Positions 1 to 64,000 of a stretch of DNA of 64,000 nucleotides are shown one piece after another. Position numbers and translations under genes: made by a program. How positions within the stretch are numbered: the stretch's first letter is position 1; each line of letters begins with the position of its first letter. The DNA comes from Oscillospiraceae bacterium (GTDB lineage: Bacteria > Bacillota > Clostridia > Oscillospirales > Ruminococcaceae): the NCBI GenBank assembly GCA_017518255.1, contig JAFWVK010000115.1, forward strand, positions 1 through 64,000. Direction: 5' to 3'. The notes under the pieces are model-generated. The model did not search any database. It was not told the DNA's origin and saw nothing but the letters and a program-made list of their open reading frames with translations.

Positions 1-956
1 ATGTGACACTTGCCGATCTGAACCATACACATATCCAGGCTTATCTCAATCATAAAATGGACGAGGGTGTTAAGGGCAGTACGGTCAAGCAGTATTACCT
101 TGCTTTGCATTCGGCTTTCGCCTATGCAGTAAAAATGGAAATGCTGGCACAGCACCCTATGGACAAGATGGTCGTGCCGAGAGCAGAGAGACATGAAGCT
201 GTCTTTTATAATGTAGACGAGCTGAATGAACTGTTTGAGGTATTCAAAGGGAACAAACTGGAACTTATCGTACACATCGCAGCATACTACGGTCTGAGAA
301 GATGTGAGATCCTCGGTTTGAAGTGGGATTCTATTGACTTCAAGAAAGGAACTATCACTATCGAACGCAAGGTCGTATGCGATTATGACGAAAACGGACA
401 GTCCAAGCTCTTTGTGGAGACAAGACTGAAAACTCATTCTACAAGAAGAACCCTTCCGCTGATCCCTCATATCAGAGAGATGCTTCTTGAAAAGAAGGAT
501 ATGGACAAGCGCTATAAAAAGCTCTGTGGTAAAGAATACAATACGGAGTCTGAAGGCTTTGTGTGCTGTGATCCCTATGGAAAGCTCATCAGTCCGAACA
601 CGGTCACTCACGATTTTCATCAGGTGATCAAGAAGAACGGATTGAAGATGCTTCGCTTTCATGATCTGAGACATAGCTGTGCGAGTCTTTTGCTTGCAAA
701 TGATATTCCGATGAAGGCAATTCAGGAATGGCTCGGTCATGCGACATTTAATATCACGGCGAACCTTTATAGTCATCTGGAGTATCATGCTAAGGTCACT
801 TCGGCTGAAACCATTGCAAGGGTTCTTAGTGGCAAAAAGGAAGATGCTCCCACCGACACAAAAGAGACTGTGCCGGAAGAAGCACCCAAGAAGTCAAACA
901 GCAGAAAAAAGAAGAAAGATACCTCTGCGGACAAGTCACAGCCCGCAGCCGTGTAA
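1..956 (+). CDS. Tyrosine recombinase / phage-type integrase, 5' end cut by window edge
   Basis: A site-specific DNA recombinase that would cut and rejoin attachment sites of an integrated element. The reading frame is open to the window edge, and the GTG at position 3 is probably an internal codon, so the arm-binding domain is missing. The visible part starts in the SAM-like core-binding domain (KGSTVKQYYLALHSAF) and continues into the catalytic domain. All catalytic positions are present: Arg in YGLRRCEI, Lys in the TRLKTHSTRR strand, HxxR in FHDLRHSC, His in WLGHAT and the Tyr nucleophile in NLYSHL. The last 40 residues are a Lys/Glu/Ser-rich tail. The next gene is unrelated surface-glycan synthesis, so this gene probably marks the edge of an integrated element lying to the left. 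Confidence 0.93.
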   Translation, partial: VTLADLNHTHIQAYLNHKMDEGVKGSTVKQYYLALHSAFAYAVKMEMLAQHPMDKMVVPRAERHEAVFYNVDELNELFEVFKGNKLELIVHIAAYYGLRRCEILGLKWDSIDFKKGTITIERKVVCDYDENGQSKLFVETRLKTHSTRRTLPLIPHIREMLLEKKDMDKRYKKLCGKEYNTESEGFVCCDPYGKLISPNTVTHDFHQVIKKNGLKMLRFHDLRHSCASLLLANDIPMKAIQEWLGHATFNITANLYSHLEYHAKVTSAETIARVLSGKKEDAPTDTKETVPEEAPKKSNSRKKKKDTSADKSQPAAV

Positions 957-1018
957 TTATATAATATACTGTGACAAAACCGAGGACGAAATAGAAAGAA
1001 TCAAAAAAGAGCGATTTT

Positions 1019-1051
1019 GGTAGAAAAAACGGTAGAAAATTCTGGTAGAAG
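1019..1051 (+). repeat. Three GGTAGAA direct repeats downstream of the integrase
   Basis: GGTAGAAAA occurs at 1019 and 1031, and GGTAGAAG at 1044, giving a period of 12-13 bp. They begin about 60 bp after the recombinase stop codon. Closely spaced short direct repeats beside an integrase gene are typical of arm-type binding sites or an element end. That role is inferred from position only. Confidence 0.45.
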
Positions 1052-1137
1052 TCAATTATATGATTTCACTTGAACTTCGCAAAAGCCGTATTACCGAAAG
1101 AAAAAGCGTATAAAACGAAAAAGTTCATATAATGCGC

Positions 1138-1166
1138 TGGACTTTGAGCCGATTTTATGCTATAAT
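1138..1166 (+). promoter_or_regulatory. Sigma-A promoter of the yfhO-rfbFGH operon
   Basis: A -35 like TGGACT (1138-1143) lies 17 bp before TATAAT (1161-1166), with a TGC extended -10 just upstream. The ribosome site AGGAGG (1191-1196) follows, eight bases before the ATG at 1205. Confidence 0.7.
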
Positions 1167-1204
1167 ACTTATGAACTGCGAAGCACTGTGAGGAGGTTAG
1201 AATT

Positions 1205-4200
1205 ATGGCTGTTACCCGATTCCGTTCACCCGGAACGGAGCAAAAAACAAACGGTAAATGGCGGGAGATCGGGCTATATTCTCTGATATACCTGATCTTT
1301 TTTTCGTTCGTATTCCTTCCGGTCATTATCCGGGACGGACTGATTCTGGGCGGCGACGGCTACGGAATCTATTATCCGACTCTGGTAAATCTGCGCAGTT
1401 CCCTGCTTGAATTCGGCAGAAATATCAAAAACGGATCCTTCCGCTTCCCGATGATGAATTACAATTACGGCTTCGGAACGGATAATCTGACCGCACTGAT
1501 GATGTGCAATTCCTTCCTGCCGGTCTTTGCCCTGACCGTATTTATGCCCGTCAGCTGGCTGCCTGCATTCCTGACAGGTACGGTTTTCCTGATGGATTAT
1601 CTCGCAGGCATCGCGTTTTTGAAATTGTGCCGTCATTTCGGTCACCGTTCTGAATGGAACAGTCTGATGGCGCTGAGCTATGCCTGCTGCACCGGTTTTA
1701 TTGACAATTATCTATATAATCCGCATTTTATGTATATGATGATTGCGTTTCCGCTGATGGTCATCGGCATAGACCGCGTGATTCATAAAACCGGCTGGCG
1801 GCTGCTTTGCTTTTCCGTATTCTGGATCGGCATTACCAGTTTTACGCTCCTTGTTTATACACTGCCGTTTCTGGCACTGTTCGCCCTGCTTCGCGTATGG
1901 TTTGTATACCGGGAGCATTTTATTCAGAATCTTCTGAAAGCATTCCTCCGCTGCGTCCCTGTGGTAACAGCCGGATTTCTGCTTTCGGCAGTCATTCAGC
2001 TTCCTGTTCTTTATCTGCTGCAAAACAGCGCCCGCAGCTTCGGGAATGCCACTGTCAGCCTGCGGGAGATCCTGCTGCCCGACCTAAACCGGATGAGCGA
2101 ATGCTTCTTCCTGATTGAACCGACAATGGACAGAGCCCCGACTGATATCAATCCGATGTTCATTGCAATTCCGGGATTGATGCTGATGCTGCTGGTACTC
2201 CGGAAGCACAAGGAACTGAGAGCAAACCTGATTGCCATGATCGTCTGTGTTTCCGTTCCGCTGGTCGCTTACGGGCTAAACGGTTTCCAGTACAGTCTGA
2301 TCCGCTGGGGCTTTGTGCCTGCCCTGCTGTTCTCCTTTGCAGGCTCCGTCGGCATGTCGGAATTCCGGAATCTCAACAAAAAACAGTGCCGCAGAATCGT
2401 CTGCATCCTGTGCTTTTACTGGGTAACATTCTCCTCCGTATATTTTCTGAAATATGAAGCCGGAAATCTCTGTGCAGCGCTGATTCTGATTGCCGCGGTC
2501 TGCCGGATGATTCCGCCGCTTTGCAGGCTGTGGAACCGCTTTACCCGATCCGCCGCAGACAAAGTGCGCAGCCTCCTTGCATTGCTGAAAGGAAAAACGC
2601 CCTCGGTCAAACGGTATCTTGCATCTGCCGGGGCAGTGATTGGTCTGCTTGCGGTATTCCTGTTCGCAATCGTTGTCATCTTTCTGCCGCAGTATACATT
2701 TTACCCGCAGCTTCCGGTAACAGCCGGTCTGACCGCTGCTGCCGCCTTCGTAATACTGAAAAAGCCAAAATGGGCTTCCGCCTGCACCCGTATTCTTGCT
2801 GTATGCTTTTTCGGCTTCTCGGTGCTTCTGTACTGCGATTACCATGAATCGAAATTTGAGGAGATTCAACCGGACAAAATGTTCCAAATGCTTCGGGAAA
2901 CTCCGGTTTCCGAAAACACGTTCGGACGGACGCTGTATATCAAAGCCGATCCGGATGAGGAGCCGGAGGAATCCGATGCATCCGAAACGAACAGCGAACA
3001 AAGTCAGACAATGGATATTGCGCTGCAAACAGACGGATTCCCCAAATGCTTTAATGTGCATCAGTATTCCAATCAGTTTCTTACCAATTACAGTCTGATT
3101 TACGGTTTTCCGGATACCGCATATTTCCACAGTATGATGGACAGCGACCTTCAGGAACTCACCAACCGCAGCGGTCTGGACGGATTCGATATCCCCGCCT
3201 TTACCGATTTTGAGGGCTACGGGGAGCGCGAAGTATTATATTCGCTTCTCGGCATTCAGACCGTCGGCTCCAAAAAATTTGAACTCTCCGGCTTCGGACT
3301 GAACGAAATCCGCTCAGAACCGGTTGGGGAACAGACTTACCGCGTATATGAATATCCGTATGCGCTGCCGGTCGGCGTGACCTATGACCGCTATCTCTCG
3401 AAAGATACCTTGCAGTCATTGGATGCAGCATATTATCCGTATGCTTTGATGCAGTCTGCGTATGTTGAACGGAAAGACGGCAGTACCGTGCCTGCCGATA
3501 CAGAGCCGGATGTCTCCGCCTGCCGCTGCGATGCAAAGATTGAAAAAGAATTTGTCAAGAAAAATTCCGTCGGAATGGATGTATACCACTATACGGTCAC
3601 TCTGAATGAAGATGTCTCAGACTGTTTCCTGTATCTGGATGCAGAGAAAACAAATGTCCGTTATCCTTACGGAATTGATCTGAAAGGCTTTACCGTTACA
3701 ATAGACAATGACGAAACCAAGCGTTTTATGGTGATGAATGACTGCTCCGTATGGCAGTGGCTGCGCCGCACCGACCGCTACGCATTCTCGCTCGGCTATC
3801 AGGAAGCGCCCGTGACGACGCTCGAATTCGAGCTGCCGATGGAATGTGAAAAGCTCAGTGTTTACGCGATTCCGTCCTCTGTCCTGACCGACGCATATGA
3901 GGAACGGTGCAAAGAAACACTTCAGAATGTGCAGTTCCGCACCAATCAGCTGGACGGTGACATCACGGTTTCCTCCGACAAGCTGCTCTCCGTCGGGCTG
4001 ATTCACAATGACGGCTGGCGCGTGTTTTTGGACGGCAGGGAAGCACCGCTCTGCAAGGTAAACGGCTTGTTTTTAGGGGTTCAGCTGACCGAAGGTTCCC
4101 ATCATGTGCAGTTTGTCTACCGTACTGCATGGCTGATTCCCGGAATCATCTGCACCTGCATCGGCATCGCCATGTGGATTCTGATGGAAATACTCACGCG

Positions 4201-4234
4201 AAAGAAGAAACAGTCCGCTCAGAAACAGGAATAA
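1205..4234 (+). CDS. YfhO-family multi-pass membrane protein
   Basis: A 1009-residue membrane protein of the YfhO family. Known members are GT-C-like integral membrane proteins, some of which glycosylate lipoteichoic acid. After a short polar N terminus come many hydrophobic segments. The early loop with GGDGYGIYYP and the NYNYGFGTDN segment match the family's acidic first extracellular loop. A long extracytoplasmic region follows from about residue 560, including an acidic, Ser/Glu-rich stretch near 580-600. One last membrane segment and a Lys-rich tail close the protein. It is first in an operon with rfbFGH (32 bp to the next start). This suggests it handles a lipid-linked sugar on the outer face, perhaps the dideoxyhexose made by its neighbours. 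The substrate is unknown. A second family member lies at 48715-51441. Confidence 0.82.
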   Translation: MAVTRFRSPGTEQKTNGKWREIGLYSLIYLIFFSFVFLPVIIRDGLILGGDGYGIYYPTLVNLRSSLLEFGRNIKNGSFRFPMMNYNYGFGTDNLTALMMCNSFLPVFALTVFMPVSWLPAFLTGTVFLMDYLAGIAFLKLCRHFGHRSEWNSLMALSYACCTGFIDNYLYNPHFMYMMIAFPLMVIGIDRVIHKTGWRLLCFSVFWIGITSFTLLVYTLPFLALFALLRVWFVYREHFIQNLLKAFLRCVPVVTAGFLLSAVIQLPVLYLLQNSARSFGNATVSLREILLPDLNRMSECFFLIEPTMDRAPTDINPMFIAIPGLMLMLLVLRKHKELRANLIAMIVCVSVPLVAYGLNGFQYSLIRWGFVPALLFSFAGSVGMSEFRNLNKKQCRRIVCILCFYWVTFSSVYFLKYEAGNLCAALILIAAVCRMIPPLCRLWNRFTRSAADKVRSLLALLKGKTPSVKRYLASAGAVIGLLAVFLFAIVVIFLPQYTFYPQLPVTAGLTAAAAFVILKKPKWASACTRILAVCFFGFSVLLYCDYHESKFEEIQPDKMFQMLRETPVSENTFGRTLYIKADPDEEPEESDASETNSEQSQTMDIALQTDGFPKCFNVHQYSNQFLTNYSLIYGFPDTAYFHSMMDSDLQELTNRSGLDGFDIPAFTDFEGYGEREVLYSLLGIQTVGSKKFELSGFGLNEIRSEPVGEQTYRVYEYPYALPVGVTYDRYLSKDTLQSLDAAYYPYALMQSAYVERKDGSTVPADTEPDVSACRCDAKIEKEFVKKNSVGMDVYHYTVTLNEDVSDCFLYLDAEKTNVRYPYGIDLKGFTVTIDNDETKRFMVMNDCSVWQWLRRTDRYAFSLGYQEAPVTTLEFELPMECEKLSVYAIPSSVLTDAYEERCKETLQNVQFRTNQLDGDITVSSDKLLSVGLIHNDGWRVFLDGREAPLCKVNGLFLGVQLTEGSHHVQFVYRTAWLIPGIICTCIGIAMWILMEILTRKKKQSAQKQE

Positions 4235-4266
4235 AAACCGGATTCTGATTGAGAGGAGGTCAACAT

Positions 4267-5049
4267 ATGAAGGTCGTATTGCTTGCAGGCGGATACGGAA
4301 CCCGTATTTCCGAGGAAAGCCAGTTCCGCCCGAAGCCGATGATTGAAATCGGCGGATACCCGATTCTCTGGCATATTATGAAGGAATACTCCTACTACGG
4401 GTTCAATGATTTCATTATCTGCGCAGGATACAAGCAGCACATGATAAAAAAATGGTTTGCAGACTATTTCCTGCACAAAAGTGACATGACATTTGACTTT
4501 ACAAGCGGAAAAAACGAGGTCATCATTCATGACCAGCGCTGTGAACCGTGGCGCGTTACGGTTGTCGATACCGGACTGCACACAATGACCGGCGGCAGAA
4601 TCAAGCGCATTCAGCCCTTTATCGGGAATCATCCGTTTATGATGACCTACGGCGACGGCGTCTGTGATGTCAATATCCGGGATTTGTATGAGTTTCACCG
4701 GAGCCACGGGAAAATTGCAACCCTGACCGCCGTGATTCAGCAGCAGCAAAAGGGCGTGCTGAATATCGGCGGCGACAATGCCGTAAAATCCTTCCGCGAA
4801 AAAAATCTTTCGGACGGTGCGCCGATCAATGCCGGATACATGGTTCTGAATCCGGAGGTTTTTGACTATATCAGCGGGGATGATACCATTTTCGAGCAGG
4901 ATACGCTGGAACAGCTTGTTCGGGAAGAACAGCTGATGTCCTATATGCATAAGGGCTTCTGGCAGTGTATGGACACAAAACGGGAAATGGATATGCTGGA
5001 GCATATGCTGGAAAGCGGAAATGCCCCCTGGAAGAAATGGGAGGACTGA
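4267..5049 (+). CDS. rfbF: Glucose-1-phosphate cytidylyltransferase
   Basis: Makes CDP-glucose from glucose-1-phosphate and CTP, the first step of CDP-linked 3,6-dideoxyhexose synthesis. The 260-residue protein opens with the nucleotidyltransferase signature LAGGYGTR (residues 6-13) and the PKPM sugar-nucleotide loop (22-25). Its length equals that of known RfbF proteins. An upstream in-frame ATG at 4249 is not preferred, because AGGAGG at 4254-4259 sits seven bases before the ATG at 4267. The gene lies between the YfhO gene and rfbG and shares their operon. The family assignment is firm, since RfbF-type enzymes differ from dTDP-glucose synthases in the SEESQFRPKPM segment seen here. Confidence 0.93.
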   Translation: MKVVLLAGGYGTRISEESQFRPKPMIEIGGYPILWHIMKEYSYYGFNDFIICAGYKQHMIKKWFADYFLHKSDMTFDFTSGKNEVIIHDQRCEPWRVTVVDTGLHTMTGGRIKRIQPFIGNHPFMMTYGDGVCDVNIRDLYEFHRSHGKIATLTAVIQQQQKGVLNIGGDNAVKSFREKNLSDGAPINAGYMVLNPEVFDYISGDDTIFEQDTLEQLVREEQLMSYMHKGFWQCMDTKREMDMLEHMLESGNAPWKKWED

Positions 5050-5051
5050 CC

Positions 5052-6143
5052 GTGAAATTTAATCTGTCCTATTATTGCGGAAAACGGGTACTGGTCACCG
5101 GTCACACGGGCTTTAAGGGTGCATGGCTCTGCCGGATGCTGACACTTGCCGGCGCAGAAGTGACCGGCTATGCACTGGAACCGCCGACTGACCCTTCGGT
5201 ATTCCGTCTTTTGAATATCGAAGCGGACATCCGCTCTGAAATCGGGGACATTGCCGATCTGCCGCATTTGCAGAATGTCTTTTCGGAAACAAAGCCGGAA
5301 ATCGTCCTGCATCTCGCCGCACAGCCGATTGTACGGGAAAGCTACAAAAATCCGGCGGAAACCTACCGGGTCAATGTACTCGGAACTGTTGATCTGCTGG
5401 AATGCGTGCGGCAGTGCGGCTCTGTTCGCTCTGTTGTGAATGTGACAACTGACAAGGTCTACCGGAACAATGAGTGGTGCTGGGGATACCGTGAGACAGA
5501 TCCGCTGGACGGTTTTGATCCGTATTCCAATTCCAAATCCTGCTCGGAACTGGTCAGCCGATGCTTTCGAGACTGCTTTTTCACTGCGCCGGACGGAACC
5601 TTGAAAATACCGATTTCTACGGTACGCGCCGGAAATGTCATCGGCGGAGGGGATTTTGCCGCAGACCGGATTATTCCGGACTGTGTCCGGGCGGCTGTCC
5701 GCAAGGAACCGATTATCATTCGCAACCCGCGCTCTACGCGCCCGTTTCAGCATGTTCTGGAGCCGCTTTATGTGTATCTGATGATTGCGGCATTGCAGGC
5801 ACAGAATCCGGAGCTGTCAGGCAGCTATAATGTCGGACCGGCGGACGATTCCTGCTGCCGGATAGCCGACCTTGCTGCCGGATTTGCCGCAGAGTGGGGC
5901 GAGGGGCTGCGCGCAGAGATTCAGCCGGATAACGGACCGCACGAAGCAAACCTGCTCCGTCTGGACTGTGCAAAGCTCCGCGCTGCATTTGACTGGAGCC
6001 CTGCATGGAATCTCGGAACTGCAATCCGTCAAACTGCGGAATGGTATCGCTGCTGGTATGAAAACGGAGATCTGTCCGCACTCACAGACCGGCAGATTCA
6101 AAAATATCTGGAGGATCGGAATCATGGCGGAATGGAAAAATGA
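5052..6143 (+). CDS. rfbG: CDP-glucose 4,6-dehydratase
   Basis: Converts CDP-glucose to CDP-4-keto-6-deoxyglucose with NAD, the second step of the pathway. It is an extended short-chain dehydrogenase of 363 residues with the nucleotide motif TGHTGFKG (16-23). It also has the TTDKVY active-site strand and the YSNSK form of the YxxxK catalytic pair. Translation probably starts at the GTG at 5052: GGGAGG (5039-5044) is seven bases upstream, and the encoded VKFNLSYYCGKRVLVTG matches the family's start. An in-frame ATG at 4965 would add a 29-residue extension lying inside rfbF and has no ribosome site. The gene starts two bases after rfbF and overlaps rfbH by 20 bp. Confidence 0.93.
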   Translation: MKFNLSYYCGKRVLVTGHTGFKGAWLCRMLTLAGAEVTGYALEPPTDPSVFRLLNIEADIRSEIGDIADLPHLQNVFSETKPEIVLHLAAQPIVRESYKNPAETYRVNVLGTVDLLECVRQCGSVRSVVNVTTDKVYRNNEWCWGYRETDPLDGFDPYSNSKSCSELVSRCFRDCFFTAPDGTLKIPISTVRAGNVIGGGDFAADRIIPDCVRAAVRKEPIIIRNPRSTRPFQHVLEPLYVYLMIAALQAQNPELSGSYNVGPADDSCCRIADLAAGFAAEWGEGLRAEIQPDNGPHEANLLRLDCAKLRAAFDWSPAWNLGTAIRQTAEWYRCWYENGDLSALTDRQIQKYLEDRNHGGMEK

Positions 6144-7473
6144 AGCGGAAGCCCGTACACAGATCAAAGAAATGATTGCGCAGTATTACCGGGATTTTAC
6201 GGCATCGGACAAACCCTATGCAGAGGGAGACTATATCCCGTATGCAAGAAGAGTCTTTGACGAAAAAGAAATGTGTGCCCTGACGGATGCGGTTCTGGAT
6301 TTCTGGCTGACAACCGGACGCTTTACGGCACAATTTGAACGGGAATTCGCAGAATTTCTCGGCGTAAAGTTTGCGCATCTGGTCAACAGCGGTTCCTCTG
6401 CAAATCTTCTGGCATTTATGGCGCTGACTTCACCGCTGCTGGGCAAACGCAGCATCCGCCGCGGTGATGAAGTGATTACGGTTGCCTGCGGTTTCCCGAC
6501 AACCGTTGCGCCGATTCTGCAATTCGGTGCGGTTCCGGTGTTTGTCGATGTCACGGTTCCGCAGTATAATATTGATGTGACAAAGCTGGAATCCGCTCTT
6601 TCCCCCTGCACAAAAGCGGTCATGCTGGCACATACGCTCGGCAATCCGTTTGACCTGCGCACGGTTCGCGATTTTTGCCGGCAGCACGAACTCTGGCTGA
6701 TTGAGGACAACTGTGATGCACTCGGTTCACAGTATACCATTGACGGCAAAACCGCCTATACCGGCACATGGGGCGATATCGGAACGAGCAGCTTTTATCC
6801 GCCGCACCATATGACAATGGGCGAAGGCGGATGCGTCTATACAGACAATCCGCTCCTGAGCAAAATTCTGCTCTCCCTGCGCGACTGGGGAAGGGACTGC
6901 GTCTGTCCCTCCGGTCACGATAATCTGTGCGGACGGCGTTTCAGCGGAACATTCGGGCAGCTTCCGCAGGGCTACGACCACAAATACGTATACAGTCATC
7001 TGGGCTATAATCTGAAAGCAACGGATATGCAGGCAGCAATCGGCTGTGAGCAGCTAAAAAAACTGCCGGATTTCATCCTGCGGCGTCAGCAGAACCGGAA
7101 CCGCCTGTACCGGCTTCTGGAACCGTATCAGGACCGGCTGATTTTACCGGAACCGGAACCGGACAGCAGCCCGTCATGGTTCGGTTTCCTGATTTCCGTG
7201 AAGCCGGAAAGCGGCATCAGCCGGAACCGCGTAACCGGATATCTGGAATCGCACGGAATTCAAACCCGCCTGCTGTTCAGCGGCAATCTGACATTGCATC
7301 CGTGCTTTGATTCGATCCGCGGAACGGACTGTTACCGCGTTGCCGGTTCGCTGGAACAGACTGATTTTGTAATGCGTCAGGCGTTCTGGGTCGGTGTGTA
7401 TCCCGGCATGACCGATGAAATGACGGATTACATAGCAAAAACACTGATTGAAGCTATCAGCATAAACTCTTAA
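6124..7473 (+). CDS. rfbH: CDP-4-keto-6-deoxyglucose 3-dehydrase (E1, PMP and 2Fe-2S enzyme)
   Basis: Removes the 3-hydroxyl of CDP-4-keto-6-deoxyglucose, together with a ferredoxin-type reductase partner, to give CDP-4-keto-3,6-dideoxyglucose. The 449-residue protein has the aminotransferase fold, but the usual PLP lysine is replaced by His in FYPPHHMTMGEGG. That replacement is the hallmark of this dehydrase family. Iron-sulfur ligands are visible as C-x-C-x7-C (DCVCPSGHDNLC), with a further Cys in EDNCDALGS. The ATG at 6124 is preceded by TGGAGG nine bases upstream and lies inside the end of rfbG. The partner reductase and the later tailoring enzymes are not in this window, so the final dideoxyhexose cannot be named. 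Confidence 0.93.
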   Translation: MAEWKNEAEARTQIKEMIAQYYRDFTASDKPYAEGDYIPYARRVFDEKEMCALTDAVLDFWLTTGRFTAQFEREFAEFLGVKFAHLVNSGSSANLLAFMALTSPLLGKRSIRRGDEVITVACGFPTTVAPILQFGAVPVFVDVTVPQYNIDVTKLESALSPCTKAVMLAHTLGNPFDLRTVRDFCRQHELWLIEDNCDALGSQYTIDGKTAYTGTWGDIGTSSFYPPHHMTMGEGGCVYTDNPLLSKILLSLRDWGRDCVCPSGHDNLCGRRFSGTFGQLPQGYDHKYVYSHLGYNLKATDMQAAIGCEQLKKLPDFILRRQQNRNRLYRLLEPYQDRLILPEPEPDSSPSWFGFLISVKPESGISRNRVTGYLESHGIQTRLLFSGNLTLHPCFDSIRGTDCYRVAGSLEQTDFVMRQAFWVGVYPGMTDEMTDYIAKTLIEAISINS

Positions 7474-7479
7474 TACAAA

Positions 7480-7537
7480 AAATCTCCGACGAATTGATAA
7501 GAAGGATACTCCCCTGTTATCAAGCCGCCGGAGATTT
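7480..7537 (+). terminator. Nested hairpin after rfbH
   Basis: The outer stem AAATCTCCG (7480-7488) pairs with CGGAGATTT (7529-7537). Inside it TTGATAA (7494-7500) pairs with TTATCAA (7517-7523). It begins seven bases after the rfbH stop. There is no T-run, so it may be a 3' stabilising structure rather than a terminator. Confidence 0.45.
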
Positions 7538-7555
7538 CATATTATTCAGAAAACG

Positions 7556-7588
7556 AAGAGGGTACGCCGCAATGACGTACCCTCTTTT
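7556..7588. terminator. Bidirectional terminator between rfbH and cel48
   Basis: AAGAGGGTACG (7556-7566) pairs with CGTACCCTCTT around a nine-base loop and ends in TTTT on the + strand. The A-rich left side gives a T-run on the opposite strand, so it can serve both converging genes. Confidence 0.75.
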
Positions 7589-7621
7589 GAATCATACAGT
7601 TTTTACTGAAAAGACTTCAGA

Positions 7622-10144
7622 TTACTGGTTGCCCAGATCGCTGTACTTAATGATACCTGCCAGATACTTCAGGAGCTTGGTCAGGTCATCGGTCTTAACC
7701 TTGCCATCGTACTCAACGTCAGCATTCAGCTTGCCCTGTTCCGTAACGCCGCACTTCGTGTCTTCAGCAGCAACACGAGCGAGGAGCACAGCATCAAGAA
7801 CAGTAACGCGATCTTCAATCGTAGCTTCTGTGGAGCAGTCGACGTTACCCCAGTCGACGTCATCATCGATGATTTGACTGGCTGTGCTCGGAGTGACCTC
7901 CGGATACAGTTCATACATTGTACCGAGAGCCATCATGACGTCGCCTGCGTGCCAGAATCTGTGGTAAATCAGATCGACATCAGCAACATTTTCAAATGCA
8001 TCGCAACTGGTTGCGCAGTTTGCGCCGTAGAAGTTATCTGCTTCTTGACCGGCAACAGCGACTTCGACCATCTCCGCGCCGCCGTCCTTATCCTTCTGAT
8101 ATGCCTTATAGAGCTCATCGTAGCCTTCGAGATTCTTATACATCGGACGGATGTCGATGAACTTTGCACCGCTCTGAACGGTGTAGCCATACGGATACTT
8201 ACCGGAAGCACCGGACGGAACATAAACAGTCTGCTCCCAAACACGTGCAAGGCTGCCGTTGTGGTCAACACGGGTCATACCGATGTCGTCACGGCCGTTT
8301 GCCCAGCTGCGGTCCATGAGCTGCTGTGCGGTGTAGAGAGCCTTCTCTTCCAGAGAGCTGCCTTCCTTGACAACGCCGGAAGCCTCAACGCCCTTTGCCT
8401 TTGCATAGTAAATCAGGGTGTTTGCCAGGGAGTTTGCACAACCGAGGTCGGTGTTGCCCCAGCCTGCGATATCACAGGTCAGACCGCTGTTTGCGGAAGC
8501 ACTGTAAGTGCCGCTCCAGGTTGCCGGCTTGCCCTTCCATGTCAGAGAAGACGGAACGGAGAAGTCACCCTTATCATCAATCTTGGTTTTTGTTACGAAG
8601 AAGTTAACCCAGTTGTCGAGCAGTGTCTCAAGGCACTTCTCGATGGACAGACCGCCCGGCTTGATGGAAGAGCCGTTTGCGCCCTTATCAACGCACTTCA
8701 CAACATAGTACAGCTCAGCGAGACGCTGGGTTGCCCAGAACTGGTTACCGGTCCATGCATTGGAGCCCGGGTCAGCATAAACAGGATGCTCGATGTAAGC
8801 CATCTTGTTGAAGAGCGGAACGCCGGACGGATAAGTTGCATATACGCCGTCCCAGCAGTTGGTGCATCCGCCTGCGAACGGGCCGTCTGCGGACTGGAGC
8901 CACAGATAGAGTTCGAGCTGAGTCTTCAGAGAAGTCTCATAGTCGGTATTTGCTTTTGCATTCATACCCTTCTGCAGGCCGGAATCATAGAGCAGACCGT
9001 AAGCTGCGAGCGGGTTCTGATAGAACTGGTGAGAGTGCGAGCAGCCGATCTGCCATGCCCACTGACCGTCTGCTGCGCCGCCCCATGCGGTGTACCAGCT
9101 CATGAGGAAGTGCTGACCCTGAAGTCCGCCGCCGTCACTGTCCTTTGTGTAGTCCTGGCAGCCGATGGTCTTGTAGTACTTGTCGAACATGTCGTTACGG
9201 CAGAAGTCACCCATCATACCGGCCTTCTCGGAAACGGTGTCATCGCCGACCTTCCAGCGGTTTGCTGCATAAACAGCCTGGATTGCACGGTCTTCTGCGT
9301 CAGGAGCGTTGGTGTAGGACCAGGACTTTGCAGTGGACTGCTGGAATGCAAACTTCATGCCCTGAGTGCTGTTACCGTATTTGAGGTCTTCAATTGCCGG
9401 GTGCGGAATGGTCTCGAAGCAGGATTCCTGGTCGCCGCGCTGGAAGGTGTTGATGAAGGTCAGCTTGCCCTTGGTTCCCTCTGCGGAACCGCCGAAGCCG
9501 TACCAGTCGTCAACGTCTGCGAGCCAGTGGAGCAGATACTCTCTGCCTTCACTGGAGTGAGCAGACTTCAGCTGGGAGTGAATCGGGTTCTTACCGACAT
9601 TCTGCTGGTTGCCCTCGGACGGATAATCGCCGATGTTATGCGGATGCTCCTCAGAAACCTGAGCGGAAAGCTCATCCTTCGTGAAGAAGCCGCTCTGCTG
9701 ATCCTTTGCCGGAATCAGCGCTTCCAGTGTTGCCCATGCCTTTGCGAGGTCGCCGGTGGATGCGCCGTCCACGCCGCCCTTCTTGGCGATGTTGTCGTGC
9801 ATAGCAGCAACCCAGACGATGTAGGACATAGCCTCGGATGTGGTCTCATGACCGTAGTCAGGAGCCTCGCAGATCAGCTCTTCAACCGAGTGATACGGAA
9901 CACCGAAGCCGCCGGATGCGACGTTTGTTTCGCTCAGGTAGCCGTTCTCCTGACCGTTGGTGATTACGTCGTCATACATGGACATGAAACGGCCGGCATA
10001 AGTGGTATCGCCGAACTTTTCAGCCTTGGTGCGCTCACCGGATGTCTTGCCGACTGCCGATGCTGTTGTGGACAACAGCACGCTTGAGGTCATTGCTGCT
10101 GCCAAAACAGCAGCGAGAATCGCTCTGTTCTTCTTAAATAGCAT
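7622..10144 (-). CDS. cel48A: GH48 cellulase (reducing-end cellobiohydrolase) with C-terminal dockerin
   Basis: A secreted processive exocellulase, which in known cellulosomes is the most abundant catalytic subunit. The 840-residue precursor has a signal peptide (cleavage probably after TASA, residue 30). A GH48 domain follows to about residue 730, with the segment EAPDYGHETTSE that carries the family's proposed acid glutamate. The C-terminal dockerin has two calcium-loop helices, VLDAVLLARV and DDLTKLLKYLAG. The first loop contains about six extra residues (TEATIE) compared with the otherwise near-identical dockerin of the GH26 protein at 51832. The ATG at 10144 is chosen because GAGAGGGG lies eight bases upstream and a typical signal peptide follows. 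In-frame codons further upstream fall in the untranslated leader. The gene symbol is by family analogy. Confidence 0.95.
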   Translation of the reverse strand: MLFKKNRAILAAVLAAAMTSSVLLSTTASAVGKTSGERTKAEKFGDTTYAGRFMSMYDDVITNGQENGYLSETNVASGGFGVPYHSVEELICEAPDYGHETTSEAMSYIVWVAAMHDNIAKKGGVDGASTGDLAKAWATLEALIPAKDQQSGFFTKDELSAQVSEEHPHNIGDYPSEGNQQNVGKNPIHSQLKSAHSSEGREYLLHWLADVDDWYGFGGSAEGTKGKLTFINTFQRGDQESCFETIPHPAIEDLKYGNSTQGMKFAFQQSTAKSWSYTNAPDAEDRAIQAVYAANRWKVGDDTVSEKAGMMGDFCRNDMFDKYYKTIGCQDYTKDSDGGGLQGQHFLMSWYTAWGGAADGQWAWQIGCSHSHQFYQNPLAAYGLLYDSGLQKGMNAKANTDYETSLKTQLELYLWLQSADGPFAGGCTNCWDGVYATYPSGVPLFNKMAYIEHPVYADPGSNAWTGNQFWATQRLAELYYVVKCVDKGANGSSIKPGGLSIEKCLETLLDNWVNFFVTKTKIDDKGDFSVPSSLTWKGKPATWSGTYSASANSGLTCDIAGWGNTDLGCANSLANTLIYYAKAKGVEASGVVKEGSSLEEKALYTAQQLMDRSWANGRDDIGMTRVDHNGSLARVWEQTVYVPSGASGKYPYGYTVQSGAKFIDIRPMYKNLEGYDELYKAYQKDKDGGAEMVEVAVAGQEADNFYGANCATSCDAFENVADVDLIYHRFWHAGDVMMALGTMYELYPEVTPSTASQIIDDDVDWGNVDCSTEATIEDRVTVLDAVLLARVAAEDTKCGVTEQGKLNADVEYDGKVKTDDLTKLLKYLAGIIKYSDLGNQ

Positions 10145-10441
10145 TCTTTTTTCCCCTCTCGTTAGAATAAAAATGTTTTTTGCTTCTTCCCAGTGCACGT
10201 CCGTGTCATCGCGCGGTACAATCACACGGCTGTCCGTGAAGCAAACCGGACATTTCGTCAGAATCTTCCGCCCGTGCAAGCGGGGATTCTGCTGATCTGT
10301 TTCAGGTTGTTTCCGGCATCCGGACACTGCACACTGCACAGCCGGCATCCGTTCCGGCTGTCGCATTTCCGGTTGGAAGGCCGGGAAATACAGCGCATAG
10401 CACAGCTGTATGCAGAAAACTGCACACTGATACAGTATCTT
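10145..10441 (-). promoter_or_regulatory. Long 5' leader of cel48 with several hairpins
   Basis: From the predicted start near 10441 to the ATG there are about 300 untranslated bases. Read on the - strand they contain TGTCCG...CGGACA (near 10239-10218), CCGTGT...ACACGG (near 10230-10202, overlapping the first) and CCCG...CGGG. They do not match a riboswitch class I can recognise. The leader is open in frame with cel48, but no plausible extra protein is seen. Confidence 0.4.
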
Positions 10442-10447
10442 GATTTT

Positions 10448-10476
10448 ATTATAATGTTTTTGGGATGCTTTGTCAA
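10448..10476 (-). promoter_or_regulatory. Consensus sigma-A promoter of cel48
   Basis: On the - strand TTGACA (10476-10471) is followed after exactly 17 bp by TATAAT (10453-10448). Both hexamers are perfect, which suits a highly expressed cellulase. It lies about 300 bp upstream of the ATG. Confidence 0.85.
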
Positions 10477-10524
10477 GGCTTTGTGAACAAACTGTGTGTG
10501 CTCCGGGTTCTTTTCGGAGCTTTC

Positions 10525-10583
10525 CACAAATCGGCAAATGGAAATTTGTGCATCTTGCCGGATACTGAGTTTCCGGTATCCGG
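10525..10583. repeat. Two inverted repeats between divergent promoters
   Basis: CACAAAT (10525-10531) pairs with ATTTGTG (10544-10550). CCGGATAC (10558-10565) pairs with GTATCCGG (10576-10583). They lie upstream of the cel48 promoter, in the 631-bp gap before the ABC operon. They could be regulator sites; no function is shown. Confidence 0.35.
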
Positions 10584-10682
10584 AATGATTTGCGGAATCT
10601 GCGTGTCAGCTTTCAGGAAATGAACACAGGACATTCACATTTATCCGCTATGATGGGGAAAAGTACGGTCAAAATGCACAGG

Positions 10683-10736
10683 TTCACATTTATGAAACAC
10701 TGTGTTCATATTGTGTTCATATTATTTTGCGATAAT
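10683..10736 (+). promoter_or_regulatory. Promoter with PHO-box-like direct repeats before the ABC transporter operon
   Basis: TTCACA (10683), TTCATA (10705) and TTCATA (10716) lie in phase on an 11-bp period, with a degenerate copy at 10694. Ten bases after the last hexamer is GATAAT (10731-10736) with an extended TGC. There is no good -35. This resembles promoters activated by PhoB/PhoP-type response regulators, whose boxes replace the -35. The regulator is inference. Confidence 0.5.
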
Positions 10737-10775
10737 AAAATGTACTATGTCTGAAGAAAGGGGCATTGCACCGAT

Positions 10776-11897
10776 ATGGTAGAAATCAAAAATCTGACAA
10801 AGTATTACGGCAGTCACCCTGCCGTTCTGGATATCTCCTTTACCGTCGCGGATCACGAGGTTCTGGGCTTCCTCGGACCCAACGGCGCCGGAAAATCCAC
10901 AACCATGAACATGATTACGGGATGTCTGCCGTCCACTTCCGGCACTGTGCTGGTTGACGGCTACGACATCACGAAAAATCCGATGGAGGTCAAGCGCAGA
11001 ATCGGCTATCTGCCCGAACTGCCGCCGGTGTATCCCGAAATGCGTGTGCGCGATTACCTGAACTTCGCCGCAGGTTTGAAGCAGGTTCCGCGCAGAGAGC
11101 GGAAAAAGCAGGTTGAGGATGCAATGGAACGGCTGCGGATTACCGATGTCCAGAAGCGCCTGATCGGCAACCTCTCAAAAGGCTACCGGCAGCGCGTCGG
11201 CTTTGCGCAGGCACTGCTCGGCTCACCGAAATTCCTGATTCTCGACGAGCCGACTGTCGGTCTCGACCCGACACAGGTCATCGAGGTCCGGCATCTGATT
11301 CAGGATCTTGCACGCGACCATACTATTATTTTCTCAACACACATTCTCGCAGAGGTTACGGCGGTCTGCGAGCGCGTTGTCATCATCAACAAGGGACAGA
11401 TCCGCGCCGTCGATACGATTGCCAACATCGAAGCGAGCGTTCAGGGCTCCCTGAAGCTGCGCCTGAAAGTCGAGGGCGAAATCACAAAAGTCACCGAAAC
11501 CATCCGCAATACGGCGGGCGTACAGGAAATTGACGAGGTCGAATATGATTCCGTCGGCGTCAATTCATTTACGGTAAAGGTCGAATCCGACGATGTCCGC
11601 AAGCCGCTGATGGCTGCCCTGCTTGCCGCGGACTGCATGGTCCTGGAAATCACAACCGAAAAACCGAGCCTGGAAGAAGCGTTTGTCAAGCTGACTTCCC
11701 CGACACGGAAGCAGACGCGCGACGAGGTGTTTGAGGAGCTCGGCAAAAAGCTGGAGGCTGAACGCGAAGCGGAGGAAACAGAAAAGAGTGCTGCGGAATC
11801 CGAAGCACCGGAGCCGGAATCAGCCCCCGAAGCAGAACCCGGCGCACCGGAAAAGCCTCTTCCGGGCAAGAAAAAACATAAGGGAGGGAAACGCTGA
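10776..11897 (+). CDS. ABC transporter ATP-binding protein (GldA-like)
   Basis: The ATPase of an ABC-2 type transporter. The 373-residue protein has Walker A GPNGAGKS (34-41), the signature LSKGYRQRVG and Walker B FLILDEPT, followed by the switch-region His in IFSTHI. A regulatory domain follows. The last 60 residues are a Glu/Pro/Ala-rich tail ending in Lys-rich sequence, which may be disordered. The ATG is preceded by GAAAGGGG at a rather long distance of 12 bases. The stop codon overlaps the permease start (ATGA). The order ATPase, permease, GldG-like protein, DUF4340 protein is the layout of Gld-like exporters. In Bacteroidetes these support gliding; in Firmicutes their substrate is unknown. 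Confidence 0.93.
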   Translation: MVEIKNLTKYYGSHPAVLDISFTVADHEVLGFLGPNGAGKSTTMNMITGCLPSTSGTVLVDGYDITKNPMEVKRRIGYLPELPPVYPEMRVRDYLNFAAGLKQVPRRERKKQVEDAMERLRITDVQKRLIGNLSKGYRQRVGFAQALLGSPKFLILDEPTVGLDPTQVIEVRHLIQDLARDHTIIFSTHILAEVTAVCERVVIINKGQIRAVDTIANIEASVQGSLKLRLKVEGEITKVTETIRNTAGVQEIDEVEYDSVGVNSFTVKVESDDVRKPLMAALLAADCMVLEITTEKPSLEEAFVKLTSPTRKQTRDEVFEELGKKLEAEREAEETEKSAAESEAPEPESAPEAEPGAPEKPLPGKKKHKGGKR

Positions 11898-12628
11898 TGT
11901 TCGCACTGTATAAAAAGGAGGTCAAGTCATACTTCCTCTCACCGTTTGCCTATGTGGTCAGTGCGTTGTTCCTGATGGTCTTCTCACTGTTCTTTATCAA
12001 CGGCATTTCCACGATGAACTCCAATGTCCTGAAATTTTCGTTCTCCAATATTTTCTACAATAACTTTTTCTATTTCATTTTTATGATTCCGCTGCTGACC
12101 ATGCGCACCTTTGCCGAAGAACGCAAATCCCATACGGAAACGCTCTGGCTCTCGGCACCGATCAGTCTGGCAAAGGTTGTGCTCGCAAAGTATTTCGCGG
12201 TCGTGACTGTATACCTGATGATGCTGCTCCTGACACTGTTTTTCCCTCTGGTCGCATACTGGCACGGTTCGGTCGTCCTGACAACAATGCTCTGCGGCTA
12301 TCTGGGCTTCTTCCTCTGGGGCATGGTTTGCATCGCCGTCGGCGTCATGATCTCCGCTCTGACGGACAACCCGATTATCGCTGCGGTGCTCGGCGAGGGC
12401 GCGATGATCCTGATTATCTTCCTCGACAATTTTACAAAATCCGCTCTGATTCAGTCGATGCCTCCGGTTGCAAGAGTATTTGAATGGTTCTCGACACAGA
12501 GAAGATTCGGCGTCTTTTCACAGGGCCTGTTCAGCCTTGCCGATCTGGTCTTCTTCCTGTCGCTTTCCGCAGTGGTGCTGAGCTGGACAATTATCATCAT
12601 TGAAAAGCGGCGCTGGAGCCGCGGATAA
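11897..12628 (+). CDS. ABC-2 type permease (GldF-like)
   Basis: The membrane subunit of the transporter, 243 residues with about six hydrophobic segments. The N terminus MFALYKKEVKSYFLSPFAYV is typical of GldF/NosY-like permeases, whose genes usually sit beside this kind of ATPase. It starts within the stop codon of the ATPase gene, so the two are translationally coupled. The next gene follows after 27 bp. Its cargo cannot be read from the sequence. Confidence 0.9.
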   Translation: MFALYKKEVKSYFLSPFAYVVSALFLMVFSLFFINGISTMNSNVLKFSFSNIFYNNFFYFIFMIPLLTMRTFAEERKSHTETLWLSAPISLAKVVLAKYFAVVTVYLMMLLLTLFFPLVAYWHGSVVLTTMLCGYLGFFLWGMVCIAVGVMISALTDNPIIAAVLGEGAMILIIFLDNFTKSALIQSMPPVARVFEWFSTQRRFGVFSQGLFSLADLVFFLSLSAVVLSWTIIIIEKRRWSRG

Positions 12629-12655
12629 CGGGATACGCCGGGAGGGACTGAATAA

Positions 12656-14161
12656 ATGAAAAAAGTATCTATAAACAGCAAAAACAGAAGATATACGATT
12701 CTGGCATGGCTTTTGGCTCTGCTGATTCTCGCAGTCGTCATTCCGCTCAACCTGATTTTCGACCGGATTGACTGCAACTTCGACATGACGCAGAACAATC
12801 TCTATACCCTGAGCAAAACCACGACCGATTATCTGAACGAACTGGATTCGCAGGGCATTGTCGTCGATGTGTATTTTCTTCAGGATATGGAAGCACTGGA
12901 AAAGGATCTGGAATGGCTGGCACTGTACCGGACACTGCTGGCATACGACGAACATGAATGCTTCAATCTGGTCGCATTCGACCCCGATCTGGAACCTGCA
13001 CGCCTGAAGGCGATCAATCCGGACGGTCAGTTGCGCATCGACGCGGGCGACTTCATCTTTATCTATAAAGATACGGTCAAGCGTCTGCCGGGCAACCTGA
13101 CCTATCTTTACTGGATGGGCAAGGATTCCGAAGGCAACGATATCGTCACAAGTGCGGAGTTCCGCGCGGAAAACTATTTCACCGGCTACATGAAAACAGT
13201 TGTCGAAGGCGATATTCCGTATGTGTATTTCCTCGAAGGGCACGGAGAGATTCCGATTTCCGAAATGTCTCAGCTTGCCAAAAACCTCCGGAACAACAAC
13301 TACGGAGCCAAAACGCTCAATCTGATTAACGCCGAAAGCGTGCCGGAGGACGCTTGCATTCTGTTTATTGTAGGTCCGAAGCTGGATATCACGGAAGCGG
13401 AATTCGACAAGATTTATGAATTCACCCAGAACGGCGGCAATGTCATTGCCATGATGACACCGAATAACTCCAAGACTGCCTATACCAATCTGGAACGCCT
13501 GATGAGCACCTACTGTATCGGTATGGACTACAACAGAATCCGTGAGACAGACACTGCTCGGCACGCCTCCAATGATCCGTTCACATTCCTCTGCGATCTG
13601 AAAGAGGCAACCGACGGCGGAGAGGATGACGACAAAGACGGCGTTCCGGACGGCGACGTGACCGCGGAAATCATGAACAACGGTCTGATTACCTATATGC
13701 CGGCATCCCGCAGCTTTTACAGCATTTATACAGATCACTACACCGCCTGCTCGATCGCAACGCAGCTGGAAACCGCATCAACCGCAATGGCAGAGCCTTA
13801 CGGCGGCATCTATGAAGATCAGGATGAAGTAACCGGTCAGAAGTTTGCGCTGGCAATGCATTCCAAGGATTCCCTCCGCAATGATTCCAAGCTTGCCGTA
13901 TTCGGCTCAGCGGAAATCATTACGGATGAGAGCATGAAAACAGATTACTTTATCAATCCGGTGCAGCTTGTCCTTACGACAATCACCTGGATGTATAATT
14001 CCGACGTCGATATGAATATTGCCAACAAAGAGCGCTCCTATGACAGCCTGAATGTCAACAGCTCAAAGGAGGCAAGCGGACTGATTGCACTGTTTGCCGG
14101 CTTCCCGGTCATTATTGCGCTGGCAGGAGTCGTGGTCTGGCTGAGGAGGAAGGATGCATGA
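12656..14161 (+). CDS. GldG-like ABC transporter auxiliary protein
   Basis: A 501-residue protein anchored at both ends by membrane segments (about 14-34 and 476-496). The long middle part lies outside the membrane. It belongs to the GldG / ABC-type auxiliary family. Recognisable parts are the NLYTLSKTTTDYLN segment after the first anchor and the YVYFLEGHGE strand. Later come MMTPNNSKT and an Asp-rich loop (EDDDKDGVPDGD) that looks like a calcium-binding loop. The C terminus ends in a short basic tail and overlaps the next start as ATGA. It works with the ATPase and permease encoded immediately upstream. Confidence 0.85.
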   Translation: MKKVSINSKNRRYTILAWLLALLILAVVIPLNLIFDRIDCNFDMTQNNLYTLSKTTTDYLNELDSQGIVVDVYFLQDMEALEKDLEWLALYRTLLAYDEHECFNLVAFDPDLEPARLKAINPDGQLRIDAGDFIFIYKDTVKRLPGNLTYLYWMGKDSEGNDIVTSAEFRAENYFTGYMKTVVEGDIPYVYFLEGHGEIPISEMSQLAKNLRNNNYGAKTLNLINAESVPEDACILFIVGPKLDITEAEFDKIYEFTQNGGNVIAMMTPNNSKTAYTNLERLMSTYCIGMDYNRIRETDTARHASNDPFTFLCDLKEATDGGEDDDKDGVPDGDVTAEIMNNGLITYMPASRSFYSIYTDHYTACSIATQLETASTAMAEPYGGIYEDQDEVTGQKFALAMHSKDSLRNDSKLAVFGSAEIITDESMKTDYFINPVQLVLTTITWMYNSDVDMNIANKERSYDSLNVNSSKEASGLIALFAGFPVIIALAGVVVWLRRKDA

Positions 14162-15564
14162 AGCAGCTGAAATGGGTGATTATTCTGCTCGTGACTGCCG
14201 TTGCGCTGACAGGGGTATTTCTGGCCGTTGACAAAAAAGCCAAGCAGCGCGAGAAGCAGAAGAAAGCAGCAGAGGGCAGACAGCTTTATTCCATTGACAT
14301 CAATGCAGTTACAAGAATCGTGATTGACGGCGACGACGGGCATTTTGCTTTTGACTGGAGCCCGACAGCCGGCTCGTGGCAGCTGGTCAGCGCCGACCAG
14401 TTCAATCTGAATATCTACGCCGTGCAGGCAATCTGCAATGCATTCTGTGATCTGAAATCAGAAAAGACCGTCGCATTTGACTGCAAGGACACTTCCGTTT
14501 ACGGCTTTGATCATCCGGTAACGGTTCAGGTGTATACAACCGAAACCGGCTCGGAGAATCCGTATATTCTCTATGTCGGAGACAATACGCCGACATATGA
14601 ATCGTATTATGCAATGGTTGACGGCTCGAACGATATCTATACGATTGATTACAGCTCCGGCTCCATGTTCTGTGTTGCAAAGAACACGCTGAAAAACATG
14701 TATCTCTTTGATACAAACCCCAGCGGTCTTCGCTATATCCGTCAGGAAACGACAGGCGAGCCCGTTCTGGAGTTCCGCCGGGATGACAACGATATCTGGC
14801 AGATGAATCAGCCGGATATGCATGTGACGCTGGATCGCTCTGCGATCGAAACGCTCGCCAATACACTGATCCGTCTGACCGTTTCGGGATATCTGGAAGA
14901 AAATCCGGAGGATCTGTCACAGTACGGACTGGACAAACCGATCATGAAGCTGATTCTCAAGGGCAATGAGTATGACATGGAGAAAACGCCGAAGGAAGAG
15001 GAAATCTGGTTCGGCAAAAAGGTTTCCGACAAGCAGGACGAAACAGAAATGTACGGATATTTTGTAAAAAGCAGTCAGCTCTTCAAAATTAAAAATGCCG
15101 ACTATGCATCCATCAATCTGAAGCTGACAGAATATCTGAATCCGTACTGCATCTCGGTCGGTATCTCCGATCTGGACGGCATTTCCGTGGATATGGGCGA
15201 TGTGTATGACCTGAAAGCCGACCTGAAGCTTGACAGCGAAAACGACAGGTACTGGCTGGACGGCAAAGAAATTACGGATCCGACCGTACTGACGCTTTAT
15301 CAGAGCTTCTATCAGTCGATTGTTCAGCTCCGGTATACGGATGTGGACCTCGATGCAAAGCCTGAGGGCGATCCGGCAATTACAATCTGCTACCGTTACA
15401 AGGACGGCAGCGAGAACAAGCTGGAATTCATTCAGTTTGCGGACAATAATTTCTATCTGATGCAGAACGGTCAGTACTGCGGTCAGACCGTTCGCCTGAA
15501 CCGGTTCACAAGCGTCAACAGTATCACCAAGAATTATGAAGCACTGATTCTCGGCATGAAATAA
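14158..15564 (+). CDS. DUF4340 domain protein of the Gld-like transporter
   Basis: A 468-residue protein with one N-terminal membrane anchor, a short Lys/Arg-rich stretch and then repeated beta-rich DUF4340 units. Repeated features such as VYGFDHPVTVQVYTTE and SQYGLDKPIMKLILKG each pair a YGL/F-D-x-P turn with a beta strand. DUF4340 proteins commonly accompany GldG-like genes. The ATGA overlap with the upstream gene shows coupling, and this is the last gene of the operon. Its exact role is unknown. Confidence 0.82.
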   Translation: MKQLKWVIILLVTAVALTGVFLAVDKKAKQREKQKKAAEGRQLYSIDINAVTRIVIDGDDGHFAFDWSPTAGSWQLVSADQFNLNIYAVQAICNAFCDLKSEKTVAFDCKDTSVYGFDHPVTVQVYTTETGSENPYILYVGDNTPTYESYYAMVDGSNDIYTIDYSSGSMFCVAKNTLKNMYLFDTNPSGLRYIRQETTGEPVLEFRRDDNDIWQMNQPDMHVTLDRSAIETLANTLIRLTVSGYLEENPEDLSQYGLDKPIMKLILKGNEYDMEKTPKEEEIWFGKKVSDKQDETEMYGYFVKSSQLFKIKNADYASINLKLTEYLNPYCISVGISDLDGISVDMGDVYDLKADLKLDSENDRYWLDGKEITDPTVLTLYQSFYQSIVQLRYTDVDLDAKPEGDPAITICYRYKDGSENKLEFIQFADNNFYLMQNGQYCGQTVRLNRFTSVNSITKNYEALILGMK

Positions 15565-15573
15565 CAGATAACA

Positions 15574-15609
15574 CAAGCACCGTCTGACTTTGACATCAGG
15601 CGGTGCTTG
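15574..15609 (+). terminator. Hairpin ending the Gld-like operon
   Basis: CAAGCACCGTCTGA pairs with TCAGGCGGTGCTTG (one G-U pair) around an eight-base loop. The tail is CGTTATAAATTG, with no strong T-run, so termination strength is uncertain. Confidence 0.6.
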
Positions 15610-15713
15610 CGTTATAAATTGTCGCAAAAGGATTCAGATTGAAATTGCAGAAAGCGGATAACGGGAAACGGCTTTCACAAGAAAGCCCTTCCCGGAATCT
15701 TTTTCGTTGTTCT

Positions 15714-15931
15714 CATTGCATTTTTCCGCATAATACGCTATACCGGGCAGTGCCCGGCTCCATAACAGGCGACATATGATTTCCGATACGATCTTTTTTA
15801 CGATATCCATTGTTTTTTCCTCTGTAACATGCTATACTGGGCAGTGCCCGGCTCCATAACAGGCACCATATGATTTCCGATATGATCTTTTTACAATATC
15901 CATTGCTTTTTCCTCTGTAATATGCTATAAT
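15714..15931 (+). repeat. Triplicated promoter/operator unit of about 94 bp
   Basis: Two full copies (15714-15807 and 15808-15900) and a third partial copy (15901-15931) each begin CATTG and contain a T-rich stretch. Each holds a promoter: TTGCAT-17-TATACC, TTGTTT-17-TATACT and TTGCTT-17-TATAAT. After the -10 the first two copies carry the palindrome CCGGGCAGTGCCCGG (one base changed in copy 2), then CCATAACAGGC and a CATATGATTTCCGAT block. The third copy diverges after its -10 and leads into the zinc-ribbon gene. Confidence 0.8.
15903..15931 (+). promoter_or_regulatory. Promoter nearest the zinc-ribbon gene
   Basis: TTGCTT (15903-15908), a 17-bp spacer ending in TGC, and TATAAT (15926-15931). 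It lies 50 bp upstream of the ATG at 15982 and has the best -10 of the three repeated units. Confidence 0.7.
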
Positions 15932-15981
15932 AAAGCAAACCGGCAGAGCGTGCCGGACACTGAAAGGAGTGACAGTGCTGT

Positions 15982-17043
15982 ATGGAGTCTCTTGGCTACA
16001 AGTGCCCGAATTGCTGCGCGGATCTGAAATTCAACGCAGCAAAACAGCTCTTTACCTGTGAATACTGTTCCAGCAGCTTTTCCGAACAGGAAATGAAGGA
16101 AATTGCCGCCAAGCAGGAGCAGTATTCCGACCACCGCCCGGAAGAAGAGATGAAAGCGGAGGAGGAATTCACCGAACAGACATCGGTCTATTCCTGCGAC
16201 AGCTGCGGCGCTTCAATTATGGCGGATGACAATACTGCCGCAACCTTCTGCTATTACTGCCATAACCCCGTGATTCTCAAGGGCAGAGTCTCCGGCGACT
16301 TCAAGCCCTCTTATGTACTGCCGTTCCAGATCGACCGGAATGCGGCAATCGGTCATTTCACAAATTGGTGCAAAAAGCACTGGTTTCTTCCGAAAGACTT
16401 TCTCTCCGCTGCCCAGCAGGAGAAAATCACCGGATTGTATGTCCCGTTCTGGGTGACGGATGTCAATATTAACGGCGAAATGGATGCACTGGGAAAGAAA
16501 ATCCGTTCATGGACATCCGGCAGTTACCGCTATACCGAAACATCGGAATTCGCAGTGGCGCGGAAAGCGAAAATTGTGCTGCGCGGACTTCCTGCGGACG
16601 GTGCCAGCCACATTGACGACGAACTGATGGAAGCGGTCGAGCCGTTTGATTACCGGCAGGTCAGACCCTTTGCAATGCAGTATCTCAGCGGCTTCTTTGC
16701 CGAAAAATATGACATGGATATGGCAGCGATGTTCCCGCGGATTCAGAAGCGTGCAGTTCAGGCGAGCGATACGCTTCTGCGGAATTCCATGAAAAATTAT
16801 ACGACCGTATCCGTGACCCGTTCGGATATCCGCGTCATGGGAACAAAATGGGAGTATATGCTGCTCCCGGTCTGGTTCATGACATACAAATACAACGGAA
16901 AGATTTACGAATTTGCGCTGAACGGTCAAAGCGCGAAATTCGTCGGAACCCCGCCGCTCAGCAAGCCGCGCGTCGCGCTGTTTTCTGCGCTGGTCGGTCT
17001 GGGCATTGCGGCACTGACCGTTCTCGGAGGTGCGTTCATATGA
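15982..17043 (+). CDS. TFIIB-type zinc-ribbon protein with C-terminal membrane segment
   Basis: A 353-residue protein. It opens with one zinc ribbon (CPNCCADL...CEYC, residues 9-31) and a second (CDSCGASI...CYYC, about 72-95). A predicted soluble domain follows, with the stretch GLYVPFWVTDVNI. A single hydrophobic segment at the C terminus (about 333-352) is a likely tail anchor. The ribbons may bind zinc or nucleic acid, but the function of this family is not known to me. It is driven by the triplicated promoter. Its stop overlaps the start of the TPM-domain gene (ATGA), so the two products probably act together. Confidence 0.75.
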   Translation: MESLGYKCPNCCADLKFNAAKQLFTCEYCSSSFSEQEMKEIAAKQEQYSDHRPEEEMKAEEEFTEQTSVYSCDSCGASIMADDNTAATFCYYCHNPVILKGRVSGDFKPSYVLPFQIDRNAAIGHFTNWCKKHWFLPKDFLSAAQQEKITGLYVPFWVTDVNINGEMDALGKKIRSWTSGSYRYTETSEFAVARKAKIVLRGLPADGASHIDDELMEAVEPFDYRQVRPFAMQYLSGFFAEKYDMDMAAMFPRIQKRAVQASDTLLRNSMKNYTTVSVTRSDIRVMGTKWEYMLLPVWFMTYKYNGKIYEFALNGQSAKFVGTPPLSKPRVALFSALVGLGIAALTVLGGAFI

Positions 17044-17960
17044 AAAACATGAAATCCCTGCGCATCTTTGCGTCAGCAGCCGTTCTCCTGATGTCACTGC
17101 TGCTGTTCACGCTGCCGGCTTCTGCCATGCAGCGGGATGAGCGTTATCTCTCAAACTGTAAGCTGATTGACGAAGACGTCGTTTTCGATGAAAAAATGCA
17201 GAAGGCACTTTCTGCTCAGATTCGCCATACCAGCGATGAAACAGATCTGTATGTCGCGGTTGTAATCAAAGGAAAGGATTCCCCGCAGTACAGCGACAGC
17301 GAGGTGCAGCGGCAGGCGGAGAATTACTATCTGGATTTGTTCAAGCCGCAGACCGAAACCGATGCGGACGGCGTGCTGCTGTTTCTGAATCTGTCTACCC
17401 GGTATGCATATATCGCAACCTCCGGCATGGGACAGCTTTATTTCTCCAACAAGGATTCCAATAACCGCGTTGACAAAATGATTGATAACATGAAAAGCTC
17501 GCTGCAAGCAGAGAATTATTACAATGCAGTCATGACGTTTTGCAGCGATGTCAGCAAGTATTATCATGAAGGTGTTCCGCACGGTGCATACTCCAAGGAC
17601 GAAGCGACCGGTACGTATTACTGGGAGGAAAACGGAAAGCTTGTCTCCGGCAAAAAGCTCCCGCGCTTCTACGGAAAGAACTGGAAGCTCATCTTCGGTT
17701 CGGGTGCCGTAACGGGACTGATTGCGGTGCTGGTTACGGCGCTGATCATCCGCAGCCGCTACAAGCTGGTCAAGTCGCTTTCGGCAACCAATTACATCAG
17801 CCAGCAGGAGACACAGTTCTATGTTCGGGACGATCTGTTCCTCCGCACGCATACGACCAAAACGCATATTGATACCAGCGGCGGCGGCGGCGGCGGGGGC
17901 GGCGGTCATTCGCATTCGAGCGGCGGCCATTCCTTCGGCGGCGGCGGCGGACACTGGTAA
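17040..17960 (+). CDS. TPM-domain protein (YgcG-like) with Gly/His-rich tail
   Basis: A 306-residue exported protein. It has a signal peptide (hydrophobic core near 12-27, ending LPASA), a TPM domain (about 35-180) and a membrane segment near residues 220-240. A cytoplasmic part then ends in a glycine-rich tail with scattered His and Ser (GGHSHSSGGHSFGG) and a final HW. TPM domains occur in YgcG proteins of bacteria and in thylakoid photosystem II repair proteins. The start is the ATG overlapping the upstream stop codon, giving a normal signal peptide. The Gly-rich tail is typical for the YgcG type. Confidence 0.82.
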   Translation: MKNMKSLRIFASAAVLLMSLLLFTLPASAMQRDERYLSNCKLIDEDVVFDEKMQKALSAQIRHTSDETDLYVAVVIKGKDSPQYSDSEVQRQAENYYLDLFKPQTETDADGVLLFLNLSTRYAYIATSGMGQLYFSNKDSNNRVDKMIDNMKSSLQAENYYNAVMTFCSDVSKYYHEGVPHGAYSKDEATGTYYWEENGKLVSGKKLPRFYGKNWKLIFGSGAVTGLIAVLVTALIIRSRYKLVKSLSATNYISQQETQFYVRDDLFLRTHTTKTHIDTSGGGGGGGGGHSHSSGGHSFGGGGGHW

Positions 17961-17993
17961 TCTGCGCGGAGCCTGCGCCGGCAAGACCGTTTC

Positions 17994-18014
17994 CCGGCGG
18001 GCAGCGCCCGCCGG
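17994..18014 (+). terminator. GC-rich hairpin between the TPM gene and gltX
   Basis: CCGGCGGGC pairs perfectly with GCCCGCCGG around an AGC loop. It is not followed by a T-run, so it may pause or stabilise RNA rather than terminate. Confidence 0.4.
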
Positions 18015-18123
18015 CATGACCGCTTCCCGTTCTATGGAGGCGCAGTAAAAGCACATCGGATCGGAAAGCGAAATCAGAGCCGCGCAATTTTCGGAATCAT
18101 CACACACAAAGGAGAAAAATCAA

Positions 18124-19761
18124 ATGGATTATTCTGCACTGGCAAATCTGCTTTTCCCGGATATTACAAAAACAATCGCGGATTACGAGAAACAGTATCC
18201 CCCGCGGAATCTGCCCGAAGGTGCAGTCGTCACACGGATTGCGCCGAGCCCGACCGGCTTTGTGCATCTGGGCAATCTCTATAACGCAATCGGTGAGCGT
18301 CTGGCGCATCAGACCGGCGGCGTTTTCTATCTCCGCATAGAAGATACCGACCAGAAGCGTGAGGTTGCAGGCGCAGTCGAAGCAGTAATTGACGCTATGA
18401 ATTTTTACGGCGTACACTTTGACGAGGGCGTGACAAAGGACGGCGAAAGCGGTGCTTACGGTCCCTACCGGCAGCGGCAGCGCAGAGAACTGTATCAGAC
18501 TGTTGCAAAGTCTTTGGTGCTGCGCGGGCTGGCATATCCCTGCTTCTGCACGGAGGAAGATCTCAGCGCAATGCATGAAGCACAGGAAGCCGCGAAGGAA
18601 AACTACGGCTACTACGGGAAATACGCCGTCTGGCGTGACCGCCCGATTGAAGACATTCAGTCCGAGCTGGAAAAGGGAACCGAATGGGTTCTGCGCTTCC
18701 GCTCGGAGGGAGATGCAAACCAGATGATTCCGGTTCTGGACGGCATCCGCGGCGAACTGAAAGTACAGGAGAATTACACCGATTTCGTTCTGCTGAAATC
18801 GGACGGCATTCCGACCTATCATTTCGCGCATGTCTGCGATGACCACTTTATGCGGACAACCCATGTCATACGTGACGAAAGCTGGCTTGCGACACTGCCG
18901 ATTCACGTACAGCTTTTTGATACGCTCGGCTGGCAGCGCCCGGTCTATTGCCATACCGCAACGCTGATGAAAATGGACGGAAGCTCGAAACGCAAGCTCT
19001 CCAAGCGAAAGGATCCGGAGCTTGCCCTCAGCTATTATCACGAGGTCGGCTATCCGCAGGAGGCAACATGGCTTTATCTGCTGACGGTTCTGAACAGCAA
19101 TTTTGAGGAATGGCATCTTGCAAATCCGGATGCGGATTCCCGCGAATTTACGTTCTCACTGGAAAAAATGAGCACCTCCGGCTCTCTCTTTGATCTGGAA
19201 AAGCTCGATAACATCTCAAAGGAATACCTCTCGCGTCAGAGTGCAGAGTTTGTCTATGACGGTCTGCTTGCATGGGCACTGCATTACGATGCCGCGCTCG
19301 CGGACAGAATGACAAAAAAGCCGGATTTCTTCAAAGCCGCAATCAATGTCGGCAGAGGCGGCGAAAAACCGCGCAAGGACTACGGAAACTGGAAGGATGC
19401 CGCCGCATTCCTCTCGTTCTATGATGCGGAGACATTTGCTCTTGTTGATGAATGCCCTGAGCGTGCCGACGGCAGCATGAGGAACGAAATCCTGAACCGG
19501 TATCTCGATACGCTGAGCTTTGCCGATACACAGGAAGAATGGTTTGCAAAGGTGAAGGAGCTGACGGAGGAGCTGGGCTATGCGGCACAGCCGAAGAAAT
19601 ATAAGAAGAATCCGGAGCTTTACAAGGGCAGTATTGTCGATGTCACCAATCTGCTGCGCGTCGCACTGACCGGCAGACAGAATGCGCCGGATATCCGGGA
19701 AATCAGTCAGGTACTCGGCGAGGCGGAGACCCGCCGCAGACTCTCTGCCTACCGGAACTGA
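18124..19761 (+). CDS. gltX: Glutamate--tRNA ligase
   Basis: Charges tRNA-Glu with glutamate in the cytoplasm. The 545-residue class I synthetase has the HIGH-type motif PSPTGFVHLGN (41-51) and IEDTD. The KMSKS-type loop KLSKRKDP lies near residue 291. It is longer than the common 470-490-residue enzyme. It has about 35 extra residues before the catalytic core, as found in a clostridial subgroup. An AAAGGAG site precedes the ATG by nine bases. The small zinc-ribbon gene follows after 11 bp and may be cotranscribed. From sequence alone I cannot tell whether it is discriminating or also charges tRNA-Gln. Confidence 0.94.
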   Translation: MDYSALANLLFPDITKTIADYEKQYPPRNLPEGAVVTRIAPSPTGFVHLGNLYNAIGERLAHQTGGVFYLRIEDTDQKREVAGAVEAVIDAMNFYGVHFDEGVTKDGESGAYGPYRQRQRRELYQTVAKSLVLRGLAYPCFCTEEDLSAMHEAQEAAKENYGYYGKYAVWRDRPIEDIQSELEKGTEWVLRFRSEGDANQMIPVLDGIRGELKVQENYTDFVLLKSDGIPTYHFAHVCDDHFMRTTHVIRDESWLATLPIHVQLFDTLGWQRPVYCHTATLMKMDGSSKRKLSKRKDPELALSYYHEVGYPQEATWLYLLTVLNSNFEEWHLANPDADSREFTFSLEKMSTSGSLFDLEKLDNISKEYLSRQSAEFVYDGLLAWALHYDAALADRMTKKPDFFKAAINVGRGGEKPRKDYGNWKDAAAFLSFYDAETFALVDECPERADGSMRNEILNRYLDTLSFADTQEEWFAKVKELTEELGYAAQPKKYKKNPELYKGSIVDVTNLLRVALTGRQNAPDIREISQVLGEAETRRRLSAYRN

Positions 19762-19772
19762 GGACACGGATT

Positions 19773-19982
19773 ATGAAATCCTCACCGAATCCGCAAATTC
19801 CGGAAGCAGCGGCGGAAAAAGTACTGAGCTGCCTGCGCTGCGGTGCGCCGATGAAGCCGGTTGCGACAGAGGAATATACCGCCGGAAGCCTGCTGCTGAA
19901 GCAGCTCCAGAAGATTATTGCAAATGCCGGTATCCGTGTGTATCACTGCACCGGCTGCGGCAAAATCGAACTCTTCAAATAA
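19773..19982 (+). CDS. Small zinc-ribbon protein
   Basis: A 69-residue protein with two Cys pairs, CLRCGAP (19-25) and CTGCGK (59-64), separated by a helix-forming stretch. This spacing would bind one zinc or iron. The ATG has GAGGA eight bases upstream and follows gltX by 11 bp, so it is a real small gene. The last residues KIELFK are typical of small bacterial zinc ribbons. Function unknown. It lies just before a superoxide reductase that has lost its own Cys4 metal centre. Confidence 0.7.
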   Translation: MKSSPNPQIPEAAAEKVLSCLRCGAPMKPVATEEYTAGSLLLKQLQKIIANAGIRVYHCTGCGKIELFK

Positions 19983-20042
19983 CCGGAAAACGGAGAAACA
20001 AACGGTTTCTCTGAAAATAAAAAATGAAAGGGAGATTCTAAG

Positions 20043-20390
20043 ATGATGAAATTCTATCAGAACACCGAAACAGGAGAATTTTCGGCGGAAGCAGCGCCGG
20101 GATTCGCGGAAATCATTCCGAATACGGTCGATGCGGCAAAGGAGAAGCATGTTCCGGTGATTGCACGCGAAGGTCAGACCGTGACCGTTTCGGTCGGCAG
20201 CGTTGCGCATCCGATGCAAGAGAACCACTATATCGGCTGGATTCTGCTGGAAACGGAAAACGGACAGGAGAAAAAGGAACTGACCCCCGGCGAGGAACCG
20301 GTTGCACAGTTCTATGTGTCAGAGGAAGACACCGTGATTGCTGCGTATGCATACTGCAATCTGCACGGGCTCTGGAAAGCCGAAGCATGA
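20043..20390 (+). CDS. Superoxide reductase (desulfoferrodoxin type) lacking the Cys4 centre
   Basis: Reduces superoxide to hydrogen peroxide at a mononuclear iron, a common oxygen defence of anaerobes. The 115-residue protein keeps all ligands of that iron: His36 (EKHVP), His56, His62, Cys105 and His108 (CNLHGLW). The usual lysine and glutamate beside His36 are also kept. The N-terminal part (MMKFYQNTETGEF) aligns with the desulforedoxin domain of two-iron enzymes but is shorter and has none of its four cysteines. An external electron donor is therefore needed. GGGAG lies eight bases before the ATG. The neighbours are a small zinc ribbon and an iron-sulfur aldo/keto reductase. Confidence 0.9.
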   Translation: MMKFYQNTETGEFSAEAAPGFAEIIPNTVDAAKEKHVPVIAREGQTVTVSVGSVAHPMQENHYIGWILLETENGQEKKELTPGEEPVAQFYVSEEDTVIAAYAYCNLHGLWKAEA

Positions 20391-20402
20391 AATGAGGCTC
20401 TT

Positions 20403-21494
20403 ATGAAAAAACTGGGATTCGGATTTATGCGTCTGCCGCTTCTGGACGGAGCAGACCCGACATCGTTTGATGAAGCACAGATTTTCAGAATGGTGGATAC
20501 CTTCCTGCAAAAAGGCTTTACATACTTTGATACCGCTTATATGTATCATAACGGGAAATCGGAGGAGATGCTGAAAAAAGCGCTTGTCGAACGGTATCCC
20601 CGCGAGTCGTTCCTTCTTGCCGACAAACTGCCGACGATGTTCCTGAAACAACCGGAGGATCTTCCGCGCATCTTTCAGGAACAGCTCGGCCGCACCGGCG
20701 CAGGCTATTTTGACTATTACCTGCTGCACTGCCTTGACCGGGAGAATTATGCAATCGCTGAGCGCCTGAACTGCTTTGATTTTGTGATGCAGAAAAAGGC
20801 GGAAGGAAAGGTTCGGCATTTCGGCTTTTCCTTCCATGATTCCGCAGAGCTGCTTGATGAGATTCTCACGGCACATCCGGAGGTTGAATTCGTTCAGCTT
20901 CAGATCAATTATCTGGACTGGGACAGCGAAAAAGTGCAGTCGCGGCTCTGTTACGAAACAGCAGTAAAACACGGCAAGGATGTCATCGTAATGGAACCGG
21001 TCAAGGGCGGAACGCTTGCCGGCGTTCCGAAGCTTGCAGAGGATTTGTTCCGTGCGCATGAGCCGGCGCTTTCCGTGCCGTCATGGGCAATCCGCTTTGC
21101 AGCATCTCTGCCGCAGGTTGTGCGTGTCCTGAGCGGCATGAGCAGTTATGAGCAGCTCGCAGACAATACCGCCTTTATGGAGCATTTCAAGCCGCTGACG
21201 GAGGAAGAAACTGCGCTTTGCCTGCGCGTAAGGGATATCATCAATCACGAGATTGAGATTCCGTGTACGGCGTGCAGCTACTGCACGGAGGGATGTCCGG
21301 CGGAGATTCCGATTCCGGATTATTTCCGGATCTACAACCGGAAGCAGGACAGCGAAGCTTATGAAGCAGCGGGCAGCGGCAGAGGAAAAGCCTCCGACTG
21401 TCTGACATGCGGTCAGTGTGAGGAGCACTGCCCGCAGCATCTGCCGATTATTGATTTGCTCCGGCAGGTTGCCGCAAAATACGAACCGGTGTAA
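20403..21494 (+). CDS. Aldo/keto reductase with C-terminal 4Fe-4S ferredoxin domain
   Basis: An NAD(P)-linked oxidoreductase of the aldo/keto reductase family. The 363-residue protein has the barrel with FDTAYMYHNGKSE (residues 40-52) containing the catalytic Asp and Tyr. A Lys in the LADKLP strand and His in YYLLHCLD complete the tetrad. The C terminus carries ferredoxin-type motifs, CTACSYCTEGCP and CLTCGQCEEHCP, enough for two 4Fe-4S clusters. Such fusions are common in anaerobes, but their substrates are mostly unknown. It starts 12 bp after the superoxide reductase gene, so the two may share a transcript. Confidence 0.92.
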   Translation: MKKLGFGFMRLPLLDGADPTSFDEAQIFRMVDTFLQKGFTYFDTAYMYHNGKSEEMLKKALVERYPRESFLLADKLPTMFLKQPEDLPRIFQEQLGRTGAGYFDYYLLHCLDRENYAIAERLNCFDFVMQKKAEGKVRHFGFSFHDSAELLDEILTAHPEVEFVQLQINYLDWDSEKVQSRLCYETAVKHGKDVIVMEPVKGGTLAGVPKLAEDLFRAHEPALSVPSWAIRFAASLPQVVRVLSGMSSYEQLADNTAFMEHFKPLTEEETALCLRVRDIINHEIEIPCTACSYCTEGCPAEIPIPDYFRIYNRKQDSEAYEAAGSGRGKASDCLTCGQCEEHCPQHLPIIDLLRQVAAKYEPV

Positions 21495-21508
21495 TCCGGC
21501 GAAAGCTA

Positions 21509-21539
21509 ACGGGCAGGAAACATTGTGTTTCCTGCCCGT
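21509..21539. terminator. Bidirectional terminator between converging operons
   Basis: ACGGGCAGGAAACA (21509-21522) pairs with TGTTTCCTGCCCGT (21526-21539) around a three-base loop. A GTTTGT tail follows. It separates the aldo/keto reductase (+) from the sortase operon (-). Confidence 0.75.
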
Positions 21540-21598
21540 GTTTGTATATCTCCTTCGGATGAGCCATAAGGGCACCCTTTGCTTTGACTCCTTTTCCA

Positions 21599-22498
21599 TC
21601 AGTGCTTGAGCTTCTTTACTTCCTCCGCCTTTTTGCTGCGGATATGCAGAAGCACAAACAGCCCGATCATCAGCAGACCGGCGGCAATTCCGCAAACTGC
21701 AAGCAGCGCTGCGGCATTTGTCATCGAATACAGGTATCCTGTCACCGCCGCAAAAACCTGATCGGTTTTGACGGAAAAGCGGTCAAACCAGCGCGTTTTC
21801 GTCAGCCAGACCGACGGCACCATCAAAAGCACCGATGCAATCAGCAGCGCGATACCGGACCAGTAAAAGCCGTGTCTGCCCTCCGCATGATTGGACATGA
21901 ACAGAAACAGCACGATCAGCAGCGTAATCAGTGCAGCACCGATTGCCAGAAAGCCTGACCATTTGAGGATACTGCGCGCCTTTTGCAGCGCGTGCGCATC
22001 GGCAAGCATCCGGAAACGGAACACATCACAGGCATCCAGAATCTGTTCCTTAGCCGCATTCAGGGAATCCTTGACTGCAAGCTCAAAGGATGCATCCTTC
22101 TCGATGCCGTTTTTATCGGCATAGGCAGTCAAAAACGCCCGCATATCCGTTTCCAGAACCGAGAAATCCGGTTTTGCAGCGTAATCGGCGCTTCTTCCGT
22201 TCAGGTATTCAAAGCCGCCGCGGACGGATGCCCGAATGATTGCATCGCAGTTTTCCTCAGTTATCGTTTTCTCATACACTGCGAGCGGAATTCCGGTTGT
22301 GTTTTCCTGATCGACAAAACGCTGCGTCAGGGTCACATGCACTTTCTGCGCAAGATTCTGCTCCTTTGCAATCCGCAGGGCTTTTTCCGTATCAAGCCCC
22401 TGAAAGCGCAGCAGCATCAGCGCGGCTGTTCCGAGGAGAGAGAAAATCAGCAAAACCGTCAGGAATACGCTGATTAAATAAATATGCGGCTTTTTCAT
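21599..22498 (-). CDS. Four-helix membrane protein of the sortase operon
   Basis: A 299-residue protein with one hydrophobic segment near the N terminus (about 6-30) and three more in the second half, ending in a Lys-rich tail (RSKKAEEVKKLKH). Between the first two segments is a roughly 130-residue extracytoplasmic domain. I do not recognise the family. The ATG at 22498 is chosen because a G-rich ribosome site lies upstream and the membrane segment follows at once. An alternative ATG at 22522 overlaps the sortase stop codon and would add MREGDRNI. It is the last gene of a four-gene operon, so it probably helps the sortase or the surface proteins. Confidence 0.7.
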   Translation of the reverse strand: MKKPHIYLISVFLTVLLIFSLLGTAALMLLRFQGLDTEKALRIAKEQNLAQKVHVTLTQRFVDQENTTGIPLAVYEKTITEENCDAIIRASVRGGFEYLNGRSADYAAKPDFSVLETDMRAFLTAYADKNGIEKDASFELAVKDSLNAAKEQILDACDVFRFRMLADAHALQKARSILKWSGFLAIGAALITLLIVLFLFMSNHAEGRHGFYWSGIALLIASVLLMVPSVWLTKTRWFDRFSVKTDQVFAAVTGYLYSMTNAAALLAVCGIAAGLLMIGLFVLLHIRSKKAEEVKKLKH

Positions 22499-22518
22499 GA
22501 TATTCCGATCCCCCTCCC

Positions 22519-23199
22519 TCATTCTTCGGCAGGCAGGTCAAACTGCTTTTTCACCGGGACACAGCGCACGCCGACACGGATATCCGAGCTGCCGAGAACC
22601 TGCGGCTGACAGGTATACAGCGTCAGGATTTCCTCCTCCGTAACAGCGACATACCGCTTGTCCGCCTGATCGAATGTGATGTTTTCCGTCACGCGGTAGG
22701 TAAAGCTGCCGTAGGTTGTATAAAGCTGAATTTCATCGCCGGGCTTCAATTTGCTCAGGTCGGAGAAATAGGTATTGACATGTGCATCAATGACCGTATT
22801 TCCGCCCTCTCCGATGACGGCGGACTGTGTGGACTGACAGGCGCCGCGTGTGAGCAGCTCCGAGGAAACGCCGTAATACACACCGACATTCAGATTGATC
22901 GAGGGTGCAATCAGCATGGCGCACTGCTCACCGAATTTCGGGTAGACGATTTTTCCGGTTTCGTAACCGGTTTCACGGTTTTCGGTATTGATATCCTGCT
23001 CGCGGATCCGGAGACCTGCATTCACGGATTTGATTTTCAGATTATCCATAAAAACCAGATTCAGATATTTCTGAAGGCGGTGCGTCGGCGCCAGCACATA
23101 GCTCAGCACCAGAATGCCGCCCGTCAGCAGAAGCAGAAGCAGCGGCGTCAGCGTATATGTGATCCAGTATTTTTTCTTTTTGACTGTTTTTTCAGGCAT
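22519..23199 (-). CDS. Sortase
   Basis: A membrane-anchored transpeptidase that would link surface proteins to the cell wall or to each other. The 226-residue protein has an N-terminal membrane anchor (about 12-37). The sortase fold carries the catalytic His140 (IDAHVNT), the TLxTC motif TLYTC (193-197) and Arg208 or Arg212 (IRVGVR). The form resembles class C/D enzymes more than class B. The gene overlaps the upstream paralog by 8 bp. The two proteins encoded upstream are the obvious candidate substrates, although neither has a classical LPxTG signal. Confidence 0.88.
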   Translation of the reverse strand: MPEKTVKKKKYWITYTLTPLLLLLLTGGILVLSYVLAPTHRLQKYLNLVFMDNLKIKSVNAGLRIREQDINTENRETGYETGKIVYPKFGEQCAMLIAPSINLNVGVYYGVSSELLTRGACQSTQSAVIGEGGNTVIDAHVNTYFSDLSKLKPGDEIQLYTTYGSFTYRVTENITFDQADKRYVAVTEEEILTLYTCQPQVLGSSDIRVGVRCVPVKKQFDLPAEE

Positions 23200-24013
23200 C
23201 CTCCCGATTCTCCTTTCCGGCTTTCTCTTTGCCTCCGGTCAGCGCAAGCAGCACAATGCCCGCTGCGGAAAGCAGAACGGCGGCTGCCGCTGCAAGCACT
23301 GCATATGTCAGATTCCAGCCTGTCGCATCAATGCTCAGACCGAGCGAGGTTTTATCAATCAAGTTTCCTTCGCGGTCATGCACCGTCACCTGAACGGTAT
23401 CCTTTCCGATATCGTCCACAGTCACATGCAGCCCGATTTCCCTTCCGAAATCCGTCATACCCTTTGCGATATCCGTCTTCTGACCGGAATCCAGCTGCTG
23501 ACAGATACTTTTGCGGTCTGCCGGCGAAAGCGTCGCAAGAAACGCCACGCGCTCCTCATAAGGGAGCTGCGCAATATACGCTTTCTTTTCCTCCAGTGTC
23601 ATTTCCGAAAAAGGCTTTTCCGGCTGCACGGACGGCTGAAATCCCGGCTGCTCCAAGCCGGAACCCGGTTCGGCAGGCAACGCGATTTCATAATAATCAA
23701 TGATATCCTGCGGGTCAATCAAAAACTCCTCCGCAATCACGGAAACGACATATTTTACGCCGTTTTCATGAATCAGCGTCACCCATTCCCCGTAGGTGCG
23801 GTAAGTGCCGCCCATTTCCATTCCGTTTTCGTCATGCACGGAGGTTTCATACTGCGCGCGCGCATCACAGATCATCGCTTCGGTCGTTCCGACATCGCGC
23901 ATCGCACGGAACACATCCTCAACCGTTGCAGTCTGCGCGCTGACTGCACTGCCGCCGAACAGCACAAGGGCAGATGCACAGAGCGCAGCCGCAAGCCTTG
24001 GAACGGTTCTCAT
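23192..24013 (-). CDS. Anchored surface protein, second paralog of the sortase operon
   Basis: A 273-residue exported protein with a signal peptide ending near SAVSA. An N-terminal domain (VEDVFRAMRDVGTTEAM) follows, then a Pro/Gln-rich linker and a second domain (FSEMTLEEKKAYIAQLP through HVTVDDIGKD). The C terminus has the form DATGWNLT, a hydrophobic span and a Lys-rich tail. That is the layout of a sorting signal but without LPxTG. It shares every one of these parts with the gene just upstream, so the pair arose by duplication. Its ATG overlaps the stop of that gene, with GGAGG just before it. The family is unknown to me. Confidence 0.72.
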   Translation of the reverse strand: MRTVPRLAAALCASALVLFGGSAVSAQTATVEDVFRAMRDVGTTEAMICDARAQYETSVHDENGMEMGGTYRTYGEWVTLIHENGVKYVVSVIAEEFLIDPQDIIDYYEIALPAEPGSGLEQPGFQPSVQPEKPFSEMTLEEKKAYIAQLPYEERVAFLATLSPADRKSICQQLDSGQKTDIAKGMTDFGREIGLHVTVDDIGKDTVQVTVHDREGNLIDKTSLGLSIDATGWNLTYAVLAAAAAVLLSAAGIVLLALTGGKEKAGKENREDA

Positions 24014-24864
24014 TCTTCCTCCTCCGGCAGCTTTCTGCCGCGCAGCGCCAGCCAGACCACACCGCCGACAGAGAGCAGCACGGCACCAGCGGAAAACAGA
24101 ACCGGCAGTGTCAGATTCCAGCCCGTTTCGTCCACGCCTCCGCCGATGGATGCGGCATCAATCAGCGTCCCGTCGGAATTGCGGACGGAATAATTGATGC
24201 CGTTGCCGCCGCCGATGTCATCGACGGTCACATGCATTCCAAGCTTTTCGCCCGCCTGAATAAAACCGTTCATGACATTTGCCTGCGCTGCGGGATCCAT
24301 CTGCTTGATGATGCTGTTTCGCTCGGCAGTTGAAAGCCCGGCGACAAATGCCGCACGCTCCCCCTCCGGAAGGCTTGCGACATACGCTTTCTTTTCATCC
24401 AGCGTCATTTTGGTGAAGGGACGGTTCGTCGTAACAGAGGGCTGTGTCGTTGTCACAACGGTAGTCGCGGTCGTTCCGGTTGTTTTGGAACCCTCCGGAT
24501 CGGCGGAGGTTGTCGCGGGAGCGGTCGCGGTTGCATAGCTTTCCTTCAGCTGCGCACCGGTCAGATCGAACTGCTTGGCGACCTCGTCCCAGATGTCGTC
24601 CTGATAAATATCAATCATATCCGCCCAGACGTCGTAGGTGTAGTAGGTGTTGTTGATGGTCATTCCGTCTGCATCGTGCGGCGTATTCTGAAACTGCGTT
24701 TTCGCATCCTGCACCATGGATTCCGGCATACCGATTCTGCGCATCGCGGCATAGACATCCTCCACGCTCTCTGCGGATGCGTGCAGTGCGCTGCCGGCTG
24801 CAAGCAGAACTGCCGCTCCGGCAGATGCGGCAAACACAGTCAGACGTTGAATTCTGTTTTTCAT
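24010..24864 (-). CDS. Anchored surface protein, first paralog of the sortase operon
   Basis: A 284-residue exported protein. The signal peptide ends near ALHASA. A domain starting VEDVYAAMRRIGMPESM is followed by a Thr/Ala-rich linker (about 115-150) that may be glycosylated. The second domain runs from FTKMTLDEKKAYVASLP to HVTVDDIGGG. The C terminus reads DETGWNLT, then a hydrophobic span and RGRK. It matches the next gene domain by domain. The ATG at 24864 (MKNRIQ) has AAAGGA eight bases upstream; the ATG at 24870 is too close to that site. It is the first gene of the operon and has its own promoter. No known family recognised. Confidence 0.72.
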   Translation of the reverse strand: MKNRIQRLTVFAASAGAAVLLAAGSALHASAESVEDVYAAMRRIGMPESMVQDAKTQFQNTPHDADGMTINNTYYTYDVWADMIDIYQDDIWDEVAKQFDLTGAQLKESYATATAPATTSADPEGSKTTGTTATTVVTTTQPSVTTNRPFTKMTLDEKKAYVASLPEGERAAFVAGLSTAERNSIIKQMDPAAQANVMNGFIQAGEKLGMHVTVDDIGGGNGINYSVRNSDGTLIDAASIGGGVDETGWNLTLPVLFSAGAVLLSVGGVVWLALRGRKLPEEEE

Positions 24865-24971
24865 TCTCATTTTCCTTTCTCTTCGCGGGGACAAAAATCC
24901 GGAAACGCATGAATTCCGGATGTTTCGGAAATCGGTTTTGTGTTTGAATCTGCAAACAGGAACGCAAAGTC

Positions 24972-25000
24972 AGTATACCACATTTTGCAGAAAAAATCAA
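24972..25000 (-). promoter_or_regulatory. Sigma-A promoter of the sortase operon
   Basis: On the - strand TTGATT (25000-24995), 17 bp and TATACT (24977-24972). It lies about 105 bp upstream of the first ATG. Confidence 0.7.
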
Positions 25001-25046
25001 GCTTCAGCACGGCTTTTCACCTGTTTTTCAGAATCGGTGCGCTTTG

Positions 25047-25084
25047 CCGGAAAAGCGTTGAAAAACCTCCTGTGAATTTTCCGG
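25047..25084. repeat. Inverted repeat between divergent promoters
   Basis: CCGGAAAA (25047-25054) and TTTTCCGG (25077-25084) are separated by 22 bp and end seven bases before the -35 of the V-ATPase promoter. It could be an operator, but this is not shown. The rest of the 411-bp gap holds the two promoters and a 150-nt leader. Confidence 0.35.
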
Positions 25085-25091
25085 GGTTTGC

Positions 25092-25120
25092 TTGACATTC
25101 CGCTGAAATTGCGCTATAAT
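25092..25120 (+). promoter_or_regulatory. Consensus sigma-A promoter of the V-ATPase operon
   Basis: TTGACA (25092-25097), exactly 17 bp, and TATAAT (25115-25120). Both hexamers are perfect. The leader before the first ATG is about 150 nt. Confidence 0.87.
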
Positions 25121-25275
25121 TAGATGTGTTTCAAATACCCTTTGTGCCGGTTTCCGGAAAGCGCGTGCAAATACCCGGCAGCAGCTTCGCTTTCGGGTTC
25201 TTTTCCGCACTTTTTTCCCGCACATACGGAAAATCTGCGCAAACGGCGCATTCTGACAGAAAGGAGCGCTGCCAT

Positions 25276-25596
25276 ATGGATCAGACAATCCGGAAGATTC
25301 TGGAACTGGATGCCGCGACGGAGCAGCGTCTTCAGGACGCAAAGCAGCAATGTGCGAAAATCCGCGCCGAGGCAGAGCAGAAGGCTGCTGCCATCCGGCA
25401 GGCGCAGGCGCATCAGACCAGAGATACCGTTTTTGAATTTGAGGAGCAGACGCGGGCAGACTGCGAGCAGAAGCTCGCCGTGCAGCGGCAGGCGTTTGAA
25501 AAACAGGCAGATGCAATTTCCAAACAGTTCGAGGAACAGCACGAATCTCTGCTTGCCTCCCTCTTTGAAGAGACGCTGCGCGAGGCGGAGAACTGA
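25276..25596 (+). CDS. V-type ATPase peripheral stalk subunit (G/H type)
   Basis: A 106-residue, almost wholly helical protein rich in Gln, Glu, Ala and Lys, with heptad-like spacing. It is the coiled-coil partner of subunit E in the peripheral stalk of V/A-type ATPases. The ATG at 25276 has AAGGAG nine bases upstream; the longer in-frame reading from 25126 overlaps the promoter and leader. It is the first gene of the operon, as the corresponding stalk gene is in several bacterial V-ATPase operons. Low-complexity coiled coil makes naming the exact subunit letter uncertain. Confidence 0.8.
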   Translation: MDQTIRKILELDAATEQRLQDAKQQCAKIRAEAEQKAAAIRQAQAHQTRDTVFEFEEQTRADCEQKLAVQRQAFEKQADAISKQFEEQHESLLASLFEETLREAEN

Positions 25597-25599
25597 GCC

Positions 25600-26649
25600 A
25601 TGCCGAACAATCATCAGGCGACTATCGCCGCAATCCGCACCGCCTACGGGCACAGGCTGATGCCCGCCGATTACCGCGAGCTCCTGAATATGCATTCAAT
25701 CCCGGAGATTGTCTCCTATCTGAAAGAAACCGACGGATACCGGGATCTGCTCAGCGCACTGGAGCCCTCCATTACGCACCGCGGACATCTCGAAATGCTG
25801 CTCAAGCGCAGCCTGTTTCAGCAGTGCCTGCATTTTTGCAGCATCGAGCACTTGCAGGACAAACCGTTTTTCCGCTTTTTTATCTATGACTGCGAGGTGC
25901 GGGAACTGGTCAAAAAGCTGCTGCTGCTCTCGGATGAACCGCAGGCATATATCTCCTCTATGGATACATGGCTGATGCCTTATCTGCATCTCTCTGCGGA
26001 AAAGCTCGCAAAAGCGGAAGATCTCAGCGGCGTTGCGGAGGCAGCCGAGGGGACGCCCTATGCCGCAATTCTCCGGAGCATTCCGGACGATCCGCTGAAA
26101 CGGAACTATACGGCGCATGAAATTGCGCTGCGTGCCTGCTATCTGGAACGCATCCTGAAAGAGGCGGAGGAAATACTCGACGGTGAAAACCTGGAAGCGC
26201 TCAAAGATCTGATCGGCGAACAGATTGACCTCATCAACCTGATTAACGCCTACCGGCTCAAGCGTGTGTTCCATCCGGAGCCGGAAAGCCTGAAGCGTAT
26301 GATGCTTCCGGTCAGGGGCAGGCTGCCGCAGAGAATCTGCGAACAGCTCTATGCCGCACCGGATCTTTCATCGTTTATTGATATTGTCAAAACGACCCGC
26401 TACGGAAGGATGCTCAGCGGGCTCTCCGATCAGCCCGGCTCCGTCAGGCTGGAACATGCACTCCAGTCCCTGCGCTGCCGCAATGCCCGGAATGCCCTGC
26501 ATTTCTCCGGACATGCCGCCGTCAGCATTTATGCCGTGCATTTTCTGTATCAGACAGAAGTACAAAACCTGATTACCATTATCGAAGGGATCCGGTATGA
26601 GAAGCCTGTTTCCTATATGCAGGAGCTTCTGATTCTTGAACCGGTCTGA
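25600..26649 (+). CDS. ntpC: V-type ATPase subunit C (subunit d homologue)
   Basis: A 349-residue helical protein that caps the membrane rotor and joins it to the central stalk. The opening (NNHQATIAAIRTAYGHRLM) and the motif with LLNMHSIPEIVSYLKETDGY match the V-type subunit C/d family. It starts three bases after the preceding stop and lies in the expected operon place before subunit I. Three repeated helical bundles of about 100 residues are expected for the family, but I cannot separate them reliably by eye. Confidence 0.9.
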   Translation: MPNNHQATIAAIRTAYGHRLMPADYRELLNMHSIPEIVSYLKETDGYRDLLSALEPSITHRGHLEMLLKRSLFQQCLHFCSIEHLQDKPFFRFFIYDCEVRELVKKLLLLSDEPQAYISSMDTWLMPYLHLSAEKLAKAEDLSGVAEAAEGTPYAAILRSIPDDPLKRNYTAHEIALRACYLERILKEAEEILDGENLEALKDLIGEQIDLINLINAYRLKRVFHPEPESLKRMMLPVRGRLPQRICEQLYAAPDLSSFIDIVKTTRYGRMLSGLSDQPGSVRLEHALQSLRCRNARNALHFSGHAAVSIYAVHFLYQTEVQNLITIIEGIRYEKPVSYMQELLILEPV

Positions 26650-26704
26650 TCCCGGATGCTCCGGCACGCCGAGCCGCTGCCGGAATTATATGGGAGGTGT
26701 TCGT

Positions 26705-28672
26705 TTGTCCATTGAAAAGCTGGAACTGGTCAGCATTTCAGGTGCGCTCCCGCGCCTGAACGACGCGCTTGCCGGATGCCTGCAAAGCGGTGTGTTTCAT
26801 ATCGAAAATGCCGCTAAACTGCTCGGTAATACCGAGGATTCCGGTTCAGGCAGAGCGGAACCCAATCCCTTTGCCGAGCCGCTGAAAGCTTTGTCGGAAC
26901 TCGATCTGCGGAAAATCCGGATAGATGCCGCAGCAGAGCCGCTCCCCGGTGAATTTACGCCGGAACAGATTTTGCAGGAAACGGAACGGATTTCCAATTC
27001 CATGCAGGAAGTCCGTCAGCAGCTTGCAGATACCAGAAAGAAAATCACCGAATACGAAAGCAGTACGATTCATCTCAAGCACCTGGATCAGGCAGATATT
27101 GATCTGGGAGAGCTGGTCAAATGCAGGCATATTGTTTACCGCTTCGGCAGAATGCCGGAGGAAAACATGCTGAAGCTCGATTTTTACAGTGACGAGGGCT
27201 TCGTCTTTCAGGCATACCACACCGCACACGAATATGTCTGGGGCTTCTATTTTGCAACGCCGGAACGGATTCTCACCGTCGATGCAATCATGAAGGGACT
27301 GCTCTTTGAACGCTATGAGCTGCCGGAAGATGTCAGCGGCACGCCCGAACAGGCACTCGCGGAAATTCAAAGCCGGCTGACCGAGAAGAAAAAACTGCTC
27401 GGCGAACTGGAACAGCAGGAAAAGGAAATCTACGGCAGCGAAGCAGAGCTGCTCAGCAGAATGTACCGCTTCTCCAAATATCAGAGCGAAATCTACCGGC
27501 TGCGTTCACAGTGCGTAACCATGAAGGACAAGTTCAATCTGATGGGGTATATCCCAGCCGCTGAAAAGGAAACCTTCCGGAAATATATTGACCGGATTCC
27601 GGAAATCACCGCGGTCTATGAGACACCGCGCCCAGATTCCAGGGTGCAGCCGCCGGTCAGGCTGAAAAACGGCTGGTTTTCAAAGCCCTTCTCCATGTTC
27701 GTGGAGATGTACGGACTGCCGAATTACAACGGCTACAACCCGACTGCCTTTGTGGCAGTCACCTATACGCTGCTGTTCGGCATCATGTTCGGCGACCTCG
27801 GTCAGGGCATTGTGCTGGCGCTGATCGGTCTGTTCCTCAGCAAAAAGAAGGGAATCACCCTCGGCGGCGTCATGGCGCGCATCGGTGTATCAAGCGCGCT
27901 GTTCGGTACACTGTACGGCTCGGTGTTCGGCTATGAGGATCTGCTCGATCCCATGTGGGAAAAGGCAGGCGTCCCGTGGCTTCCGCTGAAAGCCATGGAA
28001 AATATGAACGTCTTTGTCTACGGAGCCGTCGGGCTCGGTGCAGTCATTATCATTGTCTCCATGCTGATCAACATTGCCGTAAATCTGCGGCGCCGCAATT
28101 ATACCGAATCGGTGTTCGGAAACAACGGCATCGCCGGTCTTGCATTCTTCTCGTGCGTTATGCTGCTGATTGTTGGGCTTGTGACCGGAAAGCAGCTGAT
28201 GCCCAAGGGTGCTGCCGTCGCAGTCATCATCGTGACGCTTCTGCTGATGTTCTTCCGCGAGCCGCTCGGACACCGGCTGGCACACAAGCGCTATGAATCG
28301 GAGGGGCTTGCGGACTTCATTGCAGGAAACTTCTTTGAATGCTTTGAATTCCTGATCGGCTACACCTCAAACACCATTTCGTTTATCCGTGTGGGCGGCT
28401 TTGTGTTCTCCCACGCAGGTCTGATGGCGGTTGTCATGACCATCGCCGATATGATCGGCAAGGATCACAAATCCATTGTGACCGTCATCATCGGCAACCT
28501 GATTGTCATGGGCTTTGAAGGTCTGATTGTCGGCATTCAGGTCATGCGTCTGGAATTCTACGAAATCTTTTCCCGCTGCTATGACGGCGACGGCAAGCCC
28601 TTTACGCCGGTTTCCGTCAGCTTTGACGATTTTTCCGAGAACAAGCAGTCCGAACAGACTGCAAAAGTATAA
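26705..28672 (+). CDS. ntpI: V-type ATPase subunit I (subunit a homologue)
   Basis: The stator membrane subunit that carries the ion half-channels. The 655-residue protein has a cytoplasmic N-terminal half with coiled coil (about 90-260). The C-terminal half holds several membrane segments beginning at YNGYNPTAFVAVTYTLLFGIMFGDLGQG. The conserved Arg near the end of the channel appears in NTISFIRVGGF. The start is a TTG at 26705, with GGGAGG seven bases upstream; the longer reading from an ATG at 26636 would overlap the end of ntpC and has no ribosome site. Confidence 0.93.
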   Translation: MSIEKLELVSISGALPRLNDALAGCLQSGVFHIENAAKLLGNTEDSGSGRAEPNPFAEPLKALSELDLRKIRIDAAAEPLPGEFTPEQILQETERISNSMQEVRQQLADTRKKITEYESSTIHLKHLDQADIDLGELVKCRHIVYRFGRMPEENMLKLDFYSDEGFVFQAYHTAHEYVWGFYFATPERILTVDAIMKGLLFERYELPEDVSGTPEQALAEIQSRLTEKKKLLGELEQQEKEIYGSEAELLSRMYRFSKYQSEIYRLRSQCVTMKDKFNLMGYIPAAEKETFRKYIDRIPEITAVYETPRPDSRVQPPVRLKNGWFSKPFSMFVEMYGLPNYNGYNPTAFVAVTYTLLFGIMFGDLGQGIVLALIGLFLSKKKGITLGGVMARIGVSSALFGTLYGSVFGYEDLLDPMWEKAGVPWLPLKAMENMNVFVYGAVGLGAVIIIVSMLINIAVNLRRRNYTESVFGNNGIAGLAFFSCVMLLIVGLVTGKQLMPKGAAVAVIIVTLLLMFFREPLGHRLAHKRYESEGLADFIAGNFFECFEFLIGYTSNTISFIRVGGFVFSHAGLMAVVMTIADMIGKDHKSIVTVIIGNLIVMGFEGLIVGIQVMRLEFYEIFSRCYDGDGKPFTPVSVSFDDFSENKQSEQTAKV

Positions 28673-28689
28673 TTCAGGAGGTAAATCCC

Positions 28690-29133
28690 ATGTCTGTTTT
28701 TGAAATTCTGGAACTGATTCTGCTGCCGCTGCTGATCGTGGCGCTGCTTTCCCTGCCGGTCTACGTGGCAATCAACAGGAAAAAGGACGGCAAATCCATG
28801 CGCCGTGCAATGCTTGTCAATCTCTGCGCATTCGGCGCGGTCATGCTCGCTGCAATTGCACTGCCGGTCGGCGGCTTTGTCTCCGCGGAAACCGCTGAAG
28901 CTGCGGCATCCGGTGCCTCGAACGGACTCGGCTATCTGGCGGCTGCTCTGGCAGTCGGCGTCGGTTCGATCGGCTGCGGCATCGCCGTCGGAAATGCCGC
29001 ACCGGCTGCAATCGGTGCGCTCGCCGAAGACCCGAAGTCCTTTGCAAAGGCTCTGATCTTTGTCGCTCTGGGCGAAGGCGTCGGTATCTACGGCACGCTG
29101 ATTGCGATTATGATTATCGGCAAACTGGGCTGA
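28690..29133 (+). CDS. ntpK: V-type ATPase subunit K (rotor ring)
   Basis: A 147-residue membrane protein forming the rotating ring. It has four membrane segments. The C-terminal pair is a normal c-type hairpin, with the ion-binding Glu in FVALGEGVGIYG. The first pair, joined by the basic loop INRKKDGKSMRR, does not look like a second c-unit and lacks an ion-binding acid. Each protomer therefore supplies one ion site. No Gln typical of sodium-binding rings is evident beside the helix-3 AEDP turn, so the coupling ion is left open. It is followed one base later by the F-subunit gene. Confidence 0.92.
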   Translation: MSVFEILELILLPLLIVALLSLPVYVAINRKKDGKSMRRAMLVNLCAFGAVMLAAIALPVGGFVSAETAEAAASGASNGLGYLAAALAVGVGSIGCGIAVGNAAPAAIGALAEDPKSFAKALIFVALGEGVGIYGTLIAIMIIGKLG

Positions 29134-29134
29134 T

Positions 29135-29443
29135 ATGCGCTGCTATGTTCTCAGTGACAACACCGATACACTGATGGGAATGCGGCTCGCCGGAATCGAG
29201 GGTACGCTGGTGCATGAGCGGGAAGAACTGCTTGAAGCACTGGGCAATGCCATGCAGAAACAGAATATCGCGGTTGTCATGCTGACCGAAAAGCTTGCGG
29301 CGCTCTGCGAAACGGAGCTGACCGGAATCAAAGAGCGAAACACAACGCCGCTGGTTGTCGTCATTCCCGACCGCCACGGCAGTGCCGATATGACTGCGTC
29401 GATTTCCCGCTACCTCGCGGAAACCGTCGGCATACATATTTGA
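29135..29443 (+). CDS. ntpG: V-type ATPase subunit F
   Basis: A 102-residue small subunit of the central stalk. It begins MRCYVLSDNTDTLMGMRLAGIEG, the typical start of the family, with its Rossmann-like alternating strands and helices, and has VVVIPDRHGSAD near the end. It starts one base after the K stop with no strong ribosome site of its own, so it depends on coupling. A hairpin of 13 paired bases follows before the E gene. The symbol follows the Enterococcus naming. Confidence 0.9.
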   Translation: MRCYVLSDNTDTLMGMRLAGIEGTLVHEREELLEALGNAMQKQNIAVVMLTEKLAALCETELTGIKERNTTPLVVVIPDRHGSADMTASISRYLAETVGIHI

Positions 29444-29456
29444 CTGCGCTTTCTGC

Positions 29457-29488
29457 GGGAGTGAGGCATGAATATGCCCTTCACTCCC
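29457..29488 (+). other. Hairpin between the F and E genes of the V-ATPase operon
   Basis: GGGAGTGAGGCAT (29457-29469) pairs with ATGCC and TCACTCCC (29474-29488) with a CT bulge and GAAT loop. A TTTATTTT stretch follows. It sits in the only gap over 70 bp inside the operon and could attenuate, stabilise or process the message. Confidence 0.5.
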
Positions 29489-29520
29489 CGACTTTATTTT
29501 ACAGAATGGATTGATCTGAA

Positions 29521-30126
29521 ATGGATGCAAATCAGAAGCTGATACAGTTCATGGATTCCGTAACCCGCGGAACAGATGCCGAAATCGCAAAGGCAGAGCA
29601 GGAGGCGCAGCAGGATGCCGCGGAAATCCTGCGTGCGGCACAGGCGGAATGCAGCGCACAGGCGGAACGGCAGATTGCGGAGAAAAAGGCGAAAATTACG
29701 GCGAAATACCAGAAACGTATGTCCCAGGCAGGCTACCGCGGCAAAATCTCCCTGCTCAGCCGCCGACAAATGCTGCTGATCCGGCTGTTTCAGGATCTCC
29801 GCCAAAAGCTCAATGACTTTACCGCTTCCGGAGAGTATGTGCCGTGGCTGAAAAAGCTCCTTGCCCTTCAGACACCGGAGAACGGTGCCGTAATTCTGCT
29901 CCGGGAAGCCGATCTGCCGCTCGCGGAACAGCTCAAAGCCGATCTGCCGGATTCCTGCACCTTCCGGGCCGACGCAGCCATCCGCATCGGCGGACTCTCC
30001 GTGCTTTCCGCGGACGGAAGACGCTGCATGAACCATACGCTCGACGAAGCGTATGCTGCAAAATTCCGGAATTTCTACCGCGACCATAAATTTGACGGGG
30101 GTGACGAGCCATGCAGCAGCCTGTGA
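29521..30126 (+). CDS. ntpE: V-type ATPase subunit E
   Basis: A 201-residue peripheral stalk subunit. The first half (to about residue 90) is an Ala/Glu/Gln-rich helix pairing with the G/H-type subunit, and the second half is a small folded domain. The ATG lacks a clear Shine-Dalgarno site, and the gene is preceded by a hairpin, so its translation may be tuned separately from F. Its end overlaps the start of subunit A by 16 bp. Assignment rests on composition, length and operon place. Confidence 0.87.
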   Translation: MDANQKLIQFMDSVTRGTDAEIAKAEQEAQQDAAEILRAAQAECSAQAERQIAEKKAKITAKYQKRMSQAGYRGKISLLSRRQMLLIRLFQDLRQKLNDFTASGEYVPWLKKLLALQTPENGAVILLREADLPLAEQLKADLPDSCTFRADAAIRIGGLSVLSADGRRCMNHTLDEAYAAKFRNFYRDHKFDGGDEPCSSL

Positions 30127-31883
30127 TTTACAGTGTCAACGGTCCGGTTGTCAAGGTGCGCAATACGAATGTCTTTGCGATGATGGAAACTGTCTTTGTC
30201 GGACACCGCCGTCTGATCGGAGAGGTCATCGGACTGAACGACACCGAAACAACCATTCAGGTTTACGAGAGCACCTCCGGACTTCAGACCGGAGAACCCG
30301 TTGAGCCGACCGGCGCACCGATGTCCGTCACGCTCGGCCCCGGTATTATGACCAATATCTTTGACGGAATTGAGCGTCCGCTCCGTGCTCTGGAACAGGC
30401 ATCCGGCGCATTTATCGGAGACGGACTGGCTGTTCCGGTGCTTGATACGGAAAAAGAATACGATGTGGATGTCAAGGTGCGCATCGGAACGGTTTTGCAG
30501 CCGGGCGAAACCTATGCCTCCTGCCCGGAAACCTCCGCCATTCTGCATCTCTGCATGGTTCCGCCGACACTTTCGGGCAAAGTTGTCTATGCGGCAAAAT
30601 CCGGAAAGTACAGAATCAATGACGAAATAATCCGTCTCGAAGATGCCGCCGGAACGGTGCATTCTCTGACGCTCTGCCAGAAGTGGCCGATTCGCAGAGC
30701 GCGTCCGGCAGCAAGAAGACTTGCACCCTCCCGCCCGATGATTACCGGACAGCGTGTGCTGGATACGCTGTTTCCGATTGCAAGAGGCGGCACGGCTGCC
30801 ATTCCGGGCGGCTTCGGAACCGGCAAAACCATGACACAGCATCAGATCGCAAAATGGTGCGATGCAGATATCATCGTCTACATCGGCTGCGGCGAGCGCG
30901 GCAATGAAATGACGCAGGTTCTGGAAGAATTTACCGCGCTGACGGATCCGCGCACCGGAAAGTCCCTCATGGAGCGTACCGTGCTGATTGCCAACACCTC
31001 CAATATGCCGGTTGCAGCGCGTGAAGCTTCGATCTATACCGGTATTACACTCGCGGAGTATTACCGCGACATGGGCTACCACATTGCAATAATGGCAGAC
31101 TCAACCTCCCGCTGGGCTGAGGCGCTGCGCGAAATCTCCGGACGGCTGGAAGAAATGCCGGCAGAGGAGGGCTATCCCGCCTATCTGCCTTCCCGCCTTT
31201 CGGAATTCTATGAGCGCACGGGCGCCTACGAAACGCTCAACGGCAGAGAGGGCAGCGTGACGGTCATCGGTGCAGTCTCGCCGCAGGGCTCCGACTTCTC
31301 CGAGCCGGTCACACAGAATACCAAGCGCTTTGTCCGCTGCTTCTGGGGCCTTGACAAGTCGCTCGCCTATGCCAGACATTATCCCGCAATTAACTGGACG
31401 ATGAGCTACAGCGAATATATGGATGACCTCTCCGCCTATTATGAGCGTGAGGTCAGCCCGGAATTCAATGCCTGCCGGACAGAAATCAGCGCACTGCTCA
31501 AAGAGGAGCAAACGCTGATGGATATTGTGCGTCTGATCGGCTCAGATGTTCTGCCGGAGGATCAGAAGCTCGTCATGGAAACCGCAAGGCTGATCCGTGT
31601 CGGCTTTTTGCAGCAGAATGCCTATCACAAAGACGATACCTATGTTCCGCTGCAAAAGCAGTATCTGATGATGAAGCTGATTCTGCATTTTCATCATGAG
31701 GCAAAAAAGCTCATCTGTGATCATACCGAACTGAGCGCAATCCGTGAAAGCGGCGTTCCCGACCTGATTGTCAAGGTCAAATACGATATTCCCAACAATC
31801 AGCCCGAACGCTTTGATGAGCTAACAATCCGGATTGACAGTATGCTGCACGCACTGCGCGGCAGGAAAAAGGAGGTGCTGTAA
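30111..31883 (+). CDS. ntpA: V-type ATPase catalytic subunit A
   Basis: The 590-residue catalytic subunit that hydrolyses or makes ATP at the head of the complex. Walker A reads PGGFGTGKT (232-240). It is followed by [17 protein letters not shown] with the family's catalytic Glu, and by [15 protein letters not shown], a strict signature of A-type subunits. The family-typical extra bulge domain lies between about residues 110 and 190. GGGGGTGAC precedes the ATG. The gene overlaps the end of ntpE and is followed by ntpB after five bases. Confidence 0.97.
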
Positions 31884-31888
31884 CTGCC

Positions 31889-33307
31889 ATGAGTCTGCAA
31901 TATTTCGGGCTCCACAGCATCAGCGGCTCGCTGGTCGTGCTCGATCATGTCGAGGGCGCACAGTTCGACGAAACAGTCAGAATCGTGCTGGATGACGGCA
32001 CCGAGCGTACCGGAAGAGTTGCCATGCTGGAAGGAGACAAGGCTGTCATTCAGGTTTTTGAGGGCACGCACGGCATGTCCCTGACCAATACCCGCACACA
32101 GTTTACCGGCAGACCGATGGAGCTGCCGCTCTCCGAAGACCTTCTCGGCAGAGTTTTTACCGGCGCGGGCAGACCGGCCGATGATCTGGGCGAAGTCAAT
32201 CCCGAAAAATACGGGGATATCAACGGCGCACCGCTCAATCCCGTTTCGCGGCAGTATCCGCGTAATTTTATCCAGACCGGCATCTCTTCGATCGACTGCC
32301 TGATGACGCTGATCCGCGGACAGAAGCTGCCGATTTTCTCCGGAACCGGTCTTTCTCACAACAAGCTTGCAGTGCAGATTGTCCAGCAGGCAAGGATTGC
32401 AAAGGATGCGGGCGGCGAATTCGCCGTCGTGTTCGCCGCAATGGGCATTCAGAACGATGTCGCGGATTATTTCCGCCGCAGCTTCTCAGAAAGCGGCGTT
32501 CTGCAAAATGTCGTCATGTTTCTGAATCTCGCGAATGATCCGATTGTCGAACGTATTATCACACCGCGCTGCGCACTGACTGCGGCAGAATATCTCGCCT
32601 ACGAAAAGCATATGCACATTCTCGTCGTGATGACGGATATGACCGCCTATGCCGAAGCACTGCGCGAATTCTCCTCCTCAAAGGGAGAAATTCCGGGAAG
32701 AAAAGGCTTTCCCGGTTATCTATATTCCGATCTGGCTTCGCTCTATGAGCGTGCAGGCATCATTGAAGGCATTGAAGGCAGCGTCACGCAGCTCCCGATT
32801 CTCACGATGCCAAACGACGATATTACGCATCCTGTTCCCGACCTGACCGGCTATATCACGGAAGGTCAGATCGTGCTCGACCGCGGTCTGGAACAGGGCG
32901 GCGTCTATCCGCCGATTTCTGTGCTTCCGTCGCTCTCCCGTCTGATGAAGGACGGCATCGGAGAGGGCTATACCAGAGCCGATCACGCAGCAGTTTCCAA
33001 CCAGCTCTTTGCCGCTTATGCGCAGGTACAGGATGCCCGCTCGCTCGCTTCGGTCATCGGTGAGGAAGAGCTCTCCGAGCTGGACCGCAAATACCTCGAA
33101 TTCGGCAGATACTTTGAAAAATGCTTCCTGACGCAGGGCTTTACCGAAAACCGCTCGATGGAGGAAACGCTCGATCTGGGCTGGACACTGCTTTCTCTGC
33201 TGCCGAAGACCGCACTCGACCGCGTGGATGACAATGTGCTCAACGAACACTACAATCCGGAGGCGGCTGCACTGCTCGTTCAGAAGGTGAGGGAGCGCGA
33301 TGGCTGA
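31889..33307 (+). CDS. ntpB: V-type ATPase regulatory subunit B
   Basis: The 472-residue non-catalytic head subunit. In place of Walker A it has [12 protein letters not shown], so it lacks the P-loop lysine, as B subunits do. [15 protein letters not shown] and the [15 protein letters not shown] segment are the B-subunit signatures. AAGGAGG sits shortly before the ATG, at the end of ntpA. The last codons overlap ntpD by 8 bp. Confidence 0.97.
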
Positions 33308-33911
33308 TCAGGTATTCCCGACCAAAGGAAATCTGATTGCGGCGAAACGCTCGCTCCAGCTGAGCAAGCTCGGATATGATCTGATGGACCGGAAACGGAA
33401 TGTGCTGATCCGGGAACTGATGCAGCTTGTGGACCGCGCAAAGGAACTGCGCGGCACAATCGAAAAAACATATGAGACAGCATATGCGAGATTGCAGGAA
33501 GCCAATATCATGCTCGGCGTCGCGGGAAGATTTGCCAATGCCGTTCCCGTTGACGATTCCGTTCAGATTGAAACGCGGACGGTTATGGGTGTCGAAATTC
33601 CGATTATCACGCATGACGATGAGATACCGCCGATCATTCCCTACGGCTTTCTTGATACCAATGTGCAGCTTGACGAGGCATATGCCGCGTTCATCAAGGT
33701 GCGGAATATGACGCTGCTGCTGGCGGAAGTGGATACCGGCGTTTTCCGGCTGGCGACAGCAATTTCAGCCACGCAGCGCCGCGCAAATGCGCTCAAGGAG
33801 GTTCTGATTCCGCGCTATACCCGGATTATCCGCACGATTTCCGATGCGCTCGAAGATAAGGAGCGCGAGGAGTTTACCCGCATGAAGATCATCAAGGCTA
33901 CCAAGAAATAA
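33300..33911 (+). CDS. ntpD: V-type ATPase subunit D (central shaft)
   Basis: The 203-residue coiled-coil rotor shaft turning inside the A3B3 head. It opens [31 protein letters not shown], matching the family's long N-terminal helix (quoted here as separate parts: [13 protein letters not shown] and [11 protein letters not shown]). It closes with a helix containing [14 protein letters not shown]. It is the last gene of the nine-gene operon. A strong inverted repeat begins three bases after the stop. Confidence 0.94.
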
Positions 33912-33913
33912 CC

Positions 33914-33965
33914 CCGCTTTCGGCTCTGTCCGCCTGCCGGCTGACCGGCAGGGACGCGAAAGCGG
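33914..33965 (+). terminator. Nested inverted repeat after the V-ATPase operon
   Basis: CCGCTTTCG (33914-33922) pairs with CGAAAGCGG (33957-33965). Inside, CCTGCCGG (33933-33940) pairs with CCGGCAGG (33945-33952) around CTGA. No T-run follows, so readthrough into the amidase gene 18 bases later is possible. Confidence 0.55.
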
Positions 33966-33982
33966 AGAAACGGAGGCGCTTT

Positions 33983-34864
33983 ATGGGCAGAACGGTTACG
34001 GCTGCCGCAGTGCAGATGAAGTGCAGCACAGACCCGGCGGAAAGCCTGCAAAAAGCGGAACAACTGATCCGGGAGGCGGCAAAGGACGGCGCACAGATCA
34101 TTCTGCTGCCGGAGCTGTTCGAGCGGCAGTATTTCTGTCAGGAGCGAAGATACGAATATTACGCATTTGCGCAGAAAGCAGAGGACAATCCCGCTGTTCG
34201 CCGCTGTATGGAGCTTGCAAAGGAGCTTTCGGTCGTGCTGCCGGTGAGCTTTTACGAACGGGACGGAAACCGCCTGTTCAATTCCGCAGCGGTCATTGAC
34301 GCGGACGGCTCGCTGCTCGGCGTCTACCGGAAAACGCATATTCCGGACGACCACTATTATCAGGAGAAATTCTATTTTTCGCCGGGCAACACCGGCTTTC
34401 TGACATGGAAAACACGCTATGCGGTAATCGGCGTCGGCATCTGCTGGGACCAGTGGTTTCCGGAAACGGCGCGGTCACTTGTGCTGAACGGCGCAGAGCT
34501 GCTCTTTTACCCGACGGCAATCGGCTCGGAACCGATTCTCGACACGGACAGCGAGCCGCACTGGCAGACCTGTATGCAGGGACATGCCGCCTGCAATCTG
34601 ACACCGGTTGTCGCGGCAAACCGTATCGGAACGGAGCGCGTTCTCCCCTGCCCCGAAAACGGAATGCAGGAATCGGCGCTGACATTCTACGGCAGCTCAT
34701 TCCTGACGACCGAGACCGGCGCAGTCGCGAAGCAGGCATCCCGCACGGAAGAAACCGTGCTGCTGCACACCTATGATCTGGATGCAATCGCGCGGGAGAA
34801 GCTCGAATGGGGGCTCTTCCGCGACCGCAGACCGTCCTGTTACGGGGATATTACTGCGGAATAA
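33983..34864 (+). CDS. aguB: N-carbamoylputrescine amidase (nitrilase family)
   Basis: Hydrolyses N-carbamoylputrescine to putrescine, ammonia and carbon dioxide in polyamine synthesis. The 293-residue protein has the nitrilase-family catalytic Glu in LLPELFERQYFCQ, Lys in YRKTHIPDD and Cys in GVGICWDQWFPE. The segments HIPDDHYYQEKFYFSPGN and WDQWFPETAR are characteristic of AguB rather than other amidases. GGAGG precedes the ATG. No agmatine deiminase gene lies nearby in this window. It follows the V-ATPase operon with only a hairpin between. Confidence 0.92.
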   Translation: MGRTVTAAAVQMKCSTDPAESLQKAEQLIREAAKDGAQIILLPELFERQYFCQERRYEYYAFAQKAEDNPAVRRCMELAKELSVVLPVSFYERDGNRLFNSAAVIDADGSLLGVYRKTHIPDDHYYQEKFYFSPGNTGFLTWKTRYAVIGVGICWDQWFPETARSLVLNGAELLFYPTAIGSEPILDTDSEPHWQTCMQGHAACNLTPVVAANRIGTERVLPCPENGMQESALTFYGSSFLTTETGAVAKQASRTEETVLLHTYDLDAIAREKLEWGLFRDRRPSCYGDITAE

Positions 34865-34907
34865 CGATTTGATGCATAACTAAATTGACTTTGAGGAGGA
34901 ACAGAAA

Positions 34908-35837
34908 ATGATTTGTCCGAATTGCGGAAAAGAAGCCCCCGACAATGCGGTATTCTGCAAGGAATGCGGAAACACGCTGAATACAACAGCACCGCAGCTG
35001 TTTGTACCGCAGGCTCAGCCCGGTACGCCGGGGCAGATGCCCTTTGCTCCGCAGATGCAGCCGGGAATGATGCCGCCGCAGTATGCAGCGCCCGCAAAGC
35101 CCGCTATGGAAACCAAAAATATCATCATCGCACTGATTGTGCTGTTCACGATGGGCTTCCTTCTTCAGGGACTCTTTACCGGAACGATGTTCAAATTCAT
35201 CGGCAAGCCGGACGGCAAGAATGACAAATATGTCGAACAAGGCAGTTATACGTACAACTCCTATTCAATGATAACGCCGTTTATGAATCACTTAGATGCG
35301 GATGAACTGTTGCCGGATGCCCGCAATAACCGCAGCGTCATGTACTATCAGAAGACCCGCAAGGCAACTGCAACATTCATGGATGAGCTTCATGGTGAGG
35401 ATGATGCAGAACTGGTATCCATTGGACTCGGCATCCCGATTTTTATTTCCAGCATCACAATCTTCATTGCCCTGTTTTTCCAGATTATAGCACTGGTACA
35501 TATCTGCCGCAAGAATGAGGAATGGGCATGGAAGCGGATGAAAACCACAAGCATCTGGCTCTTCATTTCAAAGCTGAGCGGTCTGATTTCTGTATTCATC
35601 ATCAAGGGCTGGATGAACAATCTGTCCCAGATGAACAATATTGCGAGAGTAACCAAACTGTATCAGATTTCCCAATTCAATGATATCATGAAGATTGCGC
35701 CGCAGGCATGGATTACCACGGCACTTTGCCTTGCCTGCATGATTGTCTGCATCGTCTTCCGCAGCAAAACCAAGCAGCCGAAGCAGCAGCCTGCTGTGCC
35801 GATGCAGCCGGTTCAGCCAATGATGCCCGTACAGTGA
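34908..35837 (+). CDS. Zinc-ribbon membrane protein with Pro/Gln-rich segments
   Basis: A 309-residue protein. The N terminus is a zinc ribbon (CPNCGKEAPDNAVFCKECG, residues 3-21), then a linker rich in Pro, Gln and Met (about 30-65). Four hydrophobic spans follow, with a polar extracytoplasmic loop after the first. A final Pro/Gln/Met tail repeats the linker's composition. The family is common in Firmicutes but has no assigned function that I know. GAGGAGGA precedes the ATG. A bidirectional terminator follows. Confidence 0.78.
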   Translation: MICPNCGKEAPDNAVFCKECGNTLNTTAPQLFVPQAQPGTPGQMPFAPQMQPGMMPPQYAAPAKPAMETKNIIIALIVLFTMGFLLQGLFTGTMFKFIGKPDGKNDKYVEQGSYTYNSYSMITPFMNHLDADELLPDARNNRSVMYYQKTRKATATFMDELHGEDDAELVSIGLGIPIFISSITIFIALFFQIIALVHICRKNEEWAWKRMKTTSIWLFISKLSGLISVFIIKGWMNNLSQMNNIARVTKLYQISQFNDIMKIAPQAWITTALCLACMIVCIVFRSKTKQPKQQPAVPMQPVQPMMPVQ

Positions 35838-35842
35838 TAAAT

Positions 35843-35878
35843 ATCGGAGCCCCCGCAAAAAAATGCGGGGGCTCCGAT
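35843..35878. terminator. Strong bidirectional terminator
   Basis: ATCGGAGCCCCCGCA pairs perfectly with TGCGGGGGCTCCGAT around a loop of six A. It separates the zinc-ribbon gene (+) from putP (-). Confidence 0.75.
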
Positions 35879-35893
35879 GCTGTGCCGTAAAAA

Positions 35894-37471
35894 TTATGCT
35901 TCCTTCATCAGTGCTTTCACATCGTCATATTCCTTCTGCACCTCTTCCTCCGGCTTGCCGGTCAGCAGTGAAACTGCGATGATTGCGGTCAGAGCGCAGA
36001 TGAATGCGGGCAGGAGCTCGTAAATGTCCCATGCGCCGCCGAGCGGGCGGATGAGGAATTTCCAGATAAAGATCATGGCGCCGCCGACAACAAGACCTGC
36101 TGCCGCGCCCCATTTATTCGAGCGTTTCCAGAAGAGCGCCGTCAGCATAACCGGGCCGAAGGTCGCGCCGAAGCCGCCCCATGCAAACGAAACAACCTGA
36201 AATACCGAACTGTTCTGATCCCATGCGAGAATCACGCCGAGAACTGCAATGACAACCAGTACACCGCGCGCAACGAGCATGGAAGCTTGTTCACTCAGCT
36301 TCACTTTGAAAACGCCCTTCATAATGTTCTCAGACATCGAGGAGGATGCCGCGAGAAGCTGGGAATCGGAGGTAGACATCGTACATGCAAGAATGCCCGC
36401 GAAGATCAGACCGGCGACCAGCGCCGCTGCAAAGCCGTGCTTCGAGAGCAGCTTTGCCATTTCCATTACGACGCTTTCAGAATTGTTGATGACATTGCCG
36501 TCTTTGTCAACACCGGAGAGGGCCTTCATGGTACCGGCTTCTGCCAGACGGTTGCCGATAAATCCGATCAGAATGGCAACGCTCATCGCAATCACAACCC
36601 AGATGCTTGCGATCCGGCGCGAGAGCTTGATCTGCTTCTTGTCCTCAGCAGCCATAAACCGGAGCAGGATATGCGGCATACCGAAGTATCCGAGACCCCA
36701 TGCAAGCGTCGAAACAATCGGCAGGAAGCCGTATTTGACGTTGTAGGTGAAGCTGCCGTCCTCACCGTAGGAGCGGGTCGTCGTCAGATGCAGGTAATCC
36801 GGAATGGCTTTCGCGTTCTCAACAACCTGATCCCAGCCGCCTGCTGTCCGTATGCCGAAAATGACGATAATTGCCAGCGCAGTCGTCATGACGATACTCT
36901 GAATCAGGTCGGTGAAGCTGGCAGCGAGGAAGCCGCCCAGGCTCGTATAAGTAATGATAATCACAGCGCTGATAATCATGGCAACATGATAGTTCCAGCC
37001 GAACAGCGTATGGAACAGCTTGCCGCAGGCACAGAAGCCCGATGCGGTATACGGCACGAAAAAGATCAAAATAATCAGTGCGGAAATACCGGAAAGCATG
37101 TGATGCCTGTCATGATAACGGTCGGAGAAGAAATCCGGAACGGTGATGGAATTAGTCTTCTGCGAATACACACGCAGGCGCTTTGCAACAAAAAGCCAGT
37201 TGAGATAGGTTCCGACGGCAAGACCGATTGCCGTCCAGCCGGCTTCGGCAAGGCCGCAGAGAAAAGCGACACCCGGCAGACCCATGAGCAGCCACGAGCT
37301 CATATCCGATGCCTCTGCGCTCATCGCAGAAACGAACGGACCGAGCTTTCTGCCGCCGAGATAAAAGTCGCTGACGTCCTTGTTCTTCTTGGTAAAAACG
37401 ATGCCGATTGCGACCATACCGCTCAAATACACAATAATTGTAACCAGAATACCGATGATATTGCTTTCCAT
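35894..37471 (-). CDS. putP: Sodium/proline symporter
   Basis: A 525-residue sodium-coupled transporter of the SSS family with about 13 membrane spans. The first is followed by FYLGGRKLGPFVSAMSAEASDMSSW, whose parts GGRKLGP and SAEASDMSSWLLMGLPG are PutP signatures and include sodium-binding residues. It ends in an acidic, Lys-containing tail. AAGGAGG lies before the ATG at 37471. It is 37 bp downstream of fhs on the same strand and may be read from the fhs promoter. Proline is the likely substrate, by close motif agreement. Confidence 0.92.
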   Translation of the reverse strand: MESNIIGILVTIIVYLSGMVAIGIVFTKKNKDVSDFYLGGRKLGPFVSAMSAEASDMSSWLLMGLPGVAFLCGLAEAGWTAIGLAVGTYLNWLFVAKRLRVYSQKTNSITVPDFFSDRYHDRHHMLSGISALIILIFFVPYTASGFCACGKLFHTLFGWNYHVAMIISAVIIITYTSLGGFLAASFTDLIQSIVMTTALAIIVIFGIRTAGGWDQVVENAKAIPDYLHLTTTRSYGEDGSFTYNVKYGFLPIVSTLAWGLGYFGMPHILLRFMAAEDKKQIKLSRRIASIWVVIAMSVAILIGFIGNRLAEAGTMKALSGVDKDGNVINNSESVVMEMAKLLSKHGFAAALVAGLIFAGILACTMSTSDSQLLAASSSMSENIMKGVFKVKLSEQASMLVARGVLVVIAVLGVILAWDQNSSVFQVVSFAWGGFGATFGPVMLTALFWKRSNKWGAAAGLVVGGAMIFIWKFLIRPLGGAWDIYELLPAFICALTAIIAVSLLTGKPEEEVQKEYDDVKALMKEA

Positions 37472-37508
37472 TGCTTCAAATCCTCCTTTTATGTATTCTG
37501 TCAGTCAA

Positions 37509-39176
37509 TCAGAACAGACCGGTAATTCTGCCGTCACAGTCCACGTCGATATTCTCTGCGGCAGGCTTTTTCGGAAGTCCCGGCATCGTCATGATATCGC
37601 CGGTCAGTGCGACAAGGAAACCTGCGCCTGCCGAAACCTTGACATTGCGGATCGTCACGGTAAAATCATCCGGTGCGCCGAGGACATCCTTGTCATCGGT
37701 AAAGCTGTACTGCGTTTTCGCCATGCAGACAGGGAGCCTGTCGAAGCCCAGTGCCGTGAGCTGTGCGATCTGCTTCTGTGCTGCCGGAAGAATGGCGATA
37801 CCCTTTCCGCGGTAGATCTTCTTCACAATTGCCTCGATTTTATCCGGAATCGTTCCGTCCAGATCATAGGCAAAGCGGAAGCCGTTCTTTTCCTCCTCGC
37901 AGAGACGGACAACCTCCTGCGCAAGCGCCTCGCCGCCCTTGCCGCCTTCCGCCCAGACGGTCGAAAGCACAACATTGACACCCAGCTCCCTGCATTTATC
38001 GATGACAAGCTGAATTTCCGCATCCGTATCGGTCGGGAATCGGTTAATTGCGACAACGGAGGGCAGGCAGTAAACCTCTTTGATATTGGAGACATGGCGC
38101 AGCAGATTCGGGAGACCCGCTTCGAGCGCATTCAGGTTTTCCTCAGCCAGTTCGGCTTTTGCGAGGCCGCCGTGCAGCTTCAGCGCACGGACTGTTGCAA
38201 CGATGACAACCGCCGATGGGGTCAGTCCCGCCATGCGGCATTTGATATCGAGGAATTTCTCTGCACCGAGATCGGCGCCGAAGCCTGCTTCCGTAATTGC
38301 ATAATCACCGAGCCGGAGCGCGGTTTTGGTTGCAAGAACAGAATTGCAGCCGTGTGCGATATTGGCAAACGGACCGCCGTGAACCAGCGCGGGCGTGCCC
38401 TCAAGAGTCTGGACAAGATTCGGCTTTAACGCATCCTTGAGCAGGGCGGTCATCGCGCCGACTGCGTGCAGATCGCCGGCGGTCACAGGTTTCTCATCAT
38501 AGGTATATGCGACGACAATCCGGGAAAGCCGCTCCTTGAGGTCACCGATTGAGGTTGCGAGGCAGAAAACTGCCATAATTTCGGACGCAACGGTAATGTC
38601 ATAGCCGTCCTCGCGCGGTACACCGTTGATTCTTCCGCCGAGACCGTCTGCCACATAGCGGAGCTGGCGGTCATTCATATCCACGCAGCGCTTCCATGTG
38701 ATTCTGCGCGGATCAATATTCAGCGCATTTCCCTGATAGATATGGTTGTCCAGCATGGCAGCAAGCAGATTGTTTGCAGCACCGATAGCATGAAAATCGC
38801 CGGTGAAATGCAGATTGATGTCCTCCATCGGGACAACCTGTGCATAGCCGCCGCCGGCAGCGCCGCCCTTGATTCCGAAGACAGGTCCGAGTGACGGTTC
38901 CCGCAGTGCAACCGTGACCTTCTTTCCGATCCGCCGCATTCCGTCTGCCAGACCGATGGTTGTTGTGGTTTTTCCCTCACCGGCAGCCGTAGGATTGATT
39001 GCCGTAACGAGAACCAGTTTCCCCTGCTTCCCGGAGCTGTTCAGTTTTGCAAGGTCAATTTTTGCCTTATACCTTCCGTATTGCTCCAGTGCCTCATCCG
39101 GAATGCCGGCAGCAGCGGCAATTTCCGTAATCGGCTTCATTTCTATGGACTGTGCTATTTCAATATCCGTAAGCAT
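37509..39176 (-). CDS. fhs: Formate--tetrahydrofolate ligase
   Basis: Makes 10-formyltetrahydrofolate from formate, ATP and tetrahydrofolate, feeding purine and one-carbon metabolism. The 555-residue protein has the family's ATP loop [13 protein letters not shown] near residues 64-76 and the signature region [20 protein letters not shown]. The length equals the usual 555-560. GGAGG precedes the ATG, and a near-consensus promoter lies about 60 bp upstream. Confidence 0.97.
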
Positions 39177-39224
39177 ATGCGTTCCTCCTGTCGGTATTTC
39201 TGCTGTCTGAGCAGATACATGTTC

Positions 39225-39253
39225 AGTATAACATATTTTAGTGCGTTTGTCAA
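39225..39253 (-). promoter_or_regulatory. Sigma-A promoter of fhs
   Basis: On the - strand TTGACA (39253-39248), 17 bp and TATACT (39230-39225). The leader is only about 40 nt, too short for a folate riboswitch. Confidence 0.82.
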
Positions 39254-39289
39254 TTTTTTACTGTGTATTTGGTTCTGAAAAACAGGATA

Positions 39290-39318
39290 TTGCATTCTGC
39301 TGCGAAATGTGGTATGAT
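39290..39318 (+). promoter_or_regulatory. Sigma-A promoter of rnr
   Basis: TTGCAT (39290-39295), 17 bp and TATGAT (39313-39318). It lies back to back with the fhs promoter. Confidence 0.68.
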
Positions 39319-39371
39319 GTAATTACAGAAAAGTGTCCGTAAAGAAACGGATTCAAAAAAGGGGGTATACT

Positions 39372-41570
39372 ATGGCAAAGCGAGCCTATGCGCATAAAAC
39401 CCGCCGCGCAACGAAAAAGAGCGAGAGGGAACGGAAATCGGCAGAATCCGCACTGTCCGTGAAAGTTGATGAAGAACAGGTGCAGCATTTCCGGAACCGG
39501 ATTACGGTTTTTCTGCGGAAGGCAAACGGAAGACCGGTTTCCCGCGCAGACCTTGCCTCGAAATGCCGCGGGCGGGGAAAGGCTGCCTATCTGCACGCGC
39601 TTGCAGGACTGTGCAAAGAGGGCGAAATCGCAGAGCGTCGCAGCGGATTTGTGCTTGCGGAGGCAGCCGGAATGATTCGTGCGACTGTTTCCCGTATTCA
39701 AAGAACCTTCGGCTTTGCCGTTCCGGAGGCAGGCGGCGCGGAGCTGTTCATTCCCGGAAGGGAGCTGAAAGGCGCGCTGCCGGGCGATCTGGTTTTGCTT
39801 CAGCCGAACCCTGCCCAGGACGATACACCGGAAGCCTCTGTCGTGACGGTCATCCGCGAAGCCTCTCCGCAGATTTCCGGTGTTCTGATTGCAGATGAGG
39901 GGGAGCTTCGCTTCCTTTCCGACAAACTCAGCAGCCGTCCGCTGAAAATTGCCGAACCGAACGGCTGGGGCGCCCATATCGGCGAAAAGGCGATTGCCGA
40001 GGTTGTGCATCGCGGCGACCGGCATTCCCGCCACATTGTACGCATTTTGCAGACGCTCGGCAGTGCGGAGTCTGCGCGTGCCTGCGCGGAGGCACTGGTT
40101 GCCGTCAGCGGCGCACCGACTGAGTTTTCTCCGGCAGCCCTGAGCGAAGCGGAAGCGCTTGCCGCAATGGGTGTAACCGAAGCCGATCTTGCCGGCAGAC
40201 TGGATCTGCGTGATAATGCGGAAGCGGTCTTTACAATTGACGGCTTTGATGCAAAAGATCTCGACGATGCGATTTCGGTTTCCAGAACCGGAACCGGCTA
40301 CCGCCTCGGCGTGCATATTGCCGATGTATCGCATTACGTTAAGCCGAATTCTGCACTGGATGAAGATGCAATTGCACGCGGAACCAGCATTTACTATGCG
40401 GATCAGGTAATTCCGATGCTGCCAAAAGCGCTCAGCAACGGAATCTGCTCTTTGCATCCGGGTGTTGACCGTCTGACTTTTTCCGCACTTCTGGAACTGG
40501 ATGAAACCGGAGAAATTGTTCAGTACCGCTTCGCAAAAACCGTTATCCGTTCTGTTGTCAAGGGTGTATACCGCGAGGTCAATGCAATTTTCGACGGCAC
40601 GGCATCCCCTGAAACCGAAGAAAAATATGCACCTGTCCGGGAGTCGCTGCTTTTGCTGGACGAACTCCGCGAACTTCGCCTTGCCGCACGGAAGAAGCGC
40701 GGAGCTCCTGCAATTGAAACGGAAGAAAGCGCGTTTCAGCTCGACGAAAACGGAATCTGCACCGGTGTGGCTGCCAGAACGCGCGGCAGGGGTGAAGAAC
40801 TGATTGAAGAATGTATGCTGCTCGCAAATGAAGCAGCAGCAAGACTTGCACGGGAGCAGCGGCTGCCGTTTGTATACCGTGTGCATGCAAAGCCGCCGGA
40901 GGAAAAGGTTCTGCGGCTCACAGAGCTGCTGAACCGTCTGAATCTTCCGCACCCGCAGCTTGATCTGCCGAAGCCGCGTGACTATGCGCAGATTCTGAAA
41001 AATGCCGAAGGAACCGATCTGAAACTGGCGATTCATCAGCTCGTACTGCGCAGCATGGCAAAGGCAGACTATGAAACAGAACCGGCGGGGCATTTCGGTC
41101 TGGCACTCAGCGACTATACGCATTTCACCTCGCCGATCCGGCGCTATCCCGATCTTGCGATTCACCGGATTCTGTCGCTGTGGCTCTCCGGCGAGCAGAA
41201 TGAGAATCTCCGGCAGTTTGCACAGGCGGCGGCAGCAGCGGGTACTGTTACAGAGCAGCGTGCCTTACAGCTGGAGCGCGACTGCGATGACCGTTACTGT
41301 GCGGAATGGGCAAAGCAGCATATCGGGGAAACCTTTGACGGAACCGTATCAGGCGTATCAGAAACCGGCGTTTACGTCATGCTGCCCAATACCGTTGAGG
41401 GATTGATCCTGCCCGATGCACTTCCGCCCGATGATTATGACAGCGACGGATTCTATTCGCTTCATGCAGCCGGAAGCGGCAAAACCTATACGCTGGGTAT
41501 GGCAATCCGCGTGACCTGCGTCCGCTCGGACATCAACAGCGGAAATATTGACTTTGAACCGGCAAATTAA
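39372..41570 (+). CDS. rnr: Ribonuclease R
   Basis: A 3'-5' exoribonuclease of the RNB family that degrades structured RNA. The 732-residue protein starts with a basic tail (about 1-30) and a winged-helix-like region. Cold-shock type domains follow. The RNB domain has the metal-binding signature FDAKDLDDAISV (near residue 298). The C-terminal S1 domain contains FDGTVSGVSETGVYVMLPN. The ATG at 39372 is preferred because AAGGGGG is upstream at the right distance. An in-frame GTG at 39333 would add 13 residues and lies very close to the promoter. Confidence 0.94.
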   Translation: MAKRAYAHKTRRATKKSERERKSAESALSVKVDEEQVQHFRNRITVFLRKANGRPVSRADLASKCRGRGKAAYLHALAGLCKEGEIAERRSGFVLAEAAGMIRATVSRIQRTFGFAVPEAGGAELFIPGRELKGALPGDLVLLQPNPAQDDTPEASVVTVIREASPQISGVLIADEGELRFLSDKLSSRPLKIAEPNGWGAHIGEKAIAEVVHRGDRHSRHIVRILQTLGSAESARACAEALVAVSGAPTEFSPAALSEAEALAAMGVTEADLAGRLDLRDNAEAVFTIDGFDAKDLDDAISVSRTGTGYRLGVHIADVSHYVKPNSALDEDAIARGTSIYYADQVIPMLPKALSNGICSLHPGVDRLTFSALLELDETGEIVQYRFAKTVIRSVVKGVYREVNAIFDGTASPETEEKYAPVRESLLLLDELRELRLAARKKRGAPAIETEESAFQLDENGICTGVAARTRGRGEELIEECMLLANEAAARLAREQRLPFVYRVHAKPPEEKVLRLTELLNRLNLPHPQLDLPKPRDYAQILKNAEGTDLKLAIHQLVLRSMAKADYETEPAGHFGLALSDYTHFTSPIRRYPDLAIHRILSLWLSGEQNENLRQFAQAAAAAGTVTEQRALQLERDCDDRYCAEWAKQHIGETFDGTVSGVSETGVYVMLPNTVEGLILPDALPPDDYDSDGFYSLHAAGSGKTYTLGMAIRVTCVRSDINSGNIDFEPAN

Positions 41571-41639
41571 CGGAACACTGCATAAAGCCGCCGTTTCGTG
41601 GCATTCTGAAAGATGAATACCATGAAAGGCGGTTTTGTG

Positions 41640-42788
41640 ATGCAATGGCTGAGTGAAGAAACAAGCTGGCTGATTCCGGAGCCGGAGATGCTCTCCGGCG
41701 CAGCGCTTACACCGGAATCTCTGATGCAGCTCGGTGCGGGAATGGCTCACGCAGCACCGGGCTGTATGATCGGTTCTTCGGAGGGCGGTTATGCCCGTGC
41801 GTGTGCGATGCAGATTTGCAGCGGCGCTGCTGCGGCAGGCGGTGCGGCGGTTTTGCTTCCGGAATGTACCGCCGGAGAACTGGGAACCGCTTCGCTGCAC
41901 ACATCATGCCGTGTTCTGGCTTACTGCTCGGAGAACGGAGTTTCTCTGTTTTCCCGCGGGCTGCTGCCCCTGACTGCCGGACAGGAGCAAATCATCCGGA
42001 GCAGCAGCCGGCAGTGGATGAACAGAACAGAATTCGGCAGCATCACGGACGGTTCTGCTCTGCGGCAGTTTTACCGGAACCGTCTGAAGGCAAGGCTGCC
42101 GGAAAATATGCCTGCACGCATCAGAACGGAAACCGGTCTGATGCGGCTGAAAAAGCTGCTTGATCCGCTTATGCACGGCGGCAGCGGGGACTGTCTGACC
42201 CTGCAAATCTCACGCGACGGCAGGCGTGCTTCCGTTTATTCGGAGAAATACGGTTGGTTTTTCTATGAAAAGCTGCTTCTGATGGTCAGTCTTGTCTATC
42301 TGGAGCAGGAGGATATCGCACTGCCCTACTGGCTGCCGCAGATTGCGGAACATCTTGCAGAAAAAAACGGAAGGCAGGTTTTCCGCTATGCATCGCATCC
42401 GGACGGCGGCGATACCGAAGCACGGGCGCTGGCGGTTCGGCAAGGCTTCACGCTCGACGGCGCGCTGCTCTGCGCAGATTTTCTGCGCTTTCATGCGGAG
42501 CTCAGACCGAATCTGAGCCGCTGGGCAAAGGAAATACCGGATTTCTGCACGGTTCGCCGCGTGCTGTCGGCTGACCGTGCTGCAAAAACAGCGACAAGAT
42601 GTGCAGCGCAGATGAAGACAGTCAGGACGCCGGAAGGCATCCGCGCAAAGGATGAACGCGGAACGGCTTTGCTGCATCCTGTCCGCAGCGGAAAAACCTA
42701 TTCCCTGATGATTGAGGCAGCGAATATGGAGCTGGCGCAGGAGCTTGCCGCCGATCTCACAGCGTTTGATGATTCCCGTATCGAATGA
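41640..42788 (+). CDS. Uncharacterised protein, possibly a degenerate phosphohexomutase
   Basis: A 382-residue soluble protein that I do not recognise with certainty. The first domain (CMIGSSEGGYARACAMQI, then GAAAAGGAAVLLPEC) recalls domain I of phosphoglucomutase/GlmM proteins, where a GxDxR loop is followed by helices and a VxxLG strand. The catalytic Ser motif (TASHNP) is absent. Its place seems to be taken by SENGVSLFSRG. The last 50 residues (IRAKDERGTALLHP...GKTYSLMIEA) recall the family's domain IV. The ATG at 41640 has AAAGGCGG upstream; an ATG at 41613 is an alternative. It follows rnr by 69 bp on the same strand. Confidence 0.6.
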   Translation: MQWLSEETSWLIPEPEMLSGAALTPESLMQLGAGMAHAAPGCMIGSSEGGYARACAMQICSGAAAAGGAAVLLPECTAGELGTASLHTSCRVLAYCSENGVSLFSRGLLPLTAGQEQIIRSSSRQWMNRTEFGSITDGSALRQFYRNRLKARLPENMPARIRTETGLMRLKKLLDPLMHGGSGDCLTLQISRDGRRASVYSEKYGWFFYEKLLLMVSLVYLEQEDIALPYWLPQIAEHLAEKNGRQVFRYASHPDGGDTEARALAVRQGFTLDGALLCADFLRFHAELRPNLSRWAKEIPDFCTVRRVLSADRAAKTATRCAAQMKTVRTPEGIRAKDERGTALLHPVRSGKTYSLMIEAANMELAQELAADLTAFDDSRIE

Positions 42789-42794
42789 CAGCGA

Positions 42795-42822
42795 AACCCC
42801 CCGCACATTCTGTGCGGGGGTT
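42795..42822. terminator. Bidirectional terminator after the phosphohexomutase-like gene
   Basis: AACCCCCCGCACA pairs with TGTGCGGGGGTT around TTC. It lies between converging genes, five bases after the + strand stop. Confidence 0.68.
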
Positions 42823-42840
42823 CAGCATACTGTTCATAAA

Positions 42841-44934
42841 TCATGATGAAGGCGTTTCCGCCTGAATGCCCCTTGTAAACGGTGAAGGCTTCTGACAGGG
42901 TTTGCCCTCCAGATATGCCGCCGTGACCGCTTCGACGCGCTCCGGCGATTCATCCGTCATCGCAAGCAGCGCATACCCCGCATTCCGGAACACAGCCGGA
43001 CGGTCAGCAAGCCAGACCGCTGCCGAATTGAACAGTTCGGCATAATCCGGCGCATCGGTATACCGCGTGCAGTCGGTATAGACCGCGGCACCTTTCCGGT
43101 CCCTCAGCATATGTCTGCAATTTTTACATCCGACCTGCGCCGATACCGGGCAGTTTCGCGTCAGCATCAGAGGCAGTCTGCCGTAGGCAAAGATTCCTGC
43201 GGGCACGGGCGAATCCGGATATTCCGCACGCGGAAGCTCCGGCGGAATCAGAAGATCGGCAAGCCCGTGTCCGGCAAGCGCTGCGCAGGCAAAGCTGTTT
43301 GCGGCGTGCATTCCGAGCATACCGTGCAGCGTAAAGCCGAGCGACTGCCCGACTGTGATATCTCCGGGCTGCTGCACTCCGAGATGCGTATAGCCAAGTA
43401 ATTTCGCTTTTTTCAGCATTTCCGTGACTTTTTCTTCATCACAGACAAACCGCGGCGGCAGCAGAATACAGCGTTCCGGCGGGAACGGCTGATCTGCCTG
43501 TATTGCCGGTTCTGCAAGATTCAGCGGCAGCAGCAGAAATGCGATTCTGTCGGCAAATTGCTGTATTTGGCTGAGCTGAGAGAGCCTGCGGATTTGCAGG
43601 CGGAATTCCTTTTTCTCCGACTGCCTGAGATGCTCCGGAACAGACGGCACGGGATCCAGTCGGTGTTTCGGTGAATTACTGCGGATGATGCAGGCGTCCA
43701 TCTCGGAAACAGCACTTCTCCGCATCGCATTGAGCGCCGCTGCGGAAAGCATCAGTCCGTCCTCTGTATCTGCGGTGACCGTGCCGGCAGTATAGACTGT
43801 ATCTCCGAGTTTTTTGAAGCTCTGTTCCAGCTGCGGCAATGCAGTCGGACGGTTCAGGGCAGATGCCGGAATGTCTCCCCTTACGGTAACACTGTGACCG
43901 AAGCGGTCGGAAACAGTCAGTTCTGCCGGCTCACCGGCTCGCAGTGTATAGCAGGCATCCAATACTGCGTATTTCCGCGGCTTCTGATAAGTCTCGCGGA
44001 GCGGTGACAGCACCGCCTGTGCTGCCGTAACATCCTCTTTCCGGCGCGTACCGAACATATCCTTCCGCAGACCGGTATAATACCCGTCCGTAAATCCGCT
44101 GCGCGAAAAGACGGCACGCAGCGTATCCGTCCGGATCTGAATGCCCGAAAGTGCCTCTCTGCAAGCCGTTACTGCGGCAGCGACATATTCCGGGCGCTTC
44201 ATTCTCCCCTCGATTTTCAGCGAATGCACGCCGGCTTCACAGATTTCTGCCAGATGCGAAACCAAAGACATATCCTTCAGTGAAAGCGCACAGTAATCCT
44301 TCCGGCGCTCATCTGCCGTAAACGGCAGACGGCAGGGCTGCGCACAGACACCGCGGTTTGCAGAACGGCCTCCCATTGCCGCTGACATCAGACATTGACC
44401 GGATACACACATACAGTGCGCTCCGTGAACAAATGCCTCAACCTCGATCCCGCACCGTTCCGCTTCGCGGCAGAGTGCCGCAAGCTGTGTCCGTGAGAGC
44501 TCGCGTGCCGCCACAACACGGCAAAAGCCCGCCTGCTTTGCAAACTGAACGCCGGCGGGCGTGTGTACGGTCAATTGTGTGGATGCATGAAGACGAAGCG
44601 TCGGGCAGCGCTTTGCAATATACGCCGCTGCTCCGAGATCCTGTACGATACAGCCGTCTGCGCCGATTTCGGCAGCAGTTTCCAGAAGGGCATCCAGCGA
44701 GGGAAATTCGCTGTTGAAAATCAGCGTATTGATTGCGAGATACAGCTTTGCTCCGGCAAGATGACAGGCATCCGCTGCCTGCCGCAGTCCCTCCCGGTTA
44801 AAGTTCTCGGCATTTGCGCGTGCAGAAAACTGCTTTGCACCGAGATAGACGGCATCTGCACCGCAGCGCAGTGCCGCTGTCAGTGCCTCCGGACTGCCTG
44901 CGGGGGCAAGCAGTTCCGTGTTTGCTGCGGTCAT
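42841..44934 (-). CDS. U32 family peptidase-like protein (RlhA-like)
   Basis: A 697-residue protein of the U32 family with two halves. The N-terminal half starts LLAPAGSPEALTAALRCGADAVYLG. It carries the U32 signature EAFVHGAHCMCVSGQCLMS, followed by NRGVCAQPCR, with Cys that may bind an iron-sulfur cluster. The C-terminal half has the DUF3656-type region. Members of this length in E. coli (RlhA) hydroxylate a cytidine of 23S rRNA rather than cut protein. A role in RNA modification is therefore as likely as proteolysis. The ATG overlaps the stop of zapA by ATGA. Confidence 0.88.
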   Translation of the reverse strand: MTAANTELLAPAGSPEALTAALRCGADAVYLGAKQFSARANAENFNREGLRQAADACHLAGAKLYLAINTLIFNSEFPSLDALLETAAEIGADGCIVQDLGAAAYIAKRCPTLRLHASTQLTVHTPAGVQFAKQAGFCRVVAARELSRTQLAALCREAERCGIEVEAFVHGAHCMCVSGQCLMSAAMGGRSANRGVCAQPCRLPFTADERRKDYCALSLKDMSLVSHLAEICEAGVHSLKIEGRMKRPEYVAAAVTACREALSGIQIRTDTLRAVFSRSGFTDGYYTGLRKDMFGTRRKEDVTAAQAVLSPLRETYQKPRKYAVLDACYTLRAGEPAELTVSDRFGHSVTVRGDIPASALNRPTALPQLEQSFKKLGDTVYTAGTVTADTEDGLMLSAAALNAMRRSAVSEMDACIIRSNSPKHRLDPVPSVPEHLRQSEKKEFRLQIRRLSQLSQIQQFADRIAFLLLPLNLAEPAIQADQPFPPERCILLPPRFVCDEEKVTEMLKKAKLLGYTHLGVQQPGDITVGQSLGFTLHGMLGMHAANSFACAALAGHGLADLLIPPELPRAEYPDSPVPAGIFAYGRLPLMLTRNCPVSAQVGCKNCRHMLRDRKGAAVYTDCTRYTDAPDYAELFNSAAVWLADRPAVFRNAGYALLAMTDESPERVEAVTAAYLEGKPCQKPSPFTRGIQAETPSS

Positions 44935-45446
44935 GCTTCGGTTTCAGTCAGGGAAAGCTGCTTTTCATCTGCCGCCGGTGCAGCCTCTTCGGCAGGTGCA
45001 GCGGCGGTCTCCGGTGCCGGCTCCTCTGCCGGTGCAGCCTTCTTCCGTCTGCGCTTGACTGCGGGTTCCGCTTCGTCCGCCTGAATACTCTCTTTCAGCT
45101 CACGGAGCTTGTTCAGATTTTCGAGCTGCTCAATTTTTGCTTTCAGTACGTCGATCTCACGGAGTGCGGCATCCCGCTCCAGACGTGCTTTTCCCGCTTC
45201 ATCAACATACTCCTTGACCTGCGAGCGAATGACCTCAATGCTGTTGTTTGCCTTAGTCAGTTCATCCATCGTTGACAGCGCAACCATCATCACTGCCGAA
45301 TGTGCAGATACGCGCGGATTGTTTTCGGTAATATCGGAAATGCGTTTTTCCAGAGATTTGGCAAGCTGATAGACATAGCTCGGCGCATCCTCGGTTGAAA
45401 GCGCATATTCCTTTCCGCAGAGTACGACTTTTACACGTTGTTTCAT
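44931..45446 (-). CDS. zapA: Cell division protein ZapA
   Basis: Binds FtsZ and promotes its bundling at the division ring. The 171-residue protein has the ZapA domain at the N terminus (VKVVLCGKEYALSTED, then VYQLAKSLEKRISDI) and a coiled coil to about residue 115. The rest is a long tail with a KRRRKK patch and a Pro/Ala/Glu-rich stretch. Typical ZapA proteins are 85-110 residues, so the tail is an addition common in this bacterial group. It sits between lexA and the U32 gene, with 18 bp to lexA. Confidence 0.88.
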   Translation of the reverse strand: MKQRVKVVLCGKEYALSTEDAPSYVYQLAKSLEKRISDITENNPRVSAHSAVMMVALSTMDELTKANNSIEVIRSQVKEYVDEAGKARLERDAALREIDVLKAKIEQLENLNKLRELKESIQADEAEPAVKRRRKKAAPAEEPAPETAAAPAEEAAPAADEKQLSLTETEA

Positions 45447-45464
45447 AGCAATCTTCCTTTCCGT

Positions 45465-46049
45465 TTACTTCAGATACCGCATCAGCGCGACAACCCTGCC
45501 GAGTACGGCTGCTTCTCTGACAAAAATCGGTTCCATTGTGTCATTCTCCGGCTGGAGCCGGTAACCGCCGTTTTCCCTGTAAAAACGCTTCACTGTCGCC
45601 TCATCGTCATGCACCAGCACAACGGCAATCTCACCGTTTTCGACCAGATCGCACTGCTGCACAATAACGATATCTCCGTCTAAAATACCTGCCTTTATCA
45701 TACTGTCTCCGCGGATGCGCAGCGCAAACAGCTCACCGCTGAAATGTCTGTCCGGAACATAGCTGATATAATCCTCGATATTTTCAATCGCGGTAATCGG
45801 CTGACCTGCCGTCACCGTTCCGATCAGGGGAACATTCAGGGAACTGTGTCCGTGCAGCCGGATTGCGCGGTTCTGATTATCCATTTTATCCAGCAGCCCC
45901 TCGTCAACCAGTGTATTGATATACCGGTGAACAGTTGAGGTCGAGCGGATATCCAGTGCATTGCAGATTTCCCGGACAGTCGGTGCATAGCCTTCTCCGA
46001 TCCGGTCACGGATATAGGCATAAATGGCTTTCGCTTTTTCGTTCAGCAT
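45465..46049 (-). CDS. lexA: LexA repressor
   Basis: Represses SOS genes and cleaves itself when RecA filaments form. The 194-residue protein has a winged-helix DNA-binding domain with the recognition helix near STSTVHRYINTL (36-47). The cleavage site is Ala81-Gly82 (VTAGQP), with the catalytic pair Ser116 (GDSM) and Lys154 (ATVKRFY). It lies nine bases after murC in the same direction, so it probably shares the murC transcript. I found no GAACnnnnGTTC box between murC and lexA or in the murC upstream region. Confidence 0.96.
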   Translation of the reverse strand: MLNEKAKAIYAYIRDRIGEGYAPTVREICNALDIRSTSTVHRYINTLVDEGLLDKMDNQNRAIRLHGHSSLNVPLIGTVTAGQPITAIENIEDYISYVPDRHFSGELFALRIRGDSMIKAGILDGDIVIVQQCDLVENGEIAVVLVHDDEATVKRFYRENGGYRLQPENDTMEPIFVREAAVLGRVVALMRYLK

Positions 46050-46058
46050 ACTGTTACC

Positions 46059-47492
46059 TCATTCCTCCGACAGATGCGCACGGGATTGCAGTGTATCTGC
46101 AATCTGCTTGGAGAGCTTATTGACATCGCCGCAGCCGAGCGTAATAATGAGATCTCCCGGCTGCGCAGCTTCACAGACCGCATCGCATACATCATCGAAA
46201 TTCTTGTATTTGCGAGTATCATCCGGATCCGGGACGGATTCGTCCTGCGGGAACCAGATACAGCCGGGAATTTTCTCTGCGAGCATCCGTGTGAAAATCC
46301 TGTTCGTATTCAGTTCCCTGCCGCCCATGATATCGGTCAGTGCAACAATATCCGCGATTTTGAGTGCCTCCGCAAAATCATCGAGCAGACGTTCCGTGCG
46401 GGTATAGGTAAAGGGCTGGTGTACGGCAATGACACGGCGGTAAGGCATTGCCTTCGCCGATTTCAGCGTTGCGGCAATTTCCGCAGGATGATGCCCGTAA
46501 TCATCGGCAACCGTAATTCCGCCGCAGTGTGCATGCACATCAAAGCGCCGCTTTGCTCCGTGGAAGGCAAGCAGACCGGACTGACACTGTTCAAAATTCA
46601 GGCCGACCAGATGCGCGGCTGCAATTGCCGCAAGTGCATTCAGGACATTGTGCATACCGGGAATCTGTAACGTGATTTCTCCGAGATATGCATTGTCATG
46701 CCAGACCTGAAAAACAGTCTGCTGCTGTGCGGTATGCCGGATATCCGATGCACGCCATTCGCAGTCCTCGGAGGTACCGAAGCGAAGCAGCGTTTTGCCG
46801 TTCACATTCGACACCGCATCGCAGGTATTGGCGTCATCACCGTTATAAAGCACATACTGACTTGATTTCTGCGCAAATTTCGTAAAGGATGCCTTGAGAT
46901 TCTCAAGCGTATGGAAATATTCCATATGATCCTCGTCGATATTCAGGATCACGGCAATATCCGGGGAAAGATGCAGGAACGTATCCACATATTCGCAGGC
47001 TTCGCAGACAAACACATCGCTGCTGCCCGCCCTGCCGCTGCCGCCGATTGCCGGCAGCTTTCCGCCGATCACCGCGGAAAGATCAATGCCCGCAGTATAC
47101 AGAATCTGTGCAAGCATGGAGGATGTCGTGGTTTTTCCGTGCGTTCCGGCAATGCAGACCGCCTTGCTGTACCATTCCGAGACAATGCCGAGCAGCTCGC
47201 TGCGCTCCATCATTGCAACGCCGCTTTTCTCCGCGGCGGCACGCTCAGGGTTCGTCTTTGCGATTGCAGCGGAATATACAACCAGATCGGCATCCCCGAT
47301 ATTCTCCGCACGCTGTCCGAGCTGAACCGGAATGCCCAGCGCCCGCACTGCTGCCAGTGTATCCGTCTCATTATTATCCGAGCCGGTCAGAAAGTATCCC
47401 TTTGCGTGCAGCACCTGCGCAAGCGGATACATCCCGCTCCCGCCGATGCCGATCATGTGAATATGCCGTTTGCCTTCCAATTTCGTATTCAA
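46059..47492 (-). CDS. murC: UDP-N-acetylmuramate--L-alanine ligase
   Basis: Adds L-alanine to UDP-N-acetylmuramate in peptidoglycan synthesis. The 477-residue Mur ligase has an N-terminal Rossmann part (HMIGIGGSGMYPLA), the ATP loop GTHGKTTTSS (116-125), and later DEDHMEYF and DDYGHHPAEIAATL. The start is a TTG at 47492 (encoding MNTKLEG), since no ATG is available in frame before the first domain. GAGAGG lies ten bases upstream. It opens the murC-lexA-zapA-U32 gene group. Confidence 0.95.
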   Translation of the reverse strand: MNTKLEGKRHIHMIGIGGSGMYPLAQVLHAKGYFLTGSDNNETDTLAAVRALGIPVQLGQRAENIGDADLVVYSAAIAKTNPERAAAEKSGVAMMERSELLGIVSEWYSKAVCIAGTHGKTTTSSMLAQILYTAGIDLSAVIGGKLPAIGGSGRAGSSDVFVCEACEYVDTFLHLSPDIAVILNIDEDHMEYFHTLENLKASFTKFAQKSSQYVLYNGDDANTCDAVSNVNGKTLLRFGTSEDCEWRASDIRHTAQQQTVFQVWHDNAYLGEITLQIPGMHNVLNALAAIAAAHLVGLNFEQCQSGLLAFHGAKRRFDVHAHCGGITVADDYGHHPAEIAATLKSAKAMPYRRVIAVHQPFTYTRTERLLDDFAEALKIADIVALTDIMGGRELNTNRIFTRMLAEKIPGCIWFPQDESVPDPDDTRKYKNFDDVCDAVCEAAQPGDLIITLGCGDVNKLSKQIADTLQSRAHLSEE

Positions 47493-47746
47493 CAGTCATC
47501 ATCCTCTCCGGCGATGTGCCTTTTCATGCATAATACAAACAAAATATGCAGATTCCGTTTCAAAATATACAGGTTTCTAAAAAAATCACATGAAATGTTC
47601 ACGCAATTAACACATTTCTGTGATATGATAAGGAGCGTAGCGGTGCGGCAGTCTATGATTCGCACGGTACAAGAGGGCAAGAATAAACATCGCAGCTGCA
47701 AATGCTGCCTTGACAGCCTTGCACGCGGAAAGGAAGGGAACCCCCT
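47493..47746. promoter_or_regulatory. Divergent intergenic region between murC and spoVG
   Basis: These 254 bp must hold both promoters. On the + strand TATGAT (near 47627) lies about 120 bp before spoVG but has no convincing -35. On the - strand no clear pair was found. A sigma-H type promoter, known for spoVG in Bacillus, was not seen. Confidence 0.3.
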
Positions 47747-48103
47747 ATGGAAATCACAGATGTGAGAGTCCGGAAAATTCTTCCGGAAGGACGGCTGCGC
47801 GCGATCGTCTCAATTACAGTGGATCAGGTGCTTGCCGTTCATGACATCAAAATTGTTCAGGGCGAAGAGAAACTGTTTGTAGCAATGCCGAGCAGACAGG
47901 ATGAAAGCGGTATCTTCCGCAACATTATTCATCCGATCAGTGCAGCGACCAGACAGTACATGGAGGAGCAGATTCTGGGTGCTTACTACAAGCAGCTTGC
48001 GCTCCGTCAGGCAGAATCGGATCTTCGCCAGGCCAGCCAGCCGCAGACACAGCCTGAACCGGAAACTCCGGCAGCGCCGGCTCCGGAAACAGCAGAATCC
48101 TGA
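47747..48103 (+). CDS. spoVG: SpoVG family RNA/DNA-binding regulator
   Basis: A 118-residue protein whose first 85 residues are the SpoVG domain: VTDVRVRKI-like start (here ITDVRVRKILPEGRLRAIVS), the strand LAVHDIKIVQGEEKLFVAMPSRQ and the HPISAATRQ segment. Family members bind nucleic acid and affect sporulation, cell division or virulence in Firmicutes. The tail is rich in Gln, Pro and Ala. AAGGAAGGG lies before the ATG. Here it stands alone, with a terminator right after it. Confidence 0.95.
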   Translation: MEITDVRVRKILPEGRLRAIVSITVDQVLAVHDIKIVQGEEKLFVAMPSRQDESGIFRNIIHPISAATRQYMEEQILGAYYKQLALRQAESDLRQASQPQTQPEPETPAAPAPETAES

Positions 48104-48119
48104 ACAACTGATATCCTTT

Positions 48120-48153
48120 AAGCCGTTCGGTGTTCATCGCCGGGCGGCTTTTT
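48120..48153. terminator. Terminator between spoVG and the Nudix gene
   Basis: AAGCCGTTCGGTG (48120-48132) pairs with CGCCGGGCGGCTT (48138-48150), including several G-U pairs, around TTCAT. A T-run follows at 48149-48153. Confidence 0.75.
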
Positions 48154-48158
48154 GTTAT

Positions 48159-48725
48159 TCATGATACGCCGAGCATTCTGGCAGTTTTCAGCAGTGCAAT
48201 CTGCGTCTTGGCATCCGGAATTTCATTCCGCATTACCATTCCGACGGCTTCCGCAAGCGGAATCCGGATGACATCAAGGAATTCGTCTTTGTCAAGTGCC
48301 TGCTGATCCGTCAGGGTCAGCTCCCGCGCCAGAAACATATAAATCACTTCGCGGTCATACGCGGGGGTCGGATACAGACAGCCCAGAGATTCCAGTCTTC
48401 CGGAGACTGCACCTGCCTCCTCTTTCAGCTCCCGAACAGCACAAACCTGCGGATCCTCACCGTATTCAAGCTTGCCGGCAGGGATTTCCAATGTCTGCGC
48501 GGCGTGCGGGTAGCGGAACTGACGAACCATAATCACTTCGCCCGCATCCGTCAGCGGGACAACACATGCCCCGCCCGGATGATGCACAACTTCCCGCAGC
48601 GCTTCCGTTCCGTCTTCGAGACGTACCGTATCGCGCGTAACATGCAGAATTCTGCCGCTGTAGATTTCTTCGCTGCTGATTTTCTCTTCAATCAGATGCT
48701 GCGGTGTACCGGTTTTATTTGTCAT
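48159..48725 (-). CDS. Nudix hydrolase, ADP-ribose pyrophosphatase type
   Basis: Likely cleaves ADP-ribose to AMP and ribose-5-phosphate. The 188-residue protein has a perfect Nudix box, GKLEYGEDPQVCAVRELKEE followed by AGAV (G-x5-E-x7-RELKEEAG). Upstream of it are the strand VVPLTDAGEVIMVRQFRYP and the LEIPAGKLE turn typical of ADP-ribose pyrophosphatases. The ATG at 48725 has AAGGAGA six bases upstream and overlaps the end of the YfhO gene by 11 bp. The longer open frame to 49019 has an Arg/Ser-rich composition, because it is a frame-shifted copy of the YfhO tail. Confidence 0.92.
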   Translation of the reverse strand: MTNKTGTPQHLIEEKISSEEIYSGRILHVTRDTVRLEDGTEALREVVHHPGGACVVPLTDAGEVIMVRQFRYPHAAQTLEIPAGKLEYGEDPQVCAVRELKEEAGAVSGRLESLGCLYPTPAYDREVIYMFLARELTLTDQQALDKDEFLDVIRIPLAEAVGMVMRNEIPDAKTQIALLKTARMLGVS

Positions 48726-51441
48726 CAGGATTCTCCTTCGTTCCGGATTCAGACTCCGGCTCTGCGGTTTCCGGCTGCTCCGGCTCTGTTTCCGCGTCGG
48801 ATTTGTTTTCTGCGCTTCCGGCAGATTCCTCCGGCTGCGGTTCTGCTTCCGGCAATCCGGTTGTTTCCGGTTCCGGCAGCGGCTTCTCCGCTTCATCGGG
48901 GAATTCCGGCTCCGGTATCTCCGGCAGGAAATCCGCAGGTTCTTCGGGCTCCGGCTCCGGCAGATACGGAACCGCCGGCTCCGGATGCTTCGCCGCGGCA
49001 TACCGGGTATAGAGCGCATGCTCCGGGAACAGGTCGAAGGGCGTGTAATCGTAGCAATACTTCTGTGCGGAGGTTTCGCTGCGCTTGCCGCGTCCGGCTG
49101 CCGCTGTCCAGATCAGGTAAATCAGCAGCAAACCGATTCCGCTGAGCGAAAGAATCGCGCCCAGACGCAGTCCCGGTGTTTCATAGTCAAACACAATGTC
49201 ATTGGCGCCCGCTTCGCAGCGTACCGCCATAAATCCGTAATTGACGCGCTCGACGCTGACTTTTCTGCCGTTGACCGTTGCAGACCAGCCGGATTCATAC
49301 GGCACGCTGAAAAAGACCATTTCCGGCTTTTCGAGGGTTATCTGCGCCTCAAAGCCGCCGGAGCTGTGGTTGAATACGGAGCAGGTCTGCTCTTTCCGTT
49401 CCATGCATTTTTCCGCAAATGCTTCGTCCGAGAGAAGATTGCGGTCCTTCGGCTCCATAACCGTAAGGATATCGGCATATTTTTCGATCTGCTTCTCACT
49501 CATTCCGAGCGCACGCACCATAAGCTTCTGACGGTTTGCCGTTGTTGCCTCGTCAAGGTCACTTGTGCTGATACAGGTATCATATGCAAGACCCATCGGA
49601 ATATAGGCTTCATTTTCATAAATATTGAAGCCGTTTTCGCGCTTGAGGAACTTGAAGCTCGGCATTTCCTTCAGTGTTTCGGGTGTTTCGGCAGCTGTTT
49701 CGGACTGCACCTTGTCAAAGTAGTATTTGACGCTGAACAGTTCACGCAGTGCATAGTGTTTCGGCTCCGGCCGCGAGGCGACATCACGGGTGATATCAAC
49801 GGCATCATAGAAATCCATAACAGAAACCGGAACAATGCTGTGGAAGCAGCGCATATTGGAATAGCCCCAGAACATCGGATAATTGTCATAATCCTTGGAA
49901 ATATCGATGCGGAAGAACTGATGAGCAGGTTCTTCGAGGGTAATCTTGCTGCCGCCGTCAATCGCTGTATTGATATAGGAGATCGGCCATGCGCCCAGTC
50001 CGATGCCGAAATAGACGACGCTGAAACCGGAGCACAGGCAGCAGAAAACGGTTGCAATAACTGAGAACCGGTAGAACCTTCTGCCTTTTTTCCGCGAAAT
50101 CGCAATTATCGCGGTAAAGTAGAGCATAATTGCGCAAAGACCGAGCACCAGCCAGAAATACCAGCTGAACTTTGCAAACTCAAAGAAGTGAATCTTTCCT
50201 TTTTTATCCTTTGTCGGCAGCAGGGAAATGATGCCGAAAGCCGCAAGGAAAATGCCGCAGACCGTAATTCCGCCGCGCCATTTAATCTTCGGATTGTCCA
50301 GTGCATAGGCAGTCATCATTGCCATAATCAGCAGCGGCATATAATACCAGCGTGCATAATAGGATGCATTGAACATATAGAACATCGAATTCAGAACCGG
50401 GACAAATGCACAGACGATGCAGATGACAGTCAGGCGGCTTGCCCAGTGCTTCCGTTTCTGCGACAGGAACGCAATCACGCCCGCCATAGAGAACAGCGGC
50501 AGATATCCGCCGATTGAAGCCCATTTGCCGTAATCGGACTGGAAGAGATTCGGTCTCGCCGGAACATCCGGCAGCATGAAGAATGTCTGGATAATCCGCC
50601 ACAGGCGCGTCCGGTCGGAATACGCGACCATATCCATGCCGAAGAGATATTTCTTGACGCGGAAGTTCTCATAAATGGCCAGCGCCGAAGGCAGGAGCAT
50701 AAAGGCGGCAATCAGAACACCGATCACCGATTCCAGCGCAATACTGAAAAATTTGCGCAGGGAAGCCTGAAAATCCTTTGACGGGCAGCGAACGATAAAA
50801 TACAGAATCAGGAATACCGCCTGTCCGGTAAAGAAATAGTAGTTCAGGATTGCCATAAATGCAACTGCCAGTGCAAGAACACCGCGGCGGTTTTCGTTGA
50901 CGCGCTGCTCGAGTGCAATCAGCAGGAGCGGGAAAAACGCCGTCACATCCTGAAAATGGTTGAAGAAAATATTATAAAGCTGGAAACCGGAAAACGCATA
51001 GAGCAGTCCGCCGATAAACGCAGCGTGCCGGTTCCGGACAAACCGCCGGATATAGGCATAGGCTGTCAGGGCTGCAAACGCATGCTTCAGCGCCAGCAGA
51101 TAGGGCATCAGATACAGAACAGCTTCCTGCGGGAACGGAACCGTCAGCCAGAAAAACGGACTGCCCAGCAGATAGAAGGAATAGGAGCCGATAAAATTCG
51201 TACCGAGATCCGTCTGCCAGTTCCAGCCGAATTCACCGTTGACAACCGCTTTGTGAGACAGATAGTAAAACGGCAGCTGCTGAGAATTGAAATCTCCGTA
51301 ATAGATGAAGTAACCCTTTGTGAAAATCATGACCGGCAGCATAATGAGCATCATGATGCCGAAGGCGGTCAGGAAGACCTGCAAATAAGACTCCCGCCGC
51401 ATTGAAAGCGGATACTGCATATGCTTTTTCTTTGTTCCCAT
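48715..51441 (-). CDS. YfhO-family membrane protein with acidic C-terminal tail
   Basis: A 908-residue multi-pass membrane protein of the YfhO family. The start (FNSQQLPFYYLSHKAVVNGEFGWNW) and NFIGSYSFYLLGSPFFWL are clear family marks in the first extracytoplasmic loop. About 12 spans come first, then an extracytoplasmic domain (roughly 510-760) and a final span near 770-790. The cytoplasmic tail of about 120 residues is rich in Pro and Glu. Family members act in glycosylation of wall polymers. It forms a two-gene operon with the Nudix gene and has its own promoter. Its relation to the first YfhO gene at 1205 is that of a distant paralog. Confidence 0.9.
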   Translation of the reverse strand: MGTKKKHMQYPLSMRRESYLQVFLTAFGIMMLIMLPVMIFTKGYFIYYGDFNSQQLPFYYLSHKAVVNGEFGWNWQTDLGTNFIGSYSFYLLGSPFFWLTVPFPQEAVLYLMPYLLALKHAFAALTAYAYIRRFVRNRHAAFIGGLLYAFSGFQLYNIFFNHFQDVTAFFPLLLIALEQRVNENRRGVLALAVAFMAILNYYFFTGQAVFLILYFIVRCPSKDFQASLRKFFSIALESVIGVLIAAFMLLPSALAIYENFRVKKYLFGMDMVAYSDRTRLWRIIQTFFMLPDVPARPNLFQSDYGKWASIGGYLPLFSMAGVIAFLSQKRKHWASRLTVICIVCAFVPVLNSMFYMFNASYYARWYYMPLLIMAMMTAYALDNPKIKWRGGITVCGIFLAAFGIISLLPTKDKKGKIHFFEFAKFSWYFWLVLGLCAIMLYFTAIIAISRKKGRRFYRFSVIATVFCCLCSGFSVVYFGIGLGAWPISYINTAIDGGSKITLEEPAHQFFRIDISKDYDNYPMFWGYSNMRCFHSIVPVSVMDFYDAVDITRDVASRPEPKHYALRELFSVKYYFDKVQSETAAETPETLKEMPSFKFLKRENGFNIYENEAYIPMGLAYDTCISTSDLDEATTANRQKLMVRALGMSEKQIEKYADILTVMEPKDRNLLSDEAFAEKCMERKEQTCSVFNHSSGGFEAQITLEKPEMVFFSVPYESGWSATVNGRKVSVERVNYGFMAVRCEAGANDIVFDYETPGLRLGAILSLSGIGLLLIYLIWTAAAGRGKRSETSAQKYCYDYTPFDLFPEHALYTRYAAAKHPEPAVPYLPEPEPEEPADFLPEIPEPEFPDEAEKPLPEPETTGLPEAEPQPEESAGSAENKSDAETEPEQPETAEPESESGTKENPDDK

Positions 51442-51488
51442 ATATATTTCCTCCTCTCTTTTTCCGGAAATATGTGAAAGATACCTTC

Positions 51489-51517
51489 ATTATAGCACAT
51501 TACAGCGGAAAATTCAA
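51489..51517 (-). promoter_or_regulatory. Sigma-A promoter of the second yfhO gene
   Basis: On the - strand TTGAAT (51517-51512), a 17-bp spacer ending in TGC, and TATAAT (51494-51489). The ribosome site GAGGAGG precedes the ATG at 51441. Confidence 0.8.
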
Positions 51518-51599
51518 TGGGTAAAGGGAAAAGTTTTTCCGGAAAGCTGCTTCGGAATCATCACGGAGCCGCGCACGGCACGGTTGCGGCGGAAAATGC

Positions 51600-51700
51600 A
51601 ATGGGAACGGCGAAAAAAATAACGGGTACCGCAAAAAACGAACGGGAGAAATCATCCGCCGCGGTCATTGCTTTACTTTCCGTTTGTCGAATCTGACAAA
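51600..51700. repeat. Phased A-tracts and an inverted repeat upstream of the GH26 gene
   Basis: A GGG plus A-tract unit recurs at about 20-21 bp (GGG at 51603, 51624 and 51644, A-runs after the first two), a spacing that bends DNA. TTTGTC (51683-51688) pairs with GACAAA (51695-51700) six bases apart, a plausible operator about 57 bp before the -35. Nothing else is visible in this 390-bp gap apart from the two promoters. Confidence 0.4.
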
Positions 51701-51756
51701 TTCGTGAAAATCAATATACTTTTGTTTTGTACTGTACGTAAATTCATGCAAAACAC

Positions 51757-51785
51757 TTGAAAAAACTGTATAAATGTGATATAAT
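51757..51785 (+). promoter_or_regulatory. Sigma-A promoter of the GH26 gene
   Basis: TTGAAA (51757-51762), 17 bp and TATAAT (51780-51785), 47 bp before the ATG at 51832. Confidence 0.83.
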
Positions 51786-51831
51786 GCAGATATCGGATTA
51801 TCTGCATGTTTTTTTTACGGGGGGCTTTTTT

Positions 51832-53862
51832 ATGAACAGAACAATGAAACGGTTTCTGGCAGGTCTTTCTGCGATGACAGTTTCGTGCAGTATGCTTTGC
51901 ACGATGCCTTCTGCCGCAGAAGGCAAGCTGCTGCTTCGCATTGAAGGCGAGGACATGAAGGGCGCGACACTCTGGACAAGCATTTATCAGACCGAGCTGC
52001 CCGGCTTCAGCGGAGAGGGCTTTGCGTATCTGACGAATGATGCACTGAGCTTTTCTGTCGATGTGCCGGCGGACGGGATGTATTCCATCACGGTTTGCGG
52101 CGCGCAGATCCTGGATGCGGGCGGGCGCTATCAGACCGTTGCCGTGAACGGCAGCGAGTATCACACCACTGTTCCGTATGCGGATCAGTGGACTGATTTT
52201 GATTTCGGAATGGTTCGCCTGAACAAGGGAGAGAACGACATCTCCTTCCTCAACAAATACGGCTACATGGCGATTGATACGGTGACTGTTTCCGAGGCGG
52301 AATTCCCGGATCTCAGCATTGCAACAGCGGAAACCTGTGATCCGAAGGCAACTGCGGAGACCAAGGCGCTGATGGCATATCTCAAAAGTGTATACGGCAA
52401 AAACATTCTCTCCGGTCAGCAGCAGATTTACGGCGGCGGCAATCAGGTGCAGACAACGATCCGATATGACGCATCCGCCGATGCCTGTGTCGATTCCGAC
52501 GGCATCAAGTATACGATTGACCGCGACAGCAAGGATACCGACGAGCAGGGCAATGTTTTCTACTGGCACTGCACCGGTGCAGACGGTCAGGTGTATACTT
52601 ACAGCACGCAAAACCGTAATTACACCTACAACAACTATAACAACGATGTCAATCTGATCTATGAGATGACCGGAAAATATCCGGCAATTCAGGGCTTTGA
52701 CTTCGGAAGCTACTGCCCCTGCTATGCATGGGACGACGGCGTTGTCGGCAGAATGATCGAATGGACAAACGAAAAGGGCGGAATCTGCACTGCATCGTGG
52801 CATGTCAATGTGCCGACCGTGCTTTCGACCTACACGCTCGGTGAGCCGCTCGATTTCTCCAAAACGACCTATTCCGAAAAGACGGATTTTGTCACGGCAA
52901 ACTGCCTCGTCAAGGGTACGACCGAGTATGAATACTTCAAGCTCTGCATGAAGAATCTTGCAGCCGAACTGCTGAAATTGCAGGATGCGAATGTCCCTGT
53001 GATCTTCCGTCCGTTCCATGAAGCGGAAGGAAATCCCAGCAATACCAGCGATCCGATTGACGGCTCAGGCGCATGGTTCTGGTGGTCGAAGGAAGGCGCT
53101 GTTGTATACAAGCAGCTCTGGGCGCTCCTTCAGGACACCCTTGAAAATGAGTACGGTCTGCATAATCTGATTTGGGAGCAAAACCTCTACGCATGGTCGG
53201 ATGCATCGGCTGAGTGGTACTCCGGCGATGACAGAGTGGATATTGTTGCATATGACAAATACAATACACAGTATAACCGTCATGACGGCAAGACCTCCGG
53301 TCCGAATCTCGATGCGGAAACCGGCATTTTCTACAAGCTGGTTGATTTTGTTGACGGCGATAAGATGGTTGCAATGGCTGAGAACGATTCCGTGCCGAGC
53401 ATGGACAACATGACAGTCGAGCATGCATACTGGCTCTATTTCTGTCCGTGGTACGATTCTCAGGATGCACGCTTTGTCACCGGTGAAAACTATCAGGATA
53501 AAGCCGAGCTGAAAAAGCTCTATGTCAGCGACTTCTGCATTACGCTCGATGAACTGCCGGACGATCTGTTCAGCAAGACAGTGACACCCGGATCCGATTC
53601 GACTGAGACCACAACCATGACCACAACACCGGGTGATGAAACGCTCTGGGGTGATGCGGATTGCAGCAATGCGGTCGATGTTCTGGATGCCGTATTGCTC
53701 GCGCGCGTCGCAGCCGAAGACACAAAATGCGGCATTACCGATCTGGGCAAAACAAACTCGGATGTCACGCATGACGGTGCCGTGAAAAATGATGACCTCA
53801 CAAAGCTGCTGAAATACCTCGCGGGTCTGATTTCCAAAGCTGACCTCGAACCTTCCAAATAA
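51832..53862 (+). CDS. GH26 beta-mannanase-type enzyme with CBM35-like domain and dockerin
   Basis: A secreted cellulosomal glycoside hydrolase, probably cutting beta-mannan. The 676-residue precursor has a signal peptide (to about residue 28). A CBM35-like domain (about 30-155) has LLRIEGEDM and the closing YMAIDTVTVSEA strand. The GH26 domain spans about 165-565, with the acid/base Glu in FRPFHEAEGN and the proposed nucleophile in KMVAMAEND. A Thr-rich linker (TETTTMTTT) precedes the dockerin (about 605-676). That dockerin has VLDAVLLARVAAEDTKCG and DDLTKLLKYLAG, nearly identical to that of the GH48 enzyme, so both should dock to the same cohesins. The ATG at 51832 starts a normal signal peptide. 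Confidence 0.92.
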   Translation: MNRTMKRFLAGLSAMTVSCSMLCTMPSAAEGKLLLRIEGEDMKGATLWTSIYQTELPGFSGEGFAYLTNDALSFSVDVPADGMYSITVCGAQILDAGGRYQTVAVNGSEYHTTVPYADQWTDFDFGMVRLNKGENDISFLNKYGYMAIDTVTVSEAEFPDLSIATAETCDPKATAETKALMAYLKSVYGKNILSGQQQIYGGGNQVQTTIRYDASADACVDSDGIKYTIDRDSKDTDEQGNVFYWHCTGADGQVYTYSTQNRNYTYNNYNNDVNLIYEMTGKYPAIQGFDFGSYCPCYAWDDGVVGRMIEWTNEKGGICTASWHVNVPTVLSTYTLGEPLDFSKTTYSEKTDFVTANCLVKGTTEYEYFKLCMKNLAAELLKLQDANVPVIFRPFHEAEGNPSNTSDPIDGSGAWFWWSKEGAVVYKQLWALLQDTLENEYGLHNLIWEQNLYAWSDASAEWYSGDDRVDIVAYDKYNTQYNRHDGKTSGPNLDAETGIFYKLVDFVDGDKMVAMAENDSVPSMDNMTVEHAYWLYFCPWYDSQDARFVTGENYQDKAELKKLYVSDFCITLDELPDDLFSKTVTPGSDSTETTTMTTTPGDETLWGDADCSNAVDVLDAVLLARVAAEDTKCGITDLGKTNSDVTHDGAVKNDDLTKLLKYLAGLISKADLEPSK

Positions 53863-53867
53863 ACACG

Positions 53868-53901
53868 AAAGAGGACGGAGCCGAACAGTTCCGTCCTCTT
53901 T
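53868..53901 (+). terminator. Terminator after the GH26 gene
   Basis: AAAGAGGACGGA pairs with TCCGTCCTCTTT around a ten-base loop, six bases after the stop codon. The 175 bp from here to guaA show nothing further. Confidence 0.7.
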
Positions 53902-54076
53902 GCTGTAAATTTTCTGCAAAAACTGTCTTATCATCCTGTTGATATGATCCCTGATTCCATTGAAAACCGGTTCGCTTTTTCGTTGCGGTAAGTGTAATCT
54001 GTTGCCAAAGCGTTGCCAATTGCGTATCATCGAAACGAAAAATCACGCAAATGCGAAATGATCCGATACTGTCAGG

Positions 54077-55630
54077 TCACTCCCACTCCACGGTGCCGGG
54101 CGGCTTGGAAGTAATATCATACACAACACGGTTGACATGTGCAACCTCATTGCACAGACGGTTGGAAATACGTGCAAGCACATCAAACGGAATTCTCGCC
54201 CAGTCTGCGGTCATAAAATCATCCGTCGTCACGGCGCGGATTGCAATCAGATGGTCGTAGGTTCTGTGGTCACCCATTACGCCGACGGTATGCACATCCG
54301 GAAGAACGGCAAAAAACTGGCTGAGAGACGATTCCAGTCCGCTGCGCGCAATTTCATCGCGGAATACCGCATCTGCATCCTGAAGAATTTTGATTTTCTC
54401 CTCCGTAATTTCACCGACAATCCGGACGCCGAGCCCCGGGCCGGGGAACGGCTGCCGCCAGACAAGCTCCCGCGGAATGCCAAGCTTTTCCCCGACCCTG
54501 CGCACCTCATCCTTAAAGAGGTCCGCAAGCGGCTCAATAATGCCCGCAAAGGTAATATCCTCCGGAATCCCGACCATATTGTGATGCGTCTTAATGACAT
54601 CAGTGCTGCCCTGACCTGCTTTATTTCCTCTGCCGCTTTCAATGCGGTCGGGGTAGATTGTACCCTGCGCAAAAAAGCCGTCCGCGCCTTCCCGGCGAAT
54701 TCTGTCCCAGAATACATTATAAAACTCTGTGCCGATGATTTTCCGCTTTTGCTCCGGATCCGTCACGCCGCGGAGCTTTTCGAGGAAATGCTTCTGCGCA
54801 TTGACGCGGACAAAATTCATATCGAACAGCTTTGTAAACGTCTGCTCGACGAAGTCACCTTCATCCTTGCGCATTAGTCCCTGATCGACAAACACGCAGG
54901 TAAGCTGCCTGCCGACAGCCTTACTGAGCAGTGCCGCAGCGACAGACGAATCGACACCGCCGGACAGTCCGAGCACAACCTTTTTGTCACCGATCTGCTG
55001 ACGGAGCTTCTGAACCGTATTTTCAATAAAATCGGACATCATCCAGTCGCCTTTGAACCCGCAGACGACATAGAGGAAATGATGCAGAATCTCCTTGCCG
55101 TATTGGCTGTGTGTGACTTCCGGATGGAACTGAACTGCATAAAGCTTTCGTTCCGGATTTTCAAACGCAGCACACGGGCAGTCATCGGAATGTGCCGTCA
55201 CGCGGAAGCCCTCCGGCAGACGGCTGACAAAGTCAGTGTGGCTCATCCAGACTGTGCTGACTGCGGGGACACCCGCAAACAGCAGGCTGCCTTCCCCGTG
55301 TGTGATCTCAATTTTTCCGTATTCCGATTTCTCGCAGCTTTCAACTGTTCCGCCGAGTGTATACGCCATGAGCTGACAGCCGTAACAGATGCCGAGTGTC
55401 GGGATGCCGAGATCGAAATAAGCCGGATCAATATGCGGCGATGCGCTGTCATAGACACTGTTCGGACCTCCGGTAAAAATAATGCCGGCAGGATTGAGCG
55501 CCCTGATTTCAGAAAGCGGTGTGTCATAGCGTTTGATTTCGCAGTAAACGCCGCATTCCCGAACCCTGCGGGCAATCAGCTGATTATACTGCCCGCCGAA
55601 ATCAAGCACAATGCAGAGTTGATTTGCCAT
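54077..55630 (-). CDS. guaA: GMP synthase (glutamine-hydrolysing)
   Basis: Converts XMP to GMP with ATP and glutamine. The 517-residue protein has the class I glutamine amidotransferase domain with nucleophile Cys82 (GICYGCQ) and the later His in QFHPEVTHS. The ATP pyrophosphatase domain has the loop GLSGGVDSSVAAAL. The C-terminal dimerisation domain ends RISNRLCNEVAHVNRVVYDI and KPPGTVEWE. The ATG at 55630 (MANQL) follows AAGGAGG by eight bases; an ATG 33 bp upstream lies in the leader. Confidence 0.97.
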   Translation of the reverse strand: MANQLCIVLDFGGQYNQLIARRVRECGVYCEIKRYDTPLSEIRALNPAGIIFTGGPNSVYDSASPHIDPAYFDLGIPTLGICYGCQLMAYTLGGTVESCEKSEYGKIEITHGEGSLLFAGVPAVSTVWMSHTDFVSRLPEGFRVTAHSDDCPCAAFENPERKLYAVQFHPEVTHSQYGKEILHHFLYVVCGFKGDWMMSDFIENTVQKLRQQIGDKKVVLGLSGGVDSSVAAALLSKAVGRQLTCVFVDQGLMRKDEGDFVEQTFTKLFDMNFVRVNAQKHFLEKLRGVTDPEQKRKIIGTEFYNVFWDRIRREGADGFFAQGTIYPDRIESGRGNKAGQGSTDVIKTHHNMVGIPEDITFAGIIEPLADLFKDEVRRVGEKLGIPRELVWRQPFPGPGLGVRIVGEITEEKIKILQDADAVFRDEIARSGLESSLSQFFAVLPDVHTVGVMGDHRTYDHLIAIRAVTTDDFMTADWARIPFDVLARISNRLCNEVAHVNRVVYDITSKPPGTVEWE

Positions 55631-55665
55631 TCCGGAACCTCCTTCATAAACATGCTTTCGCAAGT

Positions 55666-55694
55666 ATTATACCATATCGGGAAAAATTTTTCAA
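55666..55694 (-). promoter_or_regulatory. Sigma-A promoter of guaA
   Basis: On the - strand TTGAAA (55694-55689), 17 bp and TATAAT (55671-55666). The leader is about 30 nt, too short for a purine riboswitch. Confidence 0.82.
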
Positions 55695-55724
55695 TGGGAG
55701 CAGGGCAAAAAATATCCGGCATTC

Positions 55725-55758
55725 AAAAACGGCAGCGGAAAAGTTCTGCTGCCGTTTT
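55725..55758 (-). terminator. Terminator after the GH5 gene
   Basis: On the - strand AAAACGGCAGC pairs with GCTGCCGTTTTT around an eleven-base loop, followed by a T-run. It begins 12 bp after the GH5 stop. Confidence 0.8.
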
Positions 55759-55769
55759 CTCGTTTTTCA

Positions 55770-57548
55770 TTATCCGCGGCTCTTTGTGCCTTCGACCAGT
55801 GCCGCCATAATCTGCGGATATGCCACAGTCAGATTGTTGCGGTTGATGAGACCGAATGCCTCGCCTTCCACCTGTCTGGAATCAAAGAACTGGTTGTTGT
55901 CCCACCAGACGCAGGGGATACCGTAGGAAGATGCAGTTTCGGTATAATATTTTGCCCATACCGCTCTTGCGCTCTCATTTTCCTTATTCAGCGCGCCGAA
56001 CTCGCCGATGACAACCGGGATGCCCTTGTTGAGGAACTTGTTCTTTGCGGTCTCGAAAATCGAAACGATATCGTAAGTGCCGCTGTTCTGGCTCCACTGA
56101 TTGGTGCCGGTTCTGTTCAGTGCAAAATCCCACGGAGCATAGCCGTGAATGTCCACGATCAGGTGATCGTCATCCGGAAGAACAATGTCATTGACTGCAA
56201 CCGCGTTGGAGGATGCCGCATAGCCCGGCATCATGACAAAGCGCTTTGTATTGTTGCCGCCGGTCGCGCGGATTGCCTTGAGCGCTGCTGCATTGTACTC
56301 GTTGACGATCTGGCGTGCCTCGGCGTTGCCGCCGGTCCATTCATACTGCGAATTGCCGACCAGACGCGGCTCGTTGAGTGTTTCAAAAATCAGGTGGCTG
56401 TCATATCCCTCGAAGCGGGTTGCAACCTGCTTCCAGACGGAGGTGATGAACTTGATCGAGTTGTCATAGTGGCTCTGATCCGGATAGAAGTAGGCATTGT
56501 TGCCGCGCGGCGAATTATCGTGGTGAATGTTCAGGATGACATACATGCCGTCGTCAATCGCGTAATCCACAACCTGCTGAACACGGTTCATCCATGCGCT
56601 GTCAATTGTGAAATCGCTGCCGGAACACTTTTCGCCCCAGGTTACCGGAATACGGATGGTGTTGAAGCCGGAGCTCTTGACCAGATCAATCATTGCCTTG
56701 GTTGTAATCGGGCAGCCCCAGTTCTGCTCTGCATTATTCGGAGTTGAATACTCATTGACAGTAGAATCCAGCGTGTTGCCGAGGTTCCAGCCCAGCTTGA
56801 GGTGTTTCACAAATTCCATGGCGGTTTCTCCCGTATCGCTGCTTCCGCCGAGTGTACCGTTGATGAGGCCGCGCTTCAAAAGCGTCAGGTCAATTGCATT
56901 CAGGCGGTTATTTCTGTCAAGGTCACCGTTTTCCGCGGCTGCAAGCTCGCCGGTACCGATCAGATATTTTGCCAGTGCAACGGCATCCTTCACATCCACA
57001 GTCTTATCGTCATTGACATCGCCCTTGCGCGTCATTACGCCGATGCCGGTACTGTCGCCGGTATTGACACCGATACCCTTGATCGTTGCGGTCTGGACAA
57101 CAGCAGTCTCTTCGGAGTTCCAGATCTGAATCTGGAAAAGATTGGGAATCATGTACTCTTCCGGAACCGGGAAGGAAGCACTGAGTTCCGAGGTTGCAGA
57201 GGAAATCCAGACGCCGTCTCCGTACCAGTTGGATTCCTCAGAAACGGCAGCTTCATAGCCGAACGCCGGCATAATCGGCAGCCCGATTCCTTCGGAGATG
57301 CTGAGCGTAACAATGATTTCAGTCGGTTTTTCCGTTGCAGGAACACCGAGTGATTCCAGTGAAATCTCATAGGGCTTTGAGGTTGTGACCGTTGCATCGG
57401 TCAGTGCCTCCGAATAAGTGCAGGTAGAATAGTCGTTGCCGCTGATTTCCGCGGCGCCGACATCCGGCATCGCGGTAAGCGAAGCCAGCAGCAGCCCTGC
57501 CGCAGTCACCGCGCCGCCTGCACGGCGCATCATGCTTCTGATTTTCAT
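55770..57548 (-). CDS. GH5 endoglucanase-type enzyme with internal dockerin
   Basis: A secreted cellulosomal glycoside hydrolase of family 5, probably subfamily 4. The 592-residue precursor has a signal peptide ending near VGAA. A beta-rich N-terminal domain (about 34-170) with NWYGDGVWISS may bind carbohydrate. An internal dockerin (about 173-228; DVNDDKTVDVKDAVALAKYL and DLDRNNRLNAIDLTLLKRGL) comes next, then the GH5 domain. That domain has LGWNLGNTLDS, NIHHD, the acid/base Glu in FETLNEPR and the nucleophile in VVIGEFGAL. The dockerin sits between two domains instead of at the C terminus. Its sequence differs from the other two in this window. GAGAGGGG lies seven bases before the ATG at 57548. 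Confidence 0.93.
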   Translation of the reverse strand: MKIRSMMRRAGGAVTAAGLLLASLTAMPDVGAAEISGNDYSTCTYSEALTDATVTTSKPYEISLESLGVPATEKPTEIIVTLSISEGIGLPIMPAFGYEAAVSEESNWYGDGVWISSATSELSASFPVPEEYMIPNLFQIQIWNSEETAVVQTATIKGIGVNTGDSTGIGVMTRKGDVNDDKTVDVKDAVALAKYLIGTGELAAAENGDLDRNNRLNAIDLTLLKRGLINGTLGGSSDTGETAMEFVKHLKLGWNLGNTLDSTVNEYSTPNNAEQNWGCPITTKAMIDLVKSSGFNTIRIPVTWGEKCSGSDFTIDSAWMNRVQQVVDYAIDDGMYVILNIHHDNSPRGNNAYFYPDQSHYDNSIKFITSVWKQVATRFEGYDSHLIFETLNEPRLVGNSQYEWTGGNAEARQIVNEYNAAALKAIRATGGNNTKRFVMMPGYAASSNAVAVNDIVLPDDDHLIVDIHGYAPWDFALNRTGTNQWSQNSGTYDIVSIFETAKNKFLNKGIPVVIGEFGALNKENESARAVWAKYYTETASSYGIPCVWWDNNQFFDSRQVEGEAFGLINRNNLTVAYPQIMAALVEGTKSRG

Positions 57549-57606
57549 GGTAATTCCCCTCTCGAAAATAAAAAATAGAAAAAATCCCGGACAACGGTCC
57601 ATTTTT

Positions 57607-57635
57607 ATTATAACAGACTGTATATCAAATTGCAA
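57607..57635 (-). promoter_or_regulatory. Sigma-A promoter of the GH5 gene
   Basis: On the - strand TTGCAA (57635-57630), 17 bp and TATAAT (57612-57607). Confidence 0.78.
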
Positions 57636-57703
57636 TGTGCAATTTTGCACAATAACTGTAAAATTGTGTGCCCGGTTCACAATTTGTTCATATACAATTT
57701 ACG
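57636..57703. promoter_or_regulatory. Inverted and direct repeats between GH5 and CPBP genes
   Basis: TGTGCA-ATTT-TGCACA (57636-57651) touches the GH5 -35. AAATTGTG (57661-57668) pairs with CACAATTT (57678-57685). On the + strand TTCACA (57676), TTCATA (57687) and TTTACG (57698) recur at 11 bp, as in the PHO-box-like array at 10683. These look like binding sites for one or more regulators. Confidence 0.45.
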
Positions 57704-57732
57704 AAATCTGCACGAAAATTACAAGGGTTATC

Positions 57733-57741
57733 TGTTATACT
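57733..57741 (+). promoter_or_regulatory. Extended -10 upstream of the CPBP-like gene
   Basis: TGTTATACT (57733-57741) is an extended -10, about 54 bp before the ATG at 57795. There is no clear -35, so activation through the upstream repeats is possible. Confidence 0.5.
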
Positions 57742-57794
57742 TAAATATTGTAAAAGTGGGAATGTATACCCGTTTGCCGGAAAGGAGGTGCAGT

Positions 57795-58907
57795 ATGGCG
57801 GAACAGAGAAAAAAAATAGATGTCGTTTCCGATTTTTCCTACGATTCGGAAAACCGGTCATGGAACCGGGCTTACCGGCAATGGCGCAGAACAAACCGTG
57901 CGAAATATATGTATCACTATCAGGGCAACCGCAATGAAATCAGCTACGTGGACGGAAATGCCGTCTCCAAACCGGGAGCGCGTATTGTCGAGCAGAAGGC
58001 GCTCGCAAACTGCGCCGAAATCATCGGGCTTGCACTGCTGGTCAATCTGATCACGCAGCTTGTATGCAGCACTGTGTTCGTCGGACTGCTCCGCCTGTTC
58101 GGTGCTGAAATCCGTCTGGATCTGCTGAATATGTCCGTCAGCGGAAACCGCCTTGCGGTCACCGCCGTTCGGATGCTGATCCGCCTTTTGAAATACTGTA
58201 TTCCGGCAGCCGTCCTGATCCGGGGATGCAGGATTCCCCGAAGCGTTGCCGCACCGGTCAGCTTCGGCGGGCTGCCGGAGAGCATACTTGCAGTCGGGGC
58301 TGCAATGATTACCGCCGGAATTTACGCTCTGACCGCACAGGATGCCGGCATCTCAACGGCACAGGAGATATTTACATACAACAGCAAGTGGACCATTATG
58401 GCATATGCCGTATTTGACGTCTTTTTCGTATCGGTTGCGGCAGAACTGCTGCTGCGCGGCACAATGCTCACACTGCTGAGGCAGTATGGCGACACCTTTG
58501 CAATCGCTGCCTCCGCTGTCATCGCTTTCCTGCTTCCGAATACGCTTTCCGACCGCATCTCGGAGCTTCTGATTGCGCTGATTTCCGGTTATCTATTCCT
58601 GCGGGCAGGCTCGCTCGCAAAATGCATTCTGCTGCGGATGGTCTGTTCCGCACTCTGCTACGCAAGACTGATTCTGGTTTATGCGAACCGCGCGATTCCG
58701 ATCTGGCAGTATGCCTTTCTGCTGATTGCGACCGGAACAGTGGCAGCCGCCTTTTTCGTCCGGATCCGCAAGGAAAAAATCCGGCTCCGGAACCGTGAAA
58801 CCGAGTTGAAAGACGGCAGCAAAATGTTTATCATGTCACAGACGCTGACGATGCTGCCGTGGATCGGTCTTTCCGTTCTCCTGCTGCTGTTTCAGATTTT
58901 TCTGTAA
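57795..58907 (+). CDS. CPBP (CAAX protease-like) membrane protein with altered active site
   Basis: A 370-residue protein with a polar N terminus of about 75 residues and some eight membrane spans. The segment AAELLLRGTMLTLLRQ matches motif 1 of the CPBP family (EExxxR), but its first Glu is Ala. Motif 2 (FxxxH) appears as FLLPN, with Asn for the metal-binding His. It is therefore probably not an active protease of the usual kind. AAAGGAGG lies six bases before the ATG at 57795, so the longer upstream frame is not used. CPBP relatives act in bacteriocin immunity or peptide processing; no such neighbours are seen here. Confidence 0.72.
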   Translation: MAEQRKKIDVVSDFSYDSENRSWNRAYRQWRRTNRAKYMYHYQGNRNEISYVDGNAVSKPGARIVEQKALANCAEIIGLALLVNLITQLVCSTVFVGLLRLFGAEIRLDLLNMSVSGNRLAVTAVRMLIRLLKYCIPAAVLIRGCRIPRSVAAPVSFGGLPESILAVGAAMITAGIYALTAQDAGISTAQEIFTYNSKWTIMAYAVFDVFFVSVAAELLLRGTMLTLLRQYGDTFAIAASAVIAFLLPNTLSDRISELLIALISGYLFLRAGSLAKCILLRMVCSALCYARLILVYANRAIPIWQYAFLLIATGTVAAAFFVRIRKEKIRLRNRETELKDGSKMFIMSQTLTMLPWIGLSVLLLLFQIFL

Positions 58908-59003
58908 CATGCAATACCGATTGCAGACCTCAAATCATATTCAGAATATCTGTTGCCGTGCCTATTACGAAACGCCGGACTGCCGGAGAACGGAGTGTCA
59001 CAT

Positions 59004-59468
59004 ATGCTGATAGATGACTTTGCGCTGATGGAGCAGGCGCTGCTGCTGGCGCAGGAAGCGGCGGATGACGGTGAAATCCCCGTCGGTGCGCTGGTTGTGG
59101 ACAGAAGCACCGGCGAAATCCTCGGCAGAGGCAGAAACCGCCGGGAAAAAAACCACTCCCCTACCGCGCACGCTGAAATCCTCGCTATGGAGGAAGCAGC
59201 GGCAAAACGAGGTTCCTGGCGCCTCTCCGGATGCAGCCTCTACGTGACAATGGAACCCTGTCCGATGTGCAGCGGCGCTGTCATCAATGCGAGAATCGAC
59301 CGCATAATTTTCGGTGCATATGACGCGAAAGCCGGAGCTGTCTGCTCCGTTGAAGAGATGTTTTCCCTGCCCTACAACCATAAGCCGAAGGTCACTGCCG
59401 GACTGCTGGAAGAACGCTGCGCTGCTCTGTTGCAGGCATTTTTCACAAAAATCAGAGACAAATCATAG
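59004..59468 (+). CDS. tadA: tRNA-specific adenosine deaminase
   Basis: Converts the wobble adenosine of tRNA-Arg to inosine. The 154-residue deaminase has the zinc-binding His56 and catalytic Glu58 (TAHAEI), with Cys86 and Cys89 in EPCPMCSGA. GEIPVGALVV is the typical opening of the fold. The ATG at 59004 is preceded by GGAG eight bases upstream. A longer in-frame start at 58953 would add residues not seen in the family. Confidence 0.95.
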   Translation: MLIDDFALMEQALLLAQEAADDGEIPVGALVVDRSTGEILGRGRNRREKNHSPTAHAEILAMEEAAAKRGSWRLSGCSLYVTMEPCPMCSGAVINARIDRIIFGAYDAKAGAVCSVEEMFSLPYNHKPKVTAGLLEERCAALLQAFFTKIRDKS

Positions 59469-59569
59469 AGATTATCACGAACAATCTACAATATTTTATG
59501 CAGATTGCATATGCAGATTTCCGAAAACTGCCGCCCGATAAGGGAAAATGTCAAATTTCACTGAGCCGC

Positions 59570-59598
59570 TTGCATTTCTGCGCCGGCTGTGATATAAT
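59570..59598 (+). promoter_or_regulatory. Sigma-A promoter of the epimerase gene
   Basis: TTGCAT (59570-59575), 17 bp and TATAAT (59593-59598), about 100 bp before the ATG at 59697. The region before it, after tadA, shows only a short ATGCAGATT direct repeat. Confidence 0.75.
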
Positions 59599-59696
59599 AG
59601 TATTTGTAGTAATAGAATAATCATAATAAGGTCGTATGCAAAAGTGCATGAGGGGCGCGCGGCATACAGTACAGAAGAGAAAGGACTGAGTACACT

Positions 59697-60638
59697 ATGG
59701 CAACAGTTTTGGTTACCGGGGGCTGCGGGCTGATCGGTTCGCGCGTATGCTCCGGATTGCTGAAAAAAGGCAATATCGTCATCGCCGCAGACCGAGCAGA
59801 CTCTGAACACAATGCCGGCAAGGAAAACTATTTTTTCCGGGAAGCTGCCCCGAATGAACAAGGAAAATACGGTGAAATCTTTGACGAATTCCAGATTGAT
59901 TATGTAGTGCATCTTGCCTGCACGGTCGATAACGATCTCGGACCGGTTGTCGAGCAGGCTCAGCTCGATCTGAGTGCAGCCTGCGACCGCTTCATCTATA
60001 AATTTGCAATGAATAAGGAAGTGAAGAAGTTTATTCTTTGCAGCTCAACACAAGTCTATAAGCAGCCGGAAAACCGTGAGCCGGTGCGTGAGGATGAAGC
60101 CTGCAAGCCGAGTACCAATTACGGGAAACTGAAGCTTGCCGAAGAAAATGCCTTTGCTGCCGATGTGCGCAAGACCAAAACCATGATCTGCTGCGTCATC
60201 CGCGTGCCGATGGTCTATACGCTTGACTTCACCGACAACCTGATGTCCCGCATTACTGATCCGAAGGACAAAACCGTTTTTGTGTTCCGTACCGGTGAAT
60301 ACGGCTACCATATGTGCTGCGTACACAATATTTCGGATTTTATCATCGGATTCCTGCGTCAGGCAGACGGTCTCAATTATACCGGCGTCTACAATGTCGC
60401 GGATAACTCCCTTGTTATGGCTTCCGAAATCATCACCTTTATGAAAGAGCATCACAGACTCGGTCCGGTTCTTCAGAAAACCAGCCTTTCCGCCGGATTC
60501 CGGCTTTTCGGAAATCCGGAACAGAAGAGCAACTACCGCTTTCTGGATGTCAAGACAATCGACAAAAACTTTATGTATGACACAACAAAGGCTTCCCGCA
60601 TCTGCCCGTTCCGCTGGAACATCAATAATACAAAATAA
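59697..60638 (+). CDS. NAD-dependent epimerase/dehydratase
   Basis: A 313-residue extended short-chain dehydrogenase acting on a nucleotide sugar or related substrate. The nucleotide loop is GGCGLIGSR (residues 8-16). The active site has Ser in LCSSTQVY and the pair Tyr-x3-Lys in NYGKLKLAEE. The C-terminal substrate part is less typical, so the substrate cannot be named. GAAAGGACTGAG lies before the ATG. It precedes the ROK protein and nagA genes, from which a terminator separates it. A role in amino-sugar or surface-sugar metabolism is inference from that setting. Confidence 0.88.
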   Translation: MATVLVTGGCGLIGSRVCSGLLKKGNIVIAADRADSEHNAGKENYFFREAAPNEQGKYGEIFDEFQIDYVVHLACTVDNDLGPVVEQAQLDLSAACDRFIYKFAMNKEVKKFILCSSTQVYKQPENREPVREDEACKPSTNYGKLKLAEENAFAADVRKTKTMICCVIRVPMVYTLDFTDNLMSRITDPKDKTVFVFRTGEYGYHMCCVHNISDFIIGFLRQADGLNYTGVYNVADNSLVMASEIITFMKEHHRLGPVLQKTSLSAGFRLFGNPEQKSNYRFLDVKTIDKNFMYDTTKASRICPFRWNINNTK

Positions 60639-60650
60639 ATACGGATAAGA

Positions 60651-60695
60651 CAAGCGACTGTTCAGCATAAGGCAGCCGCTTGCCTTTCGTTTTTT
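60651..60695 (+). terminator. Terminator after the epimerase gene
   Basis: CAAGCG, a mismatch and CTG pair with CAG and CGCTTG. A short gap and a run of T (60690-60695) follow. Confidence 0.65.
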
Positions 60696-60747
60696 CCTGC
60701 GGATAAACAAAACCGTATACGCAGCAAATCAGAAAGGAATATAGACT

Positions 60748-62088
60748 ATGATTCAACCGATTCTTGACCGCGACTTTCTCCCTGCGGTATATTTTAACCG
60801 CGAATTTCTCAGCAAAGCAACCAGACCGTTTGCAATCGCCGTTGAGCGCGAGGACGGCTTGATTTACCGCCGCAATACAAAGCTCGGCGAAAACTTTGAA
60901 GAAAACTGCCGTTATGCCGAGCGGCTGATTAAAACAATCCTCTGGTGCGCCGGCGGCTGGAAGGTTATGCTCGCCGGAGATCATGCCGTTTACGAATACA
61001 TCCGCGATGCCTATACAAAGGACGGTCTGCGCGCATTCGATGTGGATTTCTGGAGCACGACCTATGAACGCGGATTCACCGTAGAAGAACGGGATTTCAG
61101 CGATATGCCGGAAAACAAAACCCGTCCGCTCCCGATCGGCAGAAATTTAGGCGGCTGCCGCGTTGGCTTTGATGCAGGCGGAAGCGATATGAAAGTCGCT
61201 GCTGTCATTGACGGAAAAACGGTCTGGGCAGAGGAAATTGTCTGGCTTCCCAAACTCGCGGAGGATATCTCCTATCACAGAGAGCATATCAAGGCAGCCA
61301 TTCTGAAAGCAGCAGAACATATGCCGCACTTTGATGCCGTCGGTGTCAGCACCGCCGGCGTACTGGTCGCAAACCGCGCAATGGTCTCTCACCTTTTCCT
61401 GAAGGTTCCGAAGGATACACAGGGAGATGCCTGCAAAAATGTCTATGTTGACGTTCTGAATGAACTCGGTGTGCCGTATGCTGTTGCAAATGACGGCGAT
61501 GTTGCCGCGCTTGCCGCTTCTATGGCACTGGATGTCAACGGCGTGCTCGGCATCGCAATGGGTACCTCCGAGGCGGGCGGCTATATTGATGCCGAGGGAC
61601 ATGTGACCGGCTGGCACAATGAGCTTGCCTTTGTTCCGGTAGACTATAATCCGGATGCACCGGTCGATGAATGGTCGGGCGACTACGGCTGCGGCGTGAA
61701 ATATTTCTCACAGGATGCGGTCATCCGCCTTGCACCGAAAGCCGGCATCACACTCGACGAAAACCTGACACTTGCCGAAAAACTCAAGGCGGTTCAGGAA
61801 ATTCTTGCTGCCGGACATGAGGGTGCAAAGGATATCTTCCGTACCATCGGTACCTATTTCGGCTATGCAATCGCGAACTATGCGGACTTCTACGATATCC
61901 GTTATCTCCAGATTTCCGGCAGAGTTACCTCCGGCACGGGCGGCGACCTTATCATCGAAAAAGCAAAGGAAGTTCTGGAACAGGAATTCCCGGAGCTTGC
62001 CGGAAAAATCCGGTTCATTCTCCCCGATGAAGCTGACCGGAGAGTCGGGCAGGCAGTCGCAGCGGCATCTCTCCCCGCAGTCCGGTAA
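60748..62088 (+). CDS. ROK-family sugar kinase-like protein with extra N-terminal domain
   Basis: A 446-residue protein. The ROK/ASKHA fold begins only at about residue 137, with the phosphate loop VGFDAGGSDMKVAAV. It goes on to GVSTAGVL, ANDGDVAALAA with the catalytic Asp, and GIAMGTSEAGGYI. The first 135 residues form a separate domain I do not recognise. The usual ROK zinc Cys cluster is not evident. Being directly before nagA (23 bp), it may phosphorylate N-acetylglucosamine or a related sugar, but this is inference. AGAAAGGAA precedes the ATG. Confidence 0.85.
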   Translation: MIQPILDRDFLPAVYFNREFLSKATRPFAIAVEREDGLIYRRNTKLGENFEENCRYAERLIKTILWCAGGWKVMLAGDHAVYEYIRDAYTKDGLRAFDVDFWSTTYERGFTVEERDFSDMPENKTRPLPIGRNLGGCRVGFDAGGSDMKVAAVIDGKTVWAEEIVWLPKLAEDISYHREHIKAAILKAAEHMPHFDAVGVSTAGVLVANRAMVSHLFLKVPKDTQGDACKNVYVDVLNELGVPYAVANDGDVAALAASMALDVNGVLGIAMGTSEAGGYIDAEGHVTGWHNELAFVPVDYNPDAPVDEWSGDYGCGVKYFSQDAVIRLAPKAGITLDENLTLAEKLKAVQEILAAGHEGAKDIFRTIGTYFGYAIANYADFYDIRYLQISGRVTSGTGGDLIIEKAKEVLEQEFPELAGKIRFILPDEADRRVGQAVAAASLPAVR

Positions 62089-62111
62089 ATCATAACGAAA
62101 GGATCCTGTAT

Positions 62112-63173
62112 ATGATTCTGAATAATCTGCTCTTTGAGGGCAAACTGACCGACCTTACAATCGAAAACGGAAAAATCACCGCAGTCTCCCCCGCCGGAAC
62201 CGCCGGCCGCGGTGCAGACTGCTCCGGGCTGACTGTCATTCCGGGTCTTGTCGATATGCATGCACACGGCTGCGTCGGATTCGATACAATGGACGGAAAA
62301 TTCGAGGAGATGTGCGCGTTCCTCGCAAAAAACGGCACAACCTCATGGCTGCCGACTACAATGACACAGAGCTATGAAGCAATCAAGCATGTCACGGAAA
62401 GCAAGATTGATGTCCCCGGAACCCGCATCCTCGGTTTTCACATGGAAGGTCCGTACATCAACGAAAAAAGGAAGGGCGCACAGAACGGCAAATTCATCCG
62501 CAATCCCGATTTGGAAGAATTCCGCAGTCTGCCGGGTATGCGCGTTGTGACGATTGCACCGGAGCTTCCGGGCAGCGAGGAATTCATCAGAAGCTGCAAT
62601 GCACTGGTCTGCATCGGTCATACCGATGCGGATTACGATACCTGCATCTCGGCAATCGAAGCGGGCGCAAACTGCCTGACCCATACGTTCAATGCAATGC
62701 CCGGCATTCACCACAGAAATCCCGGTCCGATCGGCGCCGCACTGAAAAAGAATATCTATGTGCAGGCAATTACAGACGGACTGCATCTGCATCCGTCAAT
62801 CTGCCTGCTGCTCTATAAAGCGTTCGGTCCGGACCGCATGGTCATCATCAGCGACTCCATGCGCGCAACAGGACTCGGCGACGGGACCTATGAATTCGGC
62901 GGACAGGATATTACCGTAAAGGACAGCGTTGCCCGCACCGCAGACGGTGCCATCGCAGGCTCAACCTCAACCCTCTGGCGCTGCGTCAAACAGGCAGCCT
63001 CCTTCGGCATTCCGTTTGACGATGCCGTGCGCATGGCAACGAGAACCCCCGCTGATATGATCGGCGCACCGGAAAAAGGCAGAATTGAGGCAGGCGCCGA
63101 TGCAGATCTGATTCTGCTGGACAGCAGCCTTGAGATCAGCCGTGTTATGATCGGCGGAGAATTCTTTGAATAA
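62112..63173 (+). CDS. nagA: N-acetylglucosamine-6-phosphate deacetylase
   Basis: Removes the acetyl group from N-acetylglucosamine-6-phosphate, a key step in amino-sugar use. The 353-residue amidohydrolase has HxH in VDMHAHGCVG, metal-binding Glu in GFHMEGPYIN, and His in VCIGHTDADYD and CLTHTFNAM. The catalytic Asp is in MVIISDSM. It is somewhat shorter than the common 380 residues. It lies 23 bp after the ROK gene, in the same transcript. No nagB is seen in the window. Confidence 0.95.
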   Translation: MILNNLLFEGKLTDLTIENGKITAVSPAGTAGRGADCSGLTVIPGLVDMHAHGCVGFDTMDGKFEEMCAFLAKNGTTSWLPTTMTQSYEAIKHVTESKIDVPGTRILGFHMEGPYINEKRKGAQNGKFIRNPDLEEFRSLPGMRVVTIAPELPGSEEFIRSCNALVCIGHTDADYDTCISAIEAGANCLTHTFNAMPGIHHRNPGPIGAALKKNIYVQAITDGLHLHPSICLLLYKAFGPDRMVIISDSMRATGLGDGTYEFGGQDITVKDSVARTADGAIAGSTSTLWRCVKQAASFGIPFDDAVRMATRTPADMIGAPEKGRIEAGADADLILLDSSLEISRVMIGGEFFE

Positions 63174-63188
63174 GGAGATGCAGCAGCT

Positions 63189-63689
63189 TTGAACGACCTA
63201 TGTGCCGTCATCCGGCATACCGTTATTCCGAATTTCATCAATCTCCGCATCGCACTGCGCACCTATGACAGAAATGCACTGTGCTGCGGAGCACCCTGCT
63301 GGCGCTGGGCATATCACACCATCCATTCCGCAGACAAATGGTTCTTTAATCCGTTTGTCTATGAGGAACCGGAATTCCATGAAGACGGAATGGATAATCC
63401 GTTCAAGCCGTGTACGGTGCAGCTTTCCGACGAGCAGCTTCTTGCCTATCTGGATGCAGTCGAGCAGAAAACAATCCGTTATCTGGATTCGCTCAGTGAT
63501 GCAATGCTTTCCGAAAAGCCGGAGCAGTGTAAATATACCCGCATGGAGCTTGTTCTGCGGCAGTTCAGGCATCTGACCTTTCACACCGGGCTGCTCAACG
63601 GGCAGACTGCCGTCACGACCGGAAAATTTCCGCTCTGGGTCAATGAGCCGGAAAAATATACCGAAGGGTGCAGCCTGTTTGAAAGATGA
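63189..63689 (+). CDS. DinB-like protein
   Basis: A 166-residue protein, probably a four-helix bundle of the DinB/YfiT superfamily. The putative metal-binding histidines are in AYHTIHSADKW near residue 42 and in RHLTFHTGLLNG near 130. The spacing fits that superfamily, whose members are thiol transferases or have unknown roles. It starts at a TTG with AAGGAGA about ten bases upstream and lies 15 bp after nagA. Its link to amino-sugar use is unclear. Confidence 0.75.
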   Translation: MNDLCAVIRHTVIPNFINLRIALRTYDRNALCCGAPCWRWAYHTIHSADKWFFNPFVYEEPEFHEDGMDNPFKPCTVQLSDEQLLAYLDAVEQKTIRYLDSLSDAMLSEKPEQCKYTRMELVLRQFRHLTFHTGLLNGQTAVTTGKFPLWVNEPEKYTEGCSLFER

Positions 63690-63767
63690 TATCCCATCCC
63701 GTTTCCGACGATATCAGGGAACCGGGATTGATTTCATATGGAATGATTGAAAAGAGGTAATTATTAC

Positions 63768-64000
63768 ATGCAGACAGTTCTCGTATTATTCGGCGGCGTT
63801 TCTCCGGAACACGCCGTCTCGCTTGTTTCCGCAGAAGCGGTACTTCGCAACATGAACAAGGAAAACCGGAAGATTCTGCCGGTCGGAATCACTGCGGAGG
63901 GCAAGTGGATTCTTTTCGGCGGCGGAGATTATTCGCTGATTGCACAGGATAAATGGGAGGATCATCCGGATAACTGTCCGGCATTTCTTTCCCCGGAGCG
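63768..64000 (+). CDS. ddl: D-alanine--D-alanine ligase, 3' end cut by window edge
   Basis: The first 77 codons of a ligase that joins two D-alanines for peptidoglycan. The start MQTVLVLFGGVSPEHAVSL is the well-known Ddl opening, including the FGGxSxEHxVSL signature with the active-site Glu. It continues through KILPVGITAEGKW, another family mark. AAAGAGG lies ten bases before the ATG. The frame is open to the end of the window. The full gene should be about 340-370 codons. Confidence 0.9.
   Translation, partial: MQTVLVLFGGVSPEHAVSLVSAEAVLRNMNKENRKILPVGITAEGKWILFGGGDYSLIAQDKWEDHPDNCPAFLSPE

Follow-up and report, generated by a model that had tools for sequence, protein, structure and literature searches.

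A sortase operon of Oscillospiraceae with an acidic, non-proline candidate sorting motif and an unnamed membrane partner

What does a sortase act on when the exported proteins encoded beside it lack the LPxTG motif? The question is raised by a locus on the minus strand (24864-21599) of a 64,000-nucleotide stretch of Oscillospiraceae DNA (the window), in which four overlapping genes follow one another in the order SP1 (24010..24864), SP2 (23192..24013), sortase (22519..23199) and MP (21599..22522). The overlaps amount to 4 bases (SP1/SP2), 8 bases (SP2/sortase) and 4 bases (sortase/MP), and both they and the open reading frames bear out the original prediction of two paralogous exported proteins, a sortase and a membrane protein. 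On the opposite strand, the locus is flanked by an aldo/keto-reductase-like gene and by an operon resembling that of a V-type ATPase, both named by sequence. We consider it highly probable that the four genes form a self-contained surface-display operon, whose sortase cuts and anchors SP1 and SP2 at a [VI]-[DE]-x-T-G motif; the operon, the motif, its co-evolution with the sortase and the spread from genus to class were computed here.

SP1 consists of a signal peptide, a helical domain, a Thr-rich linker and a second helical/beta part, followed by VDETG, a hydrophobic span and a basic tail. Its C-terminus (...GVDETGWNLTLPVLFSAGAVLLSVGGVVWLALRGRKLPEEEE) and that of its paralogue SP2 (...SIDATGWNLTYAVLAAAAAVLLSAAGIVLLALTGGKEKAG...) share the pattern [VI]D-x-TG-WNLT with a hydrophobic stretch and then basic residues behind it. 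A search of both proteins for LPxTG found none, the tags being VDETG in SP1 and IDATG in SP2, as had been predicted. A profile of the tail matches SP1 at 24022..24138 (minus strand, E 1.9e-16) and SP2 at 23219..23335 (minus strand, E 6.2e-14). In a set of 33 surface proteins, whose other members are 19-56% identical to SP1, the motif T and G and Met1 are the only invariant columns, well beyond what chance would give, and G215 is the sole one across 86 surface proteins. The earlier claim that DxTGWN is kept while its neighbours change holds for TG, whereas D varies, WN is a genus-level trait and WNLT is restricted to close relatives; the conserved signal is [VI]-[DE]-x-T-G. Among 111 core proteins, P4 is V or I (A in 4), P3 is D in 77, E in 27, A in 4 and S, Q or L in one each, departing from the Pro at P3 of class D substrates (LPxTA/LPQTG), and P2 is mostly D, E, P or A; in most core proteins I, W or Y follows TG. 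A hydrophobic span begins about 6 residues behind the motif in all 111, and K or R follows the span in 110, which is the architecture of a cell wall sorting signal (TG pentapeptide, hydrophobic span, basic C-terminal tail). The structural model of SP2 (mean pLDDT 86) places the motif in its only stretch below 50, a linker between the beta domain and the C-terminal helix, as would be expected of an accessible cut site. Searches of SP1 and SP2 against Pfam and NCBIfam returned chance-level matches only, and comparison of the surface-protein model with the PDB gave no match at E <= 0.001 (best E 1.5), a result that does not in itself establish a new fold. Two loci are irregular: at L118:3261-3980 the tag reads VDDVG, with the Thr lost, beside an Asp138-type sortase, and at L137:3170-3987 (R. 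flavefaciens FD-1) the surface gene is split into two open reading frames, by frameshift or assembly error, and the tag is VLDTG.

When genomes were searched for such sortases beside DxTG-tailed genes, as had been suggested, the operon recurred across the family, and nearly all of its surface proteins had the architecture of a sorting signal. Among 298 genomes from that family, a search recovered a clear orthologue group at 36-66% identity, and a scan of named genomes yielded 80 loci, some identical to those of the first search, mostly from rumen or gut Oscillospiraceae/Ruminococcus metagenome-assembled genomes and from R. flavefaciens genomes including FD-1. In the wider set a sortase was recognised at 129 loci, of which 111 are distinct; the order SP-sortase-MP is found at about 110 distinct Oscillospiraceae/Ruminococcus loci, R. 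flavefaciens included, as well as in more distant Clostridia. One surface gene is present at 88 of 108 core loci and two at the other 20, and MP adjoins the sortase at each of the 117 loci compared.

This strict linkage suggests that MP is a partner in presenting the substrate or the acceptor to the sortase. As anticipated, MP belongs to no named family, Pfam and NCBIfam returning chance-level matches only. Its model (mean pLDDT 95.6) comprises a transmembrane helix, an extracellular all-helical cap and three more transmembrane helices, and Foldseek ranks the lipoprotein transacylase Lit as its best PDB match, at probability 0.94 but E 0.23. A second structure-comparison program also put Lit first, at Z 12.2 with 189 of 216 residues covered, but unrelated helical-bundle proteins came close behind at 11.9, and hhalign of MP with Lit relatives aligned just 27 residues of one transmembrane helix, leaving homology unsupported. 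Lit needs catalytic His85 and His153 (PMC8275575), and no conserved His column occurs in the MP alignments. As modelled, MP would be Lit-like in fold only. In large genomes of another family (L280, L281, L282), genes for MP-like proteins of 430-530 residues occur singly or in tandem, accompanied by a VanZ-like gene and genes for small secreted proteins but with no adjacent sortase.

Order- and class-level searches with MP profiles uncovered the same three-gene module in other families of Clostridia, with the tags IKxTG, IAKTG, VNQTG and plain LPFTG. In view of these modules, the acidic tag seems to be derived, the module itself being older and class D-like. At L274:3492-4668 and L277:3533-4754, both from more distant Clostridia, SP, sortase and MP occur with canonical LPFTG, and Wzz-, kinase- and phosphatase-like genes follow the module of L274. 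A much broader reading would see a Clostridia-wide display system of surface protein, class D-like sortase and Lit-fold partner, in which specificity at P3 has arisen anew on many occasions (Pro, Lys, Ala, Asp, Glu). MP would then be an indispensable subunit that takes part in catalysis or delivers the acceptor, and SP would be joined not to the usual peptidoglycan peptide but to something else, for instance a precursor of exopolysaccharide; we regard this reading as rather unlikely.

Nor do we give much credence to the narrower proposal that the sortase moves SP onto an exopolysaccharide or its lipid carrier instead of peptidoglycan. Its appeal lies in 10 of 138 related loci, from several genera and families, which stand beside Wzz, BY-kinase, CpsB or sugar-transferase genes where, with about one Wzz gene per genome, we estimate that chance would supply about 0.5, and which hint at a role at a polysaccharide-coated surface. 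Most loci, the window included, lie away from such genes, and we know of no sortase whose acceptor is anything but a protein- or peptide-borne amine. At L040, L057, L066, L179, L183, L186, L187, L189 and L193, related sortase or MP operons adjoin genes for Wzz, a Tyr-rich BY-kinase, a CpsB-like phosphatase or a sugar transferase.

The window sortase matches Pfam PF04203 (E 1.5e-20), and its H140, C197 and R208, the catalytic residues of the C60 superfamily, are invariant among 33 homologues. It is nearest to class D, the best-scoring class model, yet reaches only 76.4 (class D) and 73.5 (SrtD) bits against NCBIfam cut-offs of 140 and 165; the class E score is 54.6 bits against a cut-off of 160, with a tag that differs from LAxTG, and the class C score also falls below its NCBIfam cut-off. 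The SrtD cut-off is passed by the sortase of L273, a distant relative of the module. That each sortase serves just one or two small paralogous substrates might suggest a polymerase that strings SP1 and SP2 together as a pilus-like fibre or cross-links one to the other, assisted in assembly by MP, but this is quite improbable given an enzyme nearer to class D than to class C, the absence from it of the class C lid signature DP[WFY], the single surface protein at most core loci and the lack of an identified lysine/pilin motif.

The operon appears to stand apart from canonical anchoring, since in the source genome the tail profile retrieves SP1 and SP2 only (the next match, at E 0.34, does not cover the motif) and another sortase adjoins a protein with a classical tag, an 854-residue surface protein ending in LPQTG (L198:5594-8690, contig C13). 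That genome encodes four sortases besides the one in the operon. In 15 relatives, the strong matches of the tail profile are likewise operon proteins.

Evidence that sortase and motif belong together comes from residue 138, two before the catalytic His and Asp in the window. A pattern first noticed in the initial 37 loci pairs this residue with P3 of the motif: Asp with Asp, Ser with Glu or Ala, and Ala or Gly with Ala, Pro or Lys. Among held-out distinct loci, 71 of 73 agree with the rule (Fisher P 1.8e-18, kinship ignored). On a tree built without column 138, all seven switches between Asp and non-Asp at 138 share branch and direction with a switch at motif P3, two motif switches (L144, L178) having no counterpart in the sortase; these counts rest on parsimony and one quick tree. 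None of 100,000 random branch-length-weighted placements equalled the observed coincidence, and among 548 column/residue traits Asp/non-Asp at 138 ranked first (Jaccard 0.78, agreement 98%), followed by Ser at the same residue (Jaccard 0.45). Held-out loci alone account for the switches of L086/L087/L090 and of L131; in L131, where the sortase has Ser138, the adjacent surface protein carries VEDTG and the distal one still IDDTG. The clear result is that for the Asp/non-Asp version: in a multi-state co-change scan, residue 138 came second of 205 columns, behind 111, and an independent-pairs sign test found three well-supported pairs, nearly always concordant but too few to reach 0.05. Asp138 occurs with IENTG in L144, and Gly138 with VDKTG in L178.

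Position 138 also lies where other sortases meet the motif. In SrtE1, Ala249, two before the catalytic His251, was modelled packing against P3 (PMC5148588); Ala118 of SrtA lines the Leu-Pro site (PMC3019223, PMC11100315); and by profile alignment the equivalents in class D structures are Ser in 2ln7 and Ala in 4d70. Together these place Asp138 where P3 is read, and with the coupling to P3 they make it very probable that the sortase is dedicated to the acidic [VI]-[DE]-x-T-G motif. A counterpoint is that an Asp can face another Asp only if it is protonated or aided by a cation or some third residue. Asp at both 111 and 184 occurs in 9 of 9 IKxTG relatives and in none of 85 acidic-motif sortases, which mostly have K at 181; judged from sequence, charge complementarity with the motif may explain this contrast, but it divides one old split, for which common ancestry is the alternative.

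The same coupling bears on two points of the original prediction. The first concerns conservation of DxTG among homologues: TG is kept, but D gives way to E, A or S, and in distant relatives to K or P, in step with the sortase. The second is the rival then offered, that SP1 and SP2 are plain membrane proteins. In its fuller form they would span the membrane once, TG would be structural and the sortase would act on other LPxTG proteins; the C-terminal span alone would hold them in the membrane and cleavage is a prediction from sequence, but this explanation is highly improbable, as it fails to explain the co-evolution of P3 with a sortase pocket residue and is opposed by the conservation of T-G above its drifting neighbours, by the position of the motif in the least confident model stretch between domain and transmembrane helix, and by the separate sortase with its LPQTG neighbour. 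A dedicated sortase with a new recognition motif is what operon recurrence, sorting-signal architecture and P3/138 co-evolution support.

We therefore return to the self-contained display operon, for which we propose the following mechanism. SP1 and SP2 would be exported through their signal peptides, with the hydrophobic span at the C-terminus keeping them in the membrane, where the adjacent membrane-bound sortase would read [VI]-[DE]-x-T-G, cut between Thr and Gly through Cys197 and join SP to a surface amino group, most likely on a wall precursor. We infer the cleavage, the acceptor and the role of MP, and a covalent link to the wall is assumed by analogy with other sortases. The S3 pocket, which normally receives Pro at P3, may have been rebuilt for an acidic residue through position 138, where Asp pairs with Asp and Ser with Glu, with probable help from the basic residues at 181/182 in the beta6/beta7 loop. 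MP would be the membrane partner on which the system depends, and would most likely bring substrate or acceptor to the sortase.

If so, searches for surface proteins based on LPxTG miss a protein class in dominant rumen and gut bacteria. The loci also provide a natural enzyme-substrate series with repeated matched switches at one residue, which makes sortase specificity directly testable and could lead to orthogonal sortases for protein labelling.

Of the known systems, class D sortases (B. anthracis SrtD/BaSrtC, 2ln7; C. perfringens SrtD, 4d70) give the best profile matches, and C. perfringens SrtD likewise shares an operon with its substrate, which is tagged LPQTGS (PMC4498605). The window sortase differs from them in scoring only about 75 bits, in reading Asp/Glu instead of Pro at P3, in Asp138 where they have Ser and Ala, and in its MP partner. 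Class E (S. coelicolor SrtE1, LAxTG) also departs from Pro at P3, but the residue there is Ala and not acidic, and the window sortase lies far below the class E cut-off. To our knowledge, no MP partner has been reported for class E sortases. Housekeeping anchoring of the scaffoldin ScaE in R. flavefaciens is a similar reaction in the same genus, but uses canonical LPXTG and is a system apart from SP-sortase-MP (PMC12484212). The modelled MP may resemble Lit (PF07314; 7b0o/7b0p) in its four transmembrane helices and extracellular cap, but has no conserved histidine dyad, profile-profile homology or Pfam match. Pro occupies P3 in about 90% of known sorting signals, and Ala there is highly unusual (PMC5148588); our literature search for motifs with an acidic residue or Lys at P3, including IKXTG and VDXTG, found no paper. 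Sortase anchoring itself is known; new in this operon are the tag, with an acidic residue in place of Pro at P3, and the membrane partner from an unnamed family.
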